Below are positions 1-64,000 of a stretch of DNA of 64,000 nt, piece by piece. Where the stretch lies: positions 3,472,001 to 3,536,000 of the forward strand of contig NZ_JACHZG010000001.1 of assembly GCF_014193425.1 (NCBI RefSeq). Reading direction: 5' to 3'. Under the pieces are notes generated by a model that was not told the origin of the DNA, did not search any database, and saw only the letters and a list, made by a program, of their open reading frames with translations. This stretch comes from Microlunatus antarcticus (GTDB taxonomy: Bacteria; Actinomycetota; Actinomycetes; Propionibacteriales; Propionibacteriaceae). Each line of letters begins with the position of its first letter. Position 1 is the stretch's first letter. The position numbers and the translations under genes were made by a program.

Positions 1-873
1 CAGCCGGCCGGTGAAGCGGGAGCCGATGAACGACTCGTTGACGAACTCGTCGCCGACCGCGAGCTCACCGCGCGCGTGCAGCTGCGCCATCCGGCCGCAG
101 GTGCCGGTGCCGCAGGGCGACCGGTCGAACCAGCCGGGGTAGATCGCCATCGCGTGGCGCGAGTGCTGCGCGGTCGAGCCGGGTGCGGCGAGGTAGACGT
201 GGTGGCAGCCGTTGATGTCGGCCTGCAGCGGATGCACGGGCCGGTCCTGCTCGTCGATCGCGGCCATGATCGCCAGGCCGGCGTCGAGCAGCCGGTTCTT
301 GGCCGCGTGCTCGAAGGGCAGGCCGAGCGACTCCAGCTGGACGACCGCGTAGAAGTTGCCCCCGTACGCGATGTCGTACGTGACGTCGCCGTACCCCGGC
401 ACCGAGACGACGCGGTCCAGGCCGAGGCTGAACGACGGGACCATCTCCAGCGTCACGGAGGTGGCGTGACCGTCGGTGACGGCGACCTTCGCCACGACGA
501 GCCCGGCGGGCACCTCGAGCCGGATCGTCGTGACCGGCTCGACGACGGGGACCATCCCGGTCTCGACCAGCACCGTCGCGACGCCCATGGTCCCGTGGCC
601 GCACATCGGCAGCAGCCCGGACACCTCGATGAAGAGCACGCCCCAGTCGGCGTCGGGCCGGGTCGGCGGCTGCAGGATCGCCCCGCTCATCGACCCGTGC
701 CCGCGCGGCTCGCACATCAGCAGCGTGCGCAGGTCGTCGCTGTTCTCCATGAACCAGAGGCGACGTTCCGCCATGCTCGCGCCCGGGATCACGCCGAACC
801 CGCCGGTGATCACGCGGGTCGGCATGCCCTCGGTGTGGGAGTCGACCGCGGAGAAGACGCGGCTCGCCCTCAT
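1..873 (-). CDS. Proline racemase family protein, probable 4-hydroxyproline 2-epimerase (3' end beyond window)
   Basis: The protein interconverts L- and D-type (hydroxy)proline by a two-base, two-thiol mechanism in this family. Both thiols are visible: Cys91 in MCGHGTMG and Cys253 in SPCGTGTCGR. The dehydratase branch usually lacks the second Cys, so an epimerase/racemase is favoured. The 291 codons seen are open at the left edge, so the C-terminus is missing. The ATG at 873 overlaps the stop of the upstream dehydrogenase gene by 4 bp (ATGA), implying translational coupling. With the DapA-like and aldehyde dehydrogenase genes upstream, the context points to trans-4-hydroxy-L-proline breakdown to 2-oxoglutarate. 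Substrate is inferred from context; family assignment is firm. Confidence 0.88.
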   Translation of the reverse strand, partial: MRASRVFSAVDSHTEGMPTRVITGGFGVIPGASMAERRLWFMENSDDLRTLLMCEPRGHGSMSGAILQPPTRPDADWGVLFIEVSGLLPMCGHGTMGVATVLVETGMVPVVEPVTTIRLEVPAGLVVAKVAVTDGHATSVTLEMVPSFSLGLDRVVSVPGYGDVTYDIAYGGNFYAVVQLESLGLPFEHAAKNRLLDAGLAIMAAIDEQDRPVHPLQADINGCHHVYLAAPGSTAQHSRHAMAIYPGWFDRSPCGTGTCGRMAQLHARGELAVGDEFVNESFIGSRFTGRL

Positions 874-2366
874 CGCGTCGTGTCCGTGAGGAGCACCCCG
901 TCGACCCGGCGCGGCAGCGTGGCCCCGTCCGTCAGCTCGGCGGGCAGCAGCCCCTCGGGGAACCCCTGGAACGCGACCGGCCGCAGGAACCGGCTGATCG
1001 CCGCCGTGCCGACCGACGTGGTCGAGGGCGCGGTGGTCGCGGGGTACGGGCCGCCGTGCTGCTGGGCGTCGGTGACGCTGACGCCGGTCGGCCAGGCGTT
1101 CCAGAGCAGCCGGCCGGCCTTGGTGGCGAGCGTGGTGACGAGGCCCGCCAGGTGCGGCACGTCGGAGTCCTCGCCGAAGACGGTCGCGGTCAGCTGGCCG
1201 TCGATGGTCTGGGCCAGCGACAGCAGGTCGTCCTCGGCCGCGTACGTCGCGACGAGCAGCGTGGGGCCGAAGCACTCGCGGAACAGCGCCTCGACGTCGG
1301 CCAGCAGCGTGGCGACGTCGGTGAGCAGGACCGTCGGCGCGGGCGTGCCGTCCGCCGTGTCCGGGCCGCCGACGAGCACCTCGGTGCCGGGCACGTCCTC
1401 GAGCTCGTGGCGGACGCGGGCGTGGCCCTCGACCATACGCTCCGACAGCATCGGGGCCGGACCGGGGAGGTCGGTCGTCCGGAGGACCTCCAGCACCGAC
1501 GAGCCCTCGGGCACCAGCAGCACGCCCGGCTTGGTGCAGAACTGCCCCGCCCCGAGCGTGAAGGAGGCGACGGCCTGCGCGGCGATCTCCGGCCCGCGGG
1601 CCTCGGCGGCCGCCCGGGTGACGAAGACCGGATTGACGCTGCCGAGCTCGCCGAAGAACGGGATCGGCACGGGTCGGCCGTTCGCCAGGTCGAAGAGCGT
1701 GCGCCCGCCCGTGGTCGAGCCGGTGAACGCGCCGGCCTGGACGCCGGGGTCGGTCAGCGCGGCGCGGCCGGCCTCGACGCCCACGAGGAGCGTGAAGAGG
1801 TCGTCCGGCGCGCCGGACGCGGCGAGCGCCCGCCGCACGACCTCGGCCGTGGCGACGGAGAGCCGCAGGTGGCCCGGGTGCGCCTTGAGCAGCACCGGGC
1901 AGCCGGCGGCGAGCGCGGAGGCGGTGTCACCGCCGGCGACGCTGAACGCGAACGGGAAGTTGACCGCCGCGAACACGACGACCGGACCGAGCGGGACCTG
2001 CGTACGCCGCAGGTCGGGCCGGGGGGCGCCCATCGGCCAGTCCGGGTCGGCGTGGTCGACGCGGACGTCGAGGTAGCCGCCGTCGCGCAGCGCCTGGCCG
2101 AACAGCCGCAGCTGGAAGGTCGTGCGGGTCAGCTCCCCGCGGAGCCGCCCCTCCGGCAGGTGCGACTCCGCCATGGCGAGCGGGACGAGCTCGTCGCCCG
2201 CCGCGTCCAGCGCGTCCGCGACGGCGTCGAGGACGTCGGCGCGGTCCTCACGGCCGGTCGCCGCCCAGACCCGCCCCGCCTCGACGGCCGCGGCCACGAG
2301 CTCGGGGACGGCGTCGGGGGCTGTCTCGTCGGGGACGGAGATCTCGGTGCTCGTCAGGGTGCTCAC
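870..2366 (-). CDS. Aldehyde dehydrogenase (NADP+), probable 2-oxoglutarate semialdehyde dehydrogenase
   Basis: This 498-residue aldehyde dehydrogenase probably oxidises 2,5-dioxopentanoate to 2-oxoglutarate, the last step of hydroxyproline and some sugar-acid pathways. The nucleophile region reads GAGQFCTKPGV and the preceding Glu region ELGSVNPVF; both match the ketoglutaric-semialdehyde dehydrogenase branch better than general ALDHs. The chosen GTG at 2366 lies 4 bp after the upstream DapA-like gene's stop. Longer in-frame reading upstream would overlap that gene and is rejected. The stop overlaps the next gene's ATG. Being between a DapA-like deaminase and a proline racemase supports the pathway role. 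The exact substrate is inferred. Confidence 0.88.
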   Translation of the reverse strand: MSTLTSTEISVPDETAPDAVPELVAAAVEAGRVWAATGREDRADVLDAVADALDAAGDELVPLAMAESHLPEGRLRGELTRTTFQLRLFGQALRDGGYLDVRVDHADPDWPMGAPRPDLRRTQVPLGPVVVFAAVNFPFAFSVAGGDTASALAAGCPVLLKAHPGHLRLSVATAEVVRRALAASGAPDDLFTLLVGVEAGRAALTDPGVQAGAFTGSTTGGRTLFDLANGRPVPIPFFGELGSVNPVFVTRAAAEARGPEIAAQAVASFTLGAGQFCTKPGVLLVPEGSSVLEVLRTTDLPGPAPMLSERMVEGHARVRHELEDVPGTEVLVGGPDTADGTPAPTVLLTDVATLLADVEALFRECFGPTLLVATYAAEDDLLSLAQTIDGQLTATVFGEDSDVPHLAGLVTTLATKAGRLLWNAWPTGVSVTDAQQHGGPYPATTAPSTTSVGTAAISRFLRPVAFQGFPEGLLPAELTDGATLPRRVDGVLLTDTTR

Positions 2367-2370
2367 GCGA

Positions 2371-3288
2371 CTACTTGTAACCCTTGGCCAAAGCCGCCTC
2401 GGTGTCGGCCACCACGCGGTCGTGGATCTCGGTCGGGAGCGCGGCGCGCGGGGGACGGCAGATGCCGCCCTTGCGACCGGCGACGTCCATCGACAGCTTG
2501 ATCGCCTGGACGAACTCGGTCTTGGAGTCCCAGCGCAGCAGCGAGTGCAGGTCGCGGTAGATCGGCAGCGCCCGGGCGAGGTCGGCCGGGTCGCCGGAGG
2601 TGACCAGCTCGTACAGCTCGAGCGTGGACTGCGGGATCGCGTTCGGGTAGCCCGCGACCCAGCCGACCGCACCGGCCACGCCGAGCTCCAGCAGGACGTC
2701 GTCGGAGCCGACGATCAGGTCGAGGCCGGGCGCCAGCTCGGCGATCTCGTACGCACGGCGCACGTCCCCGGTGAACTCCTTCACCGCGACGATCAGGCCC
2801 TCGGCGTGGAGCTGCGCGAGCACCGACGGCAGGAGGTCGACCTTGGTGTCGTACGGGTTGTTGTAGGCCACGATCGGCAGGCCGACCTTGGCCGCCTCGC
2901 GGTAGTGGCGCAGCACGGTCTCGGCGTCGGCGCGGTAGGTGTTCGGCGGCAGCAGCAGCACCGAGGTGGCCCCGGCCTGCGCGGCCTGCTCGATCCAGCG
3001 GACGCTCTGGAGGGTCCCGTACGCCCCGCAGCCGGCCATGACGCCGAAGCCCTCGGGGCTGGCCTGGACCGCGGTCTCGACGACCTTCGCGCGCTCGTCG
3101 TCCGAGAGCGTCTGGTACTCCCCCAGCGAGCCGTTCGGGGCGACGCCGTGGGTGCCGTACGCGGCGAGCCAAGCGACGTGCTCGCCGAACGCGTCGTAGT
3201 CGACCGTGAGGTCGTCGTTGAAGGGCAGCGCGGTGGCGGTGAAGACGCCGCGCCAGGGGGTCGTGCCGGGCGAAGTGGTGTCGGCCAT
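2371..3288 (-). CDS. DapA/NAL-family lyase, probable pyrroline-4-hydroxy-2-carboxylate deaminase
   Basis: This 305-residue TIM-barrel protein belongs to the dihydrodipicolinate synthase / N-acetylneuraminate lyase family. The Schiff-base Lys170 is in VAVKEFTGD and the family Tyr142 in AYNNP. In hydroxyproline operons a member of this family deaminates 1-pyrroline-4-hydroxy-2-carboxylate to 2-oxoglutarate semialdehyde, the substrate of the next gene's dehydrogenase. The ATG at 3288 is preferred over that at 3297 because GAGAGG sits 8-9 bases upstream of 3288 but touches 3297. It is the first gene of the operon, behind a good promoter. A D-hydroxyproline oxidase is not seen here and may lie beyond the left edge. 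True DapA is less likely given the neighbours. Confidence 0.85.
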   Translation of the reverse strand: MADTTSPGTTPWRGVFTATALPFNDDLTVDYDAFGEHVAWLAAYGTHGVAPNGSLGEYQTLSDDERAKVVETAVQASPEGFGVMAGCGAYGTLQSVRWIEQAAQAGATSVLLLPPNTYRADAETVLRHYREAAKVGLPIVAYNNPYDTKVDLLPSVLAQLHAEGLIVAVKEFTGDVRRAYEIAELAPGLDLIVGSDDVLLELGVAGAVGWVAGYPNAIPQSTLELYELVTSGDPADLARALPIYRDLHSLLRWDSKTEFVQAIKLSMDVAGRKGGICRPPRAALPTEIHDRVVADTEAALAKGYK

Positions 3289-3315
3289 GGGGACCATCCT
3301 CTCTCAGTGCTCAGT

Positions 3316-3344
3316 ACCATATGCAATTGCACAGCCCCTGGCAA
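3316..3344 (-). promoter_or_regulatory. Promoter with embedded palindrome for the hydroxyproline-type operon
   Basis: On the minus strand TTGCCA (3344-3339), a 17-base spacer and TATGGT (3321-3316) form a good sigma-70-like promoter. The perfect palindrome TGCAATTGCA (3322-3331) lies in the spacer against the -10, where a repressor would block polymerase. GntR-type regulators often bind such sites, but no regulator gene is adjacent, so that link is inferred. Confidence 0.6.
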
Positions 3345-3495
3345 GTCGGGACGAGGCACGACCACTCGATTCCGCGTCCACAGGTCCGCCGACCACACTG
3401 GTCGCGCGCACCAGAGTCGGTGGGCGCGCCGGACTCCCCCATGCGGGGCGGGAGACCCCTCCCCACCGCGTACGACGACGACAAGGACCCCGACC

Positions 3496-4395
3496 TTGAT
3501 CCTCAACGAGAAACAGCTCCCCCTGCGCGCGTGGCGCACGCTCGCCGTCTCCGTGAGCGCCCTGCTCGTGTGGGACGTGCTGGTCACCGCCCTCTACCTC
3601 GACGACACCACGCACTTCGAGGCGATCGACATCCAGTTCACCCTCTTCGGCACCGTGATCGCGCTCTTCGTCGGCTTCACCGTCAACGCCGCGTACGGGC
3701 GCTGGTGGGAGGCCCGCACGCTCTGGGGCCAGGTGGTCAACTCCTCGCGCAGCCTCGCCCGCCAGGCGCTCGTGCTGATCGACGAGCGCGGGCCCGACGC
3801 GACGCCGGGGCTGGCCGACCAGGTGGTGCGCAACCAGATCGCCTACGTCCATGTGCTGCGGACGTTCCTGCGGGGCCAGCCGCTGGCCGCCGAGGCCGGG
3901 CGGTTCCTGCGACCCGAGGCGCTGACGCGCGTCGAGGCGGCGAACAACCGGCAGACCGCGATCCTCGTGGAGACCGACCGGCTGCTGAGCGAGGCCTACC
4001 GCAACGGCATGGTCGGCGAGCTGTCACGCCTGGAGCTGGAGGCCGCGCTCGTCGCGCTGACCGACGCCCAGGGCGGCCTCGAGCGGATCAAGAACACGCC
4101 GCTGCCGGTCCAGTACCGCTTCCTGCCGCGGTTCTTCTCGCGGCTGTTCTGCCTGATCCTGCCCTTCGCCGTGGTCGAGGACCTGGGCTGGCTGACCCCG
4201 CTCGGCTCCGGGCTGGTGGGGCTGATGTTCCTGATGGCGGTGCAGATCGGCGACCAGCTGGGCAACCCGTTCGCCGACACCGTCTACGACGTGCCCATGA
4301 CCGCGATCGCGCGGACCGTCGAGATCGACCTCACGCAGATGCTCGGCGACGAGCCGCCCCGCCCGGTCGAGCCGGTCGAGCAGGTCCTCTACTGA
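3496..4395 (+). CDS. Bestrophin / UPF0187-like membrane channel protein
   Basis: This 299-residue protein resembles bacterial bestrophins, pentameric anion- or cation-selective channels of the inner membrane. Two hydrophobic segments lie near residues 14-34 and 45-65, with the family-like VNAAYGRWWEAR after them. A later pair lies near residues 215-255, followed by the typical NPFADTVYDVPM region. The TTG at 3496 is chosen because AAGGA (3483-3487) stands 8 bases before it and the protein then starts at the expected LNEKQLPLRAW helix. It stands alone, divergent from the hydroxyproline operon. What ion it carries cannot be read from the sequence. Confidence 0.8.
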   Translation: MILNEKQLPLRAWRTLAVSVSALLVWDVLVTALYLDDTTHFEAIDIQFTLFGTVIALFVGFTVNAAYGRWWEARTLWGQVVNSSRSLARQALVLIDERGPDATPGLADQVVRNQIAYVHVLRTFLRGQPLAAEAGRFLRPEALTRVEAANNRQTAILVETDRLLSEAYRNGMVGELSRLELEAALVALTDAQGGLERIKNTPLPVQYRFLPRFFSRLFCLILPFAVVEDLGWLTPLGSGLVGLMFLMAVQIGDQLGNPFADTVYDVPMTAIARTVEIDLTQMLGDEPPRPVEPVEQVLY

Positions 4396-4518
4396 TCGCC
4401 GGCTGATCGTCGGCTGATCGTCGGCGAAGGACCCTCACCCCCCGTCGACAGGCCCGCGTCCGAGGCCTAGATTTCCGGCAGGGCCAGAGGCGCTGGCCGA
4501 CGAGGAGCACCGACGACC

Positions 4519-4734
4519 ATGGCCATGGAGAACGACCTTCACAAGCTCAACGGCATCGGACCGAAGCACACGGAGATGCTGGAGAGCATCGGCGTGGACT
4601 CGATCAAGGAGCTGAGCCACCGCAACCCCGCCTCGCTGACCCAGATGATCCTGGACCGGCACGGCCGCGTCATCGGTGTCTCCGAGAAGCAGGTCAGCGC
4701 CTGGATCGACGAGGCCAAGTCGCAGCAGGGCTGA
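4519..4734 (+). CDS. Small helix-hairpin-helix protein (DUF4332-like)
   Basis: This 71-residue protein carries one helix-hairpin-helix unit, LNGIGPKHTEMLESIGVDSI (residues 9-28), followed by a second helical pair. Such HhH modules bind DNA or join proteins and resemble the DUF4332 family. GAGGAG lies 11 bases before the ATG at 4519; a second ATG at 4525 is possible. It is a single gene, followed directly by a long hairpin. No partner or pathway is evident. Confidence 0.75.
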   Translation: MAMENDLHKLNGIGPKHTEMLESIGVDSIKELSHRNPASLTQMILDRHGRVIGVSEKQVSAWIDEAKSQQG

Positions 4735-4742
4735 CGGACTTC

Positions 4743-4779
4743 TGTGCGGGTAGCGACACCTGGTGTCGCTGCCCGCACA
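4743..4779. terminator. Long hairpin between convergent genes, probable bidirectional terminator
   Basis: Two 18-base arms (4743-4760 and 4762-4779) pair at 17 of 18 positions around a single-base loop. It lies between the HhH gene stop (4734) and the aldolase stop (4810), so it could end both transcripts. There is no T tract, as is common in actinomycetes. Confidence 0.7.
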
Positions 4780-4809
4780 CAAGATCGGTGCGGGTGCCCG
4801 CGACCGGGC

Positions 4810-5850
4810 TCAGGCGGCCTGCTCCACGCGGGCGAGGACGTCGCCGAGCACCTCGCCCGCGGCGCGTGCCTGGTCGAGCGTGACGTCCAGGTGCGTGACC
4901 GCCCGGACGGTGCGCGTGCCGACCGTGCCCACGCGGACGCCCTCCGCAGCCGCCGCGGCGACGACCTGCGTCGCCGGGACCGTGCCGGTGTCGAGGGCGA
5001 CGATGTTCGTCTCGACCGCCGCGGGGTCGATGGCCTGCGGTGCCTTGGCGGCCACCGCGTCGGCGAGCGCGCGGGCGGCTGCGTGGTCGTCGGCCAGCCG
5101 GTCGACGTGGTGCTCCAGCGCGTAGAGACCCGCGGCCGCGAGGATCCCGGCCTGCCGCCACCCGCCACCGAGCCGCTTGCGCTGCACCCGGGCGCGGGCG
5201 ATCTCCGCCGCGGACCCCACGAGGACCGAGCCCACCGGGGCGCCGAGCCCCTTCGACAGGCACAGGCTCACGGTGTCGAAGAGGCGCCCGTACGTCTCGA
5301 GGGAGATCCCGGCCGCGACCGCGGCGTTCGGCAGCCGAGCCCCGTCGAGGTGGAACGCGATGCCGAGCTCGCGGCACAGGTCGCGCGTGGCCTCCAGCTG
5401 GTCGAAGGGCTGGACGGTGCCACCGCCGAAGTTGTGCGTGTTCTCGACCGCCACGCAGGCCGTCGAGACGAGGTACGGCCCCGCGTCGGGCGAGACGATC
5501 CGCTCGACCTCCGCCGCGTCGAGCCGGCCGTTCAGCGAGGGCCAGGTCCGCATCGTGACGCCGGTCAGCGCGCCGTGGGCGCCCATCTCCGCGCGGGCGA
5601 CGTGCGCGTTCACGTCGCAGAGCACCTCGGTGCCGGGCGCGACGTGCAGCCAGACGCCGAGGACGTTGGTCATCGAGCCGGTCGCGCAGAAGAGGCCGGC
5701 CTCGTGCCCGAGCACGGCGGCGGCCCGCTCCTCGAGCGCGTGGATGGACGGGTCCTCGTCGTAGACGTCGTCGCCCACCGGCGCGGACGCCATCGCCTCG
5801 CGCATGGCGGGGGTCGGGACGGTCACGGTGTCAGAGCGAAGGTCGATCAC
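4810..5850 (-). CDS. ltaE: Low-specificity L-threonine aldolase
   Basis: This PLP enzyme cleaves L-threonine or allo-threonine to glycine and acetaldehyde. It has 346 residues, a normal length. The start [13 protein letters not shown] is the family signature. The PLP lysine is Lys200 in [14 protein letters not shown] and the cofactor-binding Asp is in FHLDGAR (about 169). The GTG at 5850 is preceded by TAGGGT exactly six bases upstream, suggesting leaderless translation. It is a single gene between two hairpins. Another beta-eliminating lyase activity is possible but the family assignment is firm. Confidence 0.9.
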
Positions 5851-5887
5851 CGTTCGACCCTAGCCACGCCCCGAACCGGGACGTGGC

Positions 5888-5927
5888 CGGTCCCAGCCGC
5901 AGATCGGGCTCTGCAGGGCTGGGACCG
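5888..5927. terminator. Hairpin terminator downstream of the 170-residue unknown gene
   Basis: Arms 5888-5898 and 5917-5927 pair perfectly over 11 bases, and an inner GCAGA/TCTGC pair extends the stem with a one-base bulge. It sits between the stop of the minus-strand gene at 5960 and the aldolase start at 5850, as a terminator would. Confidence 0.65.
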
Positions 5928-5959
5928 ACCACGGTCGGACGGTCAGACGAACGCGGCGA

Positions 5960-6472
5960 CTAGTCGCAGGTGCAGGTGCCGTTCATGGAGCGCTGCATGA
6001 AGCACTCGGGGCAGGGCTCGCCCCACAGCTCGCTGACGAACGGCCCGCCCCCGACGCCGCCCTGGTACTCCTCCAGCGGGACGAACTCCTCGCCGATCTG
6101 GACGTAGTTCTTGCCCGCCCAGGCCACCGGGTGCTCGTCCAGCGACAGGGCCACGAACGAGCGGCTCTGCGGGAGGTAGACCTTGTCCCACTTGAGGCCC
6201 TTGAGCAGCTTGATGAGGCGCGGCCGGACCTCCGGGCTCGCCCCGAACTCGCGCAGCGCGCCGTCGATCGTCTTCTGCGGGATCCGGCCGACGCCGTCGA
6301 GCTCGGCGCGCGTCCACCGGCAGACCGGGACCGAGCTGTCGCCCGGGGCGACCGCCTCGACCTCCAGACCGACGATGTGCGGGCACCCGCGCAGGTGGAG
6401 GCGCTGTCCGCCGTCGGTCTTCTTGTAGAGGGTCTCGGTCTCGATCTTCACGGCGGTCTTCGTCTTGGTCAC
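5960..6472 (-). CDS. Conserved-looking protein of unknown function with paired cysteines
   Basis: I do not recognise this 170-residue protein. It has Cys-containing elements at both ends: RGCPHIVGLE and VCRWTRAE in the N-terminal half, and PCPECFMQRS and CTCD at the C-terminus, so a metal site is possible. There is no signal peptide or membrane segment. The start is GTG at 6472 or the adjacent GTG at 6475. A longer reading to 6694 would overlap the DAHP synthase gene and is rejected. Codon use is like its neighbours. A terminator follows it. Function is open. Confidence 0.7.
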   Translation of the reverse strand: MTKTKTAVKIETETLYKKTDGGQRLHLRGCPHIVGLEVEAVAPGDSSVPVCRWTRAELDGVGRIPQKTIDGALREFGASPEVRPRLIKLLKGLKWDKVYLPQSRSFVALSLDEHPVAWAGKNYVQIGEEFVPLEEYQGGVGGGPFVSELWGEPCPECFMQRSMNGTCTCD

Positions 6473-6510
6473 CACCCCACAGTGACACGCCGTACCGCGC
6501 GGAGCACCAC

Positions 6511-7923
6511 TCAGAGCGAGACGGGGGCGTACGCCTGCACCGGATTCGTGCGCCGGATGCGCCCCGAGGTGAGGCGTTCCGCGACCAGGAACGCGAGCTC
6601 CAGGCTCTGGTTCCGGTTGAGCCGCGGGTCGCACAGCGTCTCGTAGCGGTTGACCAGGTCGGCCTCGACGATCTCGTCGCTGCCGCCCACGCACTCGGTC
6701 ACGTCGTCGCCCGTGAGCTCGACGTGCACGCCGCCCGGCCAGGTCCCGAGCTCCTCGTGGACGTCGAAGAAGCCGTTCAGCTCGTCCATGACGTCGGAGA
6801 AGGCGCGGGTCTTGTAGCCGTTGCGCGACTCGAAGGTGTTGCCGTGCATGGGGTCGGAGACCCAGGCCACCCGGCGGCCGCTCGCGGTCACCTTGGCCAC
6901 CAGCTCGGGCAGCACCTCACGGATCTTGCCCGCACCCATCCGCGTGATGAAGGTGATCCGGCCGTCGACGTGGTCCGGGTCGATCCGGTCGGCCAGCGCC
7001 AGCGCGACGTCGGCCGTCGTGCTCGGGCCCAGCTTGATGCCGATCGGGTTATGCATCCGGCTCATCAGCTCGACGTGCGGGCCCTCGAGCTGACGCGTCC
7101 GCTCCCCGATCCACAGGAAGTGGCCGGAGGTGCCGTACGGGTTGCCGGTCCGGGAGTCGACCCGGGTGAGGGCGTGCTCGTACTCGAGCAGCAGGGCCTC
7201 GTGGCTGGAGTAGAAGTCGACCGTGCGGAAGGTGTCCTCGTCGATCCCGCACGCCACCATGAAGGCGAGCGCGCGGTCGATGTCGTCGGCCAGCTGCTGG
7301 TACTGCACCCCGGCAGCGGACTGGACGAAGTCGGCGTTCCAGCTGTGGACGCTGCGCAGGTGCGCGAAGCCGCCGGTCATGAAGGCGCGGGTGAGGTTCA
7401 GCGTGGCCGCGGACGCGTGGTAGACCCCGAGCAGCCGCTCCGGGTCGGGGATGCGGGAGGCTGGCGTGAAGTCGAAGCCGTTGACGGCGTCGCCGCGGTA
7501 CGCCGGCAGCGTCACGCCGCCGCGGGTCTCGTCGTCGGAGCTGCGGGGCTTGGCGTACTGCCCGGCCATCCGCCCCACCTTGACGATCGGGACCTGGGCG
7601 GCGTACGTCAGCACGACCGCCATCGACAGCAGCGTGCGGAGCTTGCCGGAGATGTTCTGGGCGGTGACTCCGGCGAAGGTCTCGGCGCAGTCGCCGCCCT
7701 GCAGGAAGAACGCCTCGCCCGCCGCGACGCTGGCCATCTTGGCCCGCAGCGAGTCGCACTCCGCCGCGAACACCAGCGGCGGCAGGACGCGCAGCCGGTC
7801 GACCACGTCGCCCAGCGCGGCCGGGTCCCGATAGGTCGGCTGCTGCTTCGCGTCGAGGGCGTGCAGCTCCGCGAGGGAGGGCACCCCCGCCTCGATCAGT
7901 CGGGCCTGGACCGTCTCGGACAT
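6511..7923 (-). CDS. aroG: Class II 3-deoxy-7-phosphoheptulonate (DAHP) synthase
   Basis: It condenses phosphoenolpyruvate and erythrose 4-phosphate in the first step of the shikimate pathway. The 470-residue length is normal for the class II (plant-like) type. Family landmarks are FFLQGGDCAETF (about 82), VKVGRMAGQYAKPRS and SDPMHGNTFES near the metal site. The ATG at 7923 has TAGGCT six bases upstream and no clear ribosome-binding site, so a leaderless transcript is likely. In mycobacteria this enzyme partners with chorismate mutase; none is seen here. Position next to PlsC and PimB genes resembles the M. tuberculosis order. Confidence 0.95.
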   Translation of the reverse strand: MSETVQARLIEAGVPSLAELHALDAKQQPTYRDPAALGDVVDRLRVLPPLVFAAECDSLRAKMASVAAGEAFFLQGGDCAETFAGVTAQNISGKLRTLLSMAVVLTYAAQVPIVKVGRMAGQYAKPRSSDDETRGGVTLPAYRGDAVNGFDFTPASRIPDPERLLGVYHASAATLNLTRAFMTGGFAHLRSVHSWNADFVQSAAGVQYQQLADDIDRALAFMVACGIDEDTFRTVDFYSSHEALLLEYEHALTRVDSRTGNPYGTSGHFLWIGERTRQLEGPHVELMSRMHNPIGIKLGPSTTADVALALADRIDPDHVDGRITFITRMGAGKIREVLPELVAKVTASGRRVAWVSDPMHGNTFESRNGYKTRAFSDVMDELNGFFDVHEELGTWPGGVHVELTGDDVTECVGGSDEIVEADLVNRYETLCDPRLNRNQSLELAFLVAERLTSGRIRRTNPVQAYAPVSL

Positions 7924-7994
7924 CCCGCAAGCCTACGGGAGCGCACAGGTGGGGCCTTCCGGTTTCCAGCCCCCGTCGCACGCCTCGCGACGCG

Positions 7995-8834
7995 TCAGGC
8001 CTGGGGGCTGACCTCGTCCAGCGCGGCGGCCTTGGCCTCCTGCGCGGCGAGCTCCTTGGCCACGGGGGCGTACAGGTCGACGTACTCCTGGCCCGAGAGC
8101 TCCATGATCGCGTACATGATCTCGTCGGTGATCGAGCGCAGGACGTAGCGGTCGTCCTCCATCCCCTCGTAGCGGGAGAAGTCGAGCGGCTCGCCGAAGC
8201 GGACGGTCGGGCTGACCACGCGGCGGATGATCTTGCCCGGCGGGGCGATCACGTCGGTGCCGATCACCGCCGTGGGGATGACCGGGACCTTGGCCAGGAG
8301 CGCCAGCCGGGCCACGCCGGTCCGGCCCTTGTAGAGGCGGCCGTCGTGGCTGCGCGTGCCCTCGGGGTAGATGCCGAAGAGCTCGCCGCGCTCGAGCACC
8401 GCCAGCCCGGCGCGGATCGCGCCCTCGCTCGCCCGGCCGCCGCTGCGGTCGACGGGGACCTGGCCGGTGCCGGCGAAGAAGCGCTTCTGCGCCCAGCCCT
8501 TGATCCCCACCCCGGTGAAGTAGTCCGACTTGGCCACGAAGGTCACCCGCCGGTTCAGCGCGAGCGGGGTGAAGAGCCAGTCGGCGTACGAGAGGTGGTT
8601 GCCGGCCAGGATCGCCCCGCCCTCGGCGGGCACGTGGTCTGCGCCCTCCTCGATCGGGCGGAACAGCCGGGTCACGACCGGGCCCAGGACGACGTGGCGC
8701 AGCACCCAGTAGATGCCGCGGCCCGGCCGCCGGCCGTCGGCGCTGGCGACGCGCAGCGTCCCCGAGGCGTCGACGGAGACGACGTCGGTGGGGACCGGGG
8801 CGGCGTCGGGCTCGTCGCCCCGGGGCGGCCTCAC
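7995..8834 (-). CDS. 1-acylglycerol-3-phosphate O-acyltransferase family protein (PlsC-like), longer copy
   Basis: A membrane-associated acyltransferase predicted to acylate lysophosphatidate or a related lipid. Both catalytic motifs are present: NHLSYAD (His80-Asp85 in NHx4D) and YPEGTRS (about 157-163). The first 50 residues are a polar leader absent from the paralogue upstream. The GTG start at 8834 overlaps the upstream gene's stop as GTGA, so the two acyltransferases are probably coupled. It has 279 residues. Which acyl acceptor each copy uses cannot be told. Confidence 0.87.
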   Translation of the reverse strand: MRPPRGDEPDAAPVPTDVVSVDASGTLRVASADGRRPGRGIYWVLRHVVLGPVVTRLFRPIEEGADHVPAEGGAILAGNHLSYADWLFTPLALNRRVTFVAKSDYFTGVGIKGWAQKRFFAGTGQVPVDRSGGRASEGAIRAGLAVLERGELFGIYPEGTRSHDGRLYKGRTGVARLALLAKVPVIPTAVIGTDVIAPPGKIIRRVVSPTVRFGEPLDFSRYEGMEDDRYVLRSITDEIMYAIMELSGQEYVDLYAPVAKELAAQEAKAAALDEVSPQA

Positions 8835-9565
8835 GGCCGGCCCGGCAACGGGGGCGCGGTCCGGCCGAGGCCGGGGCGGGCCACCTCGACGAGGTCGAGG
8901 GTGCGGCCCTCGCGCAGGGCCGCCTTGACCCCGTTCGCGTACGTCTCGACGTAGCGCTGCCCGCTGAGCTCCTGGATCGCGGCCATCACCTGGTCGGTCA
9001 CGTGCCGCAGCACGTCGCGGTCGTTGCCCGCGCCGGCGTACGCGCTGAAGTCGAGCGGCTCGCCGAAGCGGACCACGGCGCGATGCAGGCTCGGCGGTCG
9101 CGTGTGCTGCACCCCGACGGGGATCACGGGGACCCCGGTCGCCAGGGCCAGCCTCGCCACCCCGGTCCGGCCGCGGTAGAGCCGGCCGTCCGGCGAGCGC
9201 GTGCCCTCGGGGAAGATGCCGACGACCTTCCCCTCGCGGAGCGCGTCGAGGACGACGTCCATGCTCGAGGCGCTGGCCCGCCCGCCCGTCCGGTCCATCG
9301 GCAGGATGCCGACCGCCCGGACGAACCAGGCCACCACCCGCGAGACCGGACCGCGGCCGACGAACAGCTCGGCCTTGGCCGGGAACGTCATCGTCCGCGG
9401 CAGCATCGCCGGGATCACCAGGGTGTCCCAGCCCGAGATGTGGTTGCCCGCTAGGAGCGCGCCGCCGGTGGCGGGGACGCGCTCGGAGCCGACGACCCGC
9501 GGTCGCACCAGCACGCGGATCAGGGGCTTGAACAGCGCGCCCTTGAAGAACGTGTAGTACGACAT
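8831..9565 (-). CDS. 1-acylglycerol-3-phosphate O-acyltransferase family protein (PlsC-like), shorter copy
   Basis: This 244-residue acyltransferase has NHISGWD (His42-Asp47) and FPEGTRS (about 118-124), the catalytic and phosphate-binding motifs of the PlsC family. The ATG at 9565 is supported by GGAGG five bases upstream. It is first in a two-gene operon, overlapping its paralogue by 4 bp. The two proteins share a close layout (for example FGEPLDFS and ELSGQxYV), so they are likely a tandem duplication that has diverged. Role in phosphatidate or mannolipid assembly is inferred from family and the nearby PimB gene. Confidence 0.88.
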   Translation of the reverse strand: MSYYTFFKGALFKPLIRVLVRPRVVGSERVPATGGALLAGNHISGWDTLVIPAMLPRTMTFPAKAELFVGRGPVSRVVAWFVRAVGILPMDRTGGRASASSMDVVLDALREGKVVGIFPEGTRSPDGRLYRGRTGVARLALATGVPVIPVGVQHTRPPSLHRAVVRFGEPLDFSAYAGAGNDRDVLRHVTDQVMAAIQELSGQRYVETYANGVKAALREGRTLDLVEVARPGLGRTAPPLPGRP

Positions 9566-9634
9566 CTCGACCTCCGTGGCGCGGCCCCGCACCACGACGG
9601 GCGGGTGGCAGAACCCTAGTGCGAGCATGCCCGG

Positions 9635-10426
9635 ATGGATGTTGCCGCACTCCTCGCCCAGGCACCCGAGGCCGCCGAGGTCGACCCGCGCGCCGCCCCG
9701 TACGCCGGTGGTCCCGCGGACGGCCCGCCGGTGCTGGTCGTGCACGGCTTCTCCGGCTCGCCGCGCTCGATGCGCCCCTGGGCCGAGGACCTGGCCGCGC
9801 ACGGCTTCCGGGTCGACCTCCCCCGCCTGCCCGGCCACGGGACGAGCTGGCGCGAGCTGAACGTGACGGGCTGGCCGGACTGGTACGCGGCGGCCGAGCG
9901 CGCGCTCCTGCGCCTGGCCGACGCGACCGGACGGCGCGTCGGCATCGGCGGGCTGTCGATGGGCGGGGCCCTCGCGCTCCGGCTGGCGCAGCGGCACCCC
10001 GACCTCGTCCACGGCCTCGTGCTGGTGAACCCGGTGGTCAACATCGTGGACCCGCGCCTCAAGGTGCTGCGCCTGATCCGGCTCGTGACGCCCTCGCTCG
10101 GCGGCATCGCGGGCGACGTCGCGAAGCCCGGCGCCGACGAGGGCGGCTACGGCCGGACGCCGCTGCACGCGCTCGCCTCGCAGCGGCACCTGTGGGCGGC
10201 GGTGCGCCTCGAGCTCGCTGACGTGCGAACGCCGCTGCTCGTCTACCGGTCCCGGCAGGACCACGTCGCGGACCCGTCGTCGGTGGCGCTGATCCAGGCG
10301 TCCACGACCTCGCCGGACCGGACGTTCGTGGTGCTCGAGCGCAGCTACCATGTAGCCACGCTCGACCACGAGGCGCACACGATCTTCGCGGGCAGCGTGG
10401 ACTTCTTCACCCGCCTGGCCGGGTGA
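9635..10426 (+). CDS. Alpha/beta hydrolase (carboxylesterase / monoacylglycerol lipase type)
   Basis: This 263-residue serine hydrolase has the nucleophile elbow GLSMGG with Ser108, an oxyanion-type HGFSGSP near 37-43, a candidate acid in RQDHVADP (about 207) and His in SYHVATLD (about 236). This layout matches Est30-like carboxylesterases and monoglyceride lipases. No signal peptide is seen, so it acts in the cytoplasm or at the membrane. It diverges from the PlsC pair, and the next gene begins within 40 bp. The natural ester is not known. Confidence 0.87.
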   Translation: MDVAALLAQAPEAAEVDPRAAPYAGGPADGPPVLVVHGFSGSPRSMRPWAEDLAAHGFRVDLPRLPGHGTSWRELNVTGWPDWYAAAERALLRLADATGRRVGIGGLSMGGALALRLAQRHPDLVHGLVLVNPVVNIVDPRLKVLRLIRLVTPSLGGIAGDVAKPGADEGGYGRTPLHALASQRHLWAAVRLELADVRTPLLVYRSRQDHVADPSSVALIQASTTSPDRTFVVLERSYHVATLDHEAHTIFAGSVDFFTRLAG

Positions 10427-10458
10427 GCGGTGTTCGCCGGAGCCGGGAAGGGTCACCG

Positions 10459-10962
10459 ATGGCGGAGCAGGACGACGACCGCGAGTCGGTCGACCGCGCC
10501 TTCGCCGAGCTGGTGGCCGGCTACCACCTCACCGCCGAGCACCCCGCCGAGCCGCGGCTGGCCCTCGGGCTGAGCGGCGACCTCGCCACCACCGACGACC
10601 GGGCCGACACCGGCGACGCCACGGAGCCCGCTCCCCCGCCCGTGATCCCGCTCGTCCCGCCTCGCCCCGAGCTCGTGCAGCCGCTCGCGTGGCGCGCGAG
10701 CCCGGCACCCGCCCCGACGCCCGACGAGCGCTACGTGCCCGACCCGCTCCCGCCGCTGGGGCGGCCCCGGACGCCCGCGCTGGTGGGGTGGACCGCCGTG
10801 CTGCTCTCCGCGGTGGTCGTCCTCGCTGCGGGCTTCGGCCTGCGGCTGCCGACCTGGCTCGGCTACCTCGCCGTCACGTGCTTCATCGTCGGCTCGGTCG
10901 TCCTGCTGACCCAGCTCCCGCGCCACCGCCCGCCGGACGCGGGCGACGGCGCGGTCCTCTGA
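10459..10962 (+). CDS. Hypothetical membrane protein with acidic, proline-rich N-terminus
   Basis: I do not recognise this 167-residue protein. The N-terminal two thirds are acidic and proline-rich (residues 1-105). Two hydrophobic helices follow near 115-135 and 140-157. The ATG at 10459 is chosen for the GGGAAGGG six bases upstream. A GTG at 10423 overlapping the hydrolase stop is possible but less well supported. It probably forms an operon with the hydrolase. It ends 7 bp from the convergent kinase gene. Confidence 0.75.
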   Translation: MAEQDDDRESVDRAFAELVAGYHLTAEHPAEPRLALGLSGDLATTDDRADTGDATEPAPPPVIPLVPPRPELVQPLAWRASPAPAPTPDERYVPDPLPPLGRPRTPALVGWTAVLLSAVVVLAAGFGLRLPTWLGYLAVTCFIVGSVVLLTQLPRHRPPDAGDGAVL

Positions 10963-10969
10963 CCCAACT

Positions 10970-12079
10970 TCAGGCGCTGAGCTGGCGGCGGCGGGCTCGC
11001 GCCTCGCTGCCGAGCTGACGCACGGAACGTTCCCGCCGACGCTTGCGCCGGCGCGGCCAGAAGCCGAAGCGCGCCGAGTCCGGCGGCTCGAGGAGGGCGA
11101 GCCGGGCCAGGTCCGCCGCCCCGACCAGACCGGCGTCGTTCCGGAACTTCGCCAGCTCCAGCCGCGCGTACGTGCGGAAGCCGCGACCCGACAGCGTCGC
11201 CTGGAACGCCTCGCGCGCCGGTCCGACGAGCAGCTCGCCCGCGGCGCTGACCCCGCCGCCGATCACGACGACCTCGGGGTCGAGCCCGGCGACCACGTTC
11301 GCGATGCCCAGGCCCAGCCACGTGCCGACGTCAGCGAGCAGGCGTACGGCCACCGGGTCGCCCGCCATCGCGGCCGCCGTGACGTGGGGTCCGGTGAGCG
11401 CCTCCGGGCCCACGCCGAGGGCGACCCGCAGGTGCGCGGCCTCGGGACCGCCGGCGCCCAGCAGCGCCCGCGCCTCGCGCACCAGGGCGTTGCCGGAGGC
11501 GTACTGCTCCCAGCAGCCGCGGTTGCCGCACTCGCACGGGTGCCCGCCGGGCACCGAGGTCATGTGGCCCCACTCGCCGGCCATGCCGTACGTGCCTCGG
11601 AACAGTGCGCCGTTGATCACGAGCCCGCCGCCGATACCGGTCCCCAGGGTGAGGCAGACCATGACCGACGAGCCGGCGCCCGCCCCGAAGCGGTACTCCG
11701 ACCAGGCGGCCGCGTTCGCGTCGTTGTCGACGATGAGCGGGAGGTTGATGCGGCGGCCGAGCGCGGCCCGCAGGGGCTCGTCGCGCCAGGCCAGGTGCGG
11801 GCTGAAGCGGACGACCGACTGGGTGTTGTCGACCCACCCCGCCGCGCCGATGCCGACGGCCTCGACCGCGTGGCGCTCCCGCAGGCGGTTCACGGCGTCG
11901 ACGATCGCGTCCTCGACGGCCTGGGGGTCGTGCGACGGCGTGGGCACCTGCGAGCGCTCGAGGACCCGGCCGGCCTCGTCGACCACGCCTGCGGCGACCT
12001 TGGTGCCCCCGATGTCGACGCCGACGCTGAGCCGTTCCGGGAGGGGTCGGGCCGGGCGGGCCGGGCGGGGCTGCCGCAC
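10970..12079 (-). CDS. ROK family glucokinase with basic C-terminal tail
   Basis: This kinase phosphorylates glucose or a related sugar using ATP (or polyphosphate in some actinobacteria). The N-terminal phosphate motif is VGVDIGGTKVAAGVVDEAG. The ROK zinc motif is CECGNRGCWEQYASG. The catalytic Asp lies in LIVDNDANAAAWSE. The C-terminal 35 residues are Arg-rich (RRRKRRRERS), unusual in the family. The start is uncertain: GTG 12079 is used, but a CTG at 12103 overlapping the previous stop is also possible. It lies in the minus-strand run with the SRPBCC and PimB-like genes. Confidence 0.88.
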   Translation of the reverse strand: MRQPRPARPARPLPERLSVGVDIGGTKVAAGVVDEAGRVLERSQVPTPSHDPQAVEDAIVDAVNRLRERHAVEAVGIGAAGWVDNTQSVVRFSPHLAWRDEPLRAALGRRINLPLIVDNDANAAAWSEYRFGAGAGSSVMVCLTLGTGIGGGLVINGALFRGTYGMAGEWGHMTSVPGGHPCECGNRGCWEQYASGNALVREARALLGAGGPEAAHLRVALGVGPEALTGPHVTAAAMAGDPVAVRLLADVGTWLGLGIANVVAGLDPEVVVIGGGVSAAGELLVGPAREAFQATLSGRGFRTYARLELAKFRNDAGLVGAADLARLALLEPPDSARFGFWPRRRKRRRERSVRQLGSEARARRRQLSA

Positions 12080-12099
12080 GGCGGCGGGCCGCGCGGTGC

Positions 12100-12525
12100 T
12101 CAGCCTTCGACCCGACGCTTGAGCCCGCGGAGCGCACCGTCCACGATCGTCTTCTCCGCCTTGCGGCGCAGCAGCCCGATCATCGGCAGCGAGGTGTCGA
12201 CCGCGAGGGTGTAGGTCACGGTCGTCCGGCCGCGGTCGGCGCCCAGGACGTACGACCCGTCCATGGCGGTCAGGCGGCCGCCGCGGACGAGGTGCCACGA
12301 CACGCGGTCGGGCGCCCAGTCGTACGCGAGCACGTAGGTGTCGGAGAAGAGCGGGTGGGCCAGCACCATCTCGACCTCGTCGGCCACCCCGTCGGTCTCG
12401 GCGAGGACGGTGGCGCGCTCCATCGAGTCGACCCAGGCCGGGTAGGCGTCGAAGTCGGCGATCACCGCCATGACCGCGTCGGGCTCGGCGTCGATGACGA
12501 CGCTGGAGCTCGTCTGCCCTGGCAC
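12100..12525 (-). CDS. SRPBCC (START-like) family protein
   Basis: This 141-residue protein has the helix-grip fold pattern of the polyketide cyclase / SRPBCC family, with a hydrophobic ligand cavity. The start SSSVVIDAEPDAVMAVIADFDAYPAW is typical. Mycobacteria carry similar small SRPBCC genes (Rv2185c type) near PimB, which fits the neighbours here. The GTG at 12525 has TACCCT six bases upstream, suggesting a promoter inside the 3' end of the PimB-like gene and a leaderless start. The ligand is unknown. Confidence 0.83.
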   Translation of the reverse strand: MPGQTSSSVVIDAEPDAVMAVIADFDAYPAWVDSMERATVLAETDGVADEVEMVLAHPLFSDTYVLAYDWAPDRVSWHLVRGGRLTAMDGSYVLGADRGRTTVTYTLAVDTSLPMIGLLRRKAEKTIVDGALRGLKRRVEG

Positions 12526-12529
12526 CGCC

Positions 12530-13657
12530 TCAGGGTACGGGATCGGCGTCGAGGGCGAGTGCCGCGCGGAGCGTGCTCCGGGCCGGCCCGAGACCGAAGC
12601 GTTCCGCCACCAGGCCCCGGCCCCGCTCCCCGGCCGCGGCCGCGGCGACCGGGTCCCCGAGGAGCTCCAGGAGCGCCCGGGTCCACGCCCCCGCGTCGTT
12701 CCCGGGCAGCACCCGACCGCTGACCCCGTCGAGGACCGTCTCGGGCGCCCCGCCGGAGTCGCCGACCAGGACCGGGAGCCCGCAGGCCGCCGCCTCCAGG
12801 GCCGCGAGGCCGAGGCCCTCGGGGTTGAGGCCGGCCCACCGGGTCCGCACCGGCAGGGCGAACACGTGGGCGGCCCGGAGCCGCGCCACCACGCCCGCGG
12901 CGTCGAGGGCGCCGGTGAAGGTCACCGTCCCCGCCGATCCGGGCTGCGCGGCCAGCCGGCGCAGGGCGGGCGCCTGGGGTCCGTCCCCGACCAGCACGAG
13001 CCGCGGGCGCCGGCCGGGCCCCAGGCCGGCCACCACCCCGGGCCACGCGCGCAGGAGGAGGTCGAAGCCCTTCTGCGCCACGAAGCGCCCGACCGCCACG
13101 ACGGTCGGGCTCTCCAGCGCCGCCGGGTTCGGGAGCGGTCGGAAGCGGTCCACGTCCACGGGCGGGGGCAGCCGCAGCAGCCGCGACCGGGCGGCGGGGC
13201 TCAGGGCGGGGGCGATCCGACGCGCGGTGTAGTCCGAGATCGTCGTCAGGTGGTCGCAGGCGTCCCCCACCCGGCGCAGCGCGCTGCGGGCGCCCGGCAC
13301 GGTGGCCCACCAGACCTCGTGGCCGTGGGTGAGCGCGACCACCCGCTCGGCGCCGGCGCGACGCAGGCCCGGCGCGAGCAGGCCGAGCGGCATGGCCGCG
13401 CCGACGACGACGCGGGTGGCGCCGTACGCGCGCAGCAGCTCCGCCGCGCGCCGGGCGACGCGCGGTGTGGGCAGCAGGAGCTCGCCGTGACGCACCACGG
13501 GGAAGGCGCGGTCGGCGTCGGTCGCCTCCGCCCCGGGCGGGCCGGAGGCGAGCACGACGACGTCGTCGTCCACCAGCCGGCAGACGGTCGCCACGAACGA
13601 CTCGATCCCGCCGATCCGCGGCGGGAAGTCGTTGGTCAGCACGAGCGTGGGCGCCAC
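12530..13657 (-). CDS. pimB: GT4 glycosyltransferase, probable PimB-type mannosyltransferase
   Basis: It probably adds a second mannose from GDP-mannose to phosphatidylinositol monomannoside on the cytoplasmic face of the membrane. The N-terminus TNDFPPRIGGIESFV is characteristic of PimB proteins. The GT-B donor region includes VAVGRFVAQKGFDLLLRAWP and the EX7E-like NPEGLGLAALEAAACGLPV. It has 375 residues, a normal length. The GTG at 13657 is 8 bp after the upstream lipoprotein gene's stop. The gene neighbourhood matches pimB in mycobacteria. Other mannolipid transferases are possible. Confidence 0.85.
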   Translation of the reverse strand: MAPTLVLTNDFPPRIGGIESFVATVCRLVDDDVVVLASGPPGAEATDADRAFPVVRHGELLLPTPRVARRAAELLRAYGATRVVVGAAMPLGLLAPGLRRAGAERVVALTHGHEVWWATVPGARSALRRVGDACDHLTTISDYTARRIAPALSPAARSRLLRLPPPVDVDRFRPLPNPAALESPTVVAVGRFVAQKGFDLLLRAWPGVVAGLGPGRRPRLVLVGDGPQAPALRRLAAQPGSAGTVTFTGALDAAGVVARLRAAHVFALPVRTRWAGLNPEGLGLAALEAAACGLPVLVGDSGGAPETVLDGVSGRVLPGNDAGAWTRALLELLGDPVAAAAAGERGRGLVAERFGLGPARSTLRAALALDADPVP

Positions 13658-13665
13658 GGTCCGGC

Positions 13666-14943
13666 TCAGCCCCGCCGGTCGGCGGCCGCGCGCTCCGACG
13701 CCCCGCGCCACCAGCGCACGACGGTGGCCTCGTCGACCCCGAGCGTCGACCGGGCGGCGGCGGAGACCGTGGCCCCGCCGTCCAGCGCGCGGTAGAAGCG
13801 GCCCAGGTCCTCGTCGCCCCGGTGCTCGGCGACGGCGAGGCAGACCAGCCAGGCCTGCGCGTACGCCGCTGTGACCTCCGGCCCGCCCGCGGTGAAGGCC
13901 GCGTCGGCCGGCAGCCGGGTCGGCGGCGCACCACCGGGGAGCACGGCGAGCTCGCTGCGGCGCTGGTCGGGGTGCGCCTCGAGCGCGACGTGCTCGGCCA
14001 GCCCCTCCACCGCCCACAGCGGCGCGGCCGAGGTGGCGGAGGAGGTGGCGACGTGCACCGTCTCGTGGGTCAGCGTCGTCCCGAGCTCGGCCTCGGGGTC
14101 GCGCGCGGTCGCCGGGTTGACCACGACCCGGACGGCCGAGGCCGTCGTCGGTCCCTCGGGCCGGGTGACCGCCGCGGTCGTCGCGTACGCCGACGGTGCG
14201 CCGCCGAGGACGCGGGCGAAGTCGTCGCCGCTGCCGGGAACCTCCACGACCAGGCCCCCGTCCCAGTCCCGGCGCAGCACCGCGGGCAGGTGGTCGTGGG
14301 CGTCCGCCGCGGCCCGGGTGGCCAGCGCGGCCCAGCGCGGCGCGTCCTGCCCGGGACCGACGAGGACCGTGACGTCCCCGCGGGTCACGCGGGTGACCGG
14401 GGCCAGCCACCAGATCGGCACGGCGGGGCTGTCGAGCGTGCTGCCGTCGTCGGTGCCCGCCAGGCGTACGCCGTCCGGGCCGGGGACCAGCGTCAGCCAG
14501 ACCGAGGAGGTCGCGTCCGCCCGTTCGCCGGCGAGGCGCCAGCCGACACTCGCCTGCACGACCCGGGCCTCCGCACCGAGCTCGGCGCGGCGGTCTGTGG
14601 GCAGGTCCTGCTCGGCACCGGTCAGGCGGACGCGCAGCCGCGTGGGACGCAGCGCGACGAGGTTGTCGAAGAGGAGGGTGGAACGACCCGCGAAGCCGGC
14701 GACCGGAGCCGTTCCGGCGTCCCAGCCCGTACGGTCCCCGGCCCGTCCGGCCGCGAAGAGGCGGTCGAGCGCGGTCTGGGCGTCGGGCGTGGCGGGACGG
14801 CTCGAGCCGGTCGTGGGAGCGGCAGCGGCGGTGGACGGCGCCGTCGCCGGCACGGTCGGGCTGGACCGAGGCGGTGAGCACGCGCCGACGCCGAGCGCCA
14901 GGACGACGGCCAGGAACCCGGCGCTGGTGCGCCGGGCGATCAC
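13666..14943 (-). CDS. Lipoprotein with HExxH metalloprotease-like motif
   Basis: The N-terminus is a lipoprotein signal ending in VGACSPP (Cys22). A Ser/Thr/Pro/Ala linker follows to about residue 55. Near residue 293 is HETVH, the zinc-binding HExxH pattern, followed by WAVEGLAEHVALE, which provides the downstream Glu as in gluzincins. I infer an outer-leaflet metallopeptidase-like protein, but the family is not certain. The GTG at 14943 is 13 bp after the NlpC/P60 gene's stop, so they share a transcript. It has 425 residues. Confidence 0.75.
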   Translation of the reverse strand: MIARRTSAGFLAVVLALGVGACSPPRSSPTVPATAPSTAAAAPTTGSSRPATPDAQTALDRLFAAGRAGDRTGWDAGTAPVAGFAGRSTLLFDNLVALRPTRLRVRLTGAEQDLPTDRRAELGAEARVVQASVGWRLAGERADATSSVWLTLVPGPDGVRLAGTDDGSTLDSPAVPIWWLAPVTRVTRGDVTVLVGPGQDAPRWAALATRAAADAHDHLPAVLRRDWDGGLVVEVPGSGDDFARVLGGAPSAYATTAAVTRPEGPTTASAVRVVVNPATARDPEAELGTTLTHETVHVATSSATSAAPLWAVEGLAEHVALEAHPDQRRSELAVLPGGAPPTRLPADAAFTAGGPEVTAAYAQAWLVCLAVAEHRGDEDLGRFYRALDGGATVSAAARSTLGVDEATVVRWWRGASERAAADRRG

Positions 14944-14956
14944 CAGGGGCCGAGGA

Positions 14957-16021
14957 TCAGGCGGGACGACGCGCGCCGGCGAACGGCATCGAGTCGAGCT
15001 TGGCGTACTTGACGACGGTGCCCGAGTGGGGCGCGTGGATGATCGTGCCGTTGCCGACGTACATCGCGACGTGGCTGATGCCGCCGTAGTAGAAGACGAG
15101 GTCGCCCGGCTTGAGGTCGGACTTGGCGATGGCGCGGCCGTTCTTGAACTGGGCCTGCGAGGTGCGGTTGATGCTGACGCCCGCGGCCTTCCAGGCGCCA
15201 AGCGTGAGGCCGGAGCAGTCGAACGAGCTCGGGCCGGTGGCACCGAAGCTGTAGGGCTTGCCGAGCTGCTTGACCGCCCAGGCGAGCGCCGCCTCGCCCT
15301 TCGAGTTGTCCGCCGTCGAGGAGGCCGGGGTCTCGGGCGTGGTGCCGAGCGCGCTCTCCGCGAGGGTCTGCGCGTCCGAGGTCTGCTTCTGGTCCTGCGC
15401 GGCGAGCGTCTGCTGCTGCTCGGTCGTGAGCTTGGCCAGCACGGCCTTGGCCTCGGTCAGCTTCTTGTCGGAGCCGGCCTTCAGCGTCTCGAGATCGGTC
15501 TCCTTCTTCTCCAGCGCGACGAGCTCGGTCTGCTGCGACTTCTGGAGGTCGGCGAGACCGGCCCGCTGCTGCTGGAAGTCCTGGAGGACCTTGTTCTGGT
15601 TGGAGCCGACCTTCTCGATCGTGGAGACCTGGGAGAGGAAGCCCTCGGTGTCGGAGTCGAGGAGCAGCTGGGCCGCCGTGTCGACGTTCCGGTCCTGGAA
15701 CTGCGCCAGCGCGGCCTGCCCGACCTGCTTGCGCAGCGCGTCGACCTTCTGCGACTGCGCCTGGGCGTCCTGCTGCTTGAGCGCGAGGTCGGCCTTCGAG
15801 GCGTCGACCTGCTGCTTGATCGCGAGGTAGTCCTGGTCCAGCGCCTCGGCGTCGACCTGCAGCTGCTCGATCTGGGCCTTGGCCTCGGCGATCGTCACGG
15901 CGGGGTCGGCGGAGGCGGTGCTGACGGGGCCGGCGAACATCACAGCGCCGAGCGCCAGGCTCGTGAGCCCCAGCGCCGCCACACGGGCGGTCGCTCTGGT
16001 CTCGCGGTGGCGTGGGAACAC
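14957..16021 (-). CDS. Secreted NlpC/P60 (C40) peptidoglycan endopeptidase with coiled coil
   Basis: It is predicted to cleave peptide stems of peptidoglycan outside the cell. A signal peptide covers about residues 1-40. A long coiled coil rich in Gln and Lys follows (about 45-215), of the kind that regulates RipA/RipC-like hydrolases. The C-terminal C40 domain holds the nucleophile Cys in SFDCSGLT, His in ISHVAMYVG and a third polar residue in IIHAPHSG. The GTG at 16021 has AAGGGG about 10 bases upstream; a longer start at 16171 is rejected because it would place about 50 polar residues before the signal peptide. The gene has a long structured leader. Confidence 0.9.
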   Translation of the reverse strand: MFPRHRETRATARVAALGLTSLALGAVMFAGPVSTASADPAVTIAEAKAQIEQLQVDAEALDQDYLAIKQQVDASKADLALKQQDAQAQSQKVDALRKQVGQAALAQFQDRNVDTAAQLLLDSDTEGFLSQVSTIEKVGSNQNKVLQDFQQQRAGLADLQKSQQTELVALEKKETDLETLKAGSDKKLTEAKAVLAKLTTEQQQTLAAQDQKQTSDAQTLAESALGTTPETPASSTADNSKGEAALAWAVKQLGKPYSFGATGPSSFDCSGLTLGAWKAAGVSINRTSQAQFKNGRAIAKSDLKPGDLVFYYGGISHVAMYVGNGTIIHAPHSGTVVKYAKLDSMPFAGARRPA

Positions 16022-16236
16022 GCGGACTAACCCCTTCGTCTGACGGCACCCGACCCGCCTGCGCGCACGCTGACGGCCCGGATCGGCCCTGTGAACCAGG
16101 CTCACCTGGACCCCGATGTCTCCAGTGTGCCCGAGTCTGACGAGGGGCACCCCGGGAACGGGGCAATTCACAGCGTTGCCGGAGCGTGATCGACACCCTT
16201 GTCATCAGGGTTCGTCAACCGTTCAAGTGCTCCGGC
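16022..16236 (-). promoter_or_regulatory. Structured 5' leader of the NlpC/P60 gene
   Basis: From the predicted start near 16236 the mRNA has about 215 untranslated bases. It can form CCGGAGC...GCTCCGG enclosing ACCCT/AGGGT, then a GCCCCG...CGGGGT hairpin, then GTGCCC...GGGCAC. In actinobacteria c-di-AMP (ydaO-type) riboswitches precede cell-wall hydrolase genes, but the conserved CAGCTAACCT core is not seen here. It may be a divergent riboswitch or another leader element. Confidence 0.4.
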
Positions 16237-16242
16237 TGACTC

Positions 16243-16271
16243 AGGCTAGGTCACGATTTGGTCACTGGCAA
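16243..16271 (-). promoter_or_regulatory. Promoter of the NlpC/P60 gene
   Basis: On the minus strand TTGCCA (16271-16266), 17 bases and TAGCCT (16248-16243) form a sigma-70-like promoter just after the stop codon of the preceding small gene. It predicts a start near 16236. Confidence 0.6.
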
Positions 16272-16278
16272 ACCCCGC

Positions 16279-16572
16279 CTAACCTTCCGATCCCGTCACG
16301 AAGCCGGTAAAAATGTCCCGCTCGTCGAGCCCCTCCCAGTCCGCGCGGCCCGGGGACGACACGCTCCGGACGGGCCGCGCGCTCGGGACGAGGCGCAGCG
16401 GCGGTACCAGCCCGGACCTGGCGAGCGCCGACAGGGCCTGCTGCTCGTCCCCGTCGAGGTCGACCCGCGGCCCGGGGATCCCGAGCAGGACGGTCACCAC
16501 GCAGTCCGTGCAGGCCGGCCCTCGGGCCGAGCAGCTGTCGCAGTCCACGTGCAAGGTGCTCCCCTGGCTCAT
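16279..16572 (-). CDS. Small cysteine-rich protein of unknown function
   Basis: This 97-residue protein begins with a Cys cluster, CDSCSARGPACTDCVVTVLL (about residues 9-28), that could bind zinc or an iron-sulfur centre. The rest is polar with no membrane segment. The ATG at 16572 has GGGGAGGA upstream. Similar small proteins with this N-terminal pattern occur in actinobacteria, as I recall, but no function is known to me. It precedes the NlpC/P60 gene, which has its own promoter. Confidence 0.75.
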   Translation of the reverse strand: MSQGSTLHVDCDSCSARGPACTDCVVTVLLGIPGPRVDLDGDEQQALSALARSGLVPPLRLVPSARPVRSVSSPGRADWEGLDERDIFTGFVTGSEG

Positions 16573-16746
16573 CGCGGTCCTCCCCTTCGAGCCGGTGGTC
16601 CCGGCGTCCTGAGTGGTGCTCGGTGTGGTGCTTCGGTGTGGTGCTCGGGCGACGATCTGGTCGGCGGGCGGTGACGTCCCCTCACGCCACCGCCCGCCGA
16701 AGAACACTCTGACCACCCCCACTGACACTCCTGCGAGACTCGGCCC

Positions 16747-17595
16747 GTGAGCACCCCCGACCCGGACCCGGCCGCCCGTCCCGCCGACGGTCCGGAGGCG
16801 CCCCGGGAGACGTACTCCCACGGGCACCACCCCTCGGTCCTCGCCTCCCACGGCCGCCGGACCGCCGAGACCTCCGCGGCGTACCTGCTCCCCCACCTGC
16901 GTCCCACCGACGTCCTGCTCGACGTCGGGGCCGGGCCCGGGACGATCACCGCCGACCTCGCCACCCGCGTCGCCCGGGTCGTGGGCCTCGACCCGGCCCA
17001 GGCCGCCGTCACCGCCGCGCGTGAGCTCGTGACACGCCGCGGGCTGACGAACGTCCGCATCGACACGGGCGACGTGTACGCGCTGGACGCCCCCGACGGC
17101 ACGTACGACGTCGTCCACGCCCACCAGGTGCTCCAGCACCTGGCCGACCCGGTCGCCGCGCTGCGCGAGATGCGCCGCGTCTGCCGCCCGGGCGGTCTCG
17201 TCGCCGTCCGCGACGCCGACTACGCGACCATGAGCTGGTTCCCCGAGAGCGCCGGGCTGACCCGCTGGCTCGCCCTCTACGAGGACCTCGCGCGCCGCAA
17301 CGGAGGCGAGCCGGACGCGGGCCGGCGGCTGAAGGCGTGGGCCCTCGAGGCCGGCTTCACCGACGTCACGGCCTCGGGATCGGTCTGGTGCTACGCCTCC
17401 GCCGAGGACCTCGCCTGGTGGACGGGGACCTGGGCCGAGCGCCTCACCGAGTCGTCCTTCGCCACCTCCGCGCTGGGGCACGGGCTCGCGGACACCGCCG
17501 AGCTCGAGCACCTCGCCGAGGCCTGGCGCACCTTCGGCGCGGACCCGCGGGCCTGGTTCCTGGTGCCGCACGGCGAGGTCCTCGCCCGGGCCTGA
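16747..17595 (+). CDS. Class I SAM-dependent methyltransferase
   Basis: This 282-residue enzyme has a Rossmann methyltransferase core. Motif I is LLDVGAGPGTITADLA (about residues 58-73), motif II VVGLDPAQ, and the post-motif region DVVHAHQVLQHLADPVAALREMRRVCRPGG is typical of UbiE/Methyltransf_11 proteins. The GTG at 16747 follows GAGACT by six bases, a weak leaderless pattern. It stands alone. The methyl acceptor cannot be inferred. Confidence 0.87.
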   Translation: MSTPDPDPAARPADGPEAPRETYSHGHHPSVLASHGRRTAETSAAYLLPHLRPTDVLLDVGAGPGTITADLATRVARVVGLDPAQAAVTAARELVTRRGLTNVRIDTGDVYALDAPDGTYDVVHAHQVLQHLADPVAALREMRRVCRPGGLVAVRDADYATMSWFPESAGLTRWLALYEDLARRNGGEPDAGRRLKAWALEAGFTDVTASGSVWCYASAEDLAWWTGTWAERLTESSFATSALGHGLADTAELEHLAEAWRTFGADPRAWFLVPHGEVLARA

Positions 17596-17656
17596 CGACC
17601 CCGGGGTGCCCCCCGGCCACCCCGCTCCCCCGACCTCCCACGAACCCCGCTCCAGG

Positions 17657-17752
17657 TGACCACTGGTCATTCGAGCCCCTCCCCCAGCTCCCTGCACCGC
17701 CCCGGCGTGACCACTGGTCAGCCGGGGACGCGTCGTCCGTGACCACTGGTCA
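17657..17752. promoter_or_regulatory. Array of three identical 13-bp palindromes, candidate operators
   Basis: TGACCACTGGTCA occurs at 17657-17669, 17708-17720 and 17740-17752, each preceded by G. Centre spacings are 51 and 32 bp, near whole turns of the helix. The last copy is about 67 bp before the predicted start of the exonuclease-UvrC gene (TACGGT at 17799-17804). A dimeric regulator binding all three cooperatively is inferred. Confidence 0.65.
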
Positions 17753-17812
17753 CGACCCCGCTCGAACAGGTGTGCGAGCTTCTGTCAGGGGAAGCCCGTA
17801 CGGTCTCGGCCC

Positions 17813-19552
17813 ATGACCACCCCGGCGCAGGCGAGCTTCGACGACCTCGGGACGCCGCTGTCGGACCTCACCTACTGCGTCGTCGACCTGGAGACCACCG
17901 GCGGCGCGGAGACGGACCGGATCACCGAGATCGGGGCGGTCAAGGTGCGCGGCGGCGAGGTCGTCGGCGAGTTCCAGACGCTGGTCAACCCGCGGACGCA
18001 CATCCCGCCGCTGATCGCGGTGCTCACCGGCATCACCAGCTCGATGGTCGCGGCCGCACCGACGCTGCGCGAGGTGCTGCCCGCCTTCCTCGCCTTCGCC
18101 CACGGCACCGTCGTGGTCGCGCACAACGCGCCCTTCGACACCGGCTTCCTGCGCCGGGCCTGCGAGGGGCTCGGCTACCCGTACCCGCGCTGGCCGGTGC
18201 TCGACACCGCCGCCCTCGCGCGGGTGATCCTGCTGCGCGACGAGGTCCCCAACTGCAAGCTCGGGACCCTGGCGCGGCACTTCCGGACCACCGTCACCCC
18301 CAACCACCGGGCGCTCACCGACGCGCAGGCCACGGTCGACGTGCTGCACGGGCTGATGGAGCGGGTCGGCAACCTGGGGGTGCACACCCTGGAGGACCTG
18401 CAGGAGTTCAGCCGGCAGGTCTCCCCGCAGCGCCGCTCCCGGCGGACCTGGGCGGCCGGGCTGCCCGAGACCGCAGGCGTCTACCTCTTCGTGGCCGAGC
18501 AGCCCGCGACCGCCGACGGCGAGGCCCAGCGCCACGTGCTCTACGTCGGCAAGTCCAAGAACCTCCGGGCGCGGGTGCGGACGTACTTCACCGCGTCGGA
18601 GAAGCGGCGCCGGATGGACGAGATGGTCCGGGTGGCCACCGGCGTCGAGACGATCGTCTGCGACACCCAGCTGCAGGCCGACGTCCTCGAGCTGCGCCTC
18701 ATCGCCGCGCACGCGCCGCGCTACAACCGGCGCTCCAAGTTCCCCGACCGCCAGACGTGGGTCAAGATCACGACGGACGTGTTCCCCCGGCTGTCGATCG
18801 TGGGCGCGGTCAAGGAGGACGGGGCGACCTACTTCGGCCCCTTCGCCCGGCGCCAGGCCGCCGAGGACGTCGTGCTCGCGGTCTACGACGGCTTCCCGCT
18901 GCGCCAGTGCACGACACGGCTGAGCCCGACCCGGCCCACCAACGCCTGCGCCCTGGCCGCGATGGGCCGCTGCTGCGCCCCGTGCGACGGCTCGGTCGGC
19001 CGCGAGGAGTACGCCGTCCTGGTCGAGCAGGTGCGCGCCGCGCTGTGCACGGACGCCCGCCCGGCGGTCTCGGCCGTGTCGGCCCGGCTGACGCGCCTCG
19101 TCGGCGAGCACCGCTACGAGGAGGCCGAGACGATCCGGCGGCGGCTGGACACGCTCGGCCGGACCGCGCGCCGCTTCCACCGGGTGTCGAGCCTGGCCGC
19201 GTGCCCCGAGATCGTCGCCGCGCGCCGCGAGGGGGCGGGCTGGGACATCCACGTGATCCGGCACGGCCGGCTGGCCAGCAGCGGGGTCGCCGGGGCGTAC
19301 GACGTGCCGCAGGCCGTGGCCCGCAGCACGGTCGCGACCGCCGAGACCGTACGACCCGCCCCGGCGCCCCTGCCCGCCGCCGGCATCGAGGAGACCGAGC
19401 GCATCGCCGACTGGCTGGAGCAGCCCGGGGTCCGCATCATGCACATCGAGGGCGAGTGGGCCTGGCCCCTGCACGCGGTGCTCGACCACGAGACCCTCGT
19501 CCAGCACGCCCTCGGGGGGCAGGCGGCGCCGCAGCCCGCGCTGGCCGGGTGA
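17813..19552 (+). CDS. DEDDh exonuclease - GIY-YIG (UvrC/Cho-like) fusion protein
   Basis: This 579-residue protein joins a 3'-5' exonuclease to a nicking domain, implying DNA repair. The exonuclease has Asp25 and Glu27 in VVDLETTG, Asp109 in NAPFDTGF, and His165/Asp170 in NHRALTDA, all five DEDDh residues. A GIY-YIG domain follows (about 217-300) with GVYLF and VLYVGKSKNLRARV, then a UvrC-like CxxC region (ACALAAMGRCCAPCDG). The same architecture occurs in M. tuberculosis Rv2191. The ATG at 17813 has TACGGT eight bases upstream. The three palindromes before it suggest regulated expression. It runs towards the Lrp-like gene. Confidence 0.9.
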   Translation: MTTPAQASFDDLGTPLSDLTYCVVDLETTGGAETDRITEIGAVKVRGGEVVGEFQTLVNPRTHIPPLIAVLTGITSSMVAAAPTLREVLPAFLAFAHGTVVVAHNAPFDTGFLRRACEGLGYPYPRWPVLDTAALARVILLRDEVPNCKLGTLARHFRTTVTPNHRALTDAQATVDVLHGLMERVGNLGVHTLEDLQEFSRQVSPQRRSRRTWAAGLPETAGVYLFVAEQPATADGEAQRHVLYVGKSKNLRARVRTYFTASEKRRRMDEMVRVATGVETIVCDTQLQADVLELRLIAAHAPRYNRRSKFPDRQTWVKITTDVFPRLSIVGAVKEDGATYFGPFARRQAAEDVVLAVYDGFPLRQCTTRLSPTRPTNACALAAMGRCCAPCDGSVGREEYAVLVEQVRAALCTDARPAVSAVSARLTRLVGEHRYEEAETIRRRLDTLGRTARRFHRVSSLAACPEIVAARREGAGWDIHVIRHGRLASSGVAGAYDVPQAVARSTVATAETVRPAPAPLPAAGIEETERIADWLEQPGVRIMHIEGEWAWPLHAVLDHETLVQHALGGQAAPQPALAG

Positions 19553-19619
19553 GGGAGCGGCGGAGCCGGTCGGCGAGGGGTGGCCCCCGGCGGGCCGGGG
19601 CGACCCTAGGATGGCCGGC

Positions 19620-19898
19620 GTGGTGACCGCGATCGTCTTCATCAACGCCGAGGTGGCGCGGATCAGCGAGGTGGCCGAGGCGGTCGCGGCGCTGCCCGGG
19701 GTCTCGGAGGTCTACTCCGTCACCGGCGCGCTCGACCTCGTCGCGATCGTGCGGGTCGCCGACCACGAGCAGGTCGCCGGCGTCGTGGCCGACCGGCTCA
19801 ACAAGGTGCCGGGCATCCTCCGCACCGAGACCCACATCGCGTTCCGCGCCTACTCCGCGCACGACCTCGAGGCGGCCTTCTCCCTTGGCGGCGACTGA
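19620..19898 (+). CDS. Stand-alone Lrp/AsnC ligand-binding (RAM) domain protein
   Basis: This protein of about 92 residues is the effector-binding half of Lrp/AsnC regulators without the DNA-binding helix-turn-helix. The pattern TAIVFINAEVARISEVAEAV and VTGALDLVAIVRV is typical. It may sense amino acids or form mixed assemblies with full regulators. The start is GTG 19620, seven bases after TAGGAT (19607-19612), fitting a leaderless mRNA; ATG 19611 and GTG 19623 are alternatives. It is close to trpD in related genomes, as I recall. Confidence 0.82.
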   Translation: MVTAIVFINAEVARISEVAEAVAALPGVSEVYSVTGALDLVAIVRVADHEQVAGVVADRLNKVPGILRTETHIAFRAYSAHDLEAAFSLGGD

Positions 19899-20097
19899 GC
19901 CGGACGGGTCGGCGCCACCGCCGCCCCTGACCGACGACCTCGCCACCCGCGGACCCTGGGTCACGACCCGCACCCTGACGGCCGTCGTCCTCGTGCTGGT
20001 CGTGCTGCTGCTCGTCAGCGCGGTCGTGGGCTTCGTCCTGCTGCACCAGCCGCGACTCACGCCCCTGCCGGTGCCCTCGGTCTCGTCGATCGCCTGA
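19885..20097 (+). CDS. Small single-pass membrane protein, unknown
   Basis: A 70-residue reading frame starts at TTG 19885, overlapping the preceding stop by 14 bp. It has a polar proline-rich N-terminus, then one strong hydrophobic helix (about 33-55) and a short outer tail. The overlap suggests coupling with the Lrp-like gene. No family is recognised. The start codon is weak, and the gene is accepted mainly because the frame keeps high third-position GC and a clean membrane segment. Confidence 0.55.
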   Translation: MAATEPDGSAPPPPLTDDLATRGPWVTTRTLTAVVLVLVVLLLVSAVVGFVLLHQPRLTPLPVPSVSSIA

Positions 20098-20131
20098 CGC
20101 CCCGCCCGGCGAGGTGGGCGCCGCCGACGCG

Positions 20132-20977
20132 CTAGCCGACGAAGGTCGGCAGCGCGACGGCGACCACGCAGACCACGACGACGGCGAGCAGGCCGACGAC
20201 CTGGGCCGCCGTGCGGTTGCCGCGGGGCGCGTACGCCAGCACGGCGCCCGCCAGCGCACCCACGGCGATGCCACCGATCATCGTGAGCCAGCCGAAGCTG
20301 GAGAAGCCGACCACCAGGCTGTAGAGCACGAGGATGACGAAGAGGCCCACGTCGCCGCGGACGTCCTCGCCGCTCTTGCGCTTGCCGATGGCGTTGGCCG
20401 CCAGCAGACCGACCACGGCCGAGGCCGCCCCGAGCGTGGCGCCGTTCTCCGGACCGAGCAGGTAGAACAGCGTCGAGCCGCCGAGCGTCGCAGTGAAGTA
20501 GATGGCCAGGAACCTCGCCGGTCCGACCTCGGACTCGATCGCCCGTCCGGCGAGCCAGAGGACGAGCAGGTTCATGACCAGGCCGAGCAGCCCGCCGGAG
20601 ACGAGACCGCTGGTGACGAGGCGCCACAGCTCCCCGGCCGCGACGTACGGGTTGACCATGAGGAGCCAAGGCAGGACGAGGCCTCGCGTGACGAGGTTGG
20701 TCACGTAGACCACCGCCAGGGCGATCATCACGCCCTTGGTCGCCACCCCGCCCCCGGGCGCCATGCGCGCCCCGAAGCGGGTCCGCGGCTCGCGGACGTT
20801 CGCCCGCCCGAGCCCGACGCAGCGGGGGCACTGGAACCCGACCGAGGCCGTGTTCATGCACTCCCCGCAGATCGGCCGACCGCACCGCTGGCACGCGATG
20901 CCGGTCTGCCGGTCCGGGTGCTTGTAGCAGGCCGCGAAGCCGGGGGCGGTGAAGTCCGGCCCCGTCTCCGCGGTCAT
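20132..20977 (-). CDS. Rhomboid-family membrane protein with zinc-ribbon N-terminus, catalytic residues replaced
   Basis: This 281-residue protein has a Cys-rich N-terminal segment (Cys17, 29, 32, 37, 40, 50, 53) like a B-box or zinc ribbon, then six hydrophobic segments of the rhomboid type. Active rhomboid proteases have GxSG and a paired His before GG. Here the Ser position is Ala185 (GAASAV, 183-188) and the His position is Met233 (LTMIGG). The upstream HxxxN motif keeps only Asn136. It is therefore probably an inactive rhomboid. The gene follows a cyclophilin gene by 19 bp, a pairing seen in other actinobacteria. RBS GAAGG supports the ATG. Confidence 0.87.
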   Translation of the reverse strand: MTAETGPDFTAPGFAACYKHPDRQTGIACQRCGRPICGECMNTASVGFQCPRCVGLGRANVREPRTRFGARMAPGGGVATKGVMIALAVVYVTNLVTRGLVLPWLLMVNPYVAAGELWRLVTSGLVSGGLLGLVMNLLVLWLAGRAIESEVGPARFLAIYFTATLGGSTLFYLLGPENGATLGAASAVVGLLAANAIGKRKSGEDVRGDVGLFVILVLYSLVVGFSSFGWLTMIGGIAVGALAGAVLAYAPRGNRTAAQVVGLLAVVVVCVVAVALPTFVG

Positions 20978-20996
20978 CGTGGTGCCTTCGGCAGCA

Positions 20997-21542
20997 TCAG
21001 GAAGCGGACCCGGCGCTGCCGAGCGTCACCGACTCGATGACGACGGGCTCGACCGGACGGTCGCCCCGGCCGGTCTTCACGTTGGCGATCTCGTCGACCA
21101 CCGCACGGCTGGCGGCGTCGGCCACCTCGCCGAAGATCGAGTGCTTGCGGTTGAGGTGCGGCGTGTTCGTCACCGTGATGAAGAACTGCGAGCCGTTGGT
21201 GCCCGGGCCCGCGTTGGCCATGGCCAGGAGGTAGGGCCGGTTGAACGACAGGTCGGGGTGGAACTCGTCGGCGAAGGTGTAGCCCGGGCCACCGGTGCCG
21301 GTGCCCAGGCGGTCGCCCGTCTGGACCATGAAGCCGTCGATGATGCGGTGGAAGATGACGCCGTCGTAGAACGGGCCGGTCGTCTTCGCGCCCGTCTGCG
21401 GGTCCTGGTACTCCAGCGTGCCGCCGGCCAGCCCGACGAAGTTGGCCACCGTCTTGGGCGCCTGGTCGGCGAACAGGTTCAGCGCGATGTCGCCGTGGTT
21501 GGTGTGGAGGACTGCCGTCTGCTGGGCCACGAGAAGAGGCAC
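20997..21542 (-). CDS. Peptidyl-prolyl cis-trans isomerase, cyclophilin type
   Basis: This 181-residue cyclophilin catalyses proline isomerisation during protein folding in the cytoplasm. Family landmarks include FHRIIDGFMVQTGD, with the catalytic Arg, and MANAGPGTNGSQFFIT. No signal peptide is present. The GTG at 21542 directly abuts AAAGG, so the GTG at 21527 is an alternative with normal spacing. It is the first gene before the rhomboid-like gene. Confidence 0.92.
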   Translation of the reverse strand: MPLLVAQQTAVLHTNHGDIALNLFADQAPKTVANFVGLAGGTLEYQDPQTGAKTTGPFYDGVIFHRIIDGFMVQTGDRLGTGTGGPGYTFADEFHPDLSFNRPYLLAMANAGPGTNGSQFFITVTNTPHLNRKHSIFGEVADAASRAVVDEIANVKTGRGDRPVEPVVIESVTLGSAGSAS

Positions 21543-21731
21543 CTTTCTGATGAGGATCCGGTCTGCCCGGACGTCGGCCGCGAGCGCTCAGGACCCCGGT
21601 GGGTCCGCGCGGCTGGGTCCCCCATCCTGGCAGACCGCGCCAACGCGGCCCGTCTCTCCGGCCTGACCAGGGCGGACGCTACGGTTTGGGGGTGGCTGGT
21701 GGACGCCGGCCGCCCTCTGGAGGAGACACCC

Positions 21732-23093
21732 GTGAACAAGACCCCTGACCCCGGCGAGGTCGTGCGCGACAAGGTCGTCCCCGTCGCGCAGGCCGCCGCG
21801 GAGAAGACCGTGGCCCTCGCGCACAGCGCCGCCGAGAAGGTCGCCCCCCTCACCCACCAGGCGGTCGAGGCGGTGACCCCGTTCGCGCAGCAGGTGAGCG
21901 ACGCCGTGTCGCCGTACGCCCACCAGGCCGCCGACGCGGTCGGGCCGTACGCGGCCCAGGTGAACGACCTCGGCCACCAGGCCGCCGACCGCGTCGCGCC
22001 GTACGCGCACCAGGCCGCCGAGGCCGTCGCGCCGTACGCGGCCCTCGTCCGTCAGCAGGGCGTGAAGTCGGGCCACGACCTGGCCGACCGGCTCGAGCCG
22101 GCACTCGAGGCCGCCCGGGAGGCGTTCTCGGGAGCGCGTGACAAGGTCACGAGCGAGTACGTCCCCGCCGTCGGCGCCGCTGCGGCCACCGCCGCCGCGT
22201 CGGCCACGCCCCTGGTCACGTCGGCCGCGGACCGCGGCCGGTCGCTCGTGCAGAGCGTCCGCAAGGAGCCCGCGGTGGTCCTGCCGCCGCCGCGCAAGAA
22301 GCACCGCTGGCTGACGACCCTCGCCGTCGTCGGCGCCGCGGCCGCCGCCACCTACGTCGTCGTCCGCAAGCTCGTCGGCGACAAGGGCTCGCAGTGGCAG
22401 ACCGCCCGCCCGACCACGCCGTACGCACCGCCCGTGGCGGCCGAGCCGCGCGTGTCGGCCGAGGCCGGCGTCGCCGAGCCCCAGCCCGAGACGGCCGGGC
22501 CCGGCGAGACCGACGTCGTGGCCAGCACCACGTCGCTCTACGGCACCGCCGGCACGCCCGGTGACGAGTCCGGCACCGTCGAGGACGTGGACGGCTCGGC
22601 GATCGCCGCACGCCACGCGAACCTCGACGACGTCGCCTCCGTCGACGAGGGCGACGACGCCCCGTCCGTGCCCTCGGCCACCGACGCCGGGTCGACCGGG
22701 GCCGGCACCACCGGGTCCTCGGACAGCACCGGAGACGACTCGACCGGGGCCGACAACGTCGGTGCCGGTGCAGAGACGCCCTACGGCGACGAGAAGATCG
22801 AGACCGAGCTCGAGACCGTCGAGGAGCGGGCCTACGAGGAGCCGGCCGACGCGGTCTGGGCCGAGCAGGACACCAAGACCGGTGGTGGCCCGGAGGCGCA
22901 CCCCGAGCGCTACGACATGGCCGGGGCCTACGTCGGGGTCGAGCCCCCGGAGGGCTTCGCCATCAAGGGCAACGAGCGGTCGATGAAGTACCACCTGCCC
23001 GACTCGAACGGCTGGGCACGCACGATCGCCGAGGTCTGGTTCAGCTCGGAGGAGGCGGCCCAGCAGGCCGGCTTCACGAAGGCCCAGCACTGA
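21732..23093 (+). CDS. Repetitive helical membrane protein with C-terminal sunset domain
   Basis: This 453-residue protein has four parts. Residues about 15-135 are amphipathic helix with 11-residue repeats, such as SPYAHQAADAV and APYAHQAAEAV. A membrane helix follows near 195-215 (LAVVGAAAAATYVVV). Residues about 230-395 are acidic, Ser/Thr/Gly-rich and probably disordered. The C-terminus (about 400-450) matches the sunset domain: FAIKGNERSMKYHLP and IAEVWFSSEEAAQQAGF. GGAGGAG lies six bases before the GTG at 21732. The repeats suggest a membrane-surface or scaffold role; function is unknown. Confidence 0.8.
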   Translation: MNKTPDPGEVVRDKVVPVAQAAAEKTVALAHSAAEKVAPLTHQAVEAVTPFAQQVSDAVSPYAHQAADAVGPYAAQVNDLGHQAADRVAPYAHQAAEAVAPYAALVRQQGVKSGHDLADRLEPALEAAREAFSGARDKVTSEYVPAVGAAAATAAASATPLVTSAADRGRSLVQSVRKEPAVVLPPPRKKHRWLTTLAVVGAAAAATYVVVRKLVGDKGSQWQTARPTTPYAPPVAAEPRVSAEAGVAEPQPETAGPGETDVVASTTSLYGTAGTPGDESGTVEDVDGSAIAARHANLDDVASVDEGDDAPSVPSATDAGSTGAGTTGSSDSTGDDSTGADNVGAGAETPYGDEKIETELETVEERAYEEPADAVWAEQDTKTGGGPEAHPERYDMAGAYVGVEPPEGFAIKGNERSMKYHLPDSNGWARTIAEVWFSSEEAAQQAGFTKAQH

Positions 23094-23132
23094 CGCACCG
23101 GCACCACCGGCACGACGAGCACTGACCCCTGC

Positions 23133-23160
23133 GGGCGGTCCGGGGAGACCCGGGCCGCCC
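23133..23160 (+). terminator. Hairpin terminator after the sunset-domain gene
   Basis: Arms 23133-23144 (GGGCGGTCCGGG) and 23149-23160 (CCCGGGCCGCCC) pair at 11 of 12 positions with a four-base loop, 40 bp after the stop. The rest of the gap to 23310 holds a short direct repeat CCCGGACAAC (23172 and 23190) and no gene. Confidence 0.65.
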
Positions 23161-23309
23161 GTAGTCGTCTGCCCGGACAACCCAGACCACCCGGACAACA
23201 CCTGTGGCGACACCGCCAACACCACCCGTGACACATCGGGGGCCCTCCGCGGGCCTTCTCCTGCTGAGGGCTCCTGGCGTGGAGCCCACGACGGAGACGG
23301 GAGAACGAC

Positions 23310-23891
23310 GTGGTGGTGTCGACGACAGGGTCCGGGGCCCGGACGACCGCGGGGACCGGGACGGGCGGGGTGTCGGGGCACGACGAGATGGACGCCCGCT
23401 GGGTCGACGCCCGGCCGTTCCGGGCGCACCTGCGCCACCTCATGTCCGCGGGGTCGCTCGACGTGGCGGAGGTGGCCGTCGTCCTGGGCCTCCCGACCCG
23501 GACGGTCCGGAACCTGCTCGAGGGCCGCGCGGGGCGGGTCCCCCGCCGGATCAGCCCGCCGACCGCCCGCCGGCTGCTGCTGGTGCGGCCCGACGACGTG
23601 CAGGGGCTCCGCTGGCGTCTGGCCCCGGCCGACGAGCCGCGGGCCGCGCTCGGACGGCTCCGGGCGAGCGGCTGGTCGGTCGACGAGGTGGCGTCGGCCG
23701 TCGGCTTCGGGCTCGAGGAGCTCGCGGCGCTGGACCGGCACACGCACGGCAACCGGCTGCTGGCCGTCCGCCTCGTCGGTCTCGCCCGGGGCCTGCCCGC
23801 CGCCCTGCACGACGAGGACCGGGACGACGAGGACCTGCACGTCGAGGACCTGCACGACGAGAGCCGGGACGACGTGGCGTCGGCCGCGTGA
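23310..23891 (+). CDS. Putative helix-turn-helix protein with acidic tail
   Basis: I do not assign a family. The 193-residue protein has a likely helix-turn-helix at about 50-72 (DVAEVAVVLGLPTRTVRNLL), and a second helical pair at about 121-140 (SVDEVASAVGFGLEELAAL) that looks like a repeat of the first. The C-terminus is strongly acidic (DEDRDDEDLHVEDLHDE). A DNA-binding role is inferred. The GTG at 23310 has GGAGACGGGAGA upstream; ATG 23388 is a shorter alternative. It lies 28 bp before the prepilin peptidase gene. Confidence 0.7.
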   Translation: MVVSTTGSGARTTAGTGTGGVSGHDEMDARWVDARPFRAHLRHLMSAGSLDVAEVAVVLGLPTRTVRNLLEGRAGRVPRRISPPTARRLLLVRPDDVQGLRWRLAPADEPRAALGRLRASGWSVDEVASAVGFGLEELAALDRHTHGNRLLAVRLVGLARGLPAALHDEDRDDEDLHVEDLHDESRDDVASAA

Positions 23892-23918
23892 GCCGCCGGC
23901 GCTCCGTACGATCGCCCG

Positions 23919-24611
23919 GTGCCGCTCCCGTCCTCCTCCCCCGGCCTGCTGCCGGGCGGGTGGGACGTCGTGCTGCTCGTCCTCGTGGCGGCCGTCCCGG
24001 TGCTCCTCGGCACCCGCGCCGTGCTGGTCCGCCTGCCCGAGCCGGCCGAGCCCGAGGGCAAGACGCCCTACCGGGCGCTGCCGACGCGTGGCTTCGTGAC
24101 CGCGTGCACCGCGCTGGCGGTCGGCACGGCCGGCCTGGTCGGGCTCACGCTGCCGACGGGCACCTGGCCGCTGTGGTGGGTCCTGTGCGGGCCCGCCCTG
24201 GTGCTCGTCGCGATCGACGCTCGGACGACGTGGCTGCCCCTCGGGCTCACCCGTGCCGTCTGGGTCCTGACCGCCGGGGCCGCCGTGCCGGCGACGTTCC
24301 TCGGCGGGGTGCCGCTCCTGGTGCGCAGCGCGGCCGGGGCGGGCGCGGCCGCTCTGCTCTACCTGCTGCTGTGGCGGCTCAGCCGGGGCGGCCTGGGCTT
24401 CGGCGACGTCCGGCTGGCGCCCGTGCTGGGCGCGGCGACCGCTGCCGCGGGCTGGTCGACGCTCGTCGCGGCCCTGCTGCTCGGCAGCCTGGTCGGGGCG
24501 GCCGTCGGGGTCGTGCTGGCGCTGCGGGGCCGCCCGGGCGCCTTCCCGTACGCGCCGTCGATGTTGGCCGGCGCGTTCCTGGCCTGCGGGGTGCGTGCCC
24601 TCAGCGGGTGA
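23919..24611 (+). CDS. Prepilin peptidase (A24 family)
   Basis: This 230-residue membrane protease would cleave leader peptides of type IV prepilins. The two catalytic aspartates are in VAIDARTTWLP (about residue 99) and GFGDVRLAP (the GxGD motif, about 165). Several hydrophobic helices span the rest, and the N-terminal methylase-like Cys domain is absent. No Tad pilus genes are in the window. The GTG at 23919 has TACGAT six bases upstream, a leaderless pattern. The 3' end overlaps the convergent gene by 11 bp. Confidence 0.85.
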   Translation: MPLPSSSPGLLPGGWDVVLLVLVAAVPVLLGTRAVLVRLPEPAEPEGKTPYRALPTRGFVTACTALAVGTAGLVGLTLPTGTWPLWWVLCGPALVLVAIDARTTWLPLGLTRAVWVLTAGAAVPATFLGGVPLLVRSAAGAGAAALLYLLLWRLSRGGLGFGDVRLAPVLGAATAAAGWSTLVAALLLGSLVGAAVGVVLALRGRPGAFPYAPSMLAGAFLACGVRALSG

Positions 24612-25041
24612 GGGCGCCGACGGCCGCGGCCGCCGCGGGGTCGCGCTCGGGCAGCACGACGAGCAGGGCCTCGGCGTAGGCGTCGCTCGCGTCGGGCCGC
24701 GGCTCGGTGTGGAAGGCCCCGGCCGGCCCGGCGCCGCTGACCACGAAGCCCTCGCCGACGCGGTCGAGGGAGAGGAAGGCGTCACCGAGCAGACCGCGGA
24801 GCTGCTCCTCGCGCGGCATCCACACCACCGCGTCGGACTCCACCGAGTCGAGGGCCCACTCGACGGTGCCGTTGAAGTGGAACCGCTCCTCGCCGTGCCG
24901 CACGATCAGCTCGACGACCATGTCGGCGATCGTGAAGACGGACTCGGAGATCTCCGGCCGCGGGATGAAGAACTGGTCGCCGTTCGCGGGCGTCCAGTCC
25001 AGGACGGGAGCGAGCCGGCTGGCGAGGTCGCGTGATATCAC
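24601..25041 (-). CDS. Conserved actinobacterial protein of unknown function
   Basis: This 146-residue soluble protein has landmarks ISRDLASRLAPVLDWTPANGDQF in the N-terminal third, then FNGTVEWALDSVESDAVVWMPREEQL. Similar proteins are common in actinomycetes and some carry a pilus-assembly name, which I do not rely on; next to a prepilin peptidase gene it is at least suggestive. The GTG at 25041 is six bases after TACGCT, which fixes the start over the longer frame to 25074. It converges with the peptidase gene. Confidence 0.78.
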   Translation of the reverse strand: MISRDLASRLAPVLDWTPANGDQFFIPRPEISESVFTIADMVVELIVRHGEERFHFNGTVEWALDSVESDAVVWMPREEQLRGLLGDAFLSLDRVGEGFVVSGAGPAGAFHTEPRPDASDAYAEALLVVLPERDPAAAAAVGALTR

Positions 25042-25111
25042 ACGTCCAGCGTACGGACCTCTGCGTCCCGCCACCGGGCGTGCCGGGGCCGGGACCCCGT
25101 CGAGCGGGGTC

Positions 25112-26188
25112 CTACCGCCGGACGGACCGTACGGCGTGGGTGGCCTCGACCCAGGTGTCGAGCGTCCGGGCGGCCGCCCCGCTGTCGATGGCCTCCCGGG
25201 CCACGTCGAGCTGCCGGGCGAGCTGGTCGGTCAGCCCGTCGGCGTCGGGCCCCTCGTACGCCGCGAGCGCCGCCGCCGCGTTGAGCAGCACGATGTCGCG
25301 GACGGGGCCCGGCCGACCGGCGAGCAGGGCCCGGGTGACCTCGGCGTTGTGCTGCGGGTCGCCCCCGACCAGGTCGTCCGGGACGGCCCGGGCCAGCCCG
25401 AGGTCCAGCGGGTCGAAGGACGTGCGGACGACGACGCCGTCCCGGTGCACCCACACGGTCGAGGCGCTGGTCGTCGTGAGCTCGTCCAACCCGTCGCCGC
25501 CGTGGACGACGAGGCCCTGGTGGCCGCGCCGGGCCAGGACGCCGGCGACGAGCTCGGCGACGCGGAGGTCGGCAACCCCGACGGCCTGCGCGGCGGGCTG
25601 GGCCGGGTTGGCGAGCGGGCCGAGGAAGTTGAAGACCGTGGCGACCCCGAGCTCGCGCCGGACGAGCCCCGCGTGCCGCAGGGCCGGGTGGTAGAGCGGG
25701 GCGAAGAGGAAGGCGATGCCGGCGGCGTCCACGACCTGCTGCTGGTCCTCGGGCACGACGTCGAGCACGACGCCCAGCGCCTCGAGCACGTCGGCGGCGC
25801 CGCTGGCCGACGACGCGGCCCGGTTGCCGTGCTTGACCACCCGCGCGCCGGCGCCGGCGGCCACGATCGCGGCCATGGTCGAGATGTTGACGGTGTTCGC
25901 CCGGTCGCCCCCGGAGCCGACGACGTCGACCGCGTGCCCGCCGATCTCCAGCGGCGTGGCGAAGTCGAGCATCGTCTCGGCGAGGCCGGCGATCTCGTCG
26001 ACCGTCTCGCCCTTCGTGCGCAGCGCCATGACGAAGCCGGCGATCTGGGCCGGGGTGGCGTCGCCCGCGAGGATCTGCCGCATCGCCCAGGCGGTCGTCG
26101 CCCGGTCGGCGTCACGTCGCGCGACCAGGTCGCTGAGGACGCTCGGCCAGGTCGGCCCGGCGGGCGCTGCCGCCACGACCCCGCTCAC
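25112..26188 (-). CDS. trpD: Anthranilate phosphoribosyltransferase
   Basis: It transfers the phosphoribosyl group of PRPP to anthranilate in tryptophan synthesis. The PRPP motif is DVVGSGGDRANTVNIST and the glycine loop is KHGNRAASSASGAADVLEALG. The C-terminal anthranilate region is complete, and the 358-residue length is normal. The GTG at 26188 overlaps the stop of the upstream receiver-like gene as GTGA. No other trp gene is in the window. The position beside ctaE matches M. tuberculosis. Confidence 0.95.
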   Translation of the reverse strand: MSGVVAAAPAGPTWPSVLSDLVARRDADRATTAWAMRQILAGDATPAQIAGFVMALRTKGETVDEIAGLAETMLDFATPLEIGGHAVDVVGSGGDRANTVNISTMAAIVAAGAGARVVKHGNRAASSASGAADVLEALGVVLDVVPEDQQQVVDAAGIAFLFAPLYHPALRHAGLVRRELGVATVFNFLGPLANPAQPAAQAVGVADLRVAELVAGVLARRGHQGLVVHGGDGLDELTTTSASTVWVHRDGVVVRTSFDPLDLGLARAVPDDLVGGDPQHNAEVTRALLAGRPGPVRDIVLLNAAAALAAYEGPDADGLTDQLARQLDVAREAIDSGAAARTLDTWVEATHAVRSVRR

Positions 26189-26613
26189 CCGCGTCCGGCC
26201 GGTTCCGTCGCCCCCCGCAGGAGCTGCGCGACCACCGCCGGGAGCCGGACGGGGTCGATCGGGTGGCCGACCACCCCGTCGGCCCGCGACCAGGTCGCCA
26301 GCCAGGCGTCGTCCGGCCGGCCGGTGAGGACCAGCAGCGGCGGGCAGCGGCGGATCTCGTCCTTCAGCTGGCGGCACAGGCCCATCCCGCCCGGGACCGC
26401 CTCGCCGTCGAGGATCGCGAGGTCGATGCCGCCGCGGTCCATCGCGGTGAGCACGGCCGGCTGCGTGGCGACCTCCTCCACCCGGACGGGCGGGAGGTCA
26501 CGGGCGACGCGGCGACCCAGGGCCAGCCGCACGTCCTCGCGGGTGCGCCGGTTGGACGAGTAGAGCAGCACGGTCAGGGCGCCGGGGGCGTCTGGTCCGG
26601 GGTGGCTGCTCAT
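26185..26613 (-). CDS. Stand-alone receiver-like (pseudo-receiver) protein
   Basis: This 142-residue protein has the CheY fold with no output domain. The phosphoacceptor-like Asp is kept in LAILDGEAVPG (about residue 69), and the switch Thr in LLVLTGRP. The acidic pair that binds magnesium is lost: the first strand reads VLLYSSNRR where VVDDD is usual. The conserved Lys is His in VVGHPIDP. It is probably phosphate-independent. Its stop overlaps the trpD start, so the two are coupled. AGGAGA supports the ATG at 26613. Confidence 0.8.
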   Translation of the reverse strand: MSSHPGPDAPGALTVLLYSSNRRTREDVRLALGRRVARDLPPVRVEEVATQPAVLTAMDRGGIDLAILDGEAVPGGMGLCRQLKDEIRRCPPLLVLTGRPDDAWLATWSRADGVVGHPIDPVRLPAVVAQLLRGATEPAGRG

Positions 26614-26730
26614 GGCACTGTCTCCTGCGCTCGGTCCGGTGGGTGGGTCCACGCGACCTCGGCGGACCGCGAGCAGCCTAGTGGTCGGCGCCCCGGAGGG
26701 GCTCGCGCCGTGCGGCGCCACGCCCGAGCC

Positions 26731-26766
26731 GTGACCCGTGAGGCATCTGTGGACATAATGACCCCG
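26731..26766 (+). promoter_or_regulatory. Leaderless promoter of ctaE
   Basis: GTGACC (26731-26736), a 17-base spacer and CATAAT (26754-26759) place the start of transcription about seven bases on, at the GTG start codon 26766. No ribosome-binding site precedes that codon, which fits a leaderless mRNA. Confidence 0.6.
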
Positions 26767-27476
26767 TGGCAACACACTCGCACAGCGTCTCCGGGTCGAT
26801 GACCAAGCCCGAGAGCGCGCTCCACCCGATCCCGCAGTCGCGCCTCTACGGACGACCCGGAAGGCCCGACGCCGTGGCGGTGGGCACCATCATCTGGCTG
26901 GCGTCGGAGCTGATGTTCTTCGCCGCCCTCTTCGCGGCGTACTTCACGATCCGCAACGTCACCTCCGCCCAGGCGGCGCAGGCGAACGTCCCCACCCTGT
27001 GGGACACGTCGACCGCGACCCTGAACATCCCGTTCGCCATCGCGAACACGGCGGTGCTGGTGTCGAGCTCCTTCACCTGCCAGATGGGCGTGTTCGCCGC
27101 CGAGCGCGGTCAGGTCGGGCGCACCGGCTCGGTCCTGAACTTCGGGGGCTGGGGTCTGCGCGAGTGGTACTTCCTGACCTTCGGCCTCGGCGCCTTCTTC
27201 ATCGCCGGCCAGACGTTCGAGTACGCGACGCTCATCCACGAGGGCCTGAGCATCTCCGCGAACGTGTACGGCTCGGTCTTCTTCCTGGCCACCGGCTTCC
27301 ACGGCCTGCACGTGACCGGCGGGCTCATCGCCTTCCTGTTCGTGCTCGGCCGCACGTTCCTGGCCCGCACCTTCACGCACGAGCAGGCCGTCACGGCCGT
27401 CGTCGTCTCCTACTACTGGCACTTCGTCGACATCGTGTGGATCGCGCTGTTCGGCGTGATCTACCTGCTCCGCTGA
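26766..27476 (+). CDS. ctaE: Cytochrome c oxidase subunit III
   Basis: This 236-residue membrane subunit stabilises the aa3 oxidase core. It has the five-helix actinobacterial layout, with [20 protein letters not shown] near residue 42, [22 protein letters not shown] and the closing [11 protein letters not shown]. It starts the cluster ctaE-qcrC-qcrA-qcrB, the usual actinobacterial order. The GTG at 26766 fits a leaderless start; an internal ATG 36 bases later is less likely. Confidence 0.96.
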
Positions 27477-27574
27477 CCTGCCGGAGCACGAGACTGAAGC
27501 GTCACACCTGACCTCGCATCCGTCGTCGGGCGCACAACTGAATCCTTGACTGAACGACGGAGGGGTAGGACACA

Positions 27575-28390
27575 GTGAGTTTCCTGGCAGCACGACGGCG
27601 GCACCCGGCAGCGCGAGCGCTGCTCCTGCTGCTCGCCCTGTTCGTCATGGGGGCGCTGTCGACCCTGCTGGCCCCCGGGCAGCAGTCGTCGGCCGACACC
27701 GGCACCAGCCAGCAGGTCGCGGAGGGCAAGGCCCTCTTCGCCGTGGGCTGCGGCTCCTGCCACGGCCTGAACGGCGAGGGCCAGGTCACCAGCACCATCC
27801 AGGGCCCGCCCCTGGCCGGTGTGGGCGCCGCCTCCGTCGAGTTCCAGGTCGGCAGCGGCCGGATGCCGATGGCCGCCCCCGCCGCGCAGGCGCCGGTCCA
27901 CCCGGTCCGCTACAGCGAGGCCGAGATCGCCGCGCTCGCCGCGTACGTCGCGACGCTGGGCCCCGGCCCGGCGATCCCCGCGCCGGAGGAGTACAACACC
28001 GCCGGTGTCAGCCAGGAGGACATCGCCCGGGGCGGCGAGCTCTTCCGCACCAACTGCTCGGCCTGCCACAACTTCGAGGGCGCCGGCGGCGCGCTCCCCG
28101 GCGGCAAGTACGCACCGTCGCTGAAGAACTCCAGCAACCTGCACATCTACGAGGCCATGGTCACCGGCCCGCAGCAGATGCCGGTGTTCAACGACGACGT
28201 CCTCCGTCCGGAGGACAAGAAGGCGATCATCGCCTACCTCAACGACCTGCACTCGCGCCCCAACCAGGGCGGGCTCGACCTCGGCGGGCTCGGCCCGGTG
28301 AGCGAGGGCCTGTGGGCCTGGATCATCGGCATCGGCGGACTCATCGCCTTCGCGGTCTGGATCGCGTCCAAGGGAGTCAAGGCAAAGTGA
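27575..28390 (+). CDS. qcrC: Diheme cytochrome c subunit of the cytochrome bcc complex
   Basis: This 271-residue protein passes electrons within the bcc-aa3 supercomplex, replacing soluble cytochrome c. Two haem c motifs are visible: CGSCH (59-63) and CSACH (161-165). An N-terminal hydrophobic helix (about 14-33) and a C-terminal anchor (LWAWIIGIGGLIAFAVWIA) hold it in the membrane, haems outside. The GTG at 27575 has GGAGGGGTAGGA upstream. Its stop overlaps the qcrA start as GTGA. Confidence 0.96.
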   Translation: MSFLAARRRHPAARALLLLLALFVMGALSTLLAPGQQSSADTGTSQQVAEGKALFAVGCGSCHGLNGEGQVTSTIQGPPLAGVGAASVEFQVGSGRMPMAAPAAQAPVHPVRYSEAEIAALAAYVATLGPGPAIPAPEEYNTAGVSQEDIARGGELFRTNCSACHNFEGAGGALPGGKYAPSLKNSSNLHIYEAMVTGPQQMPVFNDDVLRPEDKKAIIAYLNDLHSRPNQGGLDLGGLGPVSEGLWAWIIGIGGLIAFAVWIASKGVKAK

Positions 28391-29484
28391 CAGATCTCGA
28401 GCGCAGCACCTCGGCCGGGGACGGGCACACCGACCTCGACACGACCCACCCGGAGTCGCAGTACCCGGTCGCCGACCCCGGCCACCCGGAGCACCTGCCC
28501 CGACTCACCGACGTCGACGAGAAGGCCGCAGACCGGGCCACCCGTCAGGTCGCGACGATGTTCGGCATCGTCCCCGTCCTGGCCATCGGCTTCGCGGTCG
28601 CGTACTTCGCGGTCCCGGAGACGGCGTACATCGACTTCGGCTTCCTGCACGTCGGGCTGCAGCACTTCCTGCTCGGCACCACCGCGGGTCTCGCGCTGCT
28701 GCTGATCGGCATCGGTGCCGTCCAGTGGGCGCGTCAGCTGATGGACGACCACGAGATGGTCGACTACCGGCACAGTGCCGCCTCAGACGCCGACGACCGC
28801 GAGTACGTCGTCACCGAGCTCCAGAAGGGCACCGAGGAGTCCAAGATCACCCGGCGCAAGGTGCTCGGTCGCAGCCTCGTCGGTGCGCTGGCCGCCCTGG
28901 GGATCCCGCTGATCGTCAGCTTCGCCGACCTCGGCCCCTGGCCGACCAAGAAGCGTCGTGCGGCCACGATCGAGACCACGATCTGGGCCGAGGGCGTGCG
29001 CCTCGTCAACGACGTCACCTACGTCCCGATCAAGGCCTCCGACCTGGAGATCGGGCAGCTGGTCAACGGCCAGCCCGAGAACCTCAAGGAGCTCGAGGGC
29101 ACGGAGTTCCTCCAGGCCAAGTCGAAGTCCTCGATCATCATCGTCCGGATGGACCCCCGGACCATCCAGATCCCGGCCTCGCGCCAGGACTGGCAGGTCG
29201 GCGGGATCCTCTGCTACTCCAAGATCTGCACTCACGTCGGCTGCCCCATCAGCCTCTGGGAGCAGCAGACCCACCACCTGCTCTGCCCTTGCCACCAGTC
29301 GACCTTCGACCTCGGCAACTCGGGGCTGGTGATCTTCGGCCCGGCCGCGCGTGCGCTGCCGCAGCTGCCCATCACCGTGGACGCCGAGGGCTACCTCGTC
29401 GCACGCAGTGGTTTCACCGTCCCGGTCGGCCCGAGCTTCTTCGAGCGTGACTCTCGTAACGACTTCAAGGAAGGGGACAACTGA
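28387..29484 (+). CDS. qcrA: Rieske iron-sulfur subunit of the cytochrome bcc complex
   Basis: This 365-residue subunit carries the Rieske 2Fe-2S cluster; CTHVGC and CPCHQS supply the two Cys and two His ligands. Three hydrophobic helices lie in the N-terminal half (about 58-75, 88-110, 160-180), as in actinobacterial QcrA, rather than the single helix of other bacteria. The GTG at 28387 overlaps the qcrC stop, and the stop overlaps the qcrB ATG (TGATG). A longer start at 28312 is rejected. Confidence 0.96.
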   Translation: MTDLERSTSAGDGHTDLDTTHPESQYPVADPGHPEHLPRLTDVDEKAADRATRQVATMFGIVPVLAIGFAVAYFAVPETAYIDFGFLHVGLQHFLLGTTAGLALLLIGIGAVQWARQLMDDHEMVDYRHSAASDADDREYVVTELQKGTEESKITRRKVLGRSLVGALAALGIPLIVSFADLGPWPTKKRRAATIETTIWAEGVRLVNDVTYVPIKASDLEIGQLVNGQPENLKELEGTEFLQAKSKSSIIIVRMDPRTIQIPASRQDWQVGGILCYSKICTHVGCPISLWEQQTHHLLCPCHQSTFDLGNSGLVIFGPAARALPQLPITVDAEGYLVARSGFTVPVGPSFFERDSRNDFKEGDN

Positions 29485-31271
29485 TGGCTCGTCCAGCAGC
29501 CACAGTTTCCGACGCCCCGGCCGTCCAGGCCGACACCCCGAAGCAGGAGCTGGGGCCGGTCTTCAAGCTGGCCGCAGGTCCCTCCGAGTACCTCGACCAG
29601 CGCCTCGGCCTCGCCAAGCTGAGCCGGCCCTTCATCCGCAAGGTGTTCCCCGACCACTGGTCGTTCCTGCTGGGTGAGGTCGCGCTCTACTCGTTCGTCG
29701 TCCTGCTGCTGACCGGTGTGTTCCTCACGATCTGGTACACGCCGTCCATGGCCGAGGTCGAGTACAACGGCAGCTACCAGCTGCTGCGCGGCCTCTCGAT
29801 GTCGCAGAGCTACGAGTCGACGCTGAACCTGTCGTTCGACATCCGTGGCGGCCTGCTCGTCCGGCAGATCCACCACTGGTCGGCCATGCTGTTCCTGGCC
29901 GCGATGCTGGCGCACAGCCTCCGCGTCTTCTTCACCGGCGCGTTCCGCAAGCCCCGCGAGCTCAACTGGCTCCTCGGCGTCGCGCTGGTCATGCTGGGCC
30001 TCATCGAGGGCTTCGCGGGCTACTCGTTGCCCGACGACCTGCTCTCGGGCACCGGGCTCCGCTTCGTCGACGGCCTCATCCGCTCGATCCCCCTCATCGG
30101 GACCTGGGCCGAGTTCTTCGTCTTCGGTGGCGAGTTCCCCGGCGACCTGATCGTGGCCCGTCTCTACATGGTCCACATCCTGCTGCTGCCGGCGCTGATC
30201 CTGGGCCTGATCGCGGCACACCTCGCGCTCGTGGTCTACCTCAAGCACACGCAGTTCCCCGGCCCGGGTCGCACCGAGGCCAACGTGGTCGGCTACCCGA
30301 TCTTTCCGGTCTACATGGCAAAGGCCGGTGGGTTCTTCTTCATCGTCTTCGGTGTCCTGGTCCTCATGGGCGGGCTCATGCAGATCAACCCGATCTGGTC
30401 GTACGGCCCGTACAACCCGGCCGAGGTCTCGGCGGGCTCGCAGCCCGACTGGTACATGGGCTTCGTCGAGGGCGCGATCCGGATCATGCCGAACTGGGAG
30501 TCGCACATCGGCGGCACGACCTGGTCGTGGAACGTCGCGATCCCGGGTCTCGGCACGATGGGTCTCTTCTTCGGCCTGATGGCGCTCTACCCCTTCATCG
30601 AGGCGTGGGTCACCAAGGACAAGAGCGAGCACCACATCCTCGAGCGTCCCCGCAACAACCCGACCCGCACCGGCTTCGGCGTGGCCGCGATGACGGCGTA
30701 CGCGATGCTCTGGATCGGTGGTGGCAACGACCTCGTCGCGACCCAGTTCCACGTGTCGCTCAACGCGGTGACCTACTTCCTCCGGGTGGCGGTCTTCGTG
30801 ATGCCGGTCATCGCCTTCATGGCGACGAAGCGGATCTGCATCGGGCTCCAGCGCTCCGACGAGGAGCGTCTGCTGCACGGGGCCGAGACGGGCATCATCG
30901 AGCGTGACCCGTCCGGTGCCTACACCGAGCGTCACGCCCCGATCAGCCAGGGCGAGGCCTGGACGCTGACGCAGCACCGCGAGAACGCGGCGCTGATGCC
31001 GGTCGAGTCCGACCCCGACCTGACCGAGGGGCAGCTGCAGCGGGAGAACCTGCGCCGTCGGGCGAGCCGGTTCTACTTCATCGACACGCTGCGCAAGCCG
31101 ACCCGGGCCGAGCTCGAGGCCGCCCAGCACCACGGTGACGGGCACGACGGCCACGAGCTCGAGAGCGGCAACGGGCACAACGGCAACGGGCACGGCGAGC
31201 ACGGGAACGGCAACGGTCACCACTCGATCGAGGCCGGCGCGACGACCTCGGGATCCATCCCGAGCCAGTAG
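29484..31271 (+). CDS. qcrB: Cytochrome b subunit of the cytochrome bcc complex
   Basis: This 595-residue integral membrane subunit holds the two b haems and the quinol sites. Haem-ligand histidines are in IHHWSAMLF and MVHILLLPALI. The extended actinobacterial C-terminus follows the core. The last 50 residues are a His/Gly/Asn-rich tail (HNGNGHGEHGNGNGHH), not part of the usual core. The ATG at 29484 overlaps the qcrA stop. A terminator hairpin follows. Confidence 0.96.
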   Translation: MARPAATVSDAPAVQADTPKQELGPVFKLAAGPSEYLDQRLGLAKLSRPFIRKVFPDHWSFLLGEVALYSFVVLLLTGVFLTIWYTPSMAEVEYNGSYQLLRGLSMSQSYESTLNLSFDIRGGLLVRQIHHWSAMLFLAAMLAHSLRVFFTGAFRKPRELNWLLGVALVMLGLIEGFAGYSLPDDLLSGTGLRFVDGLIRSIPLIGTWAEFFVFGGEFPGDLIVARLYMVHILLLPALILGLIAAHLALVVYLKHTQFPGPGRTEANVVGYPIFPVYMAKAGGFFFIVFGVLVLMGGLMQINPIWSYGPYNPAEVSAGSQPDWYMGFVEGAIRIMPNWESHIGGTTWSWNVAIPGLGTMGLFFGLMALYPFIEAWVTKDKSEHHILERPRNNPTRTGFGVAAMTAYAMLWIGGGNDLVATQFHVSLNAVTYFLRVAVFVMPVIAFMATKRICIGLQRSDEERLLHGAETGIIERDPSGAYTERHAPISQGEAWTLTQHRENAALMPVESDPDLTEGQLQRENLRRRASRFYFIDTLRKPTRAELEAAQHHGDGHDGHELESGNGHNGNGHGEHGNGNGHHSIEAGATTSGSIPSQ

Positions 31272-31289
31272 CGCCCCGGTACGACCTTC

Positions 31290-31324
31290 GACGCCCCGTC
31301 TCCCCTCGTGGGAGGCGGGGCGTC
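31290..31324 (+). terminator. Terminator of the ctaE-qcrCAB cluster
   Basis: Arms 31290-31304 and 31310-31324 (GACGCCCCGTCTCCC and its near complement) pair at 14 of 15 positions with a five-base loop, 19 bp after the qcrB stop. Confidence 0.8.
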
Positions 31325-31442
31325 GGCGTTCCCGGTCCTGTGGGCTTCCTCACCCCTGGTAACGAACGCGGCGGACCAGCCGTTGGCGGACACGGACGAG
31401 GGCACCGCCTGGTGCCCACCACGCCCGGACGAAAGCACGCAC

Positions 31443-32276
31443 ATGAGCACCGACCCGAACGACCGCCCCCAGCCCTCCGCCGACGACGGACCCGACAAGC
31501 GCGAGGCCCCGAAGAGCTCGCTGTCGATCGCCCAGATCGTCGGCGGCGCCCTCGCCGCGATGACCGCCGCCGCGCTGGGCTCCCGGCTCAGCCTCGCCGG
31601 CACCGTCGTCGGTGCCGCGTTCGCGAGCATCATCGCGGCCGTCGCCGGGACCCTCTACACGGCCTCCCTGAGGCGTACGAGCCAGGGCGTCAGCACCGTG
31701 ATCGCCCGGGTCCGGCCGGCCTCCACGGGCGGCACCGCCCGCCAGCCCGGCCAGGCGACCGCCACGACCCCGCCGACCAGCGTCGGCGACACCGGCGTCG
31801 ACGCCACCGACGGGTGGCCGGTCACCACCGACCAGACCCCCGACGGCGCGGACGTCGACCCGGACGCGACCACCACCGCCGGGCGGTCGCGCGTCGGCTG
31901 GAAGCAGGTCGTCGTCGGCGCGCTGCTGATGTTCGTCGTCGCCGCACTGGTGCTGACGGGGATCGAGCTGGCGACCGGGCGCGCCCTCTCCGGCGGGACC
32001 GGCACGACCGTCGGCCAGGTCGCCGAGCCGAGCACCCGGCCCAGCCCGACGCCGACCGCCCGACCCAGTGCGTCGCCGACGCCGAGCGCCGCCCCCAGCT
32101 CCACGGTGAGCGCCGCGCCGAGCGCGACGGCCGCGCCGTCGTCGACGCCGAGCAGCGAGCCGACGGCCGCCCCCACCCCGTCGAGCAGCCCCGTACCGTC
32201 GGACTCCCCCACCCCGGTGGCGTCGTCGACCCCGACCGCCGCCCCGTCCGCGCCCGGCGCGACACCCACCTCCTGA
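31443..32276 (+). CDS. Membrane protein with long Ser/Thr/Pro/Ala tail, unknown
   Basis: I do not recognise this 277-residue protein. It has a glycine-rich hydrophobic stretch near residues 30-65, a second helix near 162-183 (VVVGALLMFVVAALVLTGIEL), and a low-complexity Ser/Thr/Pro/Ala tail of about 80 residues that would lie outside the cell and could be glycosylated. The ATG at 31443 has GACGAAAG upstream. It stands alone between the qcrB terminator and a LacI gene. Confidence 0.72.
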   Translation: MSTDPNDRPQPSADDGPDKREAPKSSLSIAQIVGGALAAMTAAALGSRLSLAGTVVGAAFASIIAAVAGTLYTASLRRTSQGVSTVIARVRPASTGGTARQPGQATATTPPTSVGDTGVDATDGWPVTTDQTPDGADVDPDATTTAGRSRVGWKQVVVGALLMFVVAALVLTGIELATGRALSGGTGTTVGQVAEPSTRPSPTPTARPSASPTPSAAPSSTVSAAPSATAAPSSTPSSEPTAAPTPSSSPVPSDSPTPVASSTPTAAPSAPGATPTS

Positions 32277-32351
32277 ACGGGCGCCACTCCGTTACGATCG
32301 GGCCTTCGAGCCCGAGCGGGCGATGAGGCGGAGACCCATGCGGAGCGGACG

Positions 32352-33362
32352 GTGAGCACGTCTCGGCGCGCCGTGACACGGGACGACGTCGCCCGTCAGG
32401 CCGGGGTCAGCACCGCCGTCGTCAGCTACGTCGTGAACAACGGGCCCAAGCCCGTCGCCCCCCAGACGGCGGCCCGCGTGCGGGACGCGATCGAGCTCCT
32501 CGACTACCGTCCCAACCCGAGCGCCCGGGCCCTGCGCAAGGGTCGGACCGACATCATCGGGCTGGTCCTCGCCGACGCCGACAACCCGTACTACACCGAG
32601 TACGCCTCCGCGATCGGCGCCGAGGCGTACGAGCGGGGCCGGGCGCTCATGATCGCCACCGCCCGGGACGACCTCGAGTCGGAGACCCGCCTGGTCGAGG
32701 ACCTGCTCGGCCGCCAGGTCGACGGCATCATCGCCGCGAGCGTCTCCCACCGGCCGGACGAGACGTTCCGCCGTTCCTTCCGGCTGCCGCCGGTGGTGCT
32801 GCTCGACACGTCGGCCCCGATCCCCGGCTTCGCGAGCGTGGGGCTGGACGGCGCCCAAGGGGCGCGCCTCGCGGTCGAGCACCTCGCCGGCGTGCACGGC
32901 CACCGCCGCATCGGCATCGCCCTCGGCGACGCGGCCCACGACCTGGAGGACCCGCGCGAGATCGGGTGGCGCGAGGCGCTGCGGGCGGCCGGGCTGCCCG
33001 AGGGACCGGTGACGCGCGTGCCGTGGACCCGGGACGGCGGCTACGAGGCCGGCCGGCTGCTCCTCGACTCCCCGGACCCCCCGACCGCCGTGTTCGCCTG
33101 CAGCGACCTGCTCGCCGTCGGCCTGCTCCGCGCGGGGCACGAACGCGGGCTGGCGCTGCCCGGCGACCTGGCCGTGGTCAGCTTCGACGGCACCAAGGAG
33201 GCCGAGTACTCCTGGCCGCCGCTGACCGTCGTGGCCCAGCCCATCGCCGCGATGGCGCGCGAGGCCGTGTCCCTCGCCCTCGACCCGACCCGACCGACCC
33301 CGCACCAGCAGTTCCAGGGGACGTTGGTCGTCCGGCGCTCCTGCGGCTGCCCGGGCGGATGA
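32352..33362 (+). CDS. LacI-family transcriptional regulator
   Basis: This 336-residue repressor has an N-terminal LacI helix-turn-helix (TRDDVARQAGVSTAVVSYVV, about 9-28) with the hinge RPNPSARALRKGRTDIIGLV, then a sugar-binding domain like a periplasmic binding protein. Its ligand is unknown. GGAG precedes the GTG at 32352. The stop overlaps the ATG of the next gene (ATGA). No transport gene is adjacent on its strand, but the sugar ABC genes start 3 kb away. Confidence 0.92.
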   Translation: MSTSRRAVTRDDVARQAGVSTAVVSYVVNNGPKPVAPQTAARVRDAIELLDYRPNPSARALRKGRTDIIGLVLADADNPYYTEYASAIGAEAYERGRALMIATARDDLESETRLVEDLLGRQVDGIIAASVSHRPDETFRRSFRLPPVVLLDTSAPIPGFASVGLDGAQGARLAVEHLAGVHGHRRIGIALGDAAHDLEDPREIGWREALRAAGLPEGPVTRVPWTRDGGYEAGRLLLDSPDPPTAVFACSDLLAVGLLRAGHERGLALPGDLAVVSFDGTKEAEYSWPPLTVVAQPIAAMAREAVSLALDPTRPTPHQQFQGTLVVRRSCGCPGG

Positions 33363-34042
33363 GGCCGGCGACGCGGCGTTCGACCCGATCGGTGGTCGCC
33401 GCGGCCCTGGTCGTGTCGCTGGTGCTCCTGGGGGCGGAGGTCGGCGCGGCGCTCGGCGTCCGTGCGGCGCTCGACCGGCGGGCCTTCGTGAGCGACCTCC
33501 GGCTCGACGCCGCGCTGGAGACCTTTCGTCCGGTGGACCGCTCGGGCCTGGCCTCGCCGGCCGACCCGGCGGGCTTCGGTCCCGACCGCAGCCCGCGGAC
33601 GGACCCGGCGGCCTGCGCCCCGCTGACGGTCCTGACCTCGACCCCGCCGCTCGACGGACGTTCCTGGACGGGGATCAACGGCCGCCCCGCCCAGCCGGTG
33701 ACGCTCCTCGTCGTGCGCTTCGCCGACGCGGACGCCGCCCGGGCCGAGCTCGACCGCAAGCGGGTGGCGATGCTCCGGTGCACGCGCGTGGCGGTCACCT
33801 TTCCCCCGTACGACCGGCCGCCGACCGCGTACGAGGTGACCGGGCGGCACTGGCTCTCCAGCGCCGCGGGGTCCGTCGTCCGGTGGAGCCTGGTCGACGG
33901 CGACCGGCGCTTCGACTTCTACGTGCAGCGCTACGCCAACACGCTGACGTGGACCTACGCCGACGACGTCAGCACCCCCCCGGTCCGCGAGCAGGTCGCC
34001 CGCAGCCTCGTCGTCCGGCTCCGCGACCTCGAGCACCAGTAG
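33359..34042 (+). CDS. Membrane-anchored or secreted protein, unknown
   Basis: This 227-residue protein has an N-terminal hydrophobic segment (about 11-35) that is either a signal peptide or anchor. The exterior part has two cysteines, in ACAPLTVLTS and MLRCTRVAVTF, that could form a disulfide; the layout is somewhat like extracellular sensor domains of mycobacterial PknH, but I do not claim homology. The ATG overlaps the stop of the LacI gene, which is an unusual coupling. A terminator follows. Confidence 0.72.
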   Translation: MRPATRRSTRSVVAAALVVSLVLLGAEVGAALGVRAALDRRAFVSDLRLDAALETFRPVDRSGLASPADPAGFGPDRSPRTDPAACAPLTVLTSTPPLDGRSWTGINGRPAQPVTLLVVRFADADAARAELDRKRVAMLRCTRVAVTFPPYDRPPTAYEVTGRHWLSSAAGSVVRWSLVDGDRRFDFYVQRYANTLTWTYADDVSTPPVREQVARSLVVRLRDLEHQ

Positions 34043-34088
34043 GACATCGAGCCCGACCAGCAGCAGCGGAGCGACGACCAGGACGAAA

Positions 34089-34123
34089 GAGGGGCGCCGC
34101 CGGACAGACCGGCGACGCCCCTC
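34089..34123. terminator. Terminator between convergent genes
   Basis: Arms 34089-34103 (GAGGGGCGCCGCCGG) and 34109-34123 pair at 14 of 15 positions with a five-base loop, between the stop at 34042 and the solute-binding protein gene's stop at 34160. Confidence 0.78.
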
Positions 34124-34159
34124 GGACGGTGATCGGCGCGCTGCGCGCCGGTCAGGTGA

Positions 34160-35563
34160 CTACTGGAACAGCTGGTTGATCTGCGTGTTCGCCTCGGTCA
34201 GCGAGGAGACGTCCGCCTTGCCGGACAGGACGTTGTCCATCGCCGGCTGCAGGATGCCCTTGATCTCCGACGCGTGGTCGGTGATCGGGAACAGGAAGGT
34301 CGTCTTGTCCGTCACCTGGGTGGTGAAGGCCTTGACGTCGATGCCCTTGGCCTCGAAGGCGGCCTGGGCCTTCTCCGTGGCGGCGGGGATGGCCGGGAAG
34401 ACGACCGACTTCTCCCCGACGATGTTCTGGCAGTCGGGCGAGCCGAGGAACTCGACCCACTTGGCGGCACCCGGCTTGTTCTTCGCGCCCACCCAGATCG
34501 AGTCGGCGAGGCCGTTGTACATGCTGGAGCGCTTGCCGCTCGGCCCGACGGGCGTCGGCGCGAGCCCGACGCTGAGGTCCTTGCTCCCGGCGAGGGCGTT
34601 GGTGTTCCACGAGCCGTTCGTCACCGTGGCGTACTTGCCGGCGGTGAAGATCGAGGTCTCGTCCTGGCCGGTGACCTCGGCGACGCTGGGCATGTAGCCC
34701 TTGTCGATCAGGCTCTTGTACCAGCTGATCGTCTGCTGGAACTGCGGCTGGTCGTAGTTGTAGTGCGTGCCCCAGGGGTTCTTGTCGGTGTACTGCCACG
34801 CCGGCGCCGTCGAGCCGGTGTACATGCTCCACTGGGTCTGGCCGCCGTTGTCGCCGCCGGAACCGCCGTCGAGGCCCAGGCCGTAGACCTTGATCTTGCT
34901 CTTGTCGAAGCCGGCCTCGTCGCCGCGCCGACCGCTCGTGTCCTGGGTGAGGTGCGCGATCAGCTTCTCGTACGAGCCGCCGTCGGTCGGGTTCCAGGAC
35001 AGGTCCTGCAGGTCCGCGTCGGAGTACCCGGCCGCCTTGGTCAGCGTCTTGTTGTAGAACACCGCGACGGTGTCGAAGTCCTTGGGCAGGCCGTAGCGCT
35101 TGCCGTCCTGGCCGACCCACAGGTCGGCGAGACCCGGCTGGTACTGGTTCGTGTTGAAGCCGTCCTTGGCCAGCGTGGCGTCGAGCGGGACCAGCTGGTC
35201 CTGGGCGACGAACTCGCCGTACTTGGACAGGTGGTCGGTGAAGACGTCCGGCGCGTCACCGGCGACGAAGCCGTTGGTGAGCTTGCTCCAGTAGTCGTCC
35301 CAGGCGTACTGGCTGATCTTGACCGTGACGTTCGGGTTCGCCGTGTGGAAGGCGTCCGCGCAGGCCTGGTACGCCGGGAGCTGGCTGGCGTCCCAGAGCC
35401 AGTAGTTGACCTCGCCGGTCGCCGAGGTCGTGTCGATCGCGTCGCCGTCCGTGCCACCGCCGCCGCCGCTGTCGGAGCCGCCGCCGCCGCAGGCGGTGAG
35501 GGTCAGGCTCAGGGCCGCGAGGCCGACCAGGGCGGCCCCGAGCTTCTTGTGCATTCTTGCCAT
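34160..35563 (-). CDS. Sugar ABC transporter solute-binding lipoprotein
   Basis: This 467-residue lipoprotein binds a sugar outside the membrane and delivers it to the permeases encoded upstream. The signal ends in the lipobox LTLTACGGGG (Cys25), followed by a Gly/Ser/Asp linker. The mature part has the family-1 extracellular binding-protein layout (YWLWDASQLPAYQACADAFH). AAAGGAA precedes the ATG at 35563 by about 10 bases. It is last of three genes, after the permeases, which is unusual since the binding protein is usually first. A 134-bp gap with GC-rich hairpins precedes it. Confidence 0.92.
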   Translation of the reverse strand: MARMHKKLGAALVGLAALSLTLTACGGGGSDSGGGGGTDGDAIDTTSATGEVNYWLWDASQLPAYQACADAFHTANPNVTVKISQYAWDDYWSKLTNGFVAGDAPDVFTDHLSKYGEFVAQDQLVPLDATLAKDGFNTNQYQPGLADLWVGQDGKRYGLPKDFDTVAVFYNKTLTKAAGYSDADLQDLSWNPTDGGSYEKLIAHLTQDTSGRRGDEAGFDKSKIKVYGLGLDGGSGGDNGGQTQWSMYTGSTAPAWQYTDKNPWGTHYNYDQPQFQQTISWYKSLIDKGYMPSVAEVTGQDETSIFTAGKYATVTNGSWNTNALAGSKDLSVGLAPTPVGPSGKRSSMYNGLADSIWVGAKNKPGAAKWVEFLGSPDCQNIVGEKSVVFPAIPAATEKAQAAFEAKGIDVKAFTTQVTDKTTFLFPITDHASEIKGILQPAMDNVLSGKADVSSLTEANTQINQLFQ

Positions 35564-35652
35564 CGTTGGCAGTTCCTTTCGGGTGGCACCGCCCCGGGCT
35601 GGCGCAGTGCGTTGGGTCGTGCGGGTGGTGCTGGTCGTGCGGACGGCCGTGA

Positions 35653-35697
35653 GGCAGGGGCCTGCCCCGTCGACGGGCCCCCGGAGGGGTCCTGGGC
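35653..35697 (-). promoter_or_regulatory. GC-rich hairpins between permease and binding-protein genes
   Basis: The 14-bp palindrome GGCAGGGGCCTGCC (35653-35666) and a second GC-rich stem before it lie directly after the permease stop. Such elements often cause partial termination or stabilise the mRNA, which would set a different level for the binding protein. The role is inferred. Confidence 0.4.
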
Positions 35698-36639
35698 CTA
35701 CTTGGATCCCGAGAAGCCGATCGAGTTGACGATCCGCTTCGCGAAGAACATGAAGACGATCAGCAGCGGGAGCGCCGCGATCAGGACGGCCGCCATGAGG
35801 CCGGCCCAGTCGGGCCCGGTCTGCGGGGTCTGCGAGCGGAAGACGCCCAGGGCGACGTTCAGCACGCGGGTGCTGTCGTTCGTCCCGACCAGCAGGGGCC
35901 AGAGGTACTCGTTCCACATGTTGATGAGCGTGAGGATCGCCAGGGTGGTGATCGGCGCCCAGCTCATCGGCAGGATGATCCGGAAGAAGACCATCCAGAG
36001 CCCGGCGCCGTCGAGCTTCGCCGCCTCCTCGACCTCACGGTTGATGCCGAGGAAGAACTGCCGCAGGAAGAAGACGGCGAACGGCGTCATGAAGAAGTAC
36101 GGCGCGATCAGCCCCGGGAACGTGCCCAGCAGGCCCAGGTTCTTGATCAGGATGAAGTTGGGCAGCGCGGTGAAGATCGGCGGCACCATCAGCGCGGTCA
36201 GGAACGCGAAGAACACGATGTCGCGGCCCGGCCACCGCAGCCGCGCGAAGGCGTACGCGGCCAGCGCGCTGAAGAACACCTGGCCCGCTGTCGCGACCAC
36301 GGCGAAGATCGTCGAGTTCCGCAGGTAGAGGAAGAAGTCGACCGACGCGCCCGACCCGCCCTCGGCCTGCGCCTCGGCGGTCGTCGCGAGCCCGAGCACC
36401 CGCTTGTACGCGCCGAGGGTGAAGTCGACGGGCCCGAGCTTCCCCGGCTCGAGGAACAGCGCCTTCGACGTCGAGAACGAGGTGCGCAGCATCCAGTAGA
36501 ACGGGAACAGCGTGATCAGGATGATGATGATCATGGCGGCCCAGGCGGCGACGCGGCCCGCGTTGAGCGGCTTGCGGCCGCGGGTCCCGCTCGCGGTCTG
36601 CTCGGGCGCGATGGATGTGGGGGCGATGGTGGTGGCCAT
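35698..36639 (-). CDS. Sugar ABC transporter permease, MalG/AraQ type
   Basis: This 313-residue inner-membrane permease has six predicted helices and the family EAA-loop region EEAAKLDGAGLWMVFFRIILPM, which contacts the ATPase. The first helix (AWAAMIIIILITLFPFYWML) starts near residue 33. It lies 12 bp after the MalF-type gene's stop and forms one unit with it. No ATPase gene is in the window; as in many actinomycetes, a shared MsiK/MsmK-type ATPase may serve it. Confidence 0.93.
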   Translation of the reverse strand: MATTIAPTSIAPEQTASGTRGRKPLNAGRVAAWAAMIIIILITLFPFYWMLRTSFSTSKALFLEPGKLGPVDFTLGAYKRVLGLATTAEAQAEGGSGASVDFFLYLRNSTIFAVVATAGQVFFSALAAYAFARLRWPGRDIVFFAFLTALMVPPIFTALPNFILIKNLGLLGTFPGLIAPYFFMTPFAVFFLRQFFLGINREVEEAAKLDGAGLWMVFFRIILPMSWAPITTLAILTLINMWNEYLWPLLVGTNDSTRVLNVALGVFRSQTPQTGPDWAGLMAAVLIAALPLLIVFMFFAKRIVNSIGFSGSK

Positions 36640-36651
36640 GTCCGTCCCTTC

Positions 36652-37599
36652 TCAGGCCAGGTCGGACTCGCCCGCACGGAGCAGGCGTAGCTGGACGAGG
36701 GCGACGATGGCGAGGATGACGAACAGCACGAACGAGATGGCGCTCGCGTAGCCGAACTGGCCCTCGGTGAAGCCCTTCTGGACGATGTAGTACTGGATCA
36801 CCCGGCTCGCGTTGCCGGGGCCGCCCCGGGTCGTCACGTTCACGGTGTCGAAGATCTGGAACGAGCCGGTCACCGTGATCACCAGGACCAGGGCGAGGAT
36901 CGGGCGCAGCAGGGGCAGCGTGATCCGCCAGAACGAGCGCCACTCGGTGCTGCCGTCGACGGCGGCGGCCTCGTACACGTAGTCGGGGATCGTCTGCAGG
37001 CCGGCGAAGATCAGCAGTGCCGTGTAGCCCATGTGGCGCCACACGTTGACCGCGGCGATGGTCGGGATCGCCGTCGCGTCGCCGCCGAAGAAGGTGATCC
37101 GGTCCAGCCCGATGTTCGCCAGGATCTCGTTGACGATGCCGACCTGGAAGTCGAGCATGAGGAACCAGACGAGCGCCGCGATCACGTTCGAGATCAGGAA
37201 CGGCAGCAGGATGACCGCCCGGACGGCGGTGTTCTTGGTCAGGCGCTGCATCAGGACGCCGATCCCGACGGCGAGGATCGTCTGGAAGAGGATGTTGAGG
37301 GCGACGTACTCGAGCGTCACCTTCATCGCGTTCCAGAACAGCGCGTCGCCGAACAGCCGGGTGTAGTTGTCGATCCCGATGAAGCGCGGTCGACCCAGGA
37401 TGTTGTAGCGCGTCAGGCTGAAGTAGATGCCGCGGATCGTCGGGTAGAGGTAGAAGACCAGGAAGCCGAAGAGCGCCGGGGCGATGAAGACCAGCGCCAT
37501 CGACAGGTCGGACTTGCCGGGCGGCCGGTTGGTGCCCTTGCCGACGGGCGGCGTCGCCGCGCCCGTGGCGCTGTCGACCGGTGCGGTGGCCGTGCTCAC
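36652..37599 (-). CDS. Sugar ABC transporter permease, MalF/UgpA type
   Basis: This 315-residue permease has the six-helix pattern and the EAA-loop YEAAAVDGSTEWRSFWRITLPLLRP. The GTG at 37599 is preceded by GGAGGG at five bases and begins VSTATAPVDS; the ATG at 37656 would add a basic leader and is less likely. It is the first gene of the importer operon. A promoter with an operator-like site lies near 37742-37769. The sugar is not directly known; the nearby GH36 gene suggests an alpha-galactoside such as raffinose or melibiose. Confidence 0.92.
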   Translation of the reverse strand: MSTATAPVDSATGAATPPVGKGTNRPPGKSDLSMALVFIAPALFGFLVFYLYPTIRGIYFSLTRYNILGRPRFIGIDNYTRLFGDALFWNAMKVTLEYVALNILFQTILAVGIGVLMQRLTKNTAVRAVILLPFLISNVIAALVWFLMLDFQVGIVNEILANIGLDRITFFGGDATAIPTIAAVNVWRHMGYTALLIFAGLQTIPDYVYEAAAVDGSTEWRSFWRITLPLLRPILALVLVITVTGSFQIFDTVNVTTRGGPGNASRVIQYYIVQKGFTEGQFGYASAISFVLFVILAIVALVQLRLLRAGESDLA

Positions 37600-37741
37600 T
37601 CCGGCCCTCCGGCGGCGGCGTCGGGCCAGACCCGTCGGGCTGGCGCCCTCGTGCACGACATCATCGTCATCCCTCCGAACCTCGGACCGGCGTACGCCGC
37701 ACCGTCCGAGATCGGAGCGGCGGCGCCTCGATGCGCAGGAA

Positions 37742-37769
37742 GTTACAGCAGTAGATCGGGCGCTGGCAA
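37742..37769 (-). promoter_or_regulatory. Promoter and candidate LacI operator for the sugar ABC operon
   Basis: On the minus strand TTGCCA (37769-37764), 16 bases and TGTAAC (37747-37742) resemble a promoter. The site GTTACAGCAGTAGA (37742-37755, plus strand) overlaps the -10 and matches 11 of 14 bases of the site at 37947 before the divergent lacI gene. Confidence 0.55.
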
Positions 37770-37946
37770 GACCCCCGAGCCGCCGTGTCGGAACTGAGAC
37801 CTGCCGGGCTCTCGCTCATGCTGGTCACAGAAGTAGCCGTTGGAGCGATCCATTCCGGCCATCGAAGGGCACTTTCCGCTCGTCTGCGCCGTCCGTCGCC
37901 CGGCCGGCTGCCCGACTCGCTCGACCCAGGCTCTTCCCAGAGGCGG

Positions 37947-37962
37947 TCTACCGCAGTAGATT
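37947..37962 (+). promoter_or_regulatory. Candidate operator/-10 of the divergent lacI gene
   Basis: TCTACCGCAGTAGA (37947-37960) is an inverted repeat TCTAC-N4-GTAGA and overlaps TAGATT (37957-37962), a possible -10. With the related site at 37742 it suggests one repressor controls both directions. The rest of the 402-bp gap (37600-38001) shows no gene. Confidence 0.55.
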
Positions 37963-38001
37963 GACCGCTCCCACTGGCGACGAGGCGGAGGAGGTCCGGG
38001 C

Positions 38002-39027
38002 GTGACCGTGCCCGTACGACCCCTCGCCCACGGCCGGGCCGCGACCCGCGCCGACGTCGCCCGGTACGCCGGCGTCAGCACCGCGGTCGTCAGCTACGTG
38101 GTCAACGAGGGCCCGCGTCGGGTGTCCCCCGGCACCGCGGCCCGGGTGCGCGCGGCGGTGCAGGCCCTCGACTACTCCCCCAACGTCGCCGCCCGGACGC
38201 TGCGCCTGGGCTCGAGCGAGATGCTCGGGCTGGTCGTCCCGGACATCACGAACCCGTTCTTCGCCGAGCTCGCCCAGGCCGTCGAGGGTGCGGCCGCCGA
38301 GCGCGGCTTCCTCGTGACGCTGGGCAGCTCCGGCTCCCGGGTCGACCTCGAGCGCGAGCTCGTCACCGACCTCGCCGGGCGCAACGTGGACGGGCTCCTC
38401 GTCTCGACGGTCCTGATGCCGGAGGCCCTGGCGGCGCTGCCCGCACCGAGGCGCCCCACCGTGCTGATCAACGTCTCCACCCCGTTCGCCGGCTACGCGG
38501 CCGTGGGCTCCGACTCCCGCCGGGGGGCGTACGACCTGGTCGAGCACCTGCTCGGCACGCACGGCCACACGAGCGTCGCCCTGGTCATCGGCGAGTCCAC
38601 CGAACGGCTGCCCGAGCCGCGGGAGCGCGGCTTCGCCGACGCGTTCGCGGCGCACGGGCTGCCGCCGGGGCCGGTGGTGCGCACCGACTTCAGCCGGACC
38701 GGCGGCTACGAGGCGACCCGGCAGGTCCTGGCCTGGCGGCACCGGCCCGACGCGATCTTCCTGTCGTCGGACCAGCAGGCCTCCGGGGCTTACCGCGCCG
38801 TCCGTGAGGCGGGGCTCGAGTGCCCCGACGACATCGCGCTGGTGGCCTACGACGGCACGACGCAGTCGGAGTTCACCTGGCCTCCCCTGACGTCCTCGCG
38901 CCAGCAGATCGACCTCATGGCCCGGACCGCGCTCTCGGCCGTGCTCGACCCCGCCAACGCGCCCGCCCACCAGCACCTCCCCACCGAGCTCGTGGTCCGT
39001 CGCTCCTGCGGCTGCTCCCTCCCCTGA
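38002..39027 (+). CDS. LacI-family transcriptional regulator, likely of alpha-galactoside genes
   Basis: This 341-residue repressor has a LacI helix-turn-helix (TRADVARYAGVSTAVVSYVV, about 15-34), the hinge SPNVAARTLRLGSSEMLGLV and a sugar-binding domain. It closely resembles the regulator at 32352, including the RRSCGC near the C-terminus. GGAGGAGG precedes the GTG at 38002. It diverges from the ABC operon and lies 68 bp before the GH36 gene, so it probably senses the sugar handled by both. Confidence 0.93.
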   Translation: MTVPVRPLAHGRAATRADVARYAGVSTAVVSYVVNEGPRRVSPGTAARVRAAVQALDYSPNVAARTLRLGSSEMLGLVVPDITNPFFAELAQAVEGAAAERGFLVTLGSSGSRVDLERELVTDLAGRNVDGLLVSTVLMPEALAALPAPRRPTVLINVSTPFAGYAAVGSDSRRGAYDLVEHLLGTHGHTSVALVIGESTERLPEPRERGFADAFAAHGLPPGPVVRTDFSRTGGYEATRQVLAWRHRPDAIFLSSDQQASGAYRAVREAGLECPDDIALVAYDGTTQSEFTWPPLTSSRQQIDLMARTALSAVLDPANAPAHQHLPTELVVRRSCGCSLP

Positions 39028-39095
39028 TCCCGACCGTCCCCACCTGCCCTCACCCTGCCCTCGCCCTGCCCGACCGCCTGATTGGACGTGCCCCC

Positions 39096-41354
39096 GTGCC
39101 CGCGACCCCCTCCGCCCTCCCGACCTGCGTCGCGCTGAGCGCCGCCGGCGTCAGCCTCGTGCTCGACCTCGGCGGGGCCGGGCTGCCGCGCGTCCTGCAC
39201 TGGGGTGCGGCGCTGCCGACGCTGACCGACGAGGACGCCGTCGCGCTGGCCGAGGCCTCGGCGGCGGTCGTCGCGCCGAGCTCCATCGACGACCCCGTCT
39301 CGGTCGCCCTGCTGCCGGAGCACTGGACCGGCTGGACCGGGCGCCCCGGGCTGAGCGGGTCGCGCGCCGGCGCCGGCTGGTCCCCGAAGTTCACCGTCGC
39401 CTCGCTCGCGCTCGACGGGGCCGACGTCGCCCTCGGGTCGGGCGTGACGAACGCGGGCGCCGCCACGCTCGTCGTCCGGGCGGACGACCAGGAGGCCGGA
39501 CTGGCCCTCGAGCTGACCGTGCAGCTGACCCCGGAGGGGCTCGTCCGGCTCCGCGCCCGGCTGACCAACACCGCGGCCGACGCGTACGGGCTGCAGGACC
39601 TCGTCCTCGCGCTGCCGGTGCCCGCGGTGGCGCGCGAGGTCCTCGACCTGGCTGGCCGCTGGGGCAAGGAGCGCACCCCGCAGCGCGGGCGCCTCGACGT
39701 CGGCACCCACCTGCGCGAGGGGCGTCGCGGTCGGACCGGTCCGGACGCGGCCACGCTGCTGCACGTCGGGACGCCCGGCTTCGACTTCGCCACCGGCGAG
39801 GTCTGGGCCGTCCACACCGCCTGGAGCGGCAACCACACCCACTACGCCGAGCGGCTGTCCAGCGGCGAGCAGGTCATCGGCGGCGGCGAGCTGCTGCTGC
39901 CGGGCGAGGTCGTGCTCGGACCGGACGCGTCGTACGAGACGCCCTGGGTCTACGCCGCGTACGGGACCGGGCTCGACGAGGTCGCGCGTCGGTTCCACCG
40001 CTTCCTGCGGGCCCGGCCGAACCACCCCGGCCCGGACCGGCCCGTGACGATCAACGTCTGGGAGGCCGTCTACTTCGACCACGCCAACCACGAGAAGCTC
40101 CTCGAGCTCGCCCGCCTGGCCGCCGCGGCGGGCGTCGAGCGCTACGTCCTCGACGACGGCTGGTTCGGCGGCCGGCGCGACGACAGCGCCGGGCTCGGCG
40201 ACTGGACCGTCTCCCCCGACGTCTGGCCCGAGGGACTGCACCCGCTCGTCGACGCGGTCACCGGGCTGGGGATGCAGTTCGGGCTGTGGTTCGAGCCCGA
40301 GATGGTCAACGAGGACTCCGACGTCGCCCGGGCGCACCCCGAGTGGATCATGGCCACGGGCGGCCGGATCCCGGTCGAGGCCCGCCAGCAGCAGGTGATC
40401 AACCTCGGCATCCCCGAGTGCTACGCCTACATCCGCGACCAGATCTTCGCGATCCTGGCCGAGTACGACATCTCCTACATCAAGTGGGACCACAACCGCG
40501 ACCTCGTGGACGCGGGCACCTCGCCGACCGGGCAGCCCGGCGTGCACGCGCAGACGCTCGCCTTCTACCGCCTCGTCGACGAGATCAAGGCCGCGCACCC
40601 CGGGCTGGAGATCGAGTCGTGCTCCTCGGGCGGCTCGCGCGTCGACCTCGGCGTGCTGGAGCGCACCGACCGCGTCTGGGTCTCGGACTGCATCGACCCG
40701 CTGGAGCGCCAGCAGATGCACCGCTGGACCACGCAGCTGATCCCGCCGGAGCTCATGGGGGCGCACATCGCCTCCGGCGCCTCGCACACGACGGGACGTC
40801 ACCACGAGCTGCGCTTCCGTGCCGCGACGGCGATCTGGGGCCACCTCGGCGTGGAGTGGGACCTGACCAGCGCCACCGAGACCGAGCTGGCCGAGCTCGG
40901 TGCGTGGATCGCCTTCTACAAGGAGCACCGCGCGCTGCTGCTGCAGGGCGACCTCGTCCGGATCGACTTCCCCGACGACGCGCTGCTCGCCGGCGGGGTG
41001 GTGGCGCACGACCGGCGGAGCGCGATCTACTCGTTCGCCTCGGTGTCGCGCTCCGACGTCGCGATCCTGGGGCGGGTCCCGCTGCCCGGCCTCGACCCCG
41101 ACCTGCGCTACCGGGTCACGCCCGCCCTGCTCGACCAGCCGCCCTCCGGGGTCGTCCCGCCGCCGTGGTGGCACGTCGACCGGGCCGGCACCAGCGACCA
41201 CGCGACGTCCGACCACCTCGGCCCGCTCCGGCTCGTGCAGCAGGACCGCGGCCCCGTCGTGCTGACCGGCGCCGTGCTCGGCCGCAGCGGCCTGACCGTC
41301 GCCCCGACGAACCCGGAGCAGGTCGCCACCTACCTCGTGGAGGCCGTCGGCTGA
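39096..41354 (+). CDS. Alpha-galactosidase, GH36 family
   Basis: This 752-residue enzyme hydrolyses alpha-1,6-linked galactose from raffinose-type sugars or melibiose. The N-terminal beta-domain is followed by a TIM barrel. The nucleophile is Asp465 in YIKWDHNRD and the acid/base is Asp531 in VSDCIDPLERQ. The family WFGGRRDDSAGLGDW and CSSGGSRVDLG motifs are present. No signal peptide is seen, so it acts on imported sugar. The GTG at 39096 is in frame with only a weak ribosome-binding site. Confidence 0.94.
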   Translation: MPATPSALPTCVALSAAGVSLVLDLGGAGLPRVLHWGAALPTLTDEDAVALAEASAAVVAPSSIDDPVSVALLPEHWTGWTGRPGLSGSRAGAGWSPKFTVASLALDGADVALGSGVTNAGAATLVVRADDQEAGLALELTVQLTPEGLVRLRARLTNTAADAYGLQDLVLALPVPAVAREVLDLAGRWGKERTPQRGRLDVGTHLREGRRGRTGPDAATLLHVGTPGFDFATGEVWAVHTAWSGNHTHYAERLSSGEQVIGGGELLLPGEVVLGPDASYETPWVYAAYGTGLDEVARRFHRFLRARPNHPGPDRPVTINVWEAVYFDHANHEKLLELARLAAAAGVERYVLDDGWFGGRRDDSAGLGDWTVSPDVWPEGLHPLVDAVTGLGMQFGLWFEPEMVNEDSDVARAHPEWIMATGGRIPVEARQQQVINLGIPECYAYIRDQIFAILAEYDISYIKWDHNRDLVDAGTSPTGQPGVHAQTLAFYRLVDEIKAAHPGLEIESCSSGGSRVDLGVLERTDRVWVSDCIDPLERQQMHRWTTQLIPPELMGAHIASGASHTTGRHHELRFRAATAIWGHLGVEWDLTSATETELAELGAWIAFYKEHRALLLQGDLVRIDFPDDALLAGGVVAHDRRSAIYSFASVSRSDVAILGRVPLPGLDPDLRYRVTPALLDQPPSGVVPPPWWHVDRAGTSDHATSDHLGPLRLVQQDRGPVVLTGAVLGRSGLTVAPTNPEQVATYLVEAVG

Positions 41355-41400
41355 GCGCTTGGCCAGCGGGTCCGGGGGTCGCACTCGCTAGGGTCGGCCC

Positions 41401-41760
41401 GTGACGGACCCGGCGTACGACGGCAACGACTTCTACTGCGACGTCGCCGTCCCGCGTACGCAGCACCTCGACGTCGTGCACGAGGACGACCGGGTCCTGG
41501 CCTTCCACCACACCCGGCCGTTCTGGGCCGTCCACGTCGTCGTCGTCCCGAAGCGCCACCTGGCCTCGTTCACGTCGGTCGCGGACGAGGACGAGCCGGA
41601 CGTCCGCGCCCTGCTCGCCGTGGTGCAGCGGGTCGCCCGCGAGGTCGAGGTCACGCACGGCGAGGCGGGGGTGCTGACCAACCTCGGGCGCTTCCAGGAC
41701 TCGAAGCACCTGCATGTCCACGTCTACGCCGGCGAACCGGTCCGCCGGACGGCGGGCTGA
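41401..41760 (+). CDS. HIT-family protein (HINT-like)
   Basis: This 119-residue nucleotide-binding protein has the histidine triad in SKHLHVHVYAGE near the C-terminus, and VVVPKRHLASFTSV in the middle. HINT proteins hydrolyse AMP-lysine or adenylated phosphoramidates. The GTG at 41401 follows TAGGGT by six bases, a leaderless pattern. It converges with the HAD gene 39 bp on. Confidence 0.92.
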   Translation: MTDPAYDGNDFYCDVAVPRTQHLDVVHEDDRVLAFHHTRPFWAVHVVVVPKRHLASFTSVADEDEPDVRALLAVVQRVAREVEVTHGEAGVLTNLGRFQDSKHLHVHVYAGEPVRRTAG

Positions 41761-41799
41761 GGCCCGACACCTCGCGCCTGAGCCGTGCGGCGTCAGAGG

Positions 41800-42510
41800 T
41801 CAGGTCTCCAGCCGCGCGCTGAGCTCGGCGAGGGTCGTGATCCGGCCTGCCGGTGCTTCCTCCTCCCGCCGGTGCCGGTCGAGGTGGAGCGCCCGTAGTC
41901 CCGCCGCCCGCGCGGCGACCACGTCGAGGTCGTGGCGGTCGCCGACGTGCACCGTCTCGGCCGGAGCGACGGACAGCAGCCGGCAGGCGGCCCGATAGGT
42001 CTGCGGCGCGGGCTTGGCCACCCCGAGCTGCTCGGCCGTCACGACCCCGGCCACGCAGTCGCTCAGCCCGATCGCCGCCACCTTGGCGGTCTGCTGCGCG
42101 GTCGAGCCGTTCGTGAGGACGGCCAGGGCGATCCCGCGGTCGACCAGGTCGTCGACGGCGGGCCGGACGTCGTCGAAGGGGCGCCAGGCCCGCTCGTACT
42201 GCTCGAGGTAGCCGACGAAGACCAGGTCGAGCTCGGCGTCGGGGCCGACGGCCTGACCGACGAGCGGCAGGAAGTCGCGGAGGCGTCGTCTCCGTTGCTC
42301 GTCGAAGCTGATCAGACCGGACCGCCAGCTCTCGAAGTGCTCGTCCTCCAGGTCGAACCAGGCCTGCTCCAGGCCGGGGGCCGGCTCGACCCCGAGGCCG
42401 GGGAGCCACGCCGCCAGGGCTGCGGTCGTCGAACCCCGGTGGTCGAGCAGCGTGTCGTCGAGGTCGAAGACCACGGCCCGCACCGGTGCCAGGACGTCAC
42501 GGGAAGCCAC
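41800..42510 (-). CDS. HAD-superfamily hydrolase
   Basis: This 236-residue phosphatase-like protein has all HAD motifs: VVFDLDDTLLD (motif I, Asp16 and Asp18), VLTNGST (motif II), the Lys in GVAKPAPQ (motif III) and VHVGDRHDLD (motif IV). The cap is of the C1 alpha-helical type. The GTG at 42510 has TAGCGT six bases upstream. Substrate is unknown. Confidence 0.9.
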   Translation of the reverse strand: MASRDVLAPVRAVVFDLDDTLLDHRGSTTAALAAWLPGLGVEPAPGLEQAWFDLEDEHFESWRSGLISFDEQRRRRLRDFLPLVGQAVGPDAELDLVFVGYLEQYERAWRPFDDVRPAVDDLVDRGIALAVLTNGSTAQQTAKVAAIGLSDCVAGVVTAEQLGVAKPAPQTYRAACRLLSVAPAETVHVGDRHDLDVVAARAAGLRALHLDRHRREEEAPAGRITTLAELSARLET

Positions 42511-42539
42511 CCGGAGACGCTACGTGGCCGGGCTGCCGG

Positions 42540-43325
42540 TCAGCGGGCCGGGGACGGCGCCGCGTGGACCGCCGCGTCGGTGGCACCGACGTCCACGCGG
42601 TGCAGCGGCGAGTCGGCCAGGCTGCTGCCGAGCCAGCGGCTCAGGGTCCCGGCTCCGCCGACGAGGGCGTACGTCGTGGCCGCCGTCGGCTCGGGCCGCG
42701 CCGGCCCGAGCCACGCGACCGTGTCCAGGACGCGGTGGGCGCCGAGCATGCCCGGCGCGTCCCGCAGGCCGTCGGGGTCGAGGCGCTGGTCCTCGAGCAG
42801 GACGGGACGCCCGCCGACGCGCACCGCGGTGACGGAACGCAGGCGGCCGCCGCGCTGACCCGTACGACCGAGGACGACGGTGTCGCGCACCACCGCGGAC
42901 GCGTCGGGGGCGAGGTCGACGTCGAGCGTGCGGGTCACGTCCGCGCCGTCACCGACGACGAAGGGTTCGCAGGCGTAGGTCAGCGCCGCCCCCGCGGCCA
43001 GCTCGAGCCGGACGTGCCAGGCGCTCGCCTCGCCCCGCCCGTGGTACGCCACGGTCCCGGCCACGTCGAACAGGTCGAGCCGCGCCCCGGGTCCGACCCG
43101 GACCTCGAGCTCGACGACGTCGCCGCCGAGGAGCAGCGCGGTCGTCGCCAGCAGGCCGATCCGGCAGCGGTCCGGGGCGGACCCGACCACCTGCGGCCGG
43201 AGGAGACCCTGCCGCAGCCGGACGACGTGCCGTCCGTCGACCCGGTCGACCGCGACCGTCGTGGTCGCCGCGGTCTCAGTGGGAATGGGCGTGCTCGTGG
43301 GTGTGCGTCTCCCCGGTCTCGGCAT
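42540..43325 (-). CDS. ureD: Urease accessory protein UreD
   Basis: UreD scaffolds the UreFG complex on apo-urease for nickel delivery. The protein of about 261 residues shows family features such as [24 protein letters not shown]. The start is uncertain: ATG 43325 overlaps ureG by 50 bp and lacks a clear ribosome-binding site, but no other ATG or GTG start lies closer. It is the last gene of ureABCFGD. The protein is divergent but its position is decisive. Confidence 0.88.
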
Positions 43326-44001
43326 GGAAGTGCGGCGCCATGGGTCCCGGGTCCTGCGCGACGTGGTTCCCGGTGCGGAACTCGGCCAGCGTCGCCAGGA
43401 CCCACGCCTTCACGCGCGCGACCGACGCCGGGTCCTGCCGGCTGAGGGGGAGGACCGTACGGCCCTCGCGCGCGTCCTCGGCGTCGGCGACCATCTGCTC
43501 GACGTCGACCCCGACGTACGGGGCGAGGTCGGTCTTGTTGACCACGAGCGCGTCGGCGCGGGCGATGCCGGGGCCGCCCTTGCGGGCCACGTCTCCCCCG
43601 CCGGCGACGTCGAGCACGAAGAACTGCGCGTCGACGAGCGCCGGGGAGAACGTCGCGGTGAGGTTGTCCCCGCCGGACTCCACGAGCACGACGTCGACCG
43701 GCGCGAAGTCACGCTCGAGGTCCTCGACGGCGAGCAGGTTCTGGCTGATGTCGTCCCGGATCGCCGTGTGCGGGCAGGCACCGGTCTCGACCGCGCGGAT
43801 CCGCTCGGGGTCGAGCACGCCGGCCGAGCGCAGGAACCGCGCGTCCTCGTCGGTGTAGATGTCGTTCGTCACGACGGCCAGGCTGAGCTCGGTCCCGAGC
43901 TCGCGGCAGAGCAGCGCGATGAGCGAGCTCTTCCCGGTGCCGACCGGTCCGGCCACCCCGATCCGCAGGGCTCGGGTGGGGATGGTGCTGCTCTCAGGCA
44001 C
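43276..44001 (-). CDS. ureG: Urease accessory GTPase UreG with His-rich C-terminus
   Basis: This GTPase delivers nickel to urease. The P-loop is GPVGTGKSS (18-26), and CPH (in [10 protein letters not shown]) gives the nickel-binding Cys-Pro-His. The usual VNKTDL guanine motif is present. The last 18 residues ([18 protein letters not shown]) hold seven His, likely a nickel store. That may compensate for the missing ureE. It overlaps ureF by 8 bp. The start is GTG 44001. Confidence 0.95.
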
Positions 44002-44683
44002 GGAACAACCGCCTCTCGCTCGTCTTGTGGTGCTGGCCCCATTCCTCGACGAGGGGGGCGCTGTGGGCCGGGATGTCGGTGGTGGTGCGGGCGTCGACGA
44101 CGCGGCTCACGAGGGCCTCGACCGCGACGGCCGCGTCCGCCGCCCAGCGCACCCCGACGCTCGGGTCGAAGGGCTCGAGCTTGAGCGCGGCGGCGACGAC
44201 GGTCTGGACGTCCTCGTACGCGACGAGGCGGGCGGTCTGCTCGGCGTCGAGCCCGGCCTCGGCGGCGACGACGCCGAGGACGACGGCCCGGCACCAGGGT
44301 CCGGCCGCGGTCGCGAACGGGGTCAGGTCCCACACGGCCGCCGCGGTCCGCAGGTAGCTGCGGCCCAGCAGGTCCGAGGCTTCGCGCAGCGCGTCCGACA
44401 GCGTCCGGACGCGCCAGGCCGCGTCGACCTCGGCCAGCGCCTCGACCACGGTCGACGCTCCGCAACCAGCGCGAACGACCCCGCTGGTCCAGACGTGCCC
44501 GGCCACCACGGCCGCGGCCGCCTCGACCTCGACGACGGTGGCGAGCCGCACCCGCAGGTACGCGGGCACCTCGTCCACGCGCATCCCGTGCCGCAGCGCC
44601 GGCTCGACCCCGGCCGACTGCGTGTGGGCACCCGTGGGCAGCCGGCCGTCGGCGAGCAGCAGGGACAGGTACGAGGCGGTCAT
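43994..44683 (-). CDS. ureF: Urease accessory protein UreF
   Basis: UreF checks GTP-dependent activation with UreG and UreD. It has 229 residues. The N-terminal [23 protein letters not shown] is the family signature. It lies 17 bp after ureC and overlaps ureG. The ATG at 44683 is clear. Confidence 0.92.
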
Positions 44684-44700
44684 GCGGCGGGTCCGACCGC

Positions 44701-46401
44701 TCAGAACATCGAGTAGAGCTGGGCCAGCGGCAGCACGCTCGCGGGCGCGGGGGTGATCAAGGAACCGTCGATCGTGATCGCGTGCGTCTCGGCGTCGACC
44801 ACGATGTCCGGGAGCGCGTCGTTCATGATCATCTGCGCCTTGCCGACGTCGCGCGTCGGACGGCACGCGACCAGCTGGCGCTGGAGCCCCAGCTCGTCGG
44901 CCAGCCCGGCGTCGAGGGCGGCCGGGGCGACGTACGTCTGCGAGCGCGCGGCCCCGCTGCCCCAGTAGAGGGCGGGGCGCATGAGCACCGGCTGCGGCGT
45001 CGGGATGGAGGCGTTCGGGTCGCCGAGCGCGGCCACGACGATGCCGCCGCCCTTGATCACGACGCTCGGGCGGTGGCCGAAGAAGCGCGGGTCCCAGAGC
45101 ACGAGGTCGGCGAGCTTGCCCACCTCGACCGACCCGATCTCGTGGTCGACGCCGTGGCTGATCGCGGGGTTGATCGTGTACTTCGCCACGTAGCGCCGGG
45201 CGCGGAAGTTGTCGGCCGGCAGGCCGCCGGACAGGTCGCCGCGCACGTGCTTCATCACGTGCGCGACCTGCCACGTCCGGGTGATCACCTCGCCGATGCG
45301 CCCCATCGCCTGTGCGTCCGACGAGGTGATCGAGATCGCGCCGAGGTCGTGCAGATGATCTTCGGCGGCGATCGTGGTCGCGCGGATCCGCGACTCGGCG
45401 AAGGCCAGGTCCTCGGGCACCGAGGGGTTGAGGTGGTGACAGACCATCAGCATGTCGAGGTGCTCGGCGACGGTGTTGACGGTGTGCGGGAGGGTCGGGT
45501 TCGTGGAGCCGGGCAGCACGTGCGGCAGCCCGGCGATGGTGATGATGTCCGGCGCGTGCCCGCCACCGGCGCCCTCGACGTGGAACGCGGAGATGCTGCG
45601 TCCCGCGATCGCGGCCACGGTGGACGCGACGAAGCCGGACTCGTTCAGCGAGTCGGAGTGCAACGCGACCTGCAGGCCCCACTCCTCCGCCCCCCGGAGC
45701 GCGGCGTCCACGGCGGCCGGGGTCGAGCCCCAGTCCTCGTGGACCTTGTAGCCGCCGGCCCCGGCCAGGGCCTGCTCCTCGAACGCGCCGGCCGAGACCG
45801 TGTTGCCCTTGCCCAGCAGCAGGAGGTTCACCGGGAACTCGTCCAGCGCCCGGTGGGTCTGCTTGAGGTGCCACGCCCCGGGCGTGACCGTGGTGGCCTT
45901 CGAACCCTCGGACGGCCCCGTGCCACCGCCGCCCAGCGTGGTGAGCCCGGCGGCCAGCGCCTCGTGGATCTGCGACGGCGACAGCAGGTGGACGTGGGCG
46001 TCGAACCCGCCGGCCGTGAGGATCTTGCCCTCGCCGGAGATCACGTCGGTGCCCGGGCCGATGATCAGCGCGGGGTCGACGCCGTCGGCGATGTCAGGGT
46101 TGCCGCTGCGCCCGATGCCGACGATCCGGCCGTCCCTGATCCCGACGTCGGCGCGGACGATGCCCCAGTGGTCGAGGATCACGACGTTGGTGACCACCGT
46201 GTCGAGCGCACCCTCCGCCGAGGTCGCGAGCGACTGGTTCCCCGACTCGCGGATCGACTTGCCGCCGCCGAAGACCGACTCCTCGCCGCCGACGGTCAGG
46301 TCCTGCTCGATCTCGATCCAGAGGTCGGTGTCGCCGAGGCGGATCTGGTCCCCCGCGGTCGGGCCAAAGATCGCGGCGTACGCGTCACGGCTGATGCGCA
46401 C
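44701..46401 (-). CDS. ureC: Urease subunit alpha
   Basis: It is the catalytic subunit, hydrolysing urea to ammonia and carbamate at a dinickel site. The protein has 566 residues. The bridging carbamylated lysine is Lys219 in [12 protein letters not shown]. Nickel-ligand histidines lie in [10 protein letters not shown] (136, 138) and further on. The mobile flap region [24 protein letters not shown] carries the flap Cys and His. It begins with GTG 46401, 3 bp after ureB. Confidence 0.97.
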
Positions 46402-46404
46402 GTA

Positions 46405-46749
46405 TCAGCCCTCCTGCTCGGTCGGGGCGGGCGTGCGGATCTGGAGGCCGGGCACGAGGCGACGCCCGCGCAGCGCGACGGTGGCGACCGTCCGGGAGGC
46501 GCCCGGCTCGAAGCGCACCGACGTGCCCGCCGCGATGTCGAGCCGGTGGCCCTGCGCCGCCGCGCGGTCGAACTCGAGCCCGACGTTCACGTCGGGCAGG
46601 TGGAAGTGCGACCCCACCTGGATCGGCCGGTCGGCCGTGTTGGTGAAGGTCAGCTCGCCGCGCTCCTCCGGGCCCCGGTCCGCGTTGAGCTCGATCTCGC
46701 CCGGGGCGATCCGGAAGGCCCCGGGTCCCGAGGTCGCGATGCCCGCCAT
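46405..46749 (-). CDS. ureB: Urease subunit beta
   Basis: This 114-residue structural subunit has the family pattern [29 protein letters not shown] within its first half and [11 protein letters not shown] near the end. AAGGAGA precedes the ATG at 46749. Separate ureA and ureB genes, not a fusion, are typical of actinobacteria. Confidence 0.96.
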
Positions 46750-46760
46750 GTCGTCTCCTT

Positions 46761-47063
46761 CTACTGGATCGGCGAGTGGAGGGTGACGAGCTTGCGGCCG
46801 TCCGGGAACGTCGCCTCGACCTGCACGTCGGTCATCATCTCGGCGACGCCGTCCATGACCTGGTCGCGCGTGAGGACCTCGCGGCCGGTGGTCATCAGCT
46901 CGTCGACGCGGGCGCCCTCGCGGGCCCGCTCGATCACCCACGTGCTCAGCAGGGCCACCGACTCGGGCCAGTTCAGCTTGACGCCGCGGGCCAGCCGGTC
47001 CCGGGCGACCATGCCGGCGACGGCCATCAGCAGCTTCTCGGTCTCCGAGGGCGCGAGGTTCAT
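46761..47063 (-). CDS. ureA: Urease subunit gamma
   Basis: This 100-residue structural subunit begins [20 protein letters not shown] and holds [28 protein letters not shown] precedes the ATG at 47063. It is the first gene of ureABCFGD, divergent from an SMP-30 gene. No urea or nickel transporter is nearby. Confidence 0.96.
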
Positions 47064-47243
47064 CGGGGTCCTCCCGGCAGACGGCGGTGGGCGTACGGGC
47101 GAGTCCGGTGCAGCGCTCGTGACGCTAGCGAGCGATTGTTTCCGCCGCGTTGCGGCCCTCGGGCGTCCGACGCCGTCCAGGTGATGATCAATCCCGTCGA
47201 GCAGGTCGCCGGAGGCCGAGGGTGCCGCCGTACGGTGTCCCGC

Positions 47244-48179
47244 GTGACGACGCGACCAGGCCAGCCCCCCGCCGACGCCCTGCCCACCACCTGGGAACGC
47301 CTCGACGACCGCTTCGCGGCGGTGGACGGCGACTCGCTCGTCGTGCGGATCGCGTCCGGCTGCCGCTGGGTCGAGGGCGGGACCTACCTCCCCGCGTCGC
47401 GCAGCTTCGTCTGGAGCGACATCCCGAACGACCGGCTGCTCCGCTGGGACGAGCTCACCGGCGAGACGGGCGTCTTCCGGTCGCCGGCCGGCTACCCGAA
47501 CGGCAGCACGCTCGACGGCCAGGGGCGCCTGGTCACCTGCGGCCACGGTTCCCGGGCGGTGACCCGGACCGAGTACGACGGGTCGCTCACCGTCCTCGCC
47601 GACCGCTACGACGGCCACCCCTTCAACAGCCCGAACGACGTCGTCGTCGACAGCCGGGGCCGGGTCTGGTTCACCGACCCGAGCTACGGCATCTCCACCG
47701 ACTACGAGGGCTTCCAGGCCGAGCCCGAGCTCGGGCACCACGTCTACCGGATCGACCCCGACGGCACCTGCCACCAGGTGACGGACGACTTCGACCAGCC
47801 GAACGGGCTGGCGCTCTCGCTGGACGAGAGCCAGCTCTACGTCGTCGACTCGGCGCGCCGCCACCTGCGCGTCTTCGACGTCACCGACGACGGCCGGCTC
47901 GAGGGCGGCCGCGAGCTCGCCACCAGCACGGCGGGCACGTTCGACGGGATCCGCCTCGACAGCACGGGCCGGATCTGGGCGGCCGCCGAGGACGGCGTGC
48001 ACTGCCTGCACCCCGACGGAACGCTGCTCGGCAAGCTCCTGCTGCCCGAGATCACGGCCAACCTCACCTTCGGCGGCCTCAAGCGCAACGTGCTCTTCGC
48101 CTGCGCGACGACCAGCATCTACACGGTGATGCTCAACGTCACCGGCGCGCCCGGCCCGTACGCCGCGTCCGGGCGCTGA
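47244..48179 (+). CDS. SMP-30/gluconolactonase-like family protein
   Basis: This 311-residue six-bladed propeller resembles sugar lactonases, which open 1,5-lactones with a divalent metal. Family patterns include [47 protein letters not shown] and [19 protein letters not shown]; the last two carry metal-ligand Asn and Asp positions. No signal peptide. The GTG at 47244 has TACGGT seven bases upstream; GTG 47235 is an alternative. Confidence 0.9.
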
Positions 48180-48192
48180 CGGCCCCGGGGTC

Positions 48193-48219
48193 TTGACGTC
48201 CTACTTGCTTTTTGCAAGT
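48193..48219 (+). promoter_or_regulatory. Promoter with embedded operator before the VOC/HxlR pair
   Basis: TTGACG (48193-48198) is a -35 hexamer. The 17-bp inverted repeat ACTTGCTTTTTGCAAGT (48203-48219) fills the spacer where a repressor would stop initiation. The -10 near 48216-48221 is weak. The HxlR-type gene downstream is the obvious regulator. Confidence 0.65.
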
Positions 48220-48262
48220 GTGAGGGCGCAGCCCGACGACGGGCTCTCGACGGGAGACCACC

Positions 48263-48697
48263 ATGACCTCGATGTTCGTCAACCTGCCGGTGACCGACCT
48301 GGAGCGCGCGAAGGCGTTCTACACGGCCCTCGGCTTTCGCATCAACCCGCTCTTCACCGACCACAACGCCGCCTGCGTCGTGGTCGAGGAGGACCACAGC
48401 TACGTCATGATCCTGGTGCGCGACTACTTCCAGACCTTCACCCAGCTGCCGATCGGCGACCCCGCGGTGAACCCCTCGGCCTCGACGGCGATCTTCCTCG
48501 ACAGCCGCGAGGCCGTCGACGCCGCGGTCGCCGCTGGCGTTGCCGCGGGCGGTACCGAGCCGGGCGAGGCCACGGACTTCGGCTTCATGTACCAGCGCGG
48601 GGTCACCGACCCCGACGGCAACGTCATCGACTTCGGCTGGATGGACCCCGCGGCCGCGGCCCAGGGCCCCGCGGCGTTCGCCGACCAGCAGGCCTGA
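48263..48697 (+). CDS. VOC-family (glyoxalase/bleomycin-resistance-like) protein
   Basis: This 144-residue protein has two beta-alpha-beta-beta-beta modules. The start SMFVNLPVTDLERAKAFYTALGF is typical and GVTDPDGNVIDFGWMD closes the second module, where metal-ligand Glu is replaced by Asp. Activity is not fixed. GGGAGA precedes the ATG. It is coupled to the regulator gene 5 bp on. Confidence 0.9.
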   Translation: MTSMFVNLPVTDLERAKAFYTALGFRINPLFTDHNAACVVVEEDHSYVMILVRDYFQTFTQLPIGDPAVNPSASTAIFLDSREAVDAAVAAGVAAGGTEPGEATDFGFMYQRGVTDPDGNVIDFGWMDPAAAAQGPAAFADQQA

Positions 48698-48702
48698 GGC
48701 CG

Positions 48703-49344
48703 GTGGCCGCACGCGACTACGGGCAGTACGACGGGATCACCCGGGCCCTCGAGCTGGTCGGCGAGCGGTGGGCCCTGCTCATCGTCCGTGACCTGCTCGT
48801 CGGGCCGCGCCGCTACGGCGAGCTCGCCGAGGGCCTGCCCCGCATCCCGAGCAACATCCTCGCGACGCGGCTCAAGGAGCTGCAGGCGGCCGGGATCCTG
48901 CGCCGGGCCCCGCACTCGCGCGTCATCGTCTACGAGCTGACCCCGTACGGCCGCGAGCTCGAGCCCGTCGTCCTCGCCCTCGGCACCTGGGGCTTCAAGG
49001 CGATGGGCGACCCGCGGGACGAGCAGGTCATCACGCCGGACGCGATGACCATGGCGCTGCGCACCGCGTTCCGTCCGCTGGTCGCGGCGGACCTGCCGGC
49101 CACGGCGTACGCGGCGCGCCTCGGCCCCGCGCAGCTCCTCGTCCGCGTGGACGGGGCCAACCTCGACGTCACGCGCGGTGACGGCCCGGCCGACCTGACC
49201 TTCGCCGCGGGCCACGCCATCCGGCGGCTCATCTCGGGCGAGCTCGCGCCCGACCGGGCCATCGCCACCGGGGTGGTCCAGGTGCTGCACGGCCGCGGCG
49301 ACCTCCTCGACCGGTTCGCCAGCACGTTCCACCTGGCCGCTTGA
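48703..49344 (+). CDS. HxlR-type winged-helix regulator with SCP2-like C-terminal domain
   Basis: This 213-residue regulator has an N-terminal HxlR domain (GITRALELVGERWALLIVRDLL, residues about 11-32, then RRYGELAEGLPRIPSNILATRLKEL). Residues about 125-213 resemble a sterol-carrier (SCP2-like) ligand domain, with AGHAIRRLISGELAPDRAI. It lacks the typical Cys-sensing of YodB. The GTG at 48703 is 5 bp after the VOC stop. It likely controls its own operon through the palindrome at 48203. Confidence 0.88.
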   Translation: MAARDYGQYDGITRALELVGERWALLIVRDLLVGPRRYGELAEGLPRIPSNILATRLKELQAAGILRRAPHSRVIVYELTPYGRELEPVVLALGTWGFKAMGDPRDEQVITPDAMTMALRTAFRPLVAADLPATAYAARLGPAQLLVRVDGANLDVTRGDGPADLTFAAGHAIRRLISGELAPDRAIATGVVQVLHGRGDLLDRFASTFHLAA

Positions 49345-49397
49345 GGCCGGCCCGGTCCGAGCCGCGAGGAACGGTCGTGCCGAAGGACAATGACGGC

Positions 49398-49931
49398 GTG
49401 ATCATCAGGGCCAAGCTCGCCACCGACGACGACGCCTGCGTGGCCGTGATGGAGCGCACGCACGCGGTGGACGGCTATCCCCGCTACTGGCCGGCCAAGC
49501 CGGCGAAGTTCCTGCGGGCGCAGGGCGAGACGGACGCCTGGGTGGCGGCGGACGACGACGGCCCCGAGAGCCGGGTCGTCGGGCAGGTCGCGCTGCACCG
49601 GGCGGAGGGCGAACCCGTCCTCGCGCTCGCGCAGGAGGCGACCGGCCTGCCGGCCGCCAGGCTCACGGTGCTGGCCCGGCTGCTCGTGCATCCCGACGCC
49701 CGCGGGCGCGGGGTCGGGCGCGCCCTCGTCCGAACGGCGACGGAACGGGCGCACGCGTCGGGCCGGCGGGCGGTCCTGGACGTCCTGCAGAGCACGACCG
49801 GCCCGGCCCGGCTCTACGAGTCGGAGGGCTGGACCCGGCTCGGTCCGACGAGCCTGGACCTCAGCGGCTTCGGCTACGGCGACGTCCCGCCGCTGCAGCT
49901 GTGGGTCTACCTCTCCCCCGCACCGGGCTGA
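49398..49931 (+). CDS. GNAT-family N-acetyltransferase
   Basis: This protein of about 177 residues has the acetyl-CoA motif LLVHPDARGRGVGRALVRTA and the closing LYESEGWTRLG of GNAT enzymes. The acceptor is unknown. GTG 49398 is chosen as it starts at the family's first strand (VIIRAKLA) with AAGGA nine bases upstream; GTG 49377 with GAGGAA is close behind. A long hairpin follows. Confidence 0.88.
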   Translation: MIIRAKLATDDDACVAVMERTHAVDGYPRYWPAKPAKFLRAQGETDAWVAADDDGPESRVVGQVALHRAEGEPVLALAQEATGLPAARLTVLARLLVHPDARGRGVGRALVRTATERAHASGRRAVLDVLQSTTGPARLYESEGWTRLGPTSLDLSGFGYGDVPPLQLWVYLSPAPG

Positions 49932-49936
49932 CGAAA

Positions 49937-49984
49937 GATCGGGGTGGATCCGACCGCGTAGTCGCGGTCAGATCCACCCCGATC
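49937..49984. terminator. Long bidirectional terminator hairpin
   Basis: Two 22-base arms (49937-49958 and 49963-49984) pair at 21 of 22 positions around a four-base loop, between convergent GNAT and xylanase genes. No T tract on either side. Confidence 0.85.
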
Positions 49985-50010
49985 TCGTGCTCCGAGCCGG
50001 AACCTACGGG

Positions 50011-51117
50011 TCAGTGCTTCTTGATGCCCTTCGCCAGCCTCAGGTCGCGCTGCACCGTCTCGTACGCGGCCTTCGGCTGGTAGTCCTCGTCGTAGAGGTT
50101 GGCCTGGCCCTCGCCCGGGAAGACCTGCGGGATCCACGAGTACTTGTCGGTGAAGCCCCAGACGGTGAACGAGATGCAGCTGCGCTCGAGCAGGCAGCTC
50201 TGCAGCATGTAGCTGTAGCCGTTGGACTGGGCCTGCACCTCGGCCGGGGTCGCCGGGTCGCTGGCCGAGAACGTGATGCGCACGTCCGCCTCGGTCACGG
50301 CGGTCTTGAGCCCCAGCTTGGCGAAGCGGTGCAGGTTGGCCTGCATGTCGGTGGGCAGGCCGTACTCGGTGCTCAGGTGGCCCTGGACGCCGTAGCCCTG
50401 GATCGGCACGCCCTCGCTGCGCAGCTCCTTGACCAGCTTGTAGACGGCGTCGCTCTTCGGCCCGATGCCCTCGGTGTTGTAGTCGTTGTAGAAGAGAATC
50501 GCCTTGGGGTCGGCCTTGTGCGCCCACCGGAACGCGTCGGCGATGTACTCCGGCCCGAGCTCGCGCAGCCACAGCGAGTCGCGCAGCGTGCCGTCGTCGT
50601 TGAATGCCTCGTTGACCACGTCCCACGCCCAGATGTCGCCCTTGAAGTGGCCCATCTCGGTGGCGATGTGCTGCTTGAGGATCGAGCGCAGCTGCTTCTT
50701 GTCGATCGACCCGTCCTCGACCCCGCTGGTGAGCCAGGCCGGCAGCTGGCTGTGCCAGACCAGCGTGTGGCCGCGGACCTTCTGCTTGTGGGCCTTGGCG
50801 AAGGCCACGAGCTTGTCGGCCTCGGTGAAGTCGAGCTTGCCGCGCTCCGGCTCCACGACCTCCCACTTCATGACGTTCTCGGGGGTGACGCTGTTGAACT
50901 GGGCCGAGACGGCACCGGCGTACGTCGCATCGTCGGCGAGGGCGGCGGTGTCGACCGCGGTACCGACGCGGACGCCGGTCGGCTTGGCCAGGGCCTTGAG
51001 GGACTTGCTGCCCGCGTCGCTGGTGGCGGCTCCGGCGGCGGGGGCGCCGCCGGCGAGGAGGGCGGACGCGACAGCTCCCGCGGTCACCAGGCTGAGGCAG
51101 GTACGGCGTAGGGACAT
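50011..51117 (-). CDS. Secreted endo-1,4-beta-xylanase, GH10
   Basis: This 368-residue secreted enzyme cuts xylan chains. A signal peptide covers about residues 1-32. The GH10 barrel has the acid/base Glu170 in WDVVNEAF and nucleophile Glu276 in AVTEADVRI. No carbohydrate-binding module follows. GAGGAA precedes the ATG at 51117; a longer GTG/ATG frame to 51213 is rejected as it precedes the signal peptide. Palindromes upstream suggest sugar control. Confidence 0.94.
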   Translation of the reverse strand: MSLRRTCLSLVTAGAVASALLAGGAPAAGAATSDAGSKSLKALAKPTGVRVGTAVDTAALADDATYAGAVSAQFNSVTPENVMKWEVVEPERGKLDFTEADKLVAFAKAHKQKVRGHTLVWHSQLPAWLTSGVEDGSIDKKQLRSILKQHIATEMGHFKGDIWAWDVVNEAFNDDGTLRDSLWLRELGPEYIADAFRWAHKADPKAILFYNDYNTEGIGPKSDAVYKLVKELRSEGVPIQGYGVQGHLSTEYGLPTDMQANLHRFAKLGLKTAVTEADVRITFSASDPATPAEVQAQSNGYSYMLQSCLLERSCISFTVWGFTDKYSWIPQVFPGEGQANLYDEDYQPKAAYETVQRDLRLAKGIKKH

Positions 51118-51217
51118 GGGGTTCCTCTTCGTTGAGGTGGGTCCGCCGGCGGGGGTCGCGGGCAGGTCGTGCACGACGACAGGACGGTTCGTCGTCCGTC
51201 CGGAGCTCTCCACGGCC

Positions 51218-51231
51218 CCGAAAAGTTTCGG
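51218..51231. promoter_or_regulatory. Candidate operator of the xylanase gene, proximal
   Basis: CCGAAAAGTTTCGG is an inverted repeat CCGAAA-N2-TTTCGG lying about 25-37 bp downstream of the predicted transcription start, a road-block position. A related site is at 51406. LacI-type xylan regulators of streptomycetes have been reported to bind CGAA..TTCG repeats. Confidence 0.55.
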
Positions 51232-51261
51232 ATAAGTGGTGAGCGGTTCGTCGTGCTCAGG

Positions 51262-51291
51262 ACACTAGGCCGGTCCTGGCGGACAGGTCAA
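51262..51291 (-). promoter_or_regulatory. Promoter of the xylanase gene
   Basis: On the minus strand TTGACC (51291-51286), 18 bases and TAGTGT (51267-51262) form a promoter with a start near 51255. Confidence 0.6.
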
Positions 51292-51405
51292 GGATTGTGT
51301 GCCAAGCAATTCAAGGAGGCTCGGCGCGCATCCGCGCCGTGGTTCCGGCCCGTACGGTGAGGCGAAGACGAGCGCTCGGCCAGGGAAACCGGCCACCAGA
51401 GGAGT

Positions 51406-51417
51406 CGAAAGGTTTCG
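51406..51417. promoter_or_regulatory. Candidate operator of the xylanase gene, distal
   Basis: CGAAAGGTTTCG repeats the core of the site at 51219, 187 bp further upstream, so looping is possible. The 415-bp gap 51118-51532 otherwise holds only the promoter and a terminator; a 117-codon frame across it has no ribosome-binding site and is not called. Confidence 0.5.
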
Positions 51418-51489
51418 GGAACGATCCCGGCCGACCCGGGCACGGTCAGGACCATGCGGGTGAGGGCGACCCGCCGTCGAGGCACGCCA

Positions 51490-51523
51490 GAACGAGCCGC
51501 CCGCGGTGGCAGACGGCTCGTTC
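51490..51523 (-). terminator. Terminator of the GST-like gene
   Basis: Perfect 10-base arms GAACGAGCCG (51490-51499) and CGGCTCGTTC (51514-51523) with a 14-base loop stand 9 bp after the stop at 51533. Confidence 0.7.
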
Positions 51524-51532
51524 GTGGGTGGA

Positions 51533-54120
<2,588 letters not shown>

Positions 54121-54144
54121 TTCGCGCCCGGCCGTGCGCGGAGA

Positions 54145-54243
54145 GCTCCTGCCTTCCTCCCATCCGGTGACGCCACTCGTTCGTCCTGACGGTCGCCTCA
54201 GGCGTACTGGGTGACGTCACCGGCTGCTCGTCCAGGCAGGAGC
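54145..54243. repeat. Palindromic intergenic element with modules shared at 58081-58206
   Basis: GCTCCTGCCT (54145-54154) and AGGCAGGAGC (54234-54243) form the ends of a 99-bp element. Inside are TGACGCCACTCGT (54168-54180), a near match to 58128-58148 in reverse, and the perfect 12-bp palindrome GGTGACGTCACC (54210-54221). It may also end transcription between the convergent genes. No gene is seen in 54121-54325. Confidence 0.5.
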
Positions 54244-54325
54244 GGGCGCACGACCTACCCGACGCTCACATCGCCGCCGTCGAGCGAGTGCCTGGTCTAG
54301 TTTCGCGAGCGGCTGGCTGTTCGTC

Positions 54326-55177
54326 CTAGGCCGGGATGGCGCTCGCGGCGCCTCGGACTCTCACGCCGGGTTCGCCGCGCAGGACGCTGACGTCGATGCG
54401 GCTCGGGCGGCCCATGTCCACGCCCTGGCAGATGGTGAACTCCGCGCTGGCGCCGATGATGTGGAGGTCCCGCAGGTAGCCGCCGAACGCGGCCGCCGCG
54501 GCGCCGGTCGCCGGGTCCTCGACGACGCCGCTGCCGGCGAAGGGGTTGCGGGCGTGGAAGAGCTTGCGTCCCTCGGGCCAGACGAGCAGGACCGTGATGA
54601 GCTCGTGCTCCTGCATGAGGGCGGCGAGGGCGTCGAAGTCGTAGTGCAGGTCGGCCAGCCGCGCGCGGGTGCGGGTGACGAGCACGAGGTGCTCGGAGCC
54701 GGCGTTCGCCAGCCGTACGGGGTAGTCGGGGTCGAGGTCACCCGGCGACCAGCCGAGGGCCCGGAGCACCGGCCCCACCAGCCCGGGCGGGGCCAGCCGG
54801 ACCCGCGGCGAGACGCTGGTCAGCTCGGCCACGAGCCCGTGGTCGGTACGTTCGGTGTTGACCGTGACCAGGCCCGCAGGCGTGTGGAACACGAGCTCGG
54901 CGGCCGGGTGCCGCTCGACGAGCGCCACGCCGGAGGCGATGGTCGCGTGACCGCAGAACGGCACCTCCTGCCGCGGGGCGAAGAAGCGGACGTCGTACAC
55001 GTTGGGCTCGTGGTCGCGCGGGAAGAGGAAGGCCGTCTCGGAGTAGCCGAGGTCGGCGGCGATCTCCTGCATCGCGGCGGCGTCGAGCCCGTCCGCGTCG
55101 AGCACCACCCCCGCGGGGTTGCCCCCGCGACCGTCGCTGGTCGTGAACGCGGCGTACCGAAGCACCTCGGTCGACAT
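54326..55177 (-). CDS. PhzF-family isomerase-like protein
   Basis: This 283-residue protein has the diaminopimelate-epimerase-like fold of PhzF. The catalytic Glu47 is in GYSETAF, and FCGHATIASGVAL and VEDPATGAAAAAFGGYL are family motifs. No other phenazine genes are present, so the substrate is unknown. The ATG at 55177 has TAGATT six bases upstream. Confidence 0.9.
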   Translation of the reverse strand: MSTEVLRYAAFTTSDGRGGNPAGVVLDADGLDAAAMQEIAADLGYSETAFLFPRDHEPNVYDVRFFAPRQEVPFCGHATIASGVALVERHPAAELVFHTPAGLVTVNTERTDHGLVAELTSVSPRVRLAPPGLVGPVLRALGWSPGDLDPDYPVRLANAGSEHLVLVTRTRARLADLHYDFDALAALMQEHELITVLLVWPEGRKLFHARNPFAGSGVVEDPATGAAAAAFGGYLRDLHIIGASAEFTICQGVDMGRPSRIDVSVLRGEPGVRVRGAASAIPA

Positions 55178-55260
55178 GGCGACAATCTAGACGCCCACGC
55201 CCTCCCACCGACAGACCCTCGGCTGCGTCCGGACCGCGCGTCGCCGGCGAACGAACCGCT

Positions 55261-56643
55261 TCAGGTGCCCGCGGCCGCGAGCTCCTCGAGCCGCGCGACG
55301 CCGGACGGGACGGCCCGCGCGAGACGTTCCAGGACGGCGTCGAGCTCGGGTGACGTGGCGTCGGGCGGCACCCGCGCCGGGTTGAGCGCGACCCGGTCGG
55401 TCCAGGCCTTCACGTCGGGCTCCGCGCCGAAGACCGCGCCGGCCCGGAAGCCGAGGACGTTCATCCGGGCCCAGTCGGCCAGCGAGTTGCCGTACGACGA
55501 CGGCGGGCAGAGGCGGTTCTTCTCGGCGTCGTCGTCCCGGGTCGCCTCGACGTAGCCCACGAGCGCCGCCCCGAAGCAGGGGAAGCCGGCCCGGACGGGC
55601 TGCAGCGTGACGACGTCCGGTGCCCAGATCGGCCGACGTGGTCGCGGCCTCAGGCCGTCCGCCGCGCAGTGGACGACGAGCGCGTCGTCGTCGATCGGGA
55701 CCGTCCCGCCGTCCAGGTCGAGGCGACCACGTCGGGCCGTCCGTACACGGCCCAGGCGCACCACGTGCTCGACCCGGCGCAGGAGGTCGAGCTCCCAGCG
55801 ACCCAGGGTCGGGACCTTCGCCATGGACGGTGTGACGGCGGGGTCGAGGCGCATCATCGTCCCGGCGTCCTCGAGGGCGGTGAACAGCCCGGGCAGGGTG
55901 CGGGCGTCCGACGCCAGGCCCATCAGCTCCGCGACCATCCCGAGGTAGATCACGGGGTCGGGCTGGATCCGGGCCCGGTCGAGCATCCAGGGCTCGCGCG
56001 GGCGCACCCAGCAGATCGCGTCGGGGTCGACGCCGTGCCGCAGGAGCCAGACGACGCTGTCGGTGGCCGTCTTGCCGGAGCCGACGACCACGTGCTGCCG
56101 GGCGGGCCCGGACGTCGGGAGGTCGTTGGCCGGGACGACGTGGGCGCCGTCGACGGCGAACGGCGGCGGGGTCTCGCCGGGGATGTCCGGCGCGAGGTAG
56201 CGCGCGTCGACGATACGGCACCGTTCGGGCACGGCGTAGTGCTCGCCCGACGCCCGGTCCACGAAGGTCCGACCGCCCAGGAAGTCGGCGCCCGTGAACA
56301 GCCGCACGCGGCCCGGGCCGACCATCCGTTCGGCGAGGACCTGGTCGTAGTAGGCGAGGATCTCAGGCTGCCCGGCCCGCTCGTGCAGCCCGGCCTCGGG
56401 TCCCGAGGTCTGACGTCGGTCGCCACCGAGCAGCGTCGACGCGACGCCGTAGTACGTCGACGACTGGTGCAGCTGGACGAAGGGGTACGCCGCGCGCCAG
56501 TGCCCGCCGGGGCCGTCGCGGCGGTCGACCATCGCCACGGAGACATCCGCGTGGTCGATCAGGGCGTCGGTGAACGCCATCCCGGCCGCGCCCGCGCCGA
56601 CGACCAGGTAGTCGACGTCGAGCCGGGTAACCTGGTCAGCCAC
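55261..56643 (-). CDS. FAD/NAD(P)-binding oxidoreductase, monooxygenase-like
   Basis: This 460-residue flavoprotein has an N-terminal FAD motif YLVVGAGAAGMAF (about 12-24) and a second nucleotide motif HVVVGSGKTATD in the middle, as in flavin monooxygenases. The middle part is long and ends in a Cys-poor region. The GTG at 56643 is used. It has no operon partners. Substrate is unknown; a Baeyer-Villiger or N-hydroxylase type is possible. Confidence 0.83.
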   Translation of the reverse strand: MADQVTRLDVDYLVVGAGAAGMAFTDALIDHADVSVAMVDRRDGPGGHWRAAYPFVQLHQSSTYYGVASTLLGGDRRQTSGPEAGLHERAGQPEILAYYDQVLAERMVGPGRVRLFTGADFLGGRTFVDRASGEHYAVPERCRIVDARYLAPDIPGETPPPFAVDGAHVVPANDLPTSGPARQHVVVGSGKTATDSVVWLLRHGVDPDAICWVRPREPWMLDRARIQPDPVIYLGMVAELMGLASDARTLPGLFTALEDAGTMMRLDPAVTPSMAKVPTLGRWELDLLRRVEHVVRLGRVRTARRGRLDLDGGTVPIDDDALVVHCAADGLRPRPRRPIWAPDVVTLQPVRAGFPCFGAALVGYVEATRDDDAEKNRLCPPSSYGNSLADWARMNVLGFRAGAVFGAEPDVKAWTDRVALNPARVPPDATSPELDAVLERLARAVPSGVARLEELAAAGT

Positions 56644-56673
56644 GCACGGACCGGGGTCGACAAGCTTGCGTGG

Positions 56674-56946
56674 TCAGGCCGACGCGAAGCGCGCGGCGGA
56701 GCGCGCCCGGGCCTTCGCGGCCTCCTCGTCGCGGTTCTTCGGCGTGCCCGTGGTCACCAGGCTCTCCAGCAGGTGCTCGGTCGCGTGCGCGATGTCGTGC
56801 ACGGCACGTTCGAAGGCGGCCTCGTTCGCCTTGGACGGCTTCGTCGTCCCGGCGATCTTGCGGACGTACTGCAGCGCGGCGTCGTGGACCTCGTTCGAGG
56901 TCGCCGGCGGCTCGAAGTTGTTCAGCGGTCGGATGTTGCGGCACAT
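56674..56946 (-). CDS. DUF2277 family protein
   Basis: This 90-residue protein begins MCRNIRPLNNFEPPAT, the DUF2277 signature, followed by QYVRKIAGTTKPSKANEAAF. Function is unknown. GGGGAAGGA lies upstream of the ATG at 56946. It precedes the oxidoreductase gene by 30 bp. Confidence 0.9.
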   Translation of the reverse strand: MCRNIRPLNNFEPPATSNEVHDAALQYVRKIAGTTKPSKANEAAFERAVHDIAHATEHLLESLVTTGTPKNRDEEAAKARARSAARFASA

Positions 56947-57036
56947 GGCCCCATCCTTCCCCTCGTCGAGCCGGGAGTCACCCCCTCTGAAGCCACGACC
57001 GGCTCAGGGGCGCACGGCGGCGTAGGCTCCGCTGCC

Positions 57037-57948
57037 GTGGGTGCGCGGGAGCTGATCGTCCTGGGGACCGCGTCGCAGGTGCCGACCCGGACGCGGGCGC
57101 ACCAGGCCGCGGTGCTGCGCTGGGACCGCGAGGTGGTGCTCTTCGACCCGGGCGAGGGGACGCAACGCCAGCTCACCCTGGCCGGCGTCTCGGCGGGCAG
57201 CATCACCCGGATCTGCATCACCCACCTGCACGGCGACCACTGCCTCGGTCTGCCCAGTGTGCTGCAGCGCATCGCGCTGGACGGTCGCGGCCAGCCGGTC
57301 GACCTCTACTTCCCCGCCGCGGGCCAGCCGTACGTCGACCGGCTCCGTCACGCCAGCGCGGCGGCCGACGGGCCCGAGGTCCGCGAGCACCCGGTGTCGT
57401 CCGACGGCGTGGTCGACACCTGGCCGGGGCTCACGCTGTCCGCCCGCGCGCTCGACCACCGCGTGCCCACGTACGGGTGGCGCCTCCAGGAACCCGACGG
57501 ACGCCGGGTCGTCCGGGACCGGCTGGACGCTGTCGGTCTCTCCGGACCCGACGTCGGCCGGCTGCTGCAGGACGGCGAGGTCACCGTCGACGGGCGACGC
57601 GTCCTCGCCTCCGAGGTCACCGAACCCCGTCGCGGCCAGTCCTTCGCCCTCGTCATGGACACGCGCCGCTGCAGCGCCGCGGTCGAGCTCTGCCGCGATG
57701 CGGACCTCGCGGTCTGCGAGTCGACCTACCTGCGCACCGAGGCGGACCTCGCCGAGCGCTACGCCCACCTGACCGCGGCCGACGCCGCCGGCATCGCGGT
57801 AGAGGCGGGCGTACGCCGCCTCGTCCTGACCCACTACTCGGCCCGCCATCCCGACGAGCAGGTCTTCGCAGCCGAGGCCCGTGAGCTCTTCCCTGACGTC
57901 ACCGCCGCCCGAGACCTCGACCGCATCGAGGTTCCCCCGCGCCGCTGA
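57037..57948 (+). CDS. rnz: Ribonuclease Z
   Basis: This 303-residue metallo-beta-lactamase-fold nuclease matures tRNA 3' ends. The metal motif is THLHGDHCLGL (62-72), and other ligands lie in LVMDTRR (Asp) and LTHYSARH (His). DPGEGTQRQL is the family N-terminal motif. The GTG at 57037 is eight bases after TAGGCT. It is a single gene. Confidence 0.93.
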   Translation: MGARELIVLGTASQVPTRTRAHQAAVLRWDREVVLFDPGEGTQRQLTLAGVSAGSITRICITHLHGDHCLGLPSVLQRIALDGRGQPVDLYFPAAGQPYVDRLRHASAAADGPEVREHPVSSDGVVDTWPGLTLSARALDHRVPTYGWRLQEPDGRRVVRDRLDAVGLSGPDVGRLLQDGEVTVDGRRVLASEVTEPRRGQSFALVMDTRRCSAAVELCRDADLAVCESTYLRTEADLAERYAHLTAADAAGIAVEAGVRRLVLTHYSARHPDEQVFAAEARELFPDVTAARDLDRIEVPPRR

Positions 57949-57987
57949 GCGGTACTAGCTGTCGTACGCACGCCGACCACTGCGTGG

Positions 57988-58006
57988 CCCTTCGACAAGC
58001 TCAGGG
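57988..58006. repeat. REP-like palindromic repeat
   Basis: CCCTTCGACAAGCTCAGGG is a near-palindrome I recall as a short interspersed repeat in many high-GC bacteria. It lies 40 bp after the RNase Z stop. Confidence 0.6.
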
Positions 58007-58040
58007 AGCGTTCGAGCGCATTCCGACTACCGCCGACCGT

Positions 58041-58067
58041 CCGCCGCCGCCGCCGCCGCCGCCGCCG
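58041..58067. repeat. Trinucleotide repeat (CCG)9
   Basis: Nine perfect CCG copies lie in the 312-bp gap between RNase Z and ctaF. No gene uses it. It may vary in length between strains. Confidence 0.9.
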
Positions 58068-58148
58068 AGGAGACTCGATCAGGCAGGAGCTCGACCGCGC
58101 CCGGGCGTGGACGAGGTCATGTGGGCCGGCGCCGTCTGGACGAACGAG

Positions 58149-58206
58149 CGATGACGCCACCCTTCAGGCAGACCCGGATGGATCCGCCCGACGAGTGGCG
58201 TCATCG
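58149..58206. repeat. Inverted repeat after ctaF, module shared with 54168-54180
   Basis: CGATGACGCCAC (58149-58160) and GTGGCGTCATCG (58195-58206) pair perfectly over 12 bases with a 34-base loop. It may act as the ctaF terminator on the minus strand. The right arm with its flank matches TGACGCCACTCGT at 54168. Confidence 0.6.
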
Positions 58207-58260
58207 ATCGTGAGGAAGACGGCGTCTGAGGCCCTGCGACCTCGTTCACGCCCGAGAGGG

Positions 58261-58656
58261 CTAGTGCGCGTGATCCCCGCGGTAGTACTCGAAGATCAGG
58301 CCGGTGAGCGTCACCGTGCCGAACGCGACGCCCAGGATCATCAGCCACCAGCCGAAGACCGGCCCGAGGATGAAGAGGGTGAACGTCAGGCCGACGAACA
58401 GCGGCCACTTGCTCTGCGGCGGGAAGAAGCCGAGCTCGCCGGCACCCTCCGCGATCTCGCCCGACTTCTTGTCCTCCGGGCGAGGGTCGATCCGACGTGC
58501 GAGGAGGCCCAGGTACAGGGCGATCATCAGCAGCAGGAAGAACGTCAGGATGAGCGCAGCGGTCCCCGTGGGGTCGTTGCTCATCAACCAGTAGACGGGG
58601 GTGATCGCCGCGACGAAGACCGTCAGGGAGATGAAGACCCAGGTCTCAGCCTTCAT
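58261..58656 (-). CDS. ctaF: Cytochrome c oxidase subunit IV
   Basis: This 131-residue actinobacterial subunit has four helices in two pairs (about 8-25, 34-53, 84-103, 105-122). It starts [20 protein letters not shown] and ends in a short polar tail. The ATG overlaps the ctaD stop (ATGA). Confidence 0.94.
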
Positions 58657-60482
58657 CCTCGGCCGGCCTCCTTGTCGTTGAAGTCAGCCGAGGGCGGGGA
58701 CTGGTTGGGGTGCTGCTCGTCGTACGCCTCGACCGGATCGGTGGACTCCCCGCTGACGCGCTGCTCCAGCAGCGTGCGGCGACCGGTGTCGTCCGCGGCG
58801 TCGACCAGGGTGTCGTTGAGCTCGCCGTTCATGTCGTTGTACTCCGACAGCGCGACCTCGGGGTGGTGCAGGTCGAAGGCCGGGGCCTCGGACCGGATCC
58901 GCGGGATCGAGGTGAAGTTGTGCCGCGGCGGCGGGCAGGAGGTCGCCCACTCGAGCGAACGGCCCCAGCCCCACGGGTCGTCGACGCCGACCTTCGGGTT
59001 GTTGCGGCTCTTCCACACGTTGTAGACGAACGGCAGCATCGAGGCGCCGAGCAGGAACGCACCGGCCGACGAGATCTGGTTGAGGACCGTGAAGCCCTCG
59101 TTCGGCAGGTAGTCGGCGTAGCGACGGGGCATGCCCTCGACGCCGAGCCAGTGCTGGACGAAGAACGTGGCCTGGAAGCCGATGAACAGCAGCCAGAAGT
59201 GGACCTTGCCCAGGCGCTCGTCGAGCATGTGGCCGGTGAACTTGGGCCACCAGAAGTAGAAGCCGGCGAACATCGCGAACACGACCGTGCCGAACACCAC
59301 GTAGTGGAAGTGAGCGACCACGAAGTAGGAGTCGGAGAGCGCGAAGTCGAGCGGCGGCGAGGCCAGGACGACACCGGTCAGACCACCGAAGAGGAAGGTG
59401 ATCAGGAAGCCGACGGCCCAGAGCATGGGTGTTCGCATGGCGATGTTGCCGCCCCACATGGTGCCGATCCAGTTGAAGAACTTCACCCCGGTCGGGACCG
59501 CGATGAGGAACGTCATGAAGGAGAAGAACGGCAGGTTGACCGCACCGGTCACGTACATGTGGTGGGCCCACACGGCCACCGAGAGGGCCGCGATCGACAG
59601 CGTCGCGCCGACGAGGCCGACGTAGCCGAAGATCGGCTTGCGGCTGAAGACCGGCAGGATCTCGGTGATGATGCCGAAGAACGGCAGCGCGATGATGTAG
59701 ACCTCGGGGTGCCCGAAGAACCAGAACAGGTGCTGCCACAGGATCGGGCCGCCGTTCGCGGCATCGAAGACGTGGGCGCCCAGCTTGCGGTCCGCCTCGA
59801 GCACCAGCAGGGCCGCCGCGAGGATCGGGAACGCGATCAGCACGAGGATCGACGTCACCAGGATGTTCCAGGTGAAGATCGGCATCCGGAACATCGTCAT
59901 GCCGGGGGCACGCATCGTGATGATCGTCGTGATGAAGTTGACCGCGCCGAGGATCGTGCCCAGACCGGCCATGTAGAGGCCCATGATCCACAGGTCACCG
60001 CCGACGCCGGGCGAGTTCACGGCGTCGCTGAGCGGGGCGTACGCGAACCAGCCGAAGCTGGCGGCGCCCGACGGGGACAGGAAGCCGGAGACCGTGACGA
60101 GGCCGCCGAAGAGGTAGAGCCAGTACGACAGCATGTTCAGCCGCGGGAACGCCACGTCGGGCGAACCGATCTGCAGCGGCATGATCGCGTTCGCGAAGCC
60201 GGCGAAGAGCGGCGTCGCGAAGAGCAGCAGCATGATCGTGCCGTGCATCGTGAAGAACTGGTTGTAAGTCTCCCGCGACATGTACTGCATGCCCGGGAAG
60301 GCCAGCTCGGCGCGGATGCCCAGCGCCAGGATGCCGCCCAGGAAGAAGAACAGCATCGTGGTGATGAAGTAGAGGTTGCCGATCACCTTGTGGTCGGTGG
60401 TGACCATCCACTTCCACGAGATCGTCCCCAGCTGTCGCTTGGGGGTCGCGATCTCCGTCGCGGTGCGCTGGAGCGTCGTCAT
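58653..60482 (-). CDS. ctaD: Cytochrome c oxidase subunit I
   Basis: This 609-residue subunit holds haem a and the haem a3-CuB centre where oxygen is reduced. Twelve helices are predicted. [15 protein letters not shown] has the CuB His and Tyr; HHMYVTGA gives further CuB His, and [11 protein letters not shown] the haem ligands. It overlaps ctaC and ctaF by 4 bp on either side. Confidence 0.97.
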
Positions 60483-61366
60483 CGCGTGCCTCCCTGCTGA
60501 GCTGCGGCCGGCTCGGGCTGCCCGGTGTTGCCGGGCTCACCCACCGGGTTGGGGATTGCTGCGCCCTTGGCCTGGCCGGTCTGGCCCTTGGCCACGAGCG
60601 TCTTCAGGTGGGCCTCGTACTCGGCCTCGCTGACCACGTGGACCTCGAAGAGCATCGAGGAGTGGTAGGTGCCGCAGAGCTCGGCGCACTTGCCGGCGAA
60701 CACGCCCTCACGGTTCGGGGTCACCGTGAAGTGGTTGTCCCGGCCCGGGATGACGTCCATCTTCTCGTAGAAGACGGGCACCCAGAAGGAGTGGTTGACG
60801 TCCGGCGAGGAGAGGTTGAAGCGAACGGTCTTGTTCACCGGCAGGTAGAGGGTCGCCCACTGGTTGATGGTGCCGGTCTCCCACACGTCCGTGCCGACGG
60901 CCGCGTTGCCCGCCGACTCGTAGTTGAAGGTCCAGGCCCACTTCTGCCCGACGACGTCGACGGTCACGTCGGGGGTCGGGTTCTTCTGCACGACGTTCTG
61001 CGCGAGGACCGTGTAGTAGAACAGCACGCCGATGACGACGAACGGCGCCACCGTGTAGAAGATCTCCATCGGCAGGTTGTAGCGGTTCTGCTTCGGCATG
61101 TCGTTGTGGTTCGTCTTGTAGCGCACCGCCGCCCAGATGACCAGGGCGTAGACCGCGATGCCGATCGAGCCGGCCGCGATCCAGGTGCCGATCCAGAGGT
61201 CACCGATTGCCGGGGCCTGAACGGTGCCGGCCTCCGGCAGCCCGAGCCGCTTGAGCTGCGCGGTCGTCTCCGGGGAGCACCCCGTCAGCAGCGTCAGCGC
61301 CAGTGCGCTCACCGCCACTCCACCGCGCAGACCGACGCGTCGCGCCCGATCTCTGCTCACACCCAC
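60479..61366 (-). CDS. ctaC: Cytochrome c oxidase subunit II (lipoprotein)
   Basis: This 295-residue subunit carries the CuA centre. The N-terminal signal ends in LLTGCSPE (Cys30), so it is lipid-modified. Two helices (about 57-77 and 100-120) precede the cupredoxin domain, where [12 protein letters not shown] provides the CuA ligands. The GTG at 61366 has GAGGAGAGG five bases upstream; ATG 61387 and GTG 61360 are alternatives. First gene of ctaCDF. Confidence 0.96.
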
Positions 61367-61575
61367 TCTGGCCTCTCCTCGGAACATGCCCACCCGGGCC
61401 GGACGACGAGTCGTCCCCGTGCGTCGCGCTTGGCGTGCACCCACCCGCCGGTGTTACCCGTCGTGAGGGCTGTGACTCAGGTGCCTGGAGGGCAGTCTGC
61501 GTCTCGATCTTTGCTCGGTCACAGTAACGCAGGAAGCCCAGGGGGCCGTTGCGGGCCCGGACGTATCTTTCCCCC

Positions 61576-62721
61576 GTGGCGGAGGTGCGAACGCCGGTCT
61601 TCCTCGACTGTTCTTCAGGTGAACCCCTGCTCCCAGAGGCACGTGACGCATGGGTTCTTGCCGCGTCCTCGGGGTGGGGCGACCCCCAGCGGCTGCACCG
61701 ACCGGGCCGGCTGGCCGCGCAGGCCCTCGACTCCGCCCGCGAACGTGTCGCAGCCCACGTCGGCGCCCGTCCCGACGAGGTCGTCCTGACCGGTCCTCTG
61801 GCGCCGACCGCGCAGGCGGCGGTGGCCGGCCTGGTGCAGGGACGCCGTCGGGTGGGGAACCTCGTCGTCACCTCCACGGTCGAGCACTCCGCCGTGCTGG
61901 CCGCGGCCGCCGCGTACGGCGAGCACGTGGCCGTCGGCGTCGACCCCCTCGGACGCGTCGACCTCGAGGCCTGGACGGAGGCGGTCGGACGCCCCGGGGT
62001 CGCGCTCGCCTGCCTGCAGGTCGCCAACCACGAGGTCGGCACCCGCCAGCCGTACGCCGCGGCGGCGCAGGCGTGCCGCGCGGCCGGGGTGCCCCTCGTG
62101 CTGGACGCCACCACGGCGCTCGGGCGGCTGGACACCACGGCTCTGGGTGACTGGTCGGTGCTGCTCGGCTGGGCGGGCGCGTACGGCGGACCGGCCTCGG
62201 TCGGGCTGATGGTCGTGCGGCGCGGCACCCGCTGGCGGGCGCCCTACCCCGCCGACGACCACCAGCAGGGGCGCTGGCCGGGGGTCGTGGACGTCCCCGC
62301 CGTCTGGTCGGCCGCCGCGGCCCTCGACACGGTGGTCGCCACGCGTGAGGTCGTCGGCGCGCGTCAGCACGCCCTGGTCGACCGGCTGCGCCGCGAGGTC
62401 GCCGCCCGGGTGCCCGACGTCGACGTGGTGGGCGACCCGGACGACCGGGCGCCGCACCTGCTGACCTTCTCGGCCCTCTACGTCGACGGGGAGACCCTGA
62501 GCCTCGAGCTGGACCGGGCGGGCTTCGCCGTGGCCAGCGGCTCGGCCTGCAGCGCGAGCAGCGAGCACCCCTCCCACGTCCTGGCCTCCATGGGCGCGCT
62601 CACCCACGGCAACGTGCGGCTCGGGCTCACCCGGACGACCACCGAGGCCGAGGTGGAGGCGTTCCTCGACGTGCTCCCCGGGGTCGTCGCCGAGATCCGC
62701 GACCGCCTCGGCGCCGCATGA
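61576..62721 (+). CDS. Cysteine desulfurase-like (NifS fold) protein lacking the PLP lysine
   Basis: This 381-residue protein aligns with IscS/NifS desulfurases. Kept are His104 (TVEHSAVL), Asn151 (ANHEVGTRQPY), Asp177 (VLDATT) and the active Cys325 (GSACSASSEHPSHV). The Lys that forms the Schiff base (HKxxGPKG) is replaced: the segment reads GWAGAYGGPASVG, with Ala202 at the Lys site. The GGTE loop for PLP phosphate is also lost. It is probably not a normal desulfurase, or acts as a sulfur carrier. TATCTT lies six bases before GTG 61576. It is coupled to a TusA gene. Confidence 0.85.
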   Translation: MAEVRTPVFLDCSSGEPLLPEARDAWVLAASSGWGDPQRLHRPGRLAAQALDSARERVAAHVGARPDEVVLTGPLAPTAQAAVAGLVQGRRRVGNLVVTSTVEHSAVLAAAAAYGEHVAVGVDPLGRVDLEAWTEAVGRPGVALACLQVANHEVGTRQPYAAAAQACRAAGVPLVLDATTALGRLDTTALGDWSVLLGWAGAYGGPASVGLMVVRRGTRWRAPYPADDHQQGRWPGVVDVPAVWSAAAALDTVVATREVVGARQHALVDRLRREVAARVPDVDVVGDPDDRAPHLLTFSALYVDGETLSLELDRAGFAVASGSACSASSEHPSHVLASMGALTHGNVRLGLTRTTTEAEVEAFLDVLPGVVAEIRDRLGAA

Positions 62722-62990
62722 CCGCGCCCCTGGACGGCTCCGACGGCTCCGACGGCTCTGACGGTCCTGACCGCCCGGCCGCCCTCACCCTGGACTGCAC
62801 CGGGATGCGCTGCCCGCGCCCGATCATCGAGATCGCCCGGCGCATCGGCTCGGTCGCGGTCGGCGAGACCGTCGAGCTCCTGGCCGACGACCCCGCGACG
62901 GCGCCGGACCTCGCCGCCTGGTGCCGGATGCGCGGTCACACCCTCCTCCGCTCCGCCCCGCCCCGCTTCCAGGTGGTCCGCGACCGCTGA
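62718..62990 (+). CDS. TusA-family sulfurtransferase
   Basis: This 90-residue protein has the TusA fold with the sulfur-carrying Cys32 in LDCTGMRCPRPIIEIA. TusA proteins accept a persulfide sulfur and pass it to tRNA or molybdenum cofactor synthesis. The N-terminus has a short tandem repeat (DGS, from four 9-bp units at 62733-62768). Its ATG overlaps the desulfurase-like gene's stop, so they are probably a functional pair. Confidence 0.9.
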   Translation: MTAPLDGSDGSDGSDGPDRPAALTLDCTGMRCPRPIIEIARRIGSVAVGETVELLADDPATAPDLAAWCRMRGHTLLRSAPPRFQVVRDR

Positions 62991-63044
62991 CCGGAGGTGG
63001 GATCCTGGCTGCTCGGTGGACCGACGACGAGGGAGCCAGGACGT

Positions 63045-64000
63045 ATGAAGGTGGCCATGGTGTCGACCTATCCCCCGCGACCGTGCGGGATCGGGGTCTT
63101 CGCGGCCGACCTGCACGCCGCGGCCCGGGCCGCGGACCCGGCCCTCGAGCTGGAGGTCGTGGCCATCGACCAGGACCTCGGCGGCGACGTGGACCCCACC
63201 GACGCGCTGGACCGGCCCGAGGTCAGGTGGCACCTGCGCCAGCACGACCGGCGCGACTACGACCGGGTCGCCCGTGAGCTGGCCGCCTCCGACGTGGACG
63301 TCGTCCTCGTCGAGCACGAGTTCGGGATCTTCGGCGGGACGGCCGGCGACCACCTCGTGACCCTGCTGGCCGGGGTCGGGCGTCCGGTGGTGCTGACCCT
63401 GCACACCGTGCTCACGCACCCCAGCCCCGCGCAGGCCTCCGCGCTGCGCCGCGTGTGCGCGCTGGCGACGCTCGTGACCGTCTTCACCGAGACCGCCCGG
63501 CGGATGGTCGTGACCTCGGGGGCGGTCCCGTCGGGCCGCATCCGCGTCGTGCCGCACGGCGTGCCCGCGCTCGTCGTCGCGCACGAGGCGGCCCGGGCCG
63601 CGGCGGCCAGCGCGTCGGCCGACGTCTCCGACGACCTCTCGCTGCACGTGCTGCGCGGCCGTACGGTGCTCTCCACCTTCGGCCTGATCTCGTCGGGCAA
63701 GGGCATCGAGCTGGCGATCGAGGCCCTCGCCCAGGTGGTGCCGACCCACCCCGAGGTGCTCTACCTGGTCGCGGGCCAGACGCACCCCGAGGTCGTGCGG
63801 CACGAGGGCGAGGTCTACCGGGAGGGCCTCCAGCGGCTGGTCGCCGAGCTCGGGCTCGGTGACCACGTGCACTTCCTCGACCGGTTCCTCACCGTCGAGG
63901 AGCTGAGCGTGCTGCTCGCCTCCACCGACCTCTACCTGACGCCCTACCGCTCGCGCGAGCAGATCGTCTCGGGCGCCCTGACCTTCGCGGTGGCCGCCGG
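63045..64000 (+). CDS. GT4-type glycosyltransferase (3' end beyond window)
   Basis: The first 318 codons are visible and stay open to the edge. The N-terminus VAMVSTYPPRPCGIGVFAADL is the GT4 acceptor-side glycine loop. A donor-side motif STFGLISSGKGIELAIEALAQVV and the start of the EX7E region (SREQIVSGALTFAVAAG) lie at the end. Substrate is unknown. GGAGCCAGGA precedes the ATG at 63045. It follows the TusA gene by 54 bp. Confidence 0.87.
   Translation, partial: MKVAMVSTYPPRPCGIGVFAADLHAAARAADPALELEVVAIDQDLGGDVDPTDALDRPEVRWHLRQHDRRDYDRVARELAASDVDVVLVEHEFGIFGGTAGDHLVTLLAGVGRPVVLTLHTVLTHPSPAQASALRRVCALATLVTVFTETARRMVVTSGAVPSGRIRVVPHGVPALVVAHEAARAAAASASADVSDDLSLHVLRGRTVLSTFGLISSGKGIELAIEALAQVVPTHPEVLYLVAGQTHPEVVRHEGEVYREGLQRLVAELGLGDHVHFLDRFLTVEELSVLLASTDLYLTPYRSREQIVSGALTFAVAA

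Follow-up and report, generated by a model that had tools for sequence, protein, structure and literature searches.

What role is left to a protein with the fold of a cysteine desulfurase once the lysine that should hold its cofactor is missing? PLP is thought to define the cysteine desulfurases, and a locus at which the PLP lysine has been lost separates the role of sulfur carrier from the chemistry. One such locus lies in a 64,000-nucleotide stretch of the Microlunatus antarcticus genome, referred to here as the window, where the gene of a lysine-less desulfurase-fold protein overlaps tusA. The locus is widespread in the actinobacterial class, and several losses of its PLP lysine have left the persulfide loop, the substrate-carboxylate residues and usually TusA in place.

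A desulfurase fold lacking the PLP lysine

The gene at 61576..62721 (+ strand, GTG start) encodes 381 amino acids with the aminotransferase class V fold. This assignment comes from Pfam Aminotran_5 (82.1 bits, above the cut-off), from an AF2 model built on a 119-row alignment (pLDDT 95.9, pTM 0.93), and from its best fold matches, IscS and NFS1. The curated NCBIfam models do not take the protein in: TIGR03402 NifS gives 204.4 bits against a cut-off of 530.75, and the IscS models score lower.

At the Schiff-base position stands Ala202 (GCG, 62179..62181); Lys occupies this place in all 29 canonical IscS-like rows and in 99 of the 177 aligned family members. The canonical S-[AG]-H-K reads W199-A-G-A202. 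In the alignment, residues 74-77 are PLAP (61795..61806) instead of the GGTE/SGTx phosphate loop. Residues 76, 180, 199 and 201, belonging to the phosphate cup and the ring contacts, are replaced, so that the equivalents of Gln180 and His201 are lost. His104 is kept, and so is Asp177 (62104..62106), the equivalent of the pyridine-nitrogen ligand. Also present are Cys325 (TGC, 62548..62550), the persulfide-loop cysteine in its SGSAC motif, and the equivalents of two substrate-carboxylate ligands, Asn151 (62026..62028) and Arg348 (62617..62619), all on the + strand. A sequence-only reading of this DNA had reported Ala202, the loss of the GGTE loop and the retention of Cys325, His104, Asn151 and Asp177, and each of these residues is found as described, with the same numbering in the GTG-start frame. 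The protein differs from the class I desulfurases of the IscS/NifS type (E. coli IscS, M. tuberculosis IscS 4isy, human NFS1) in lacking the PLP lysine, the phosphate cup and Gln180.

Two simple accounts of the missing residue can be set aside. Another lysine reaching the PLP site, which the sequence-only reading proposed to look for, is excluded by the sequence itself: the window protein contains zero lysines, as do 51 of the 78 lysine-less proteins aligned here, and a shifted lysine therefore cannot replace the missing one. Base composition as the sole cause is rejected as well, since the catalytic Lys is the only lysine in 31 of 92 lysine-bearing proteins, and high G+C alone thus does not remove it.

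The stop codon of the gene overlaps the start of tusA (62718..62990, + strand) by 4 bp, in an ATGA. This is the sole TusA match in the genome assembly, which is 95% complete and comprises 18 contigs. The product scores 59.9 bits against a Pfam cut-off of 28.6 and has an intact Cys32-Pro33 in a CPRP motif (Cys32, 62811..62813, + strand), which place it in the TusA family; under the stricter NCBIfam TusA equivalog it scores 51.8 against 78. The coupling to a TusA with an intact Cys32 claimed earlier is thereby borne out. A short Gly-Ser-Asp repeat occupies residues 7-16 at the TusA N-terminus (62736-62765), ahead of the Pfam-matched part 24-79.

Directly 3' of tusA lies a glycosyltransferase-like frame (families 4 and 1; 62997-63998), which replaces the pfkB-erpA-nadA flank of many relatives. 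The divergent neighbour is ctaC (60479..61444, - strand), encoding cytochrome aa3 oxidase subunit II (NCBIfam aa3_CtaC_Actin, 296.7 bits against 250); on the same strand are ctaD, oxidase subunit I (58653..60482; Pfam COX1, 535.5 bits), and a ctaF-like gene for oxidase subunit IV (58261..58656; Pfam Cyt_c_ox_IV, 172.2 bits).

Distribution and repeated loss of the lysine

Ala202 is neither a sequencing error nor a lone mutation in a family with normal lysines, a possibility raised with the first reading. The gene was found in six of the nine genus genomes searched, the window genome included, with protein identities of 67-91% in the pairs compared, and Ala stands at 202 in all six, five of them other genomes than that of the window. 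Three of the nine lack the gene. Among the 108 remaining genomes of the family sample none gave a clear orthologue, the best match outside the genus reaching 1.5e-42.

Conservation of Ala202 among actinobacterial homologues, which the sequence-only reading had asked about, is not what the class displays: most orthologues keep Lys, and lysine loss as a general rule of the family is rejected. Among 83 loci taken as orthologues from 148 evenly drawn genomes of the class, 8 are lysine-less (L001, L056, L078, L081, L089, L090, L091 and L095), a count that may be low because weaker matches were left unsorted; weak matches indistinguishable from ordinary IscS were left out, and very divergent lysine-less orthologues may be missed. 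An order sample contributed 2 lysine-less loci among 23 new ones (L135, L142), and L004, L006, L008 and L010 are further cases. Two families, f34 and f35, were sampled deliberately and are lysine-less in 30 of 30 loci read in each, a set that leaves aside 8 more matches in f34 and, in f35, the lower-ranked ones; the Janibacter sequences fall in f34 in the tree. The annotation "cysteine desulfurase" may accordingly be wrong across much of these two families.

The alignment comprises 177 family members, of which 99 have Lys and 78 do not, a ratio that reflects the choice of samples; L158 repeats L078 and was omitted. L070, L080, L082, L083, L092, L093 and L094, fragmentary or irregular and all lysine-bearing, were dropped from the trees and from the residue and lysine tallies. 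Asp is the second most common replacement of the lysine (18 of 78). All 18 Asp-site proteins (L187-L189, L193-L196, L198-L201, L203-L207, L089 and L091) are in f35, mostly as SARDW, and the replacement is the same as in Archaeoglobus fulgidus IscS.

The lysine was lost more than once in actinobacteria. Eight changes are required on a quick tree of 116 family rows, where well-supported branches force 5 of them; on a careful tree of 75 rows the number is 9 (9-10 across bootstraps), with 4 forced. PLP-site columns were excluded from both. A single origin of all losses, with the lysine-less rows in one clade, is rejected (AU p = 1.3e-6). With groups named after a tree was seen, a common origin is not rejected for the window genus and f34 (p = 0.36), nor for the window genus with f34, f35 and L090 (p = 0.27), and the loss in the window genus may therefore share its origin with that in f34.

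Outside the class, 20 of the 25 relatives found were read (21 rows, one genome being present twice; in three rows with a shifted pairwise alignment the string itself was read). The site string contains lysine in all of them, an indication that this residue is the ancestral one. The order in which the site decays looks like lysine first and pocket later. L004 (Gln) and L142 (Leu), apparently recent losses, retain Thr76, His104, Ser199 and His201, whereas in f34, f35 and the window genus much of the pocket has gone along with the lysine.

Residues and partners kept after the loss

Lysine-bearing orthologues of the same class share the TusA/ctaC locus with the window protein at 38-57% identity, and retain the cofactor site: Lys202, His104 and Ser199 are present in 92 of 92 rows and Thr76 in 90 of 92. 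Across 90 of these rows, 60 positions are at least 97% conserved, and the invariance of these positions was then scored in the 78 lysine-less rows. L003 and L048 were left out of these counts because the chosen start cut off the Cys region, although the Cys is present in their alignment. The residue sets were drawn from PMC7188994 and general background. According to that paper, SspA Arg340 and Asn150 bind the cysteine carboxyl, while the ring nitrogen of PLP is bound by SspA Asp175. We treat Arg348 and Asn151 as the counterparts of SspA Arg340 and Asn150, and Asp177 corresponds to Asp175.

The outcome separates two halves of the active site. Nine of 10 positions in the substrate-carboxylate and Cys-loop set are fully invariant in the lysine-less rows, against 0 of 6 in the cofactor-contact set (0 of 5 without Lys202) and 7 of 44 among the remaining conserved positions. 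For the substrate and Cys-loop set against the rest, Fisher's p is 1.9e-5, a descriptive value given that the rows are related and the sets were drawn by the authors. The persulfide-loop core with Cys325, Asn151 and Arg348 is invariant in 78 of 78 lysine-less proteins while the PLP contacts decay: the phosphate-cup residues 76 and 199, both lost in the window protein, are kept in only 12% and 26% of rows. His104 is kept in 60% and Asp177 in 73 of 78 (94%).

The sequences remain under purifying selection. By the Nei-Gojobori method, dN/dS is 0.13-0.21 in the four close pairs within the genus. All 15 close lysine-less pairs together span 0.08-0.27, and 8 lysine-bearing pairs span 0.06-0.20.

The partner persists as well. 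Among the lysine-less loci, 64 of 78 have a TusA found downstream, and every one of these 64 keeps Cys-Pro; among the lysine-bearing loci the figures are 92 of 99 and 88 of 92, the other 4 being gapped. Of the genomes with the 14 lysine-less loci where no downstream TusA was found, 12 were searched: 11 carry a TusA on a different contig, which may be of a different type, and G065 yielded none anywhere. TusA thus occurs somewhere in 67 of 68 lysine-less genomes tested. Within the genus, all 6 genomes with the gene have it, as one match each at the locus, and none of the 3 without the gene does; in f34 it is present in 30 of 30 tested genomes with the gene against 2 of 12 without a gene match, these 12 being chosen by the authors from 41 such genomes. 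Fusion to TusA is seen in 10 lysine-bearing proteins of one genus (L033, L036, L037, L041-L043, L045-L047 and L054; f20 g21) and in 1 lysine-less protein (L176, f34). No TusA was detected downstream in the lysine-bearing L007 and L031 of Nocardioides lineages or in the lysine-less, Janibacter-like L008, L010 and L169; the same holds for the lysine-bearing L084-L088 from small genomes (f6 g7), which have ctaC on the opposite strand. A match between L031, which is of the same order as the window, and L007 (Nocardioides alkalitolerans) suggests that the window comes from the order of Nocardioides.

Within the fetched stretches, 169 of 177 loci, among them 78 of 78 lysine-less ones, carry ctaC in opposite orientation to the desulfurase-fold gene; the 8 loci where it was not found are all lysine-bearing, 4 having less than 1 kb of upstream sequence and 4 yielding none. 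The sequence-only reading had taken the oxidase genes as a sign of sulfur delivery during oxidase or cofactor assembly, an argument drawn wholly from neighbourhood that the wider comparison does not favour. The oxidase gene points the opposite way, and a match to the window CtaC was not found in the fetched stretch of 20 relatives outside the class. The other flank of related loci often carries pfkB, erpA and nadA (clusters 2, 3 and 6, in 45, 32 and 24 of 57 neighbourhoods; clusters came from a simple ORF script, with one representative of each named). Given this frequent erpA and nadA flank, the neighbours favour Fe-S supply at least as much as oxidase assembly. A term search of a review of oxidase assembly proteins (PMC9145763) did not find the word "desulfurase".

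A candidate persulfide relay and its rivals

With covalent PLP binding gone, classical cysteine desulfuration has very probably been lost. The reading to which we give an even chance is that this IscS/NifS homologue takes part in a PLP-independent persulfide relay to TusA. Cys325 would accept sulfane sulfur from another source, which might be an enzyme of the genome (SufS or the IscS-like protein that bears the lysine) or a small persulfide bound at Asn151 and Arg348, and would pass it from a persulfide on Cys325 to Cys32 of the co-translated TusA. Behind the relay stand a protein without lysine, a decayed PLP site, a retained Cys loop with Asn151 and Arg348, purifying selection and linkage to tusA. 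The persulfide carrier put forward in the sequence-only reading fits these data best. The loss is found throughout the genus sample and is recurrent; what did not survive is any notion of Ala202 as a rule in actinobacteria. A bolder version, tentative and rather doubtful, is that actinobacteria have repeatedly converted a PLP desulfurase into a cofactor-free sulfurtransferase, in which the Asn151/Arg348 pocket would hold a carboxylated sulfur donor, for instance cysteine persulfide or mercaptopyruvate, whose sulfur Cys325 would take up and hand to TusA.

The nearest structural precedent for the transfer step is the E. coli IscS-TusA complex (PDB 3lvj), in which the desulfurase-loop cysteine, IscS Cys328, faces TusA Cys19 (PMC2854127). 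There the desulfurase generates the persulfide itself, using PLP, whereas the window protein lacks the PLP lysine. At the positions that we take to be equivalent to the TusA-interface residues of E. coli IscS, 63 of 78 lysine-less rows retain Asp52 and 73 retain Arg55; Trp45 is replaced by Arg in 76 of 78, and Glu49 is not kept.

Several observations count against the relay. In the window protein, other residues stand at the presumed Trp45 and Glu49 positions, and no TusA was found downstream of 14 of the 78 lysine-less genes. The frequent retention of Asp177 and His104 means that a cofactor-like ligand may remain, and the conservation of Asn151 and Arg348 may be structural. Three of nine genus genomes lack the gene, and two deep genus pairs have dN/dS of 0.38 and 0.41 (Nei-Gojobori).

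An unlikely alternative follows A. fulgidus IscS: without the lysine no sulfide would be made, and the loop cysteine would serve as a ligand in iron-sulfur cluster assembly. In PMC7585200, A. fulgidus IscS, with Asp for Lys, is stated to have no desulfurase activity and to give such a cysteine ligand, and the same role is suggested for Methanosarcina acetivorans IscS1, which is also without the lysine. The window protein resembles A. fulgidus IscS in its replaced lysine and kept loop Cys; 4hvk and 4r5f, which are A. fulgidus IscS, are among its fold matches, Asp is the second commonest replacement in the family, and erpA is frequent in related loci. However, the A. fulgidus protein is archaeal, 27% identical and works with IscU, while the linked partner here is TusA; A. 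fulgidus IscS is not known to be TusA-linked. The only IscU-type match of the window genome (L219) stands about 113 bp past sufS, far from the window locus, and erpA is absent beside the gene within the window. Since the actinobacterial losses are nested among lysine-bearing relatives, in a tree built without A. fulgidus, their origin is likely separate.

Fold-type-I enzymes are dimers with shared sites, and in serine palmitoyltransferase the lysine-less LCB1 plays the part of an inactive subunit. That the window protein likewise pairs with and regulates an active desulfurase is distinctly unlikely. The genome does keep potential partners. Its SufS (L212) scores 513 bits on TIGR01979 and a desulfurase-like protein (L214) 402.7 bits on TIGR01976, both above the cut-off. 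The third, L213, is the IscS-like protein that bears the lysine, with a THAHKLGGP-like site in L002; its best model, TIGR03402, gives 359.6 bits and falls short of the cut-off. Yet identity to the IscS-like protein is 38%, a genome search placed none of the three genes near the window gene, and the Cys loop and carboxylate residues are stricter than the other conserved positions.

Quite improbable is non-covalent binding of PMP or PLP with lysine-independent chemistry, perhaps on a preformed cysteine-PLP adduct. It would draw on the retention of Asp177, Asn151 and Arg348, on the recombinant A. fulgidus IscS that reportedly carries PMP, and on sugar dehydratases, some of which use His in place of Lys. 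The poorly kept phosphate-cup residues 76 and 199 and the lost Gln180 and His201 equivalents speak against it. Decay after loss of function, for which the absence of the gene from three genus genomes and of a clear orthologue from the rest of the family sample might be cited, is highly improbable and already disfavoured by the low dN/dS of the close genus pairs, the open frame, the invariant Cys loop and the intact, high-confidence predicted fold.

A lysine-less IscS is not new in kind, the A. fulgidus precedent being published. As far as the literature matches listed show, what is new is the repetition of the loss at one TusA-linked actinobacterial locus and its spread through families, together with a decayed cofactor site set against invariant persulfide and carboxylate residues; a word search of the open-access literature gave, among the matches listed, no title on this family. 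Genus g3, in which lysine-bearing members occur together with lysine-less ones including L142, offers natural before-and-after pairs for probing the charging of TusA.
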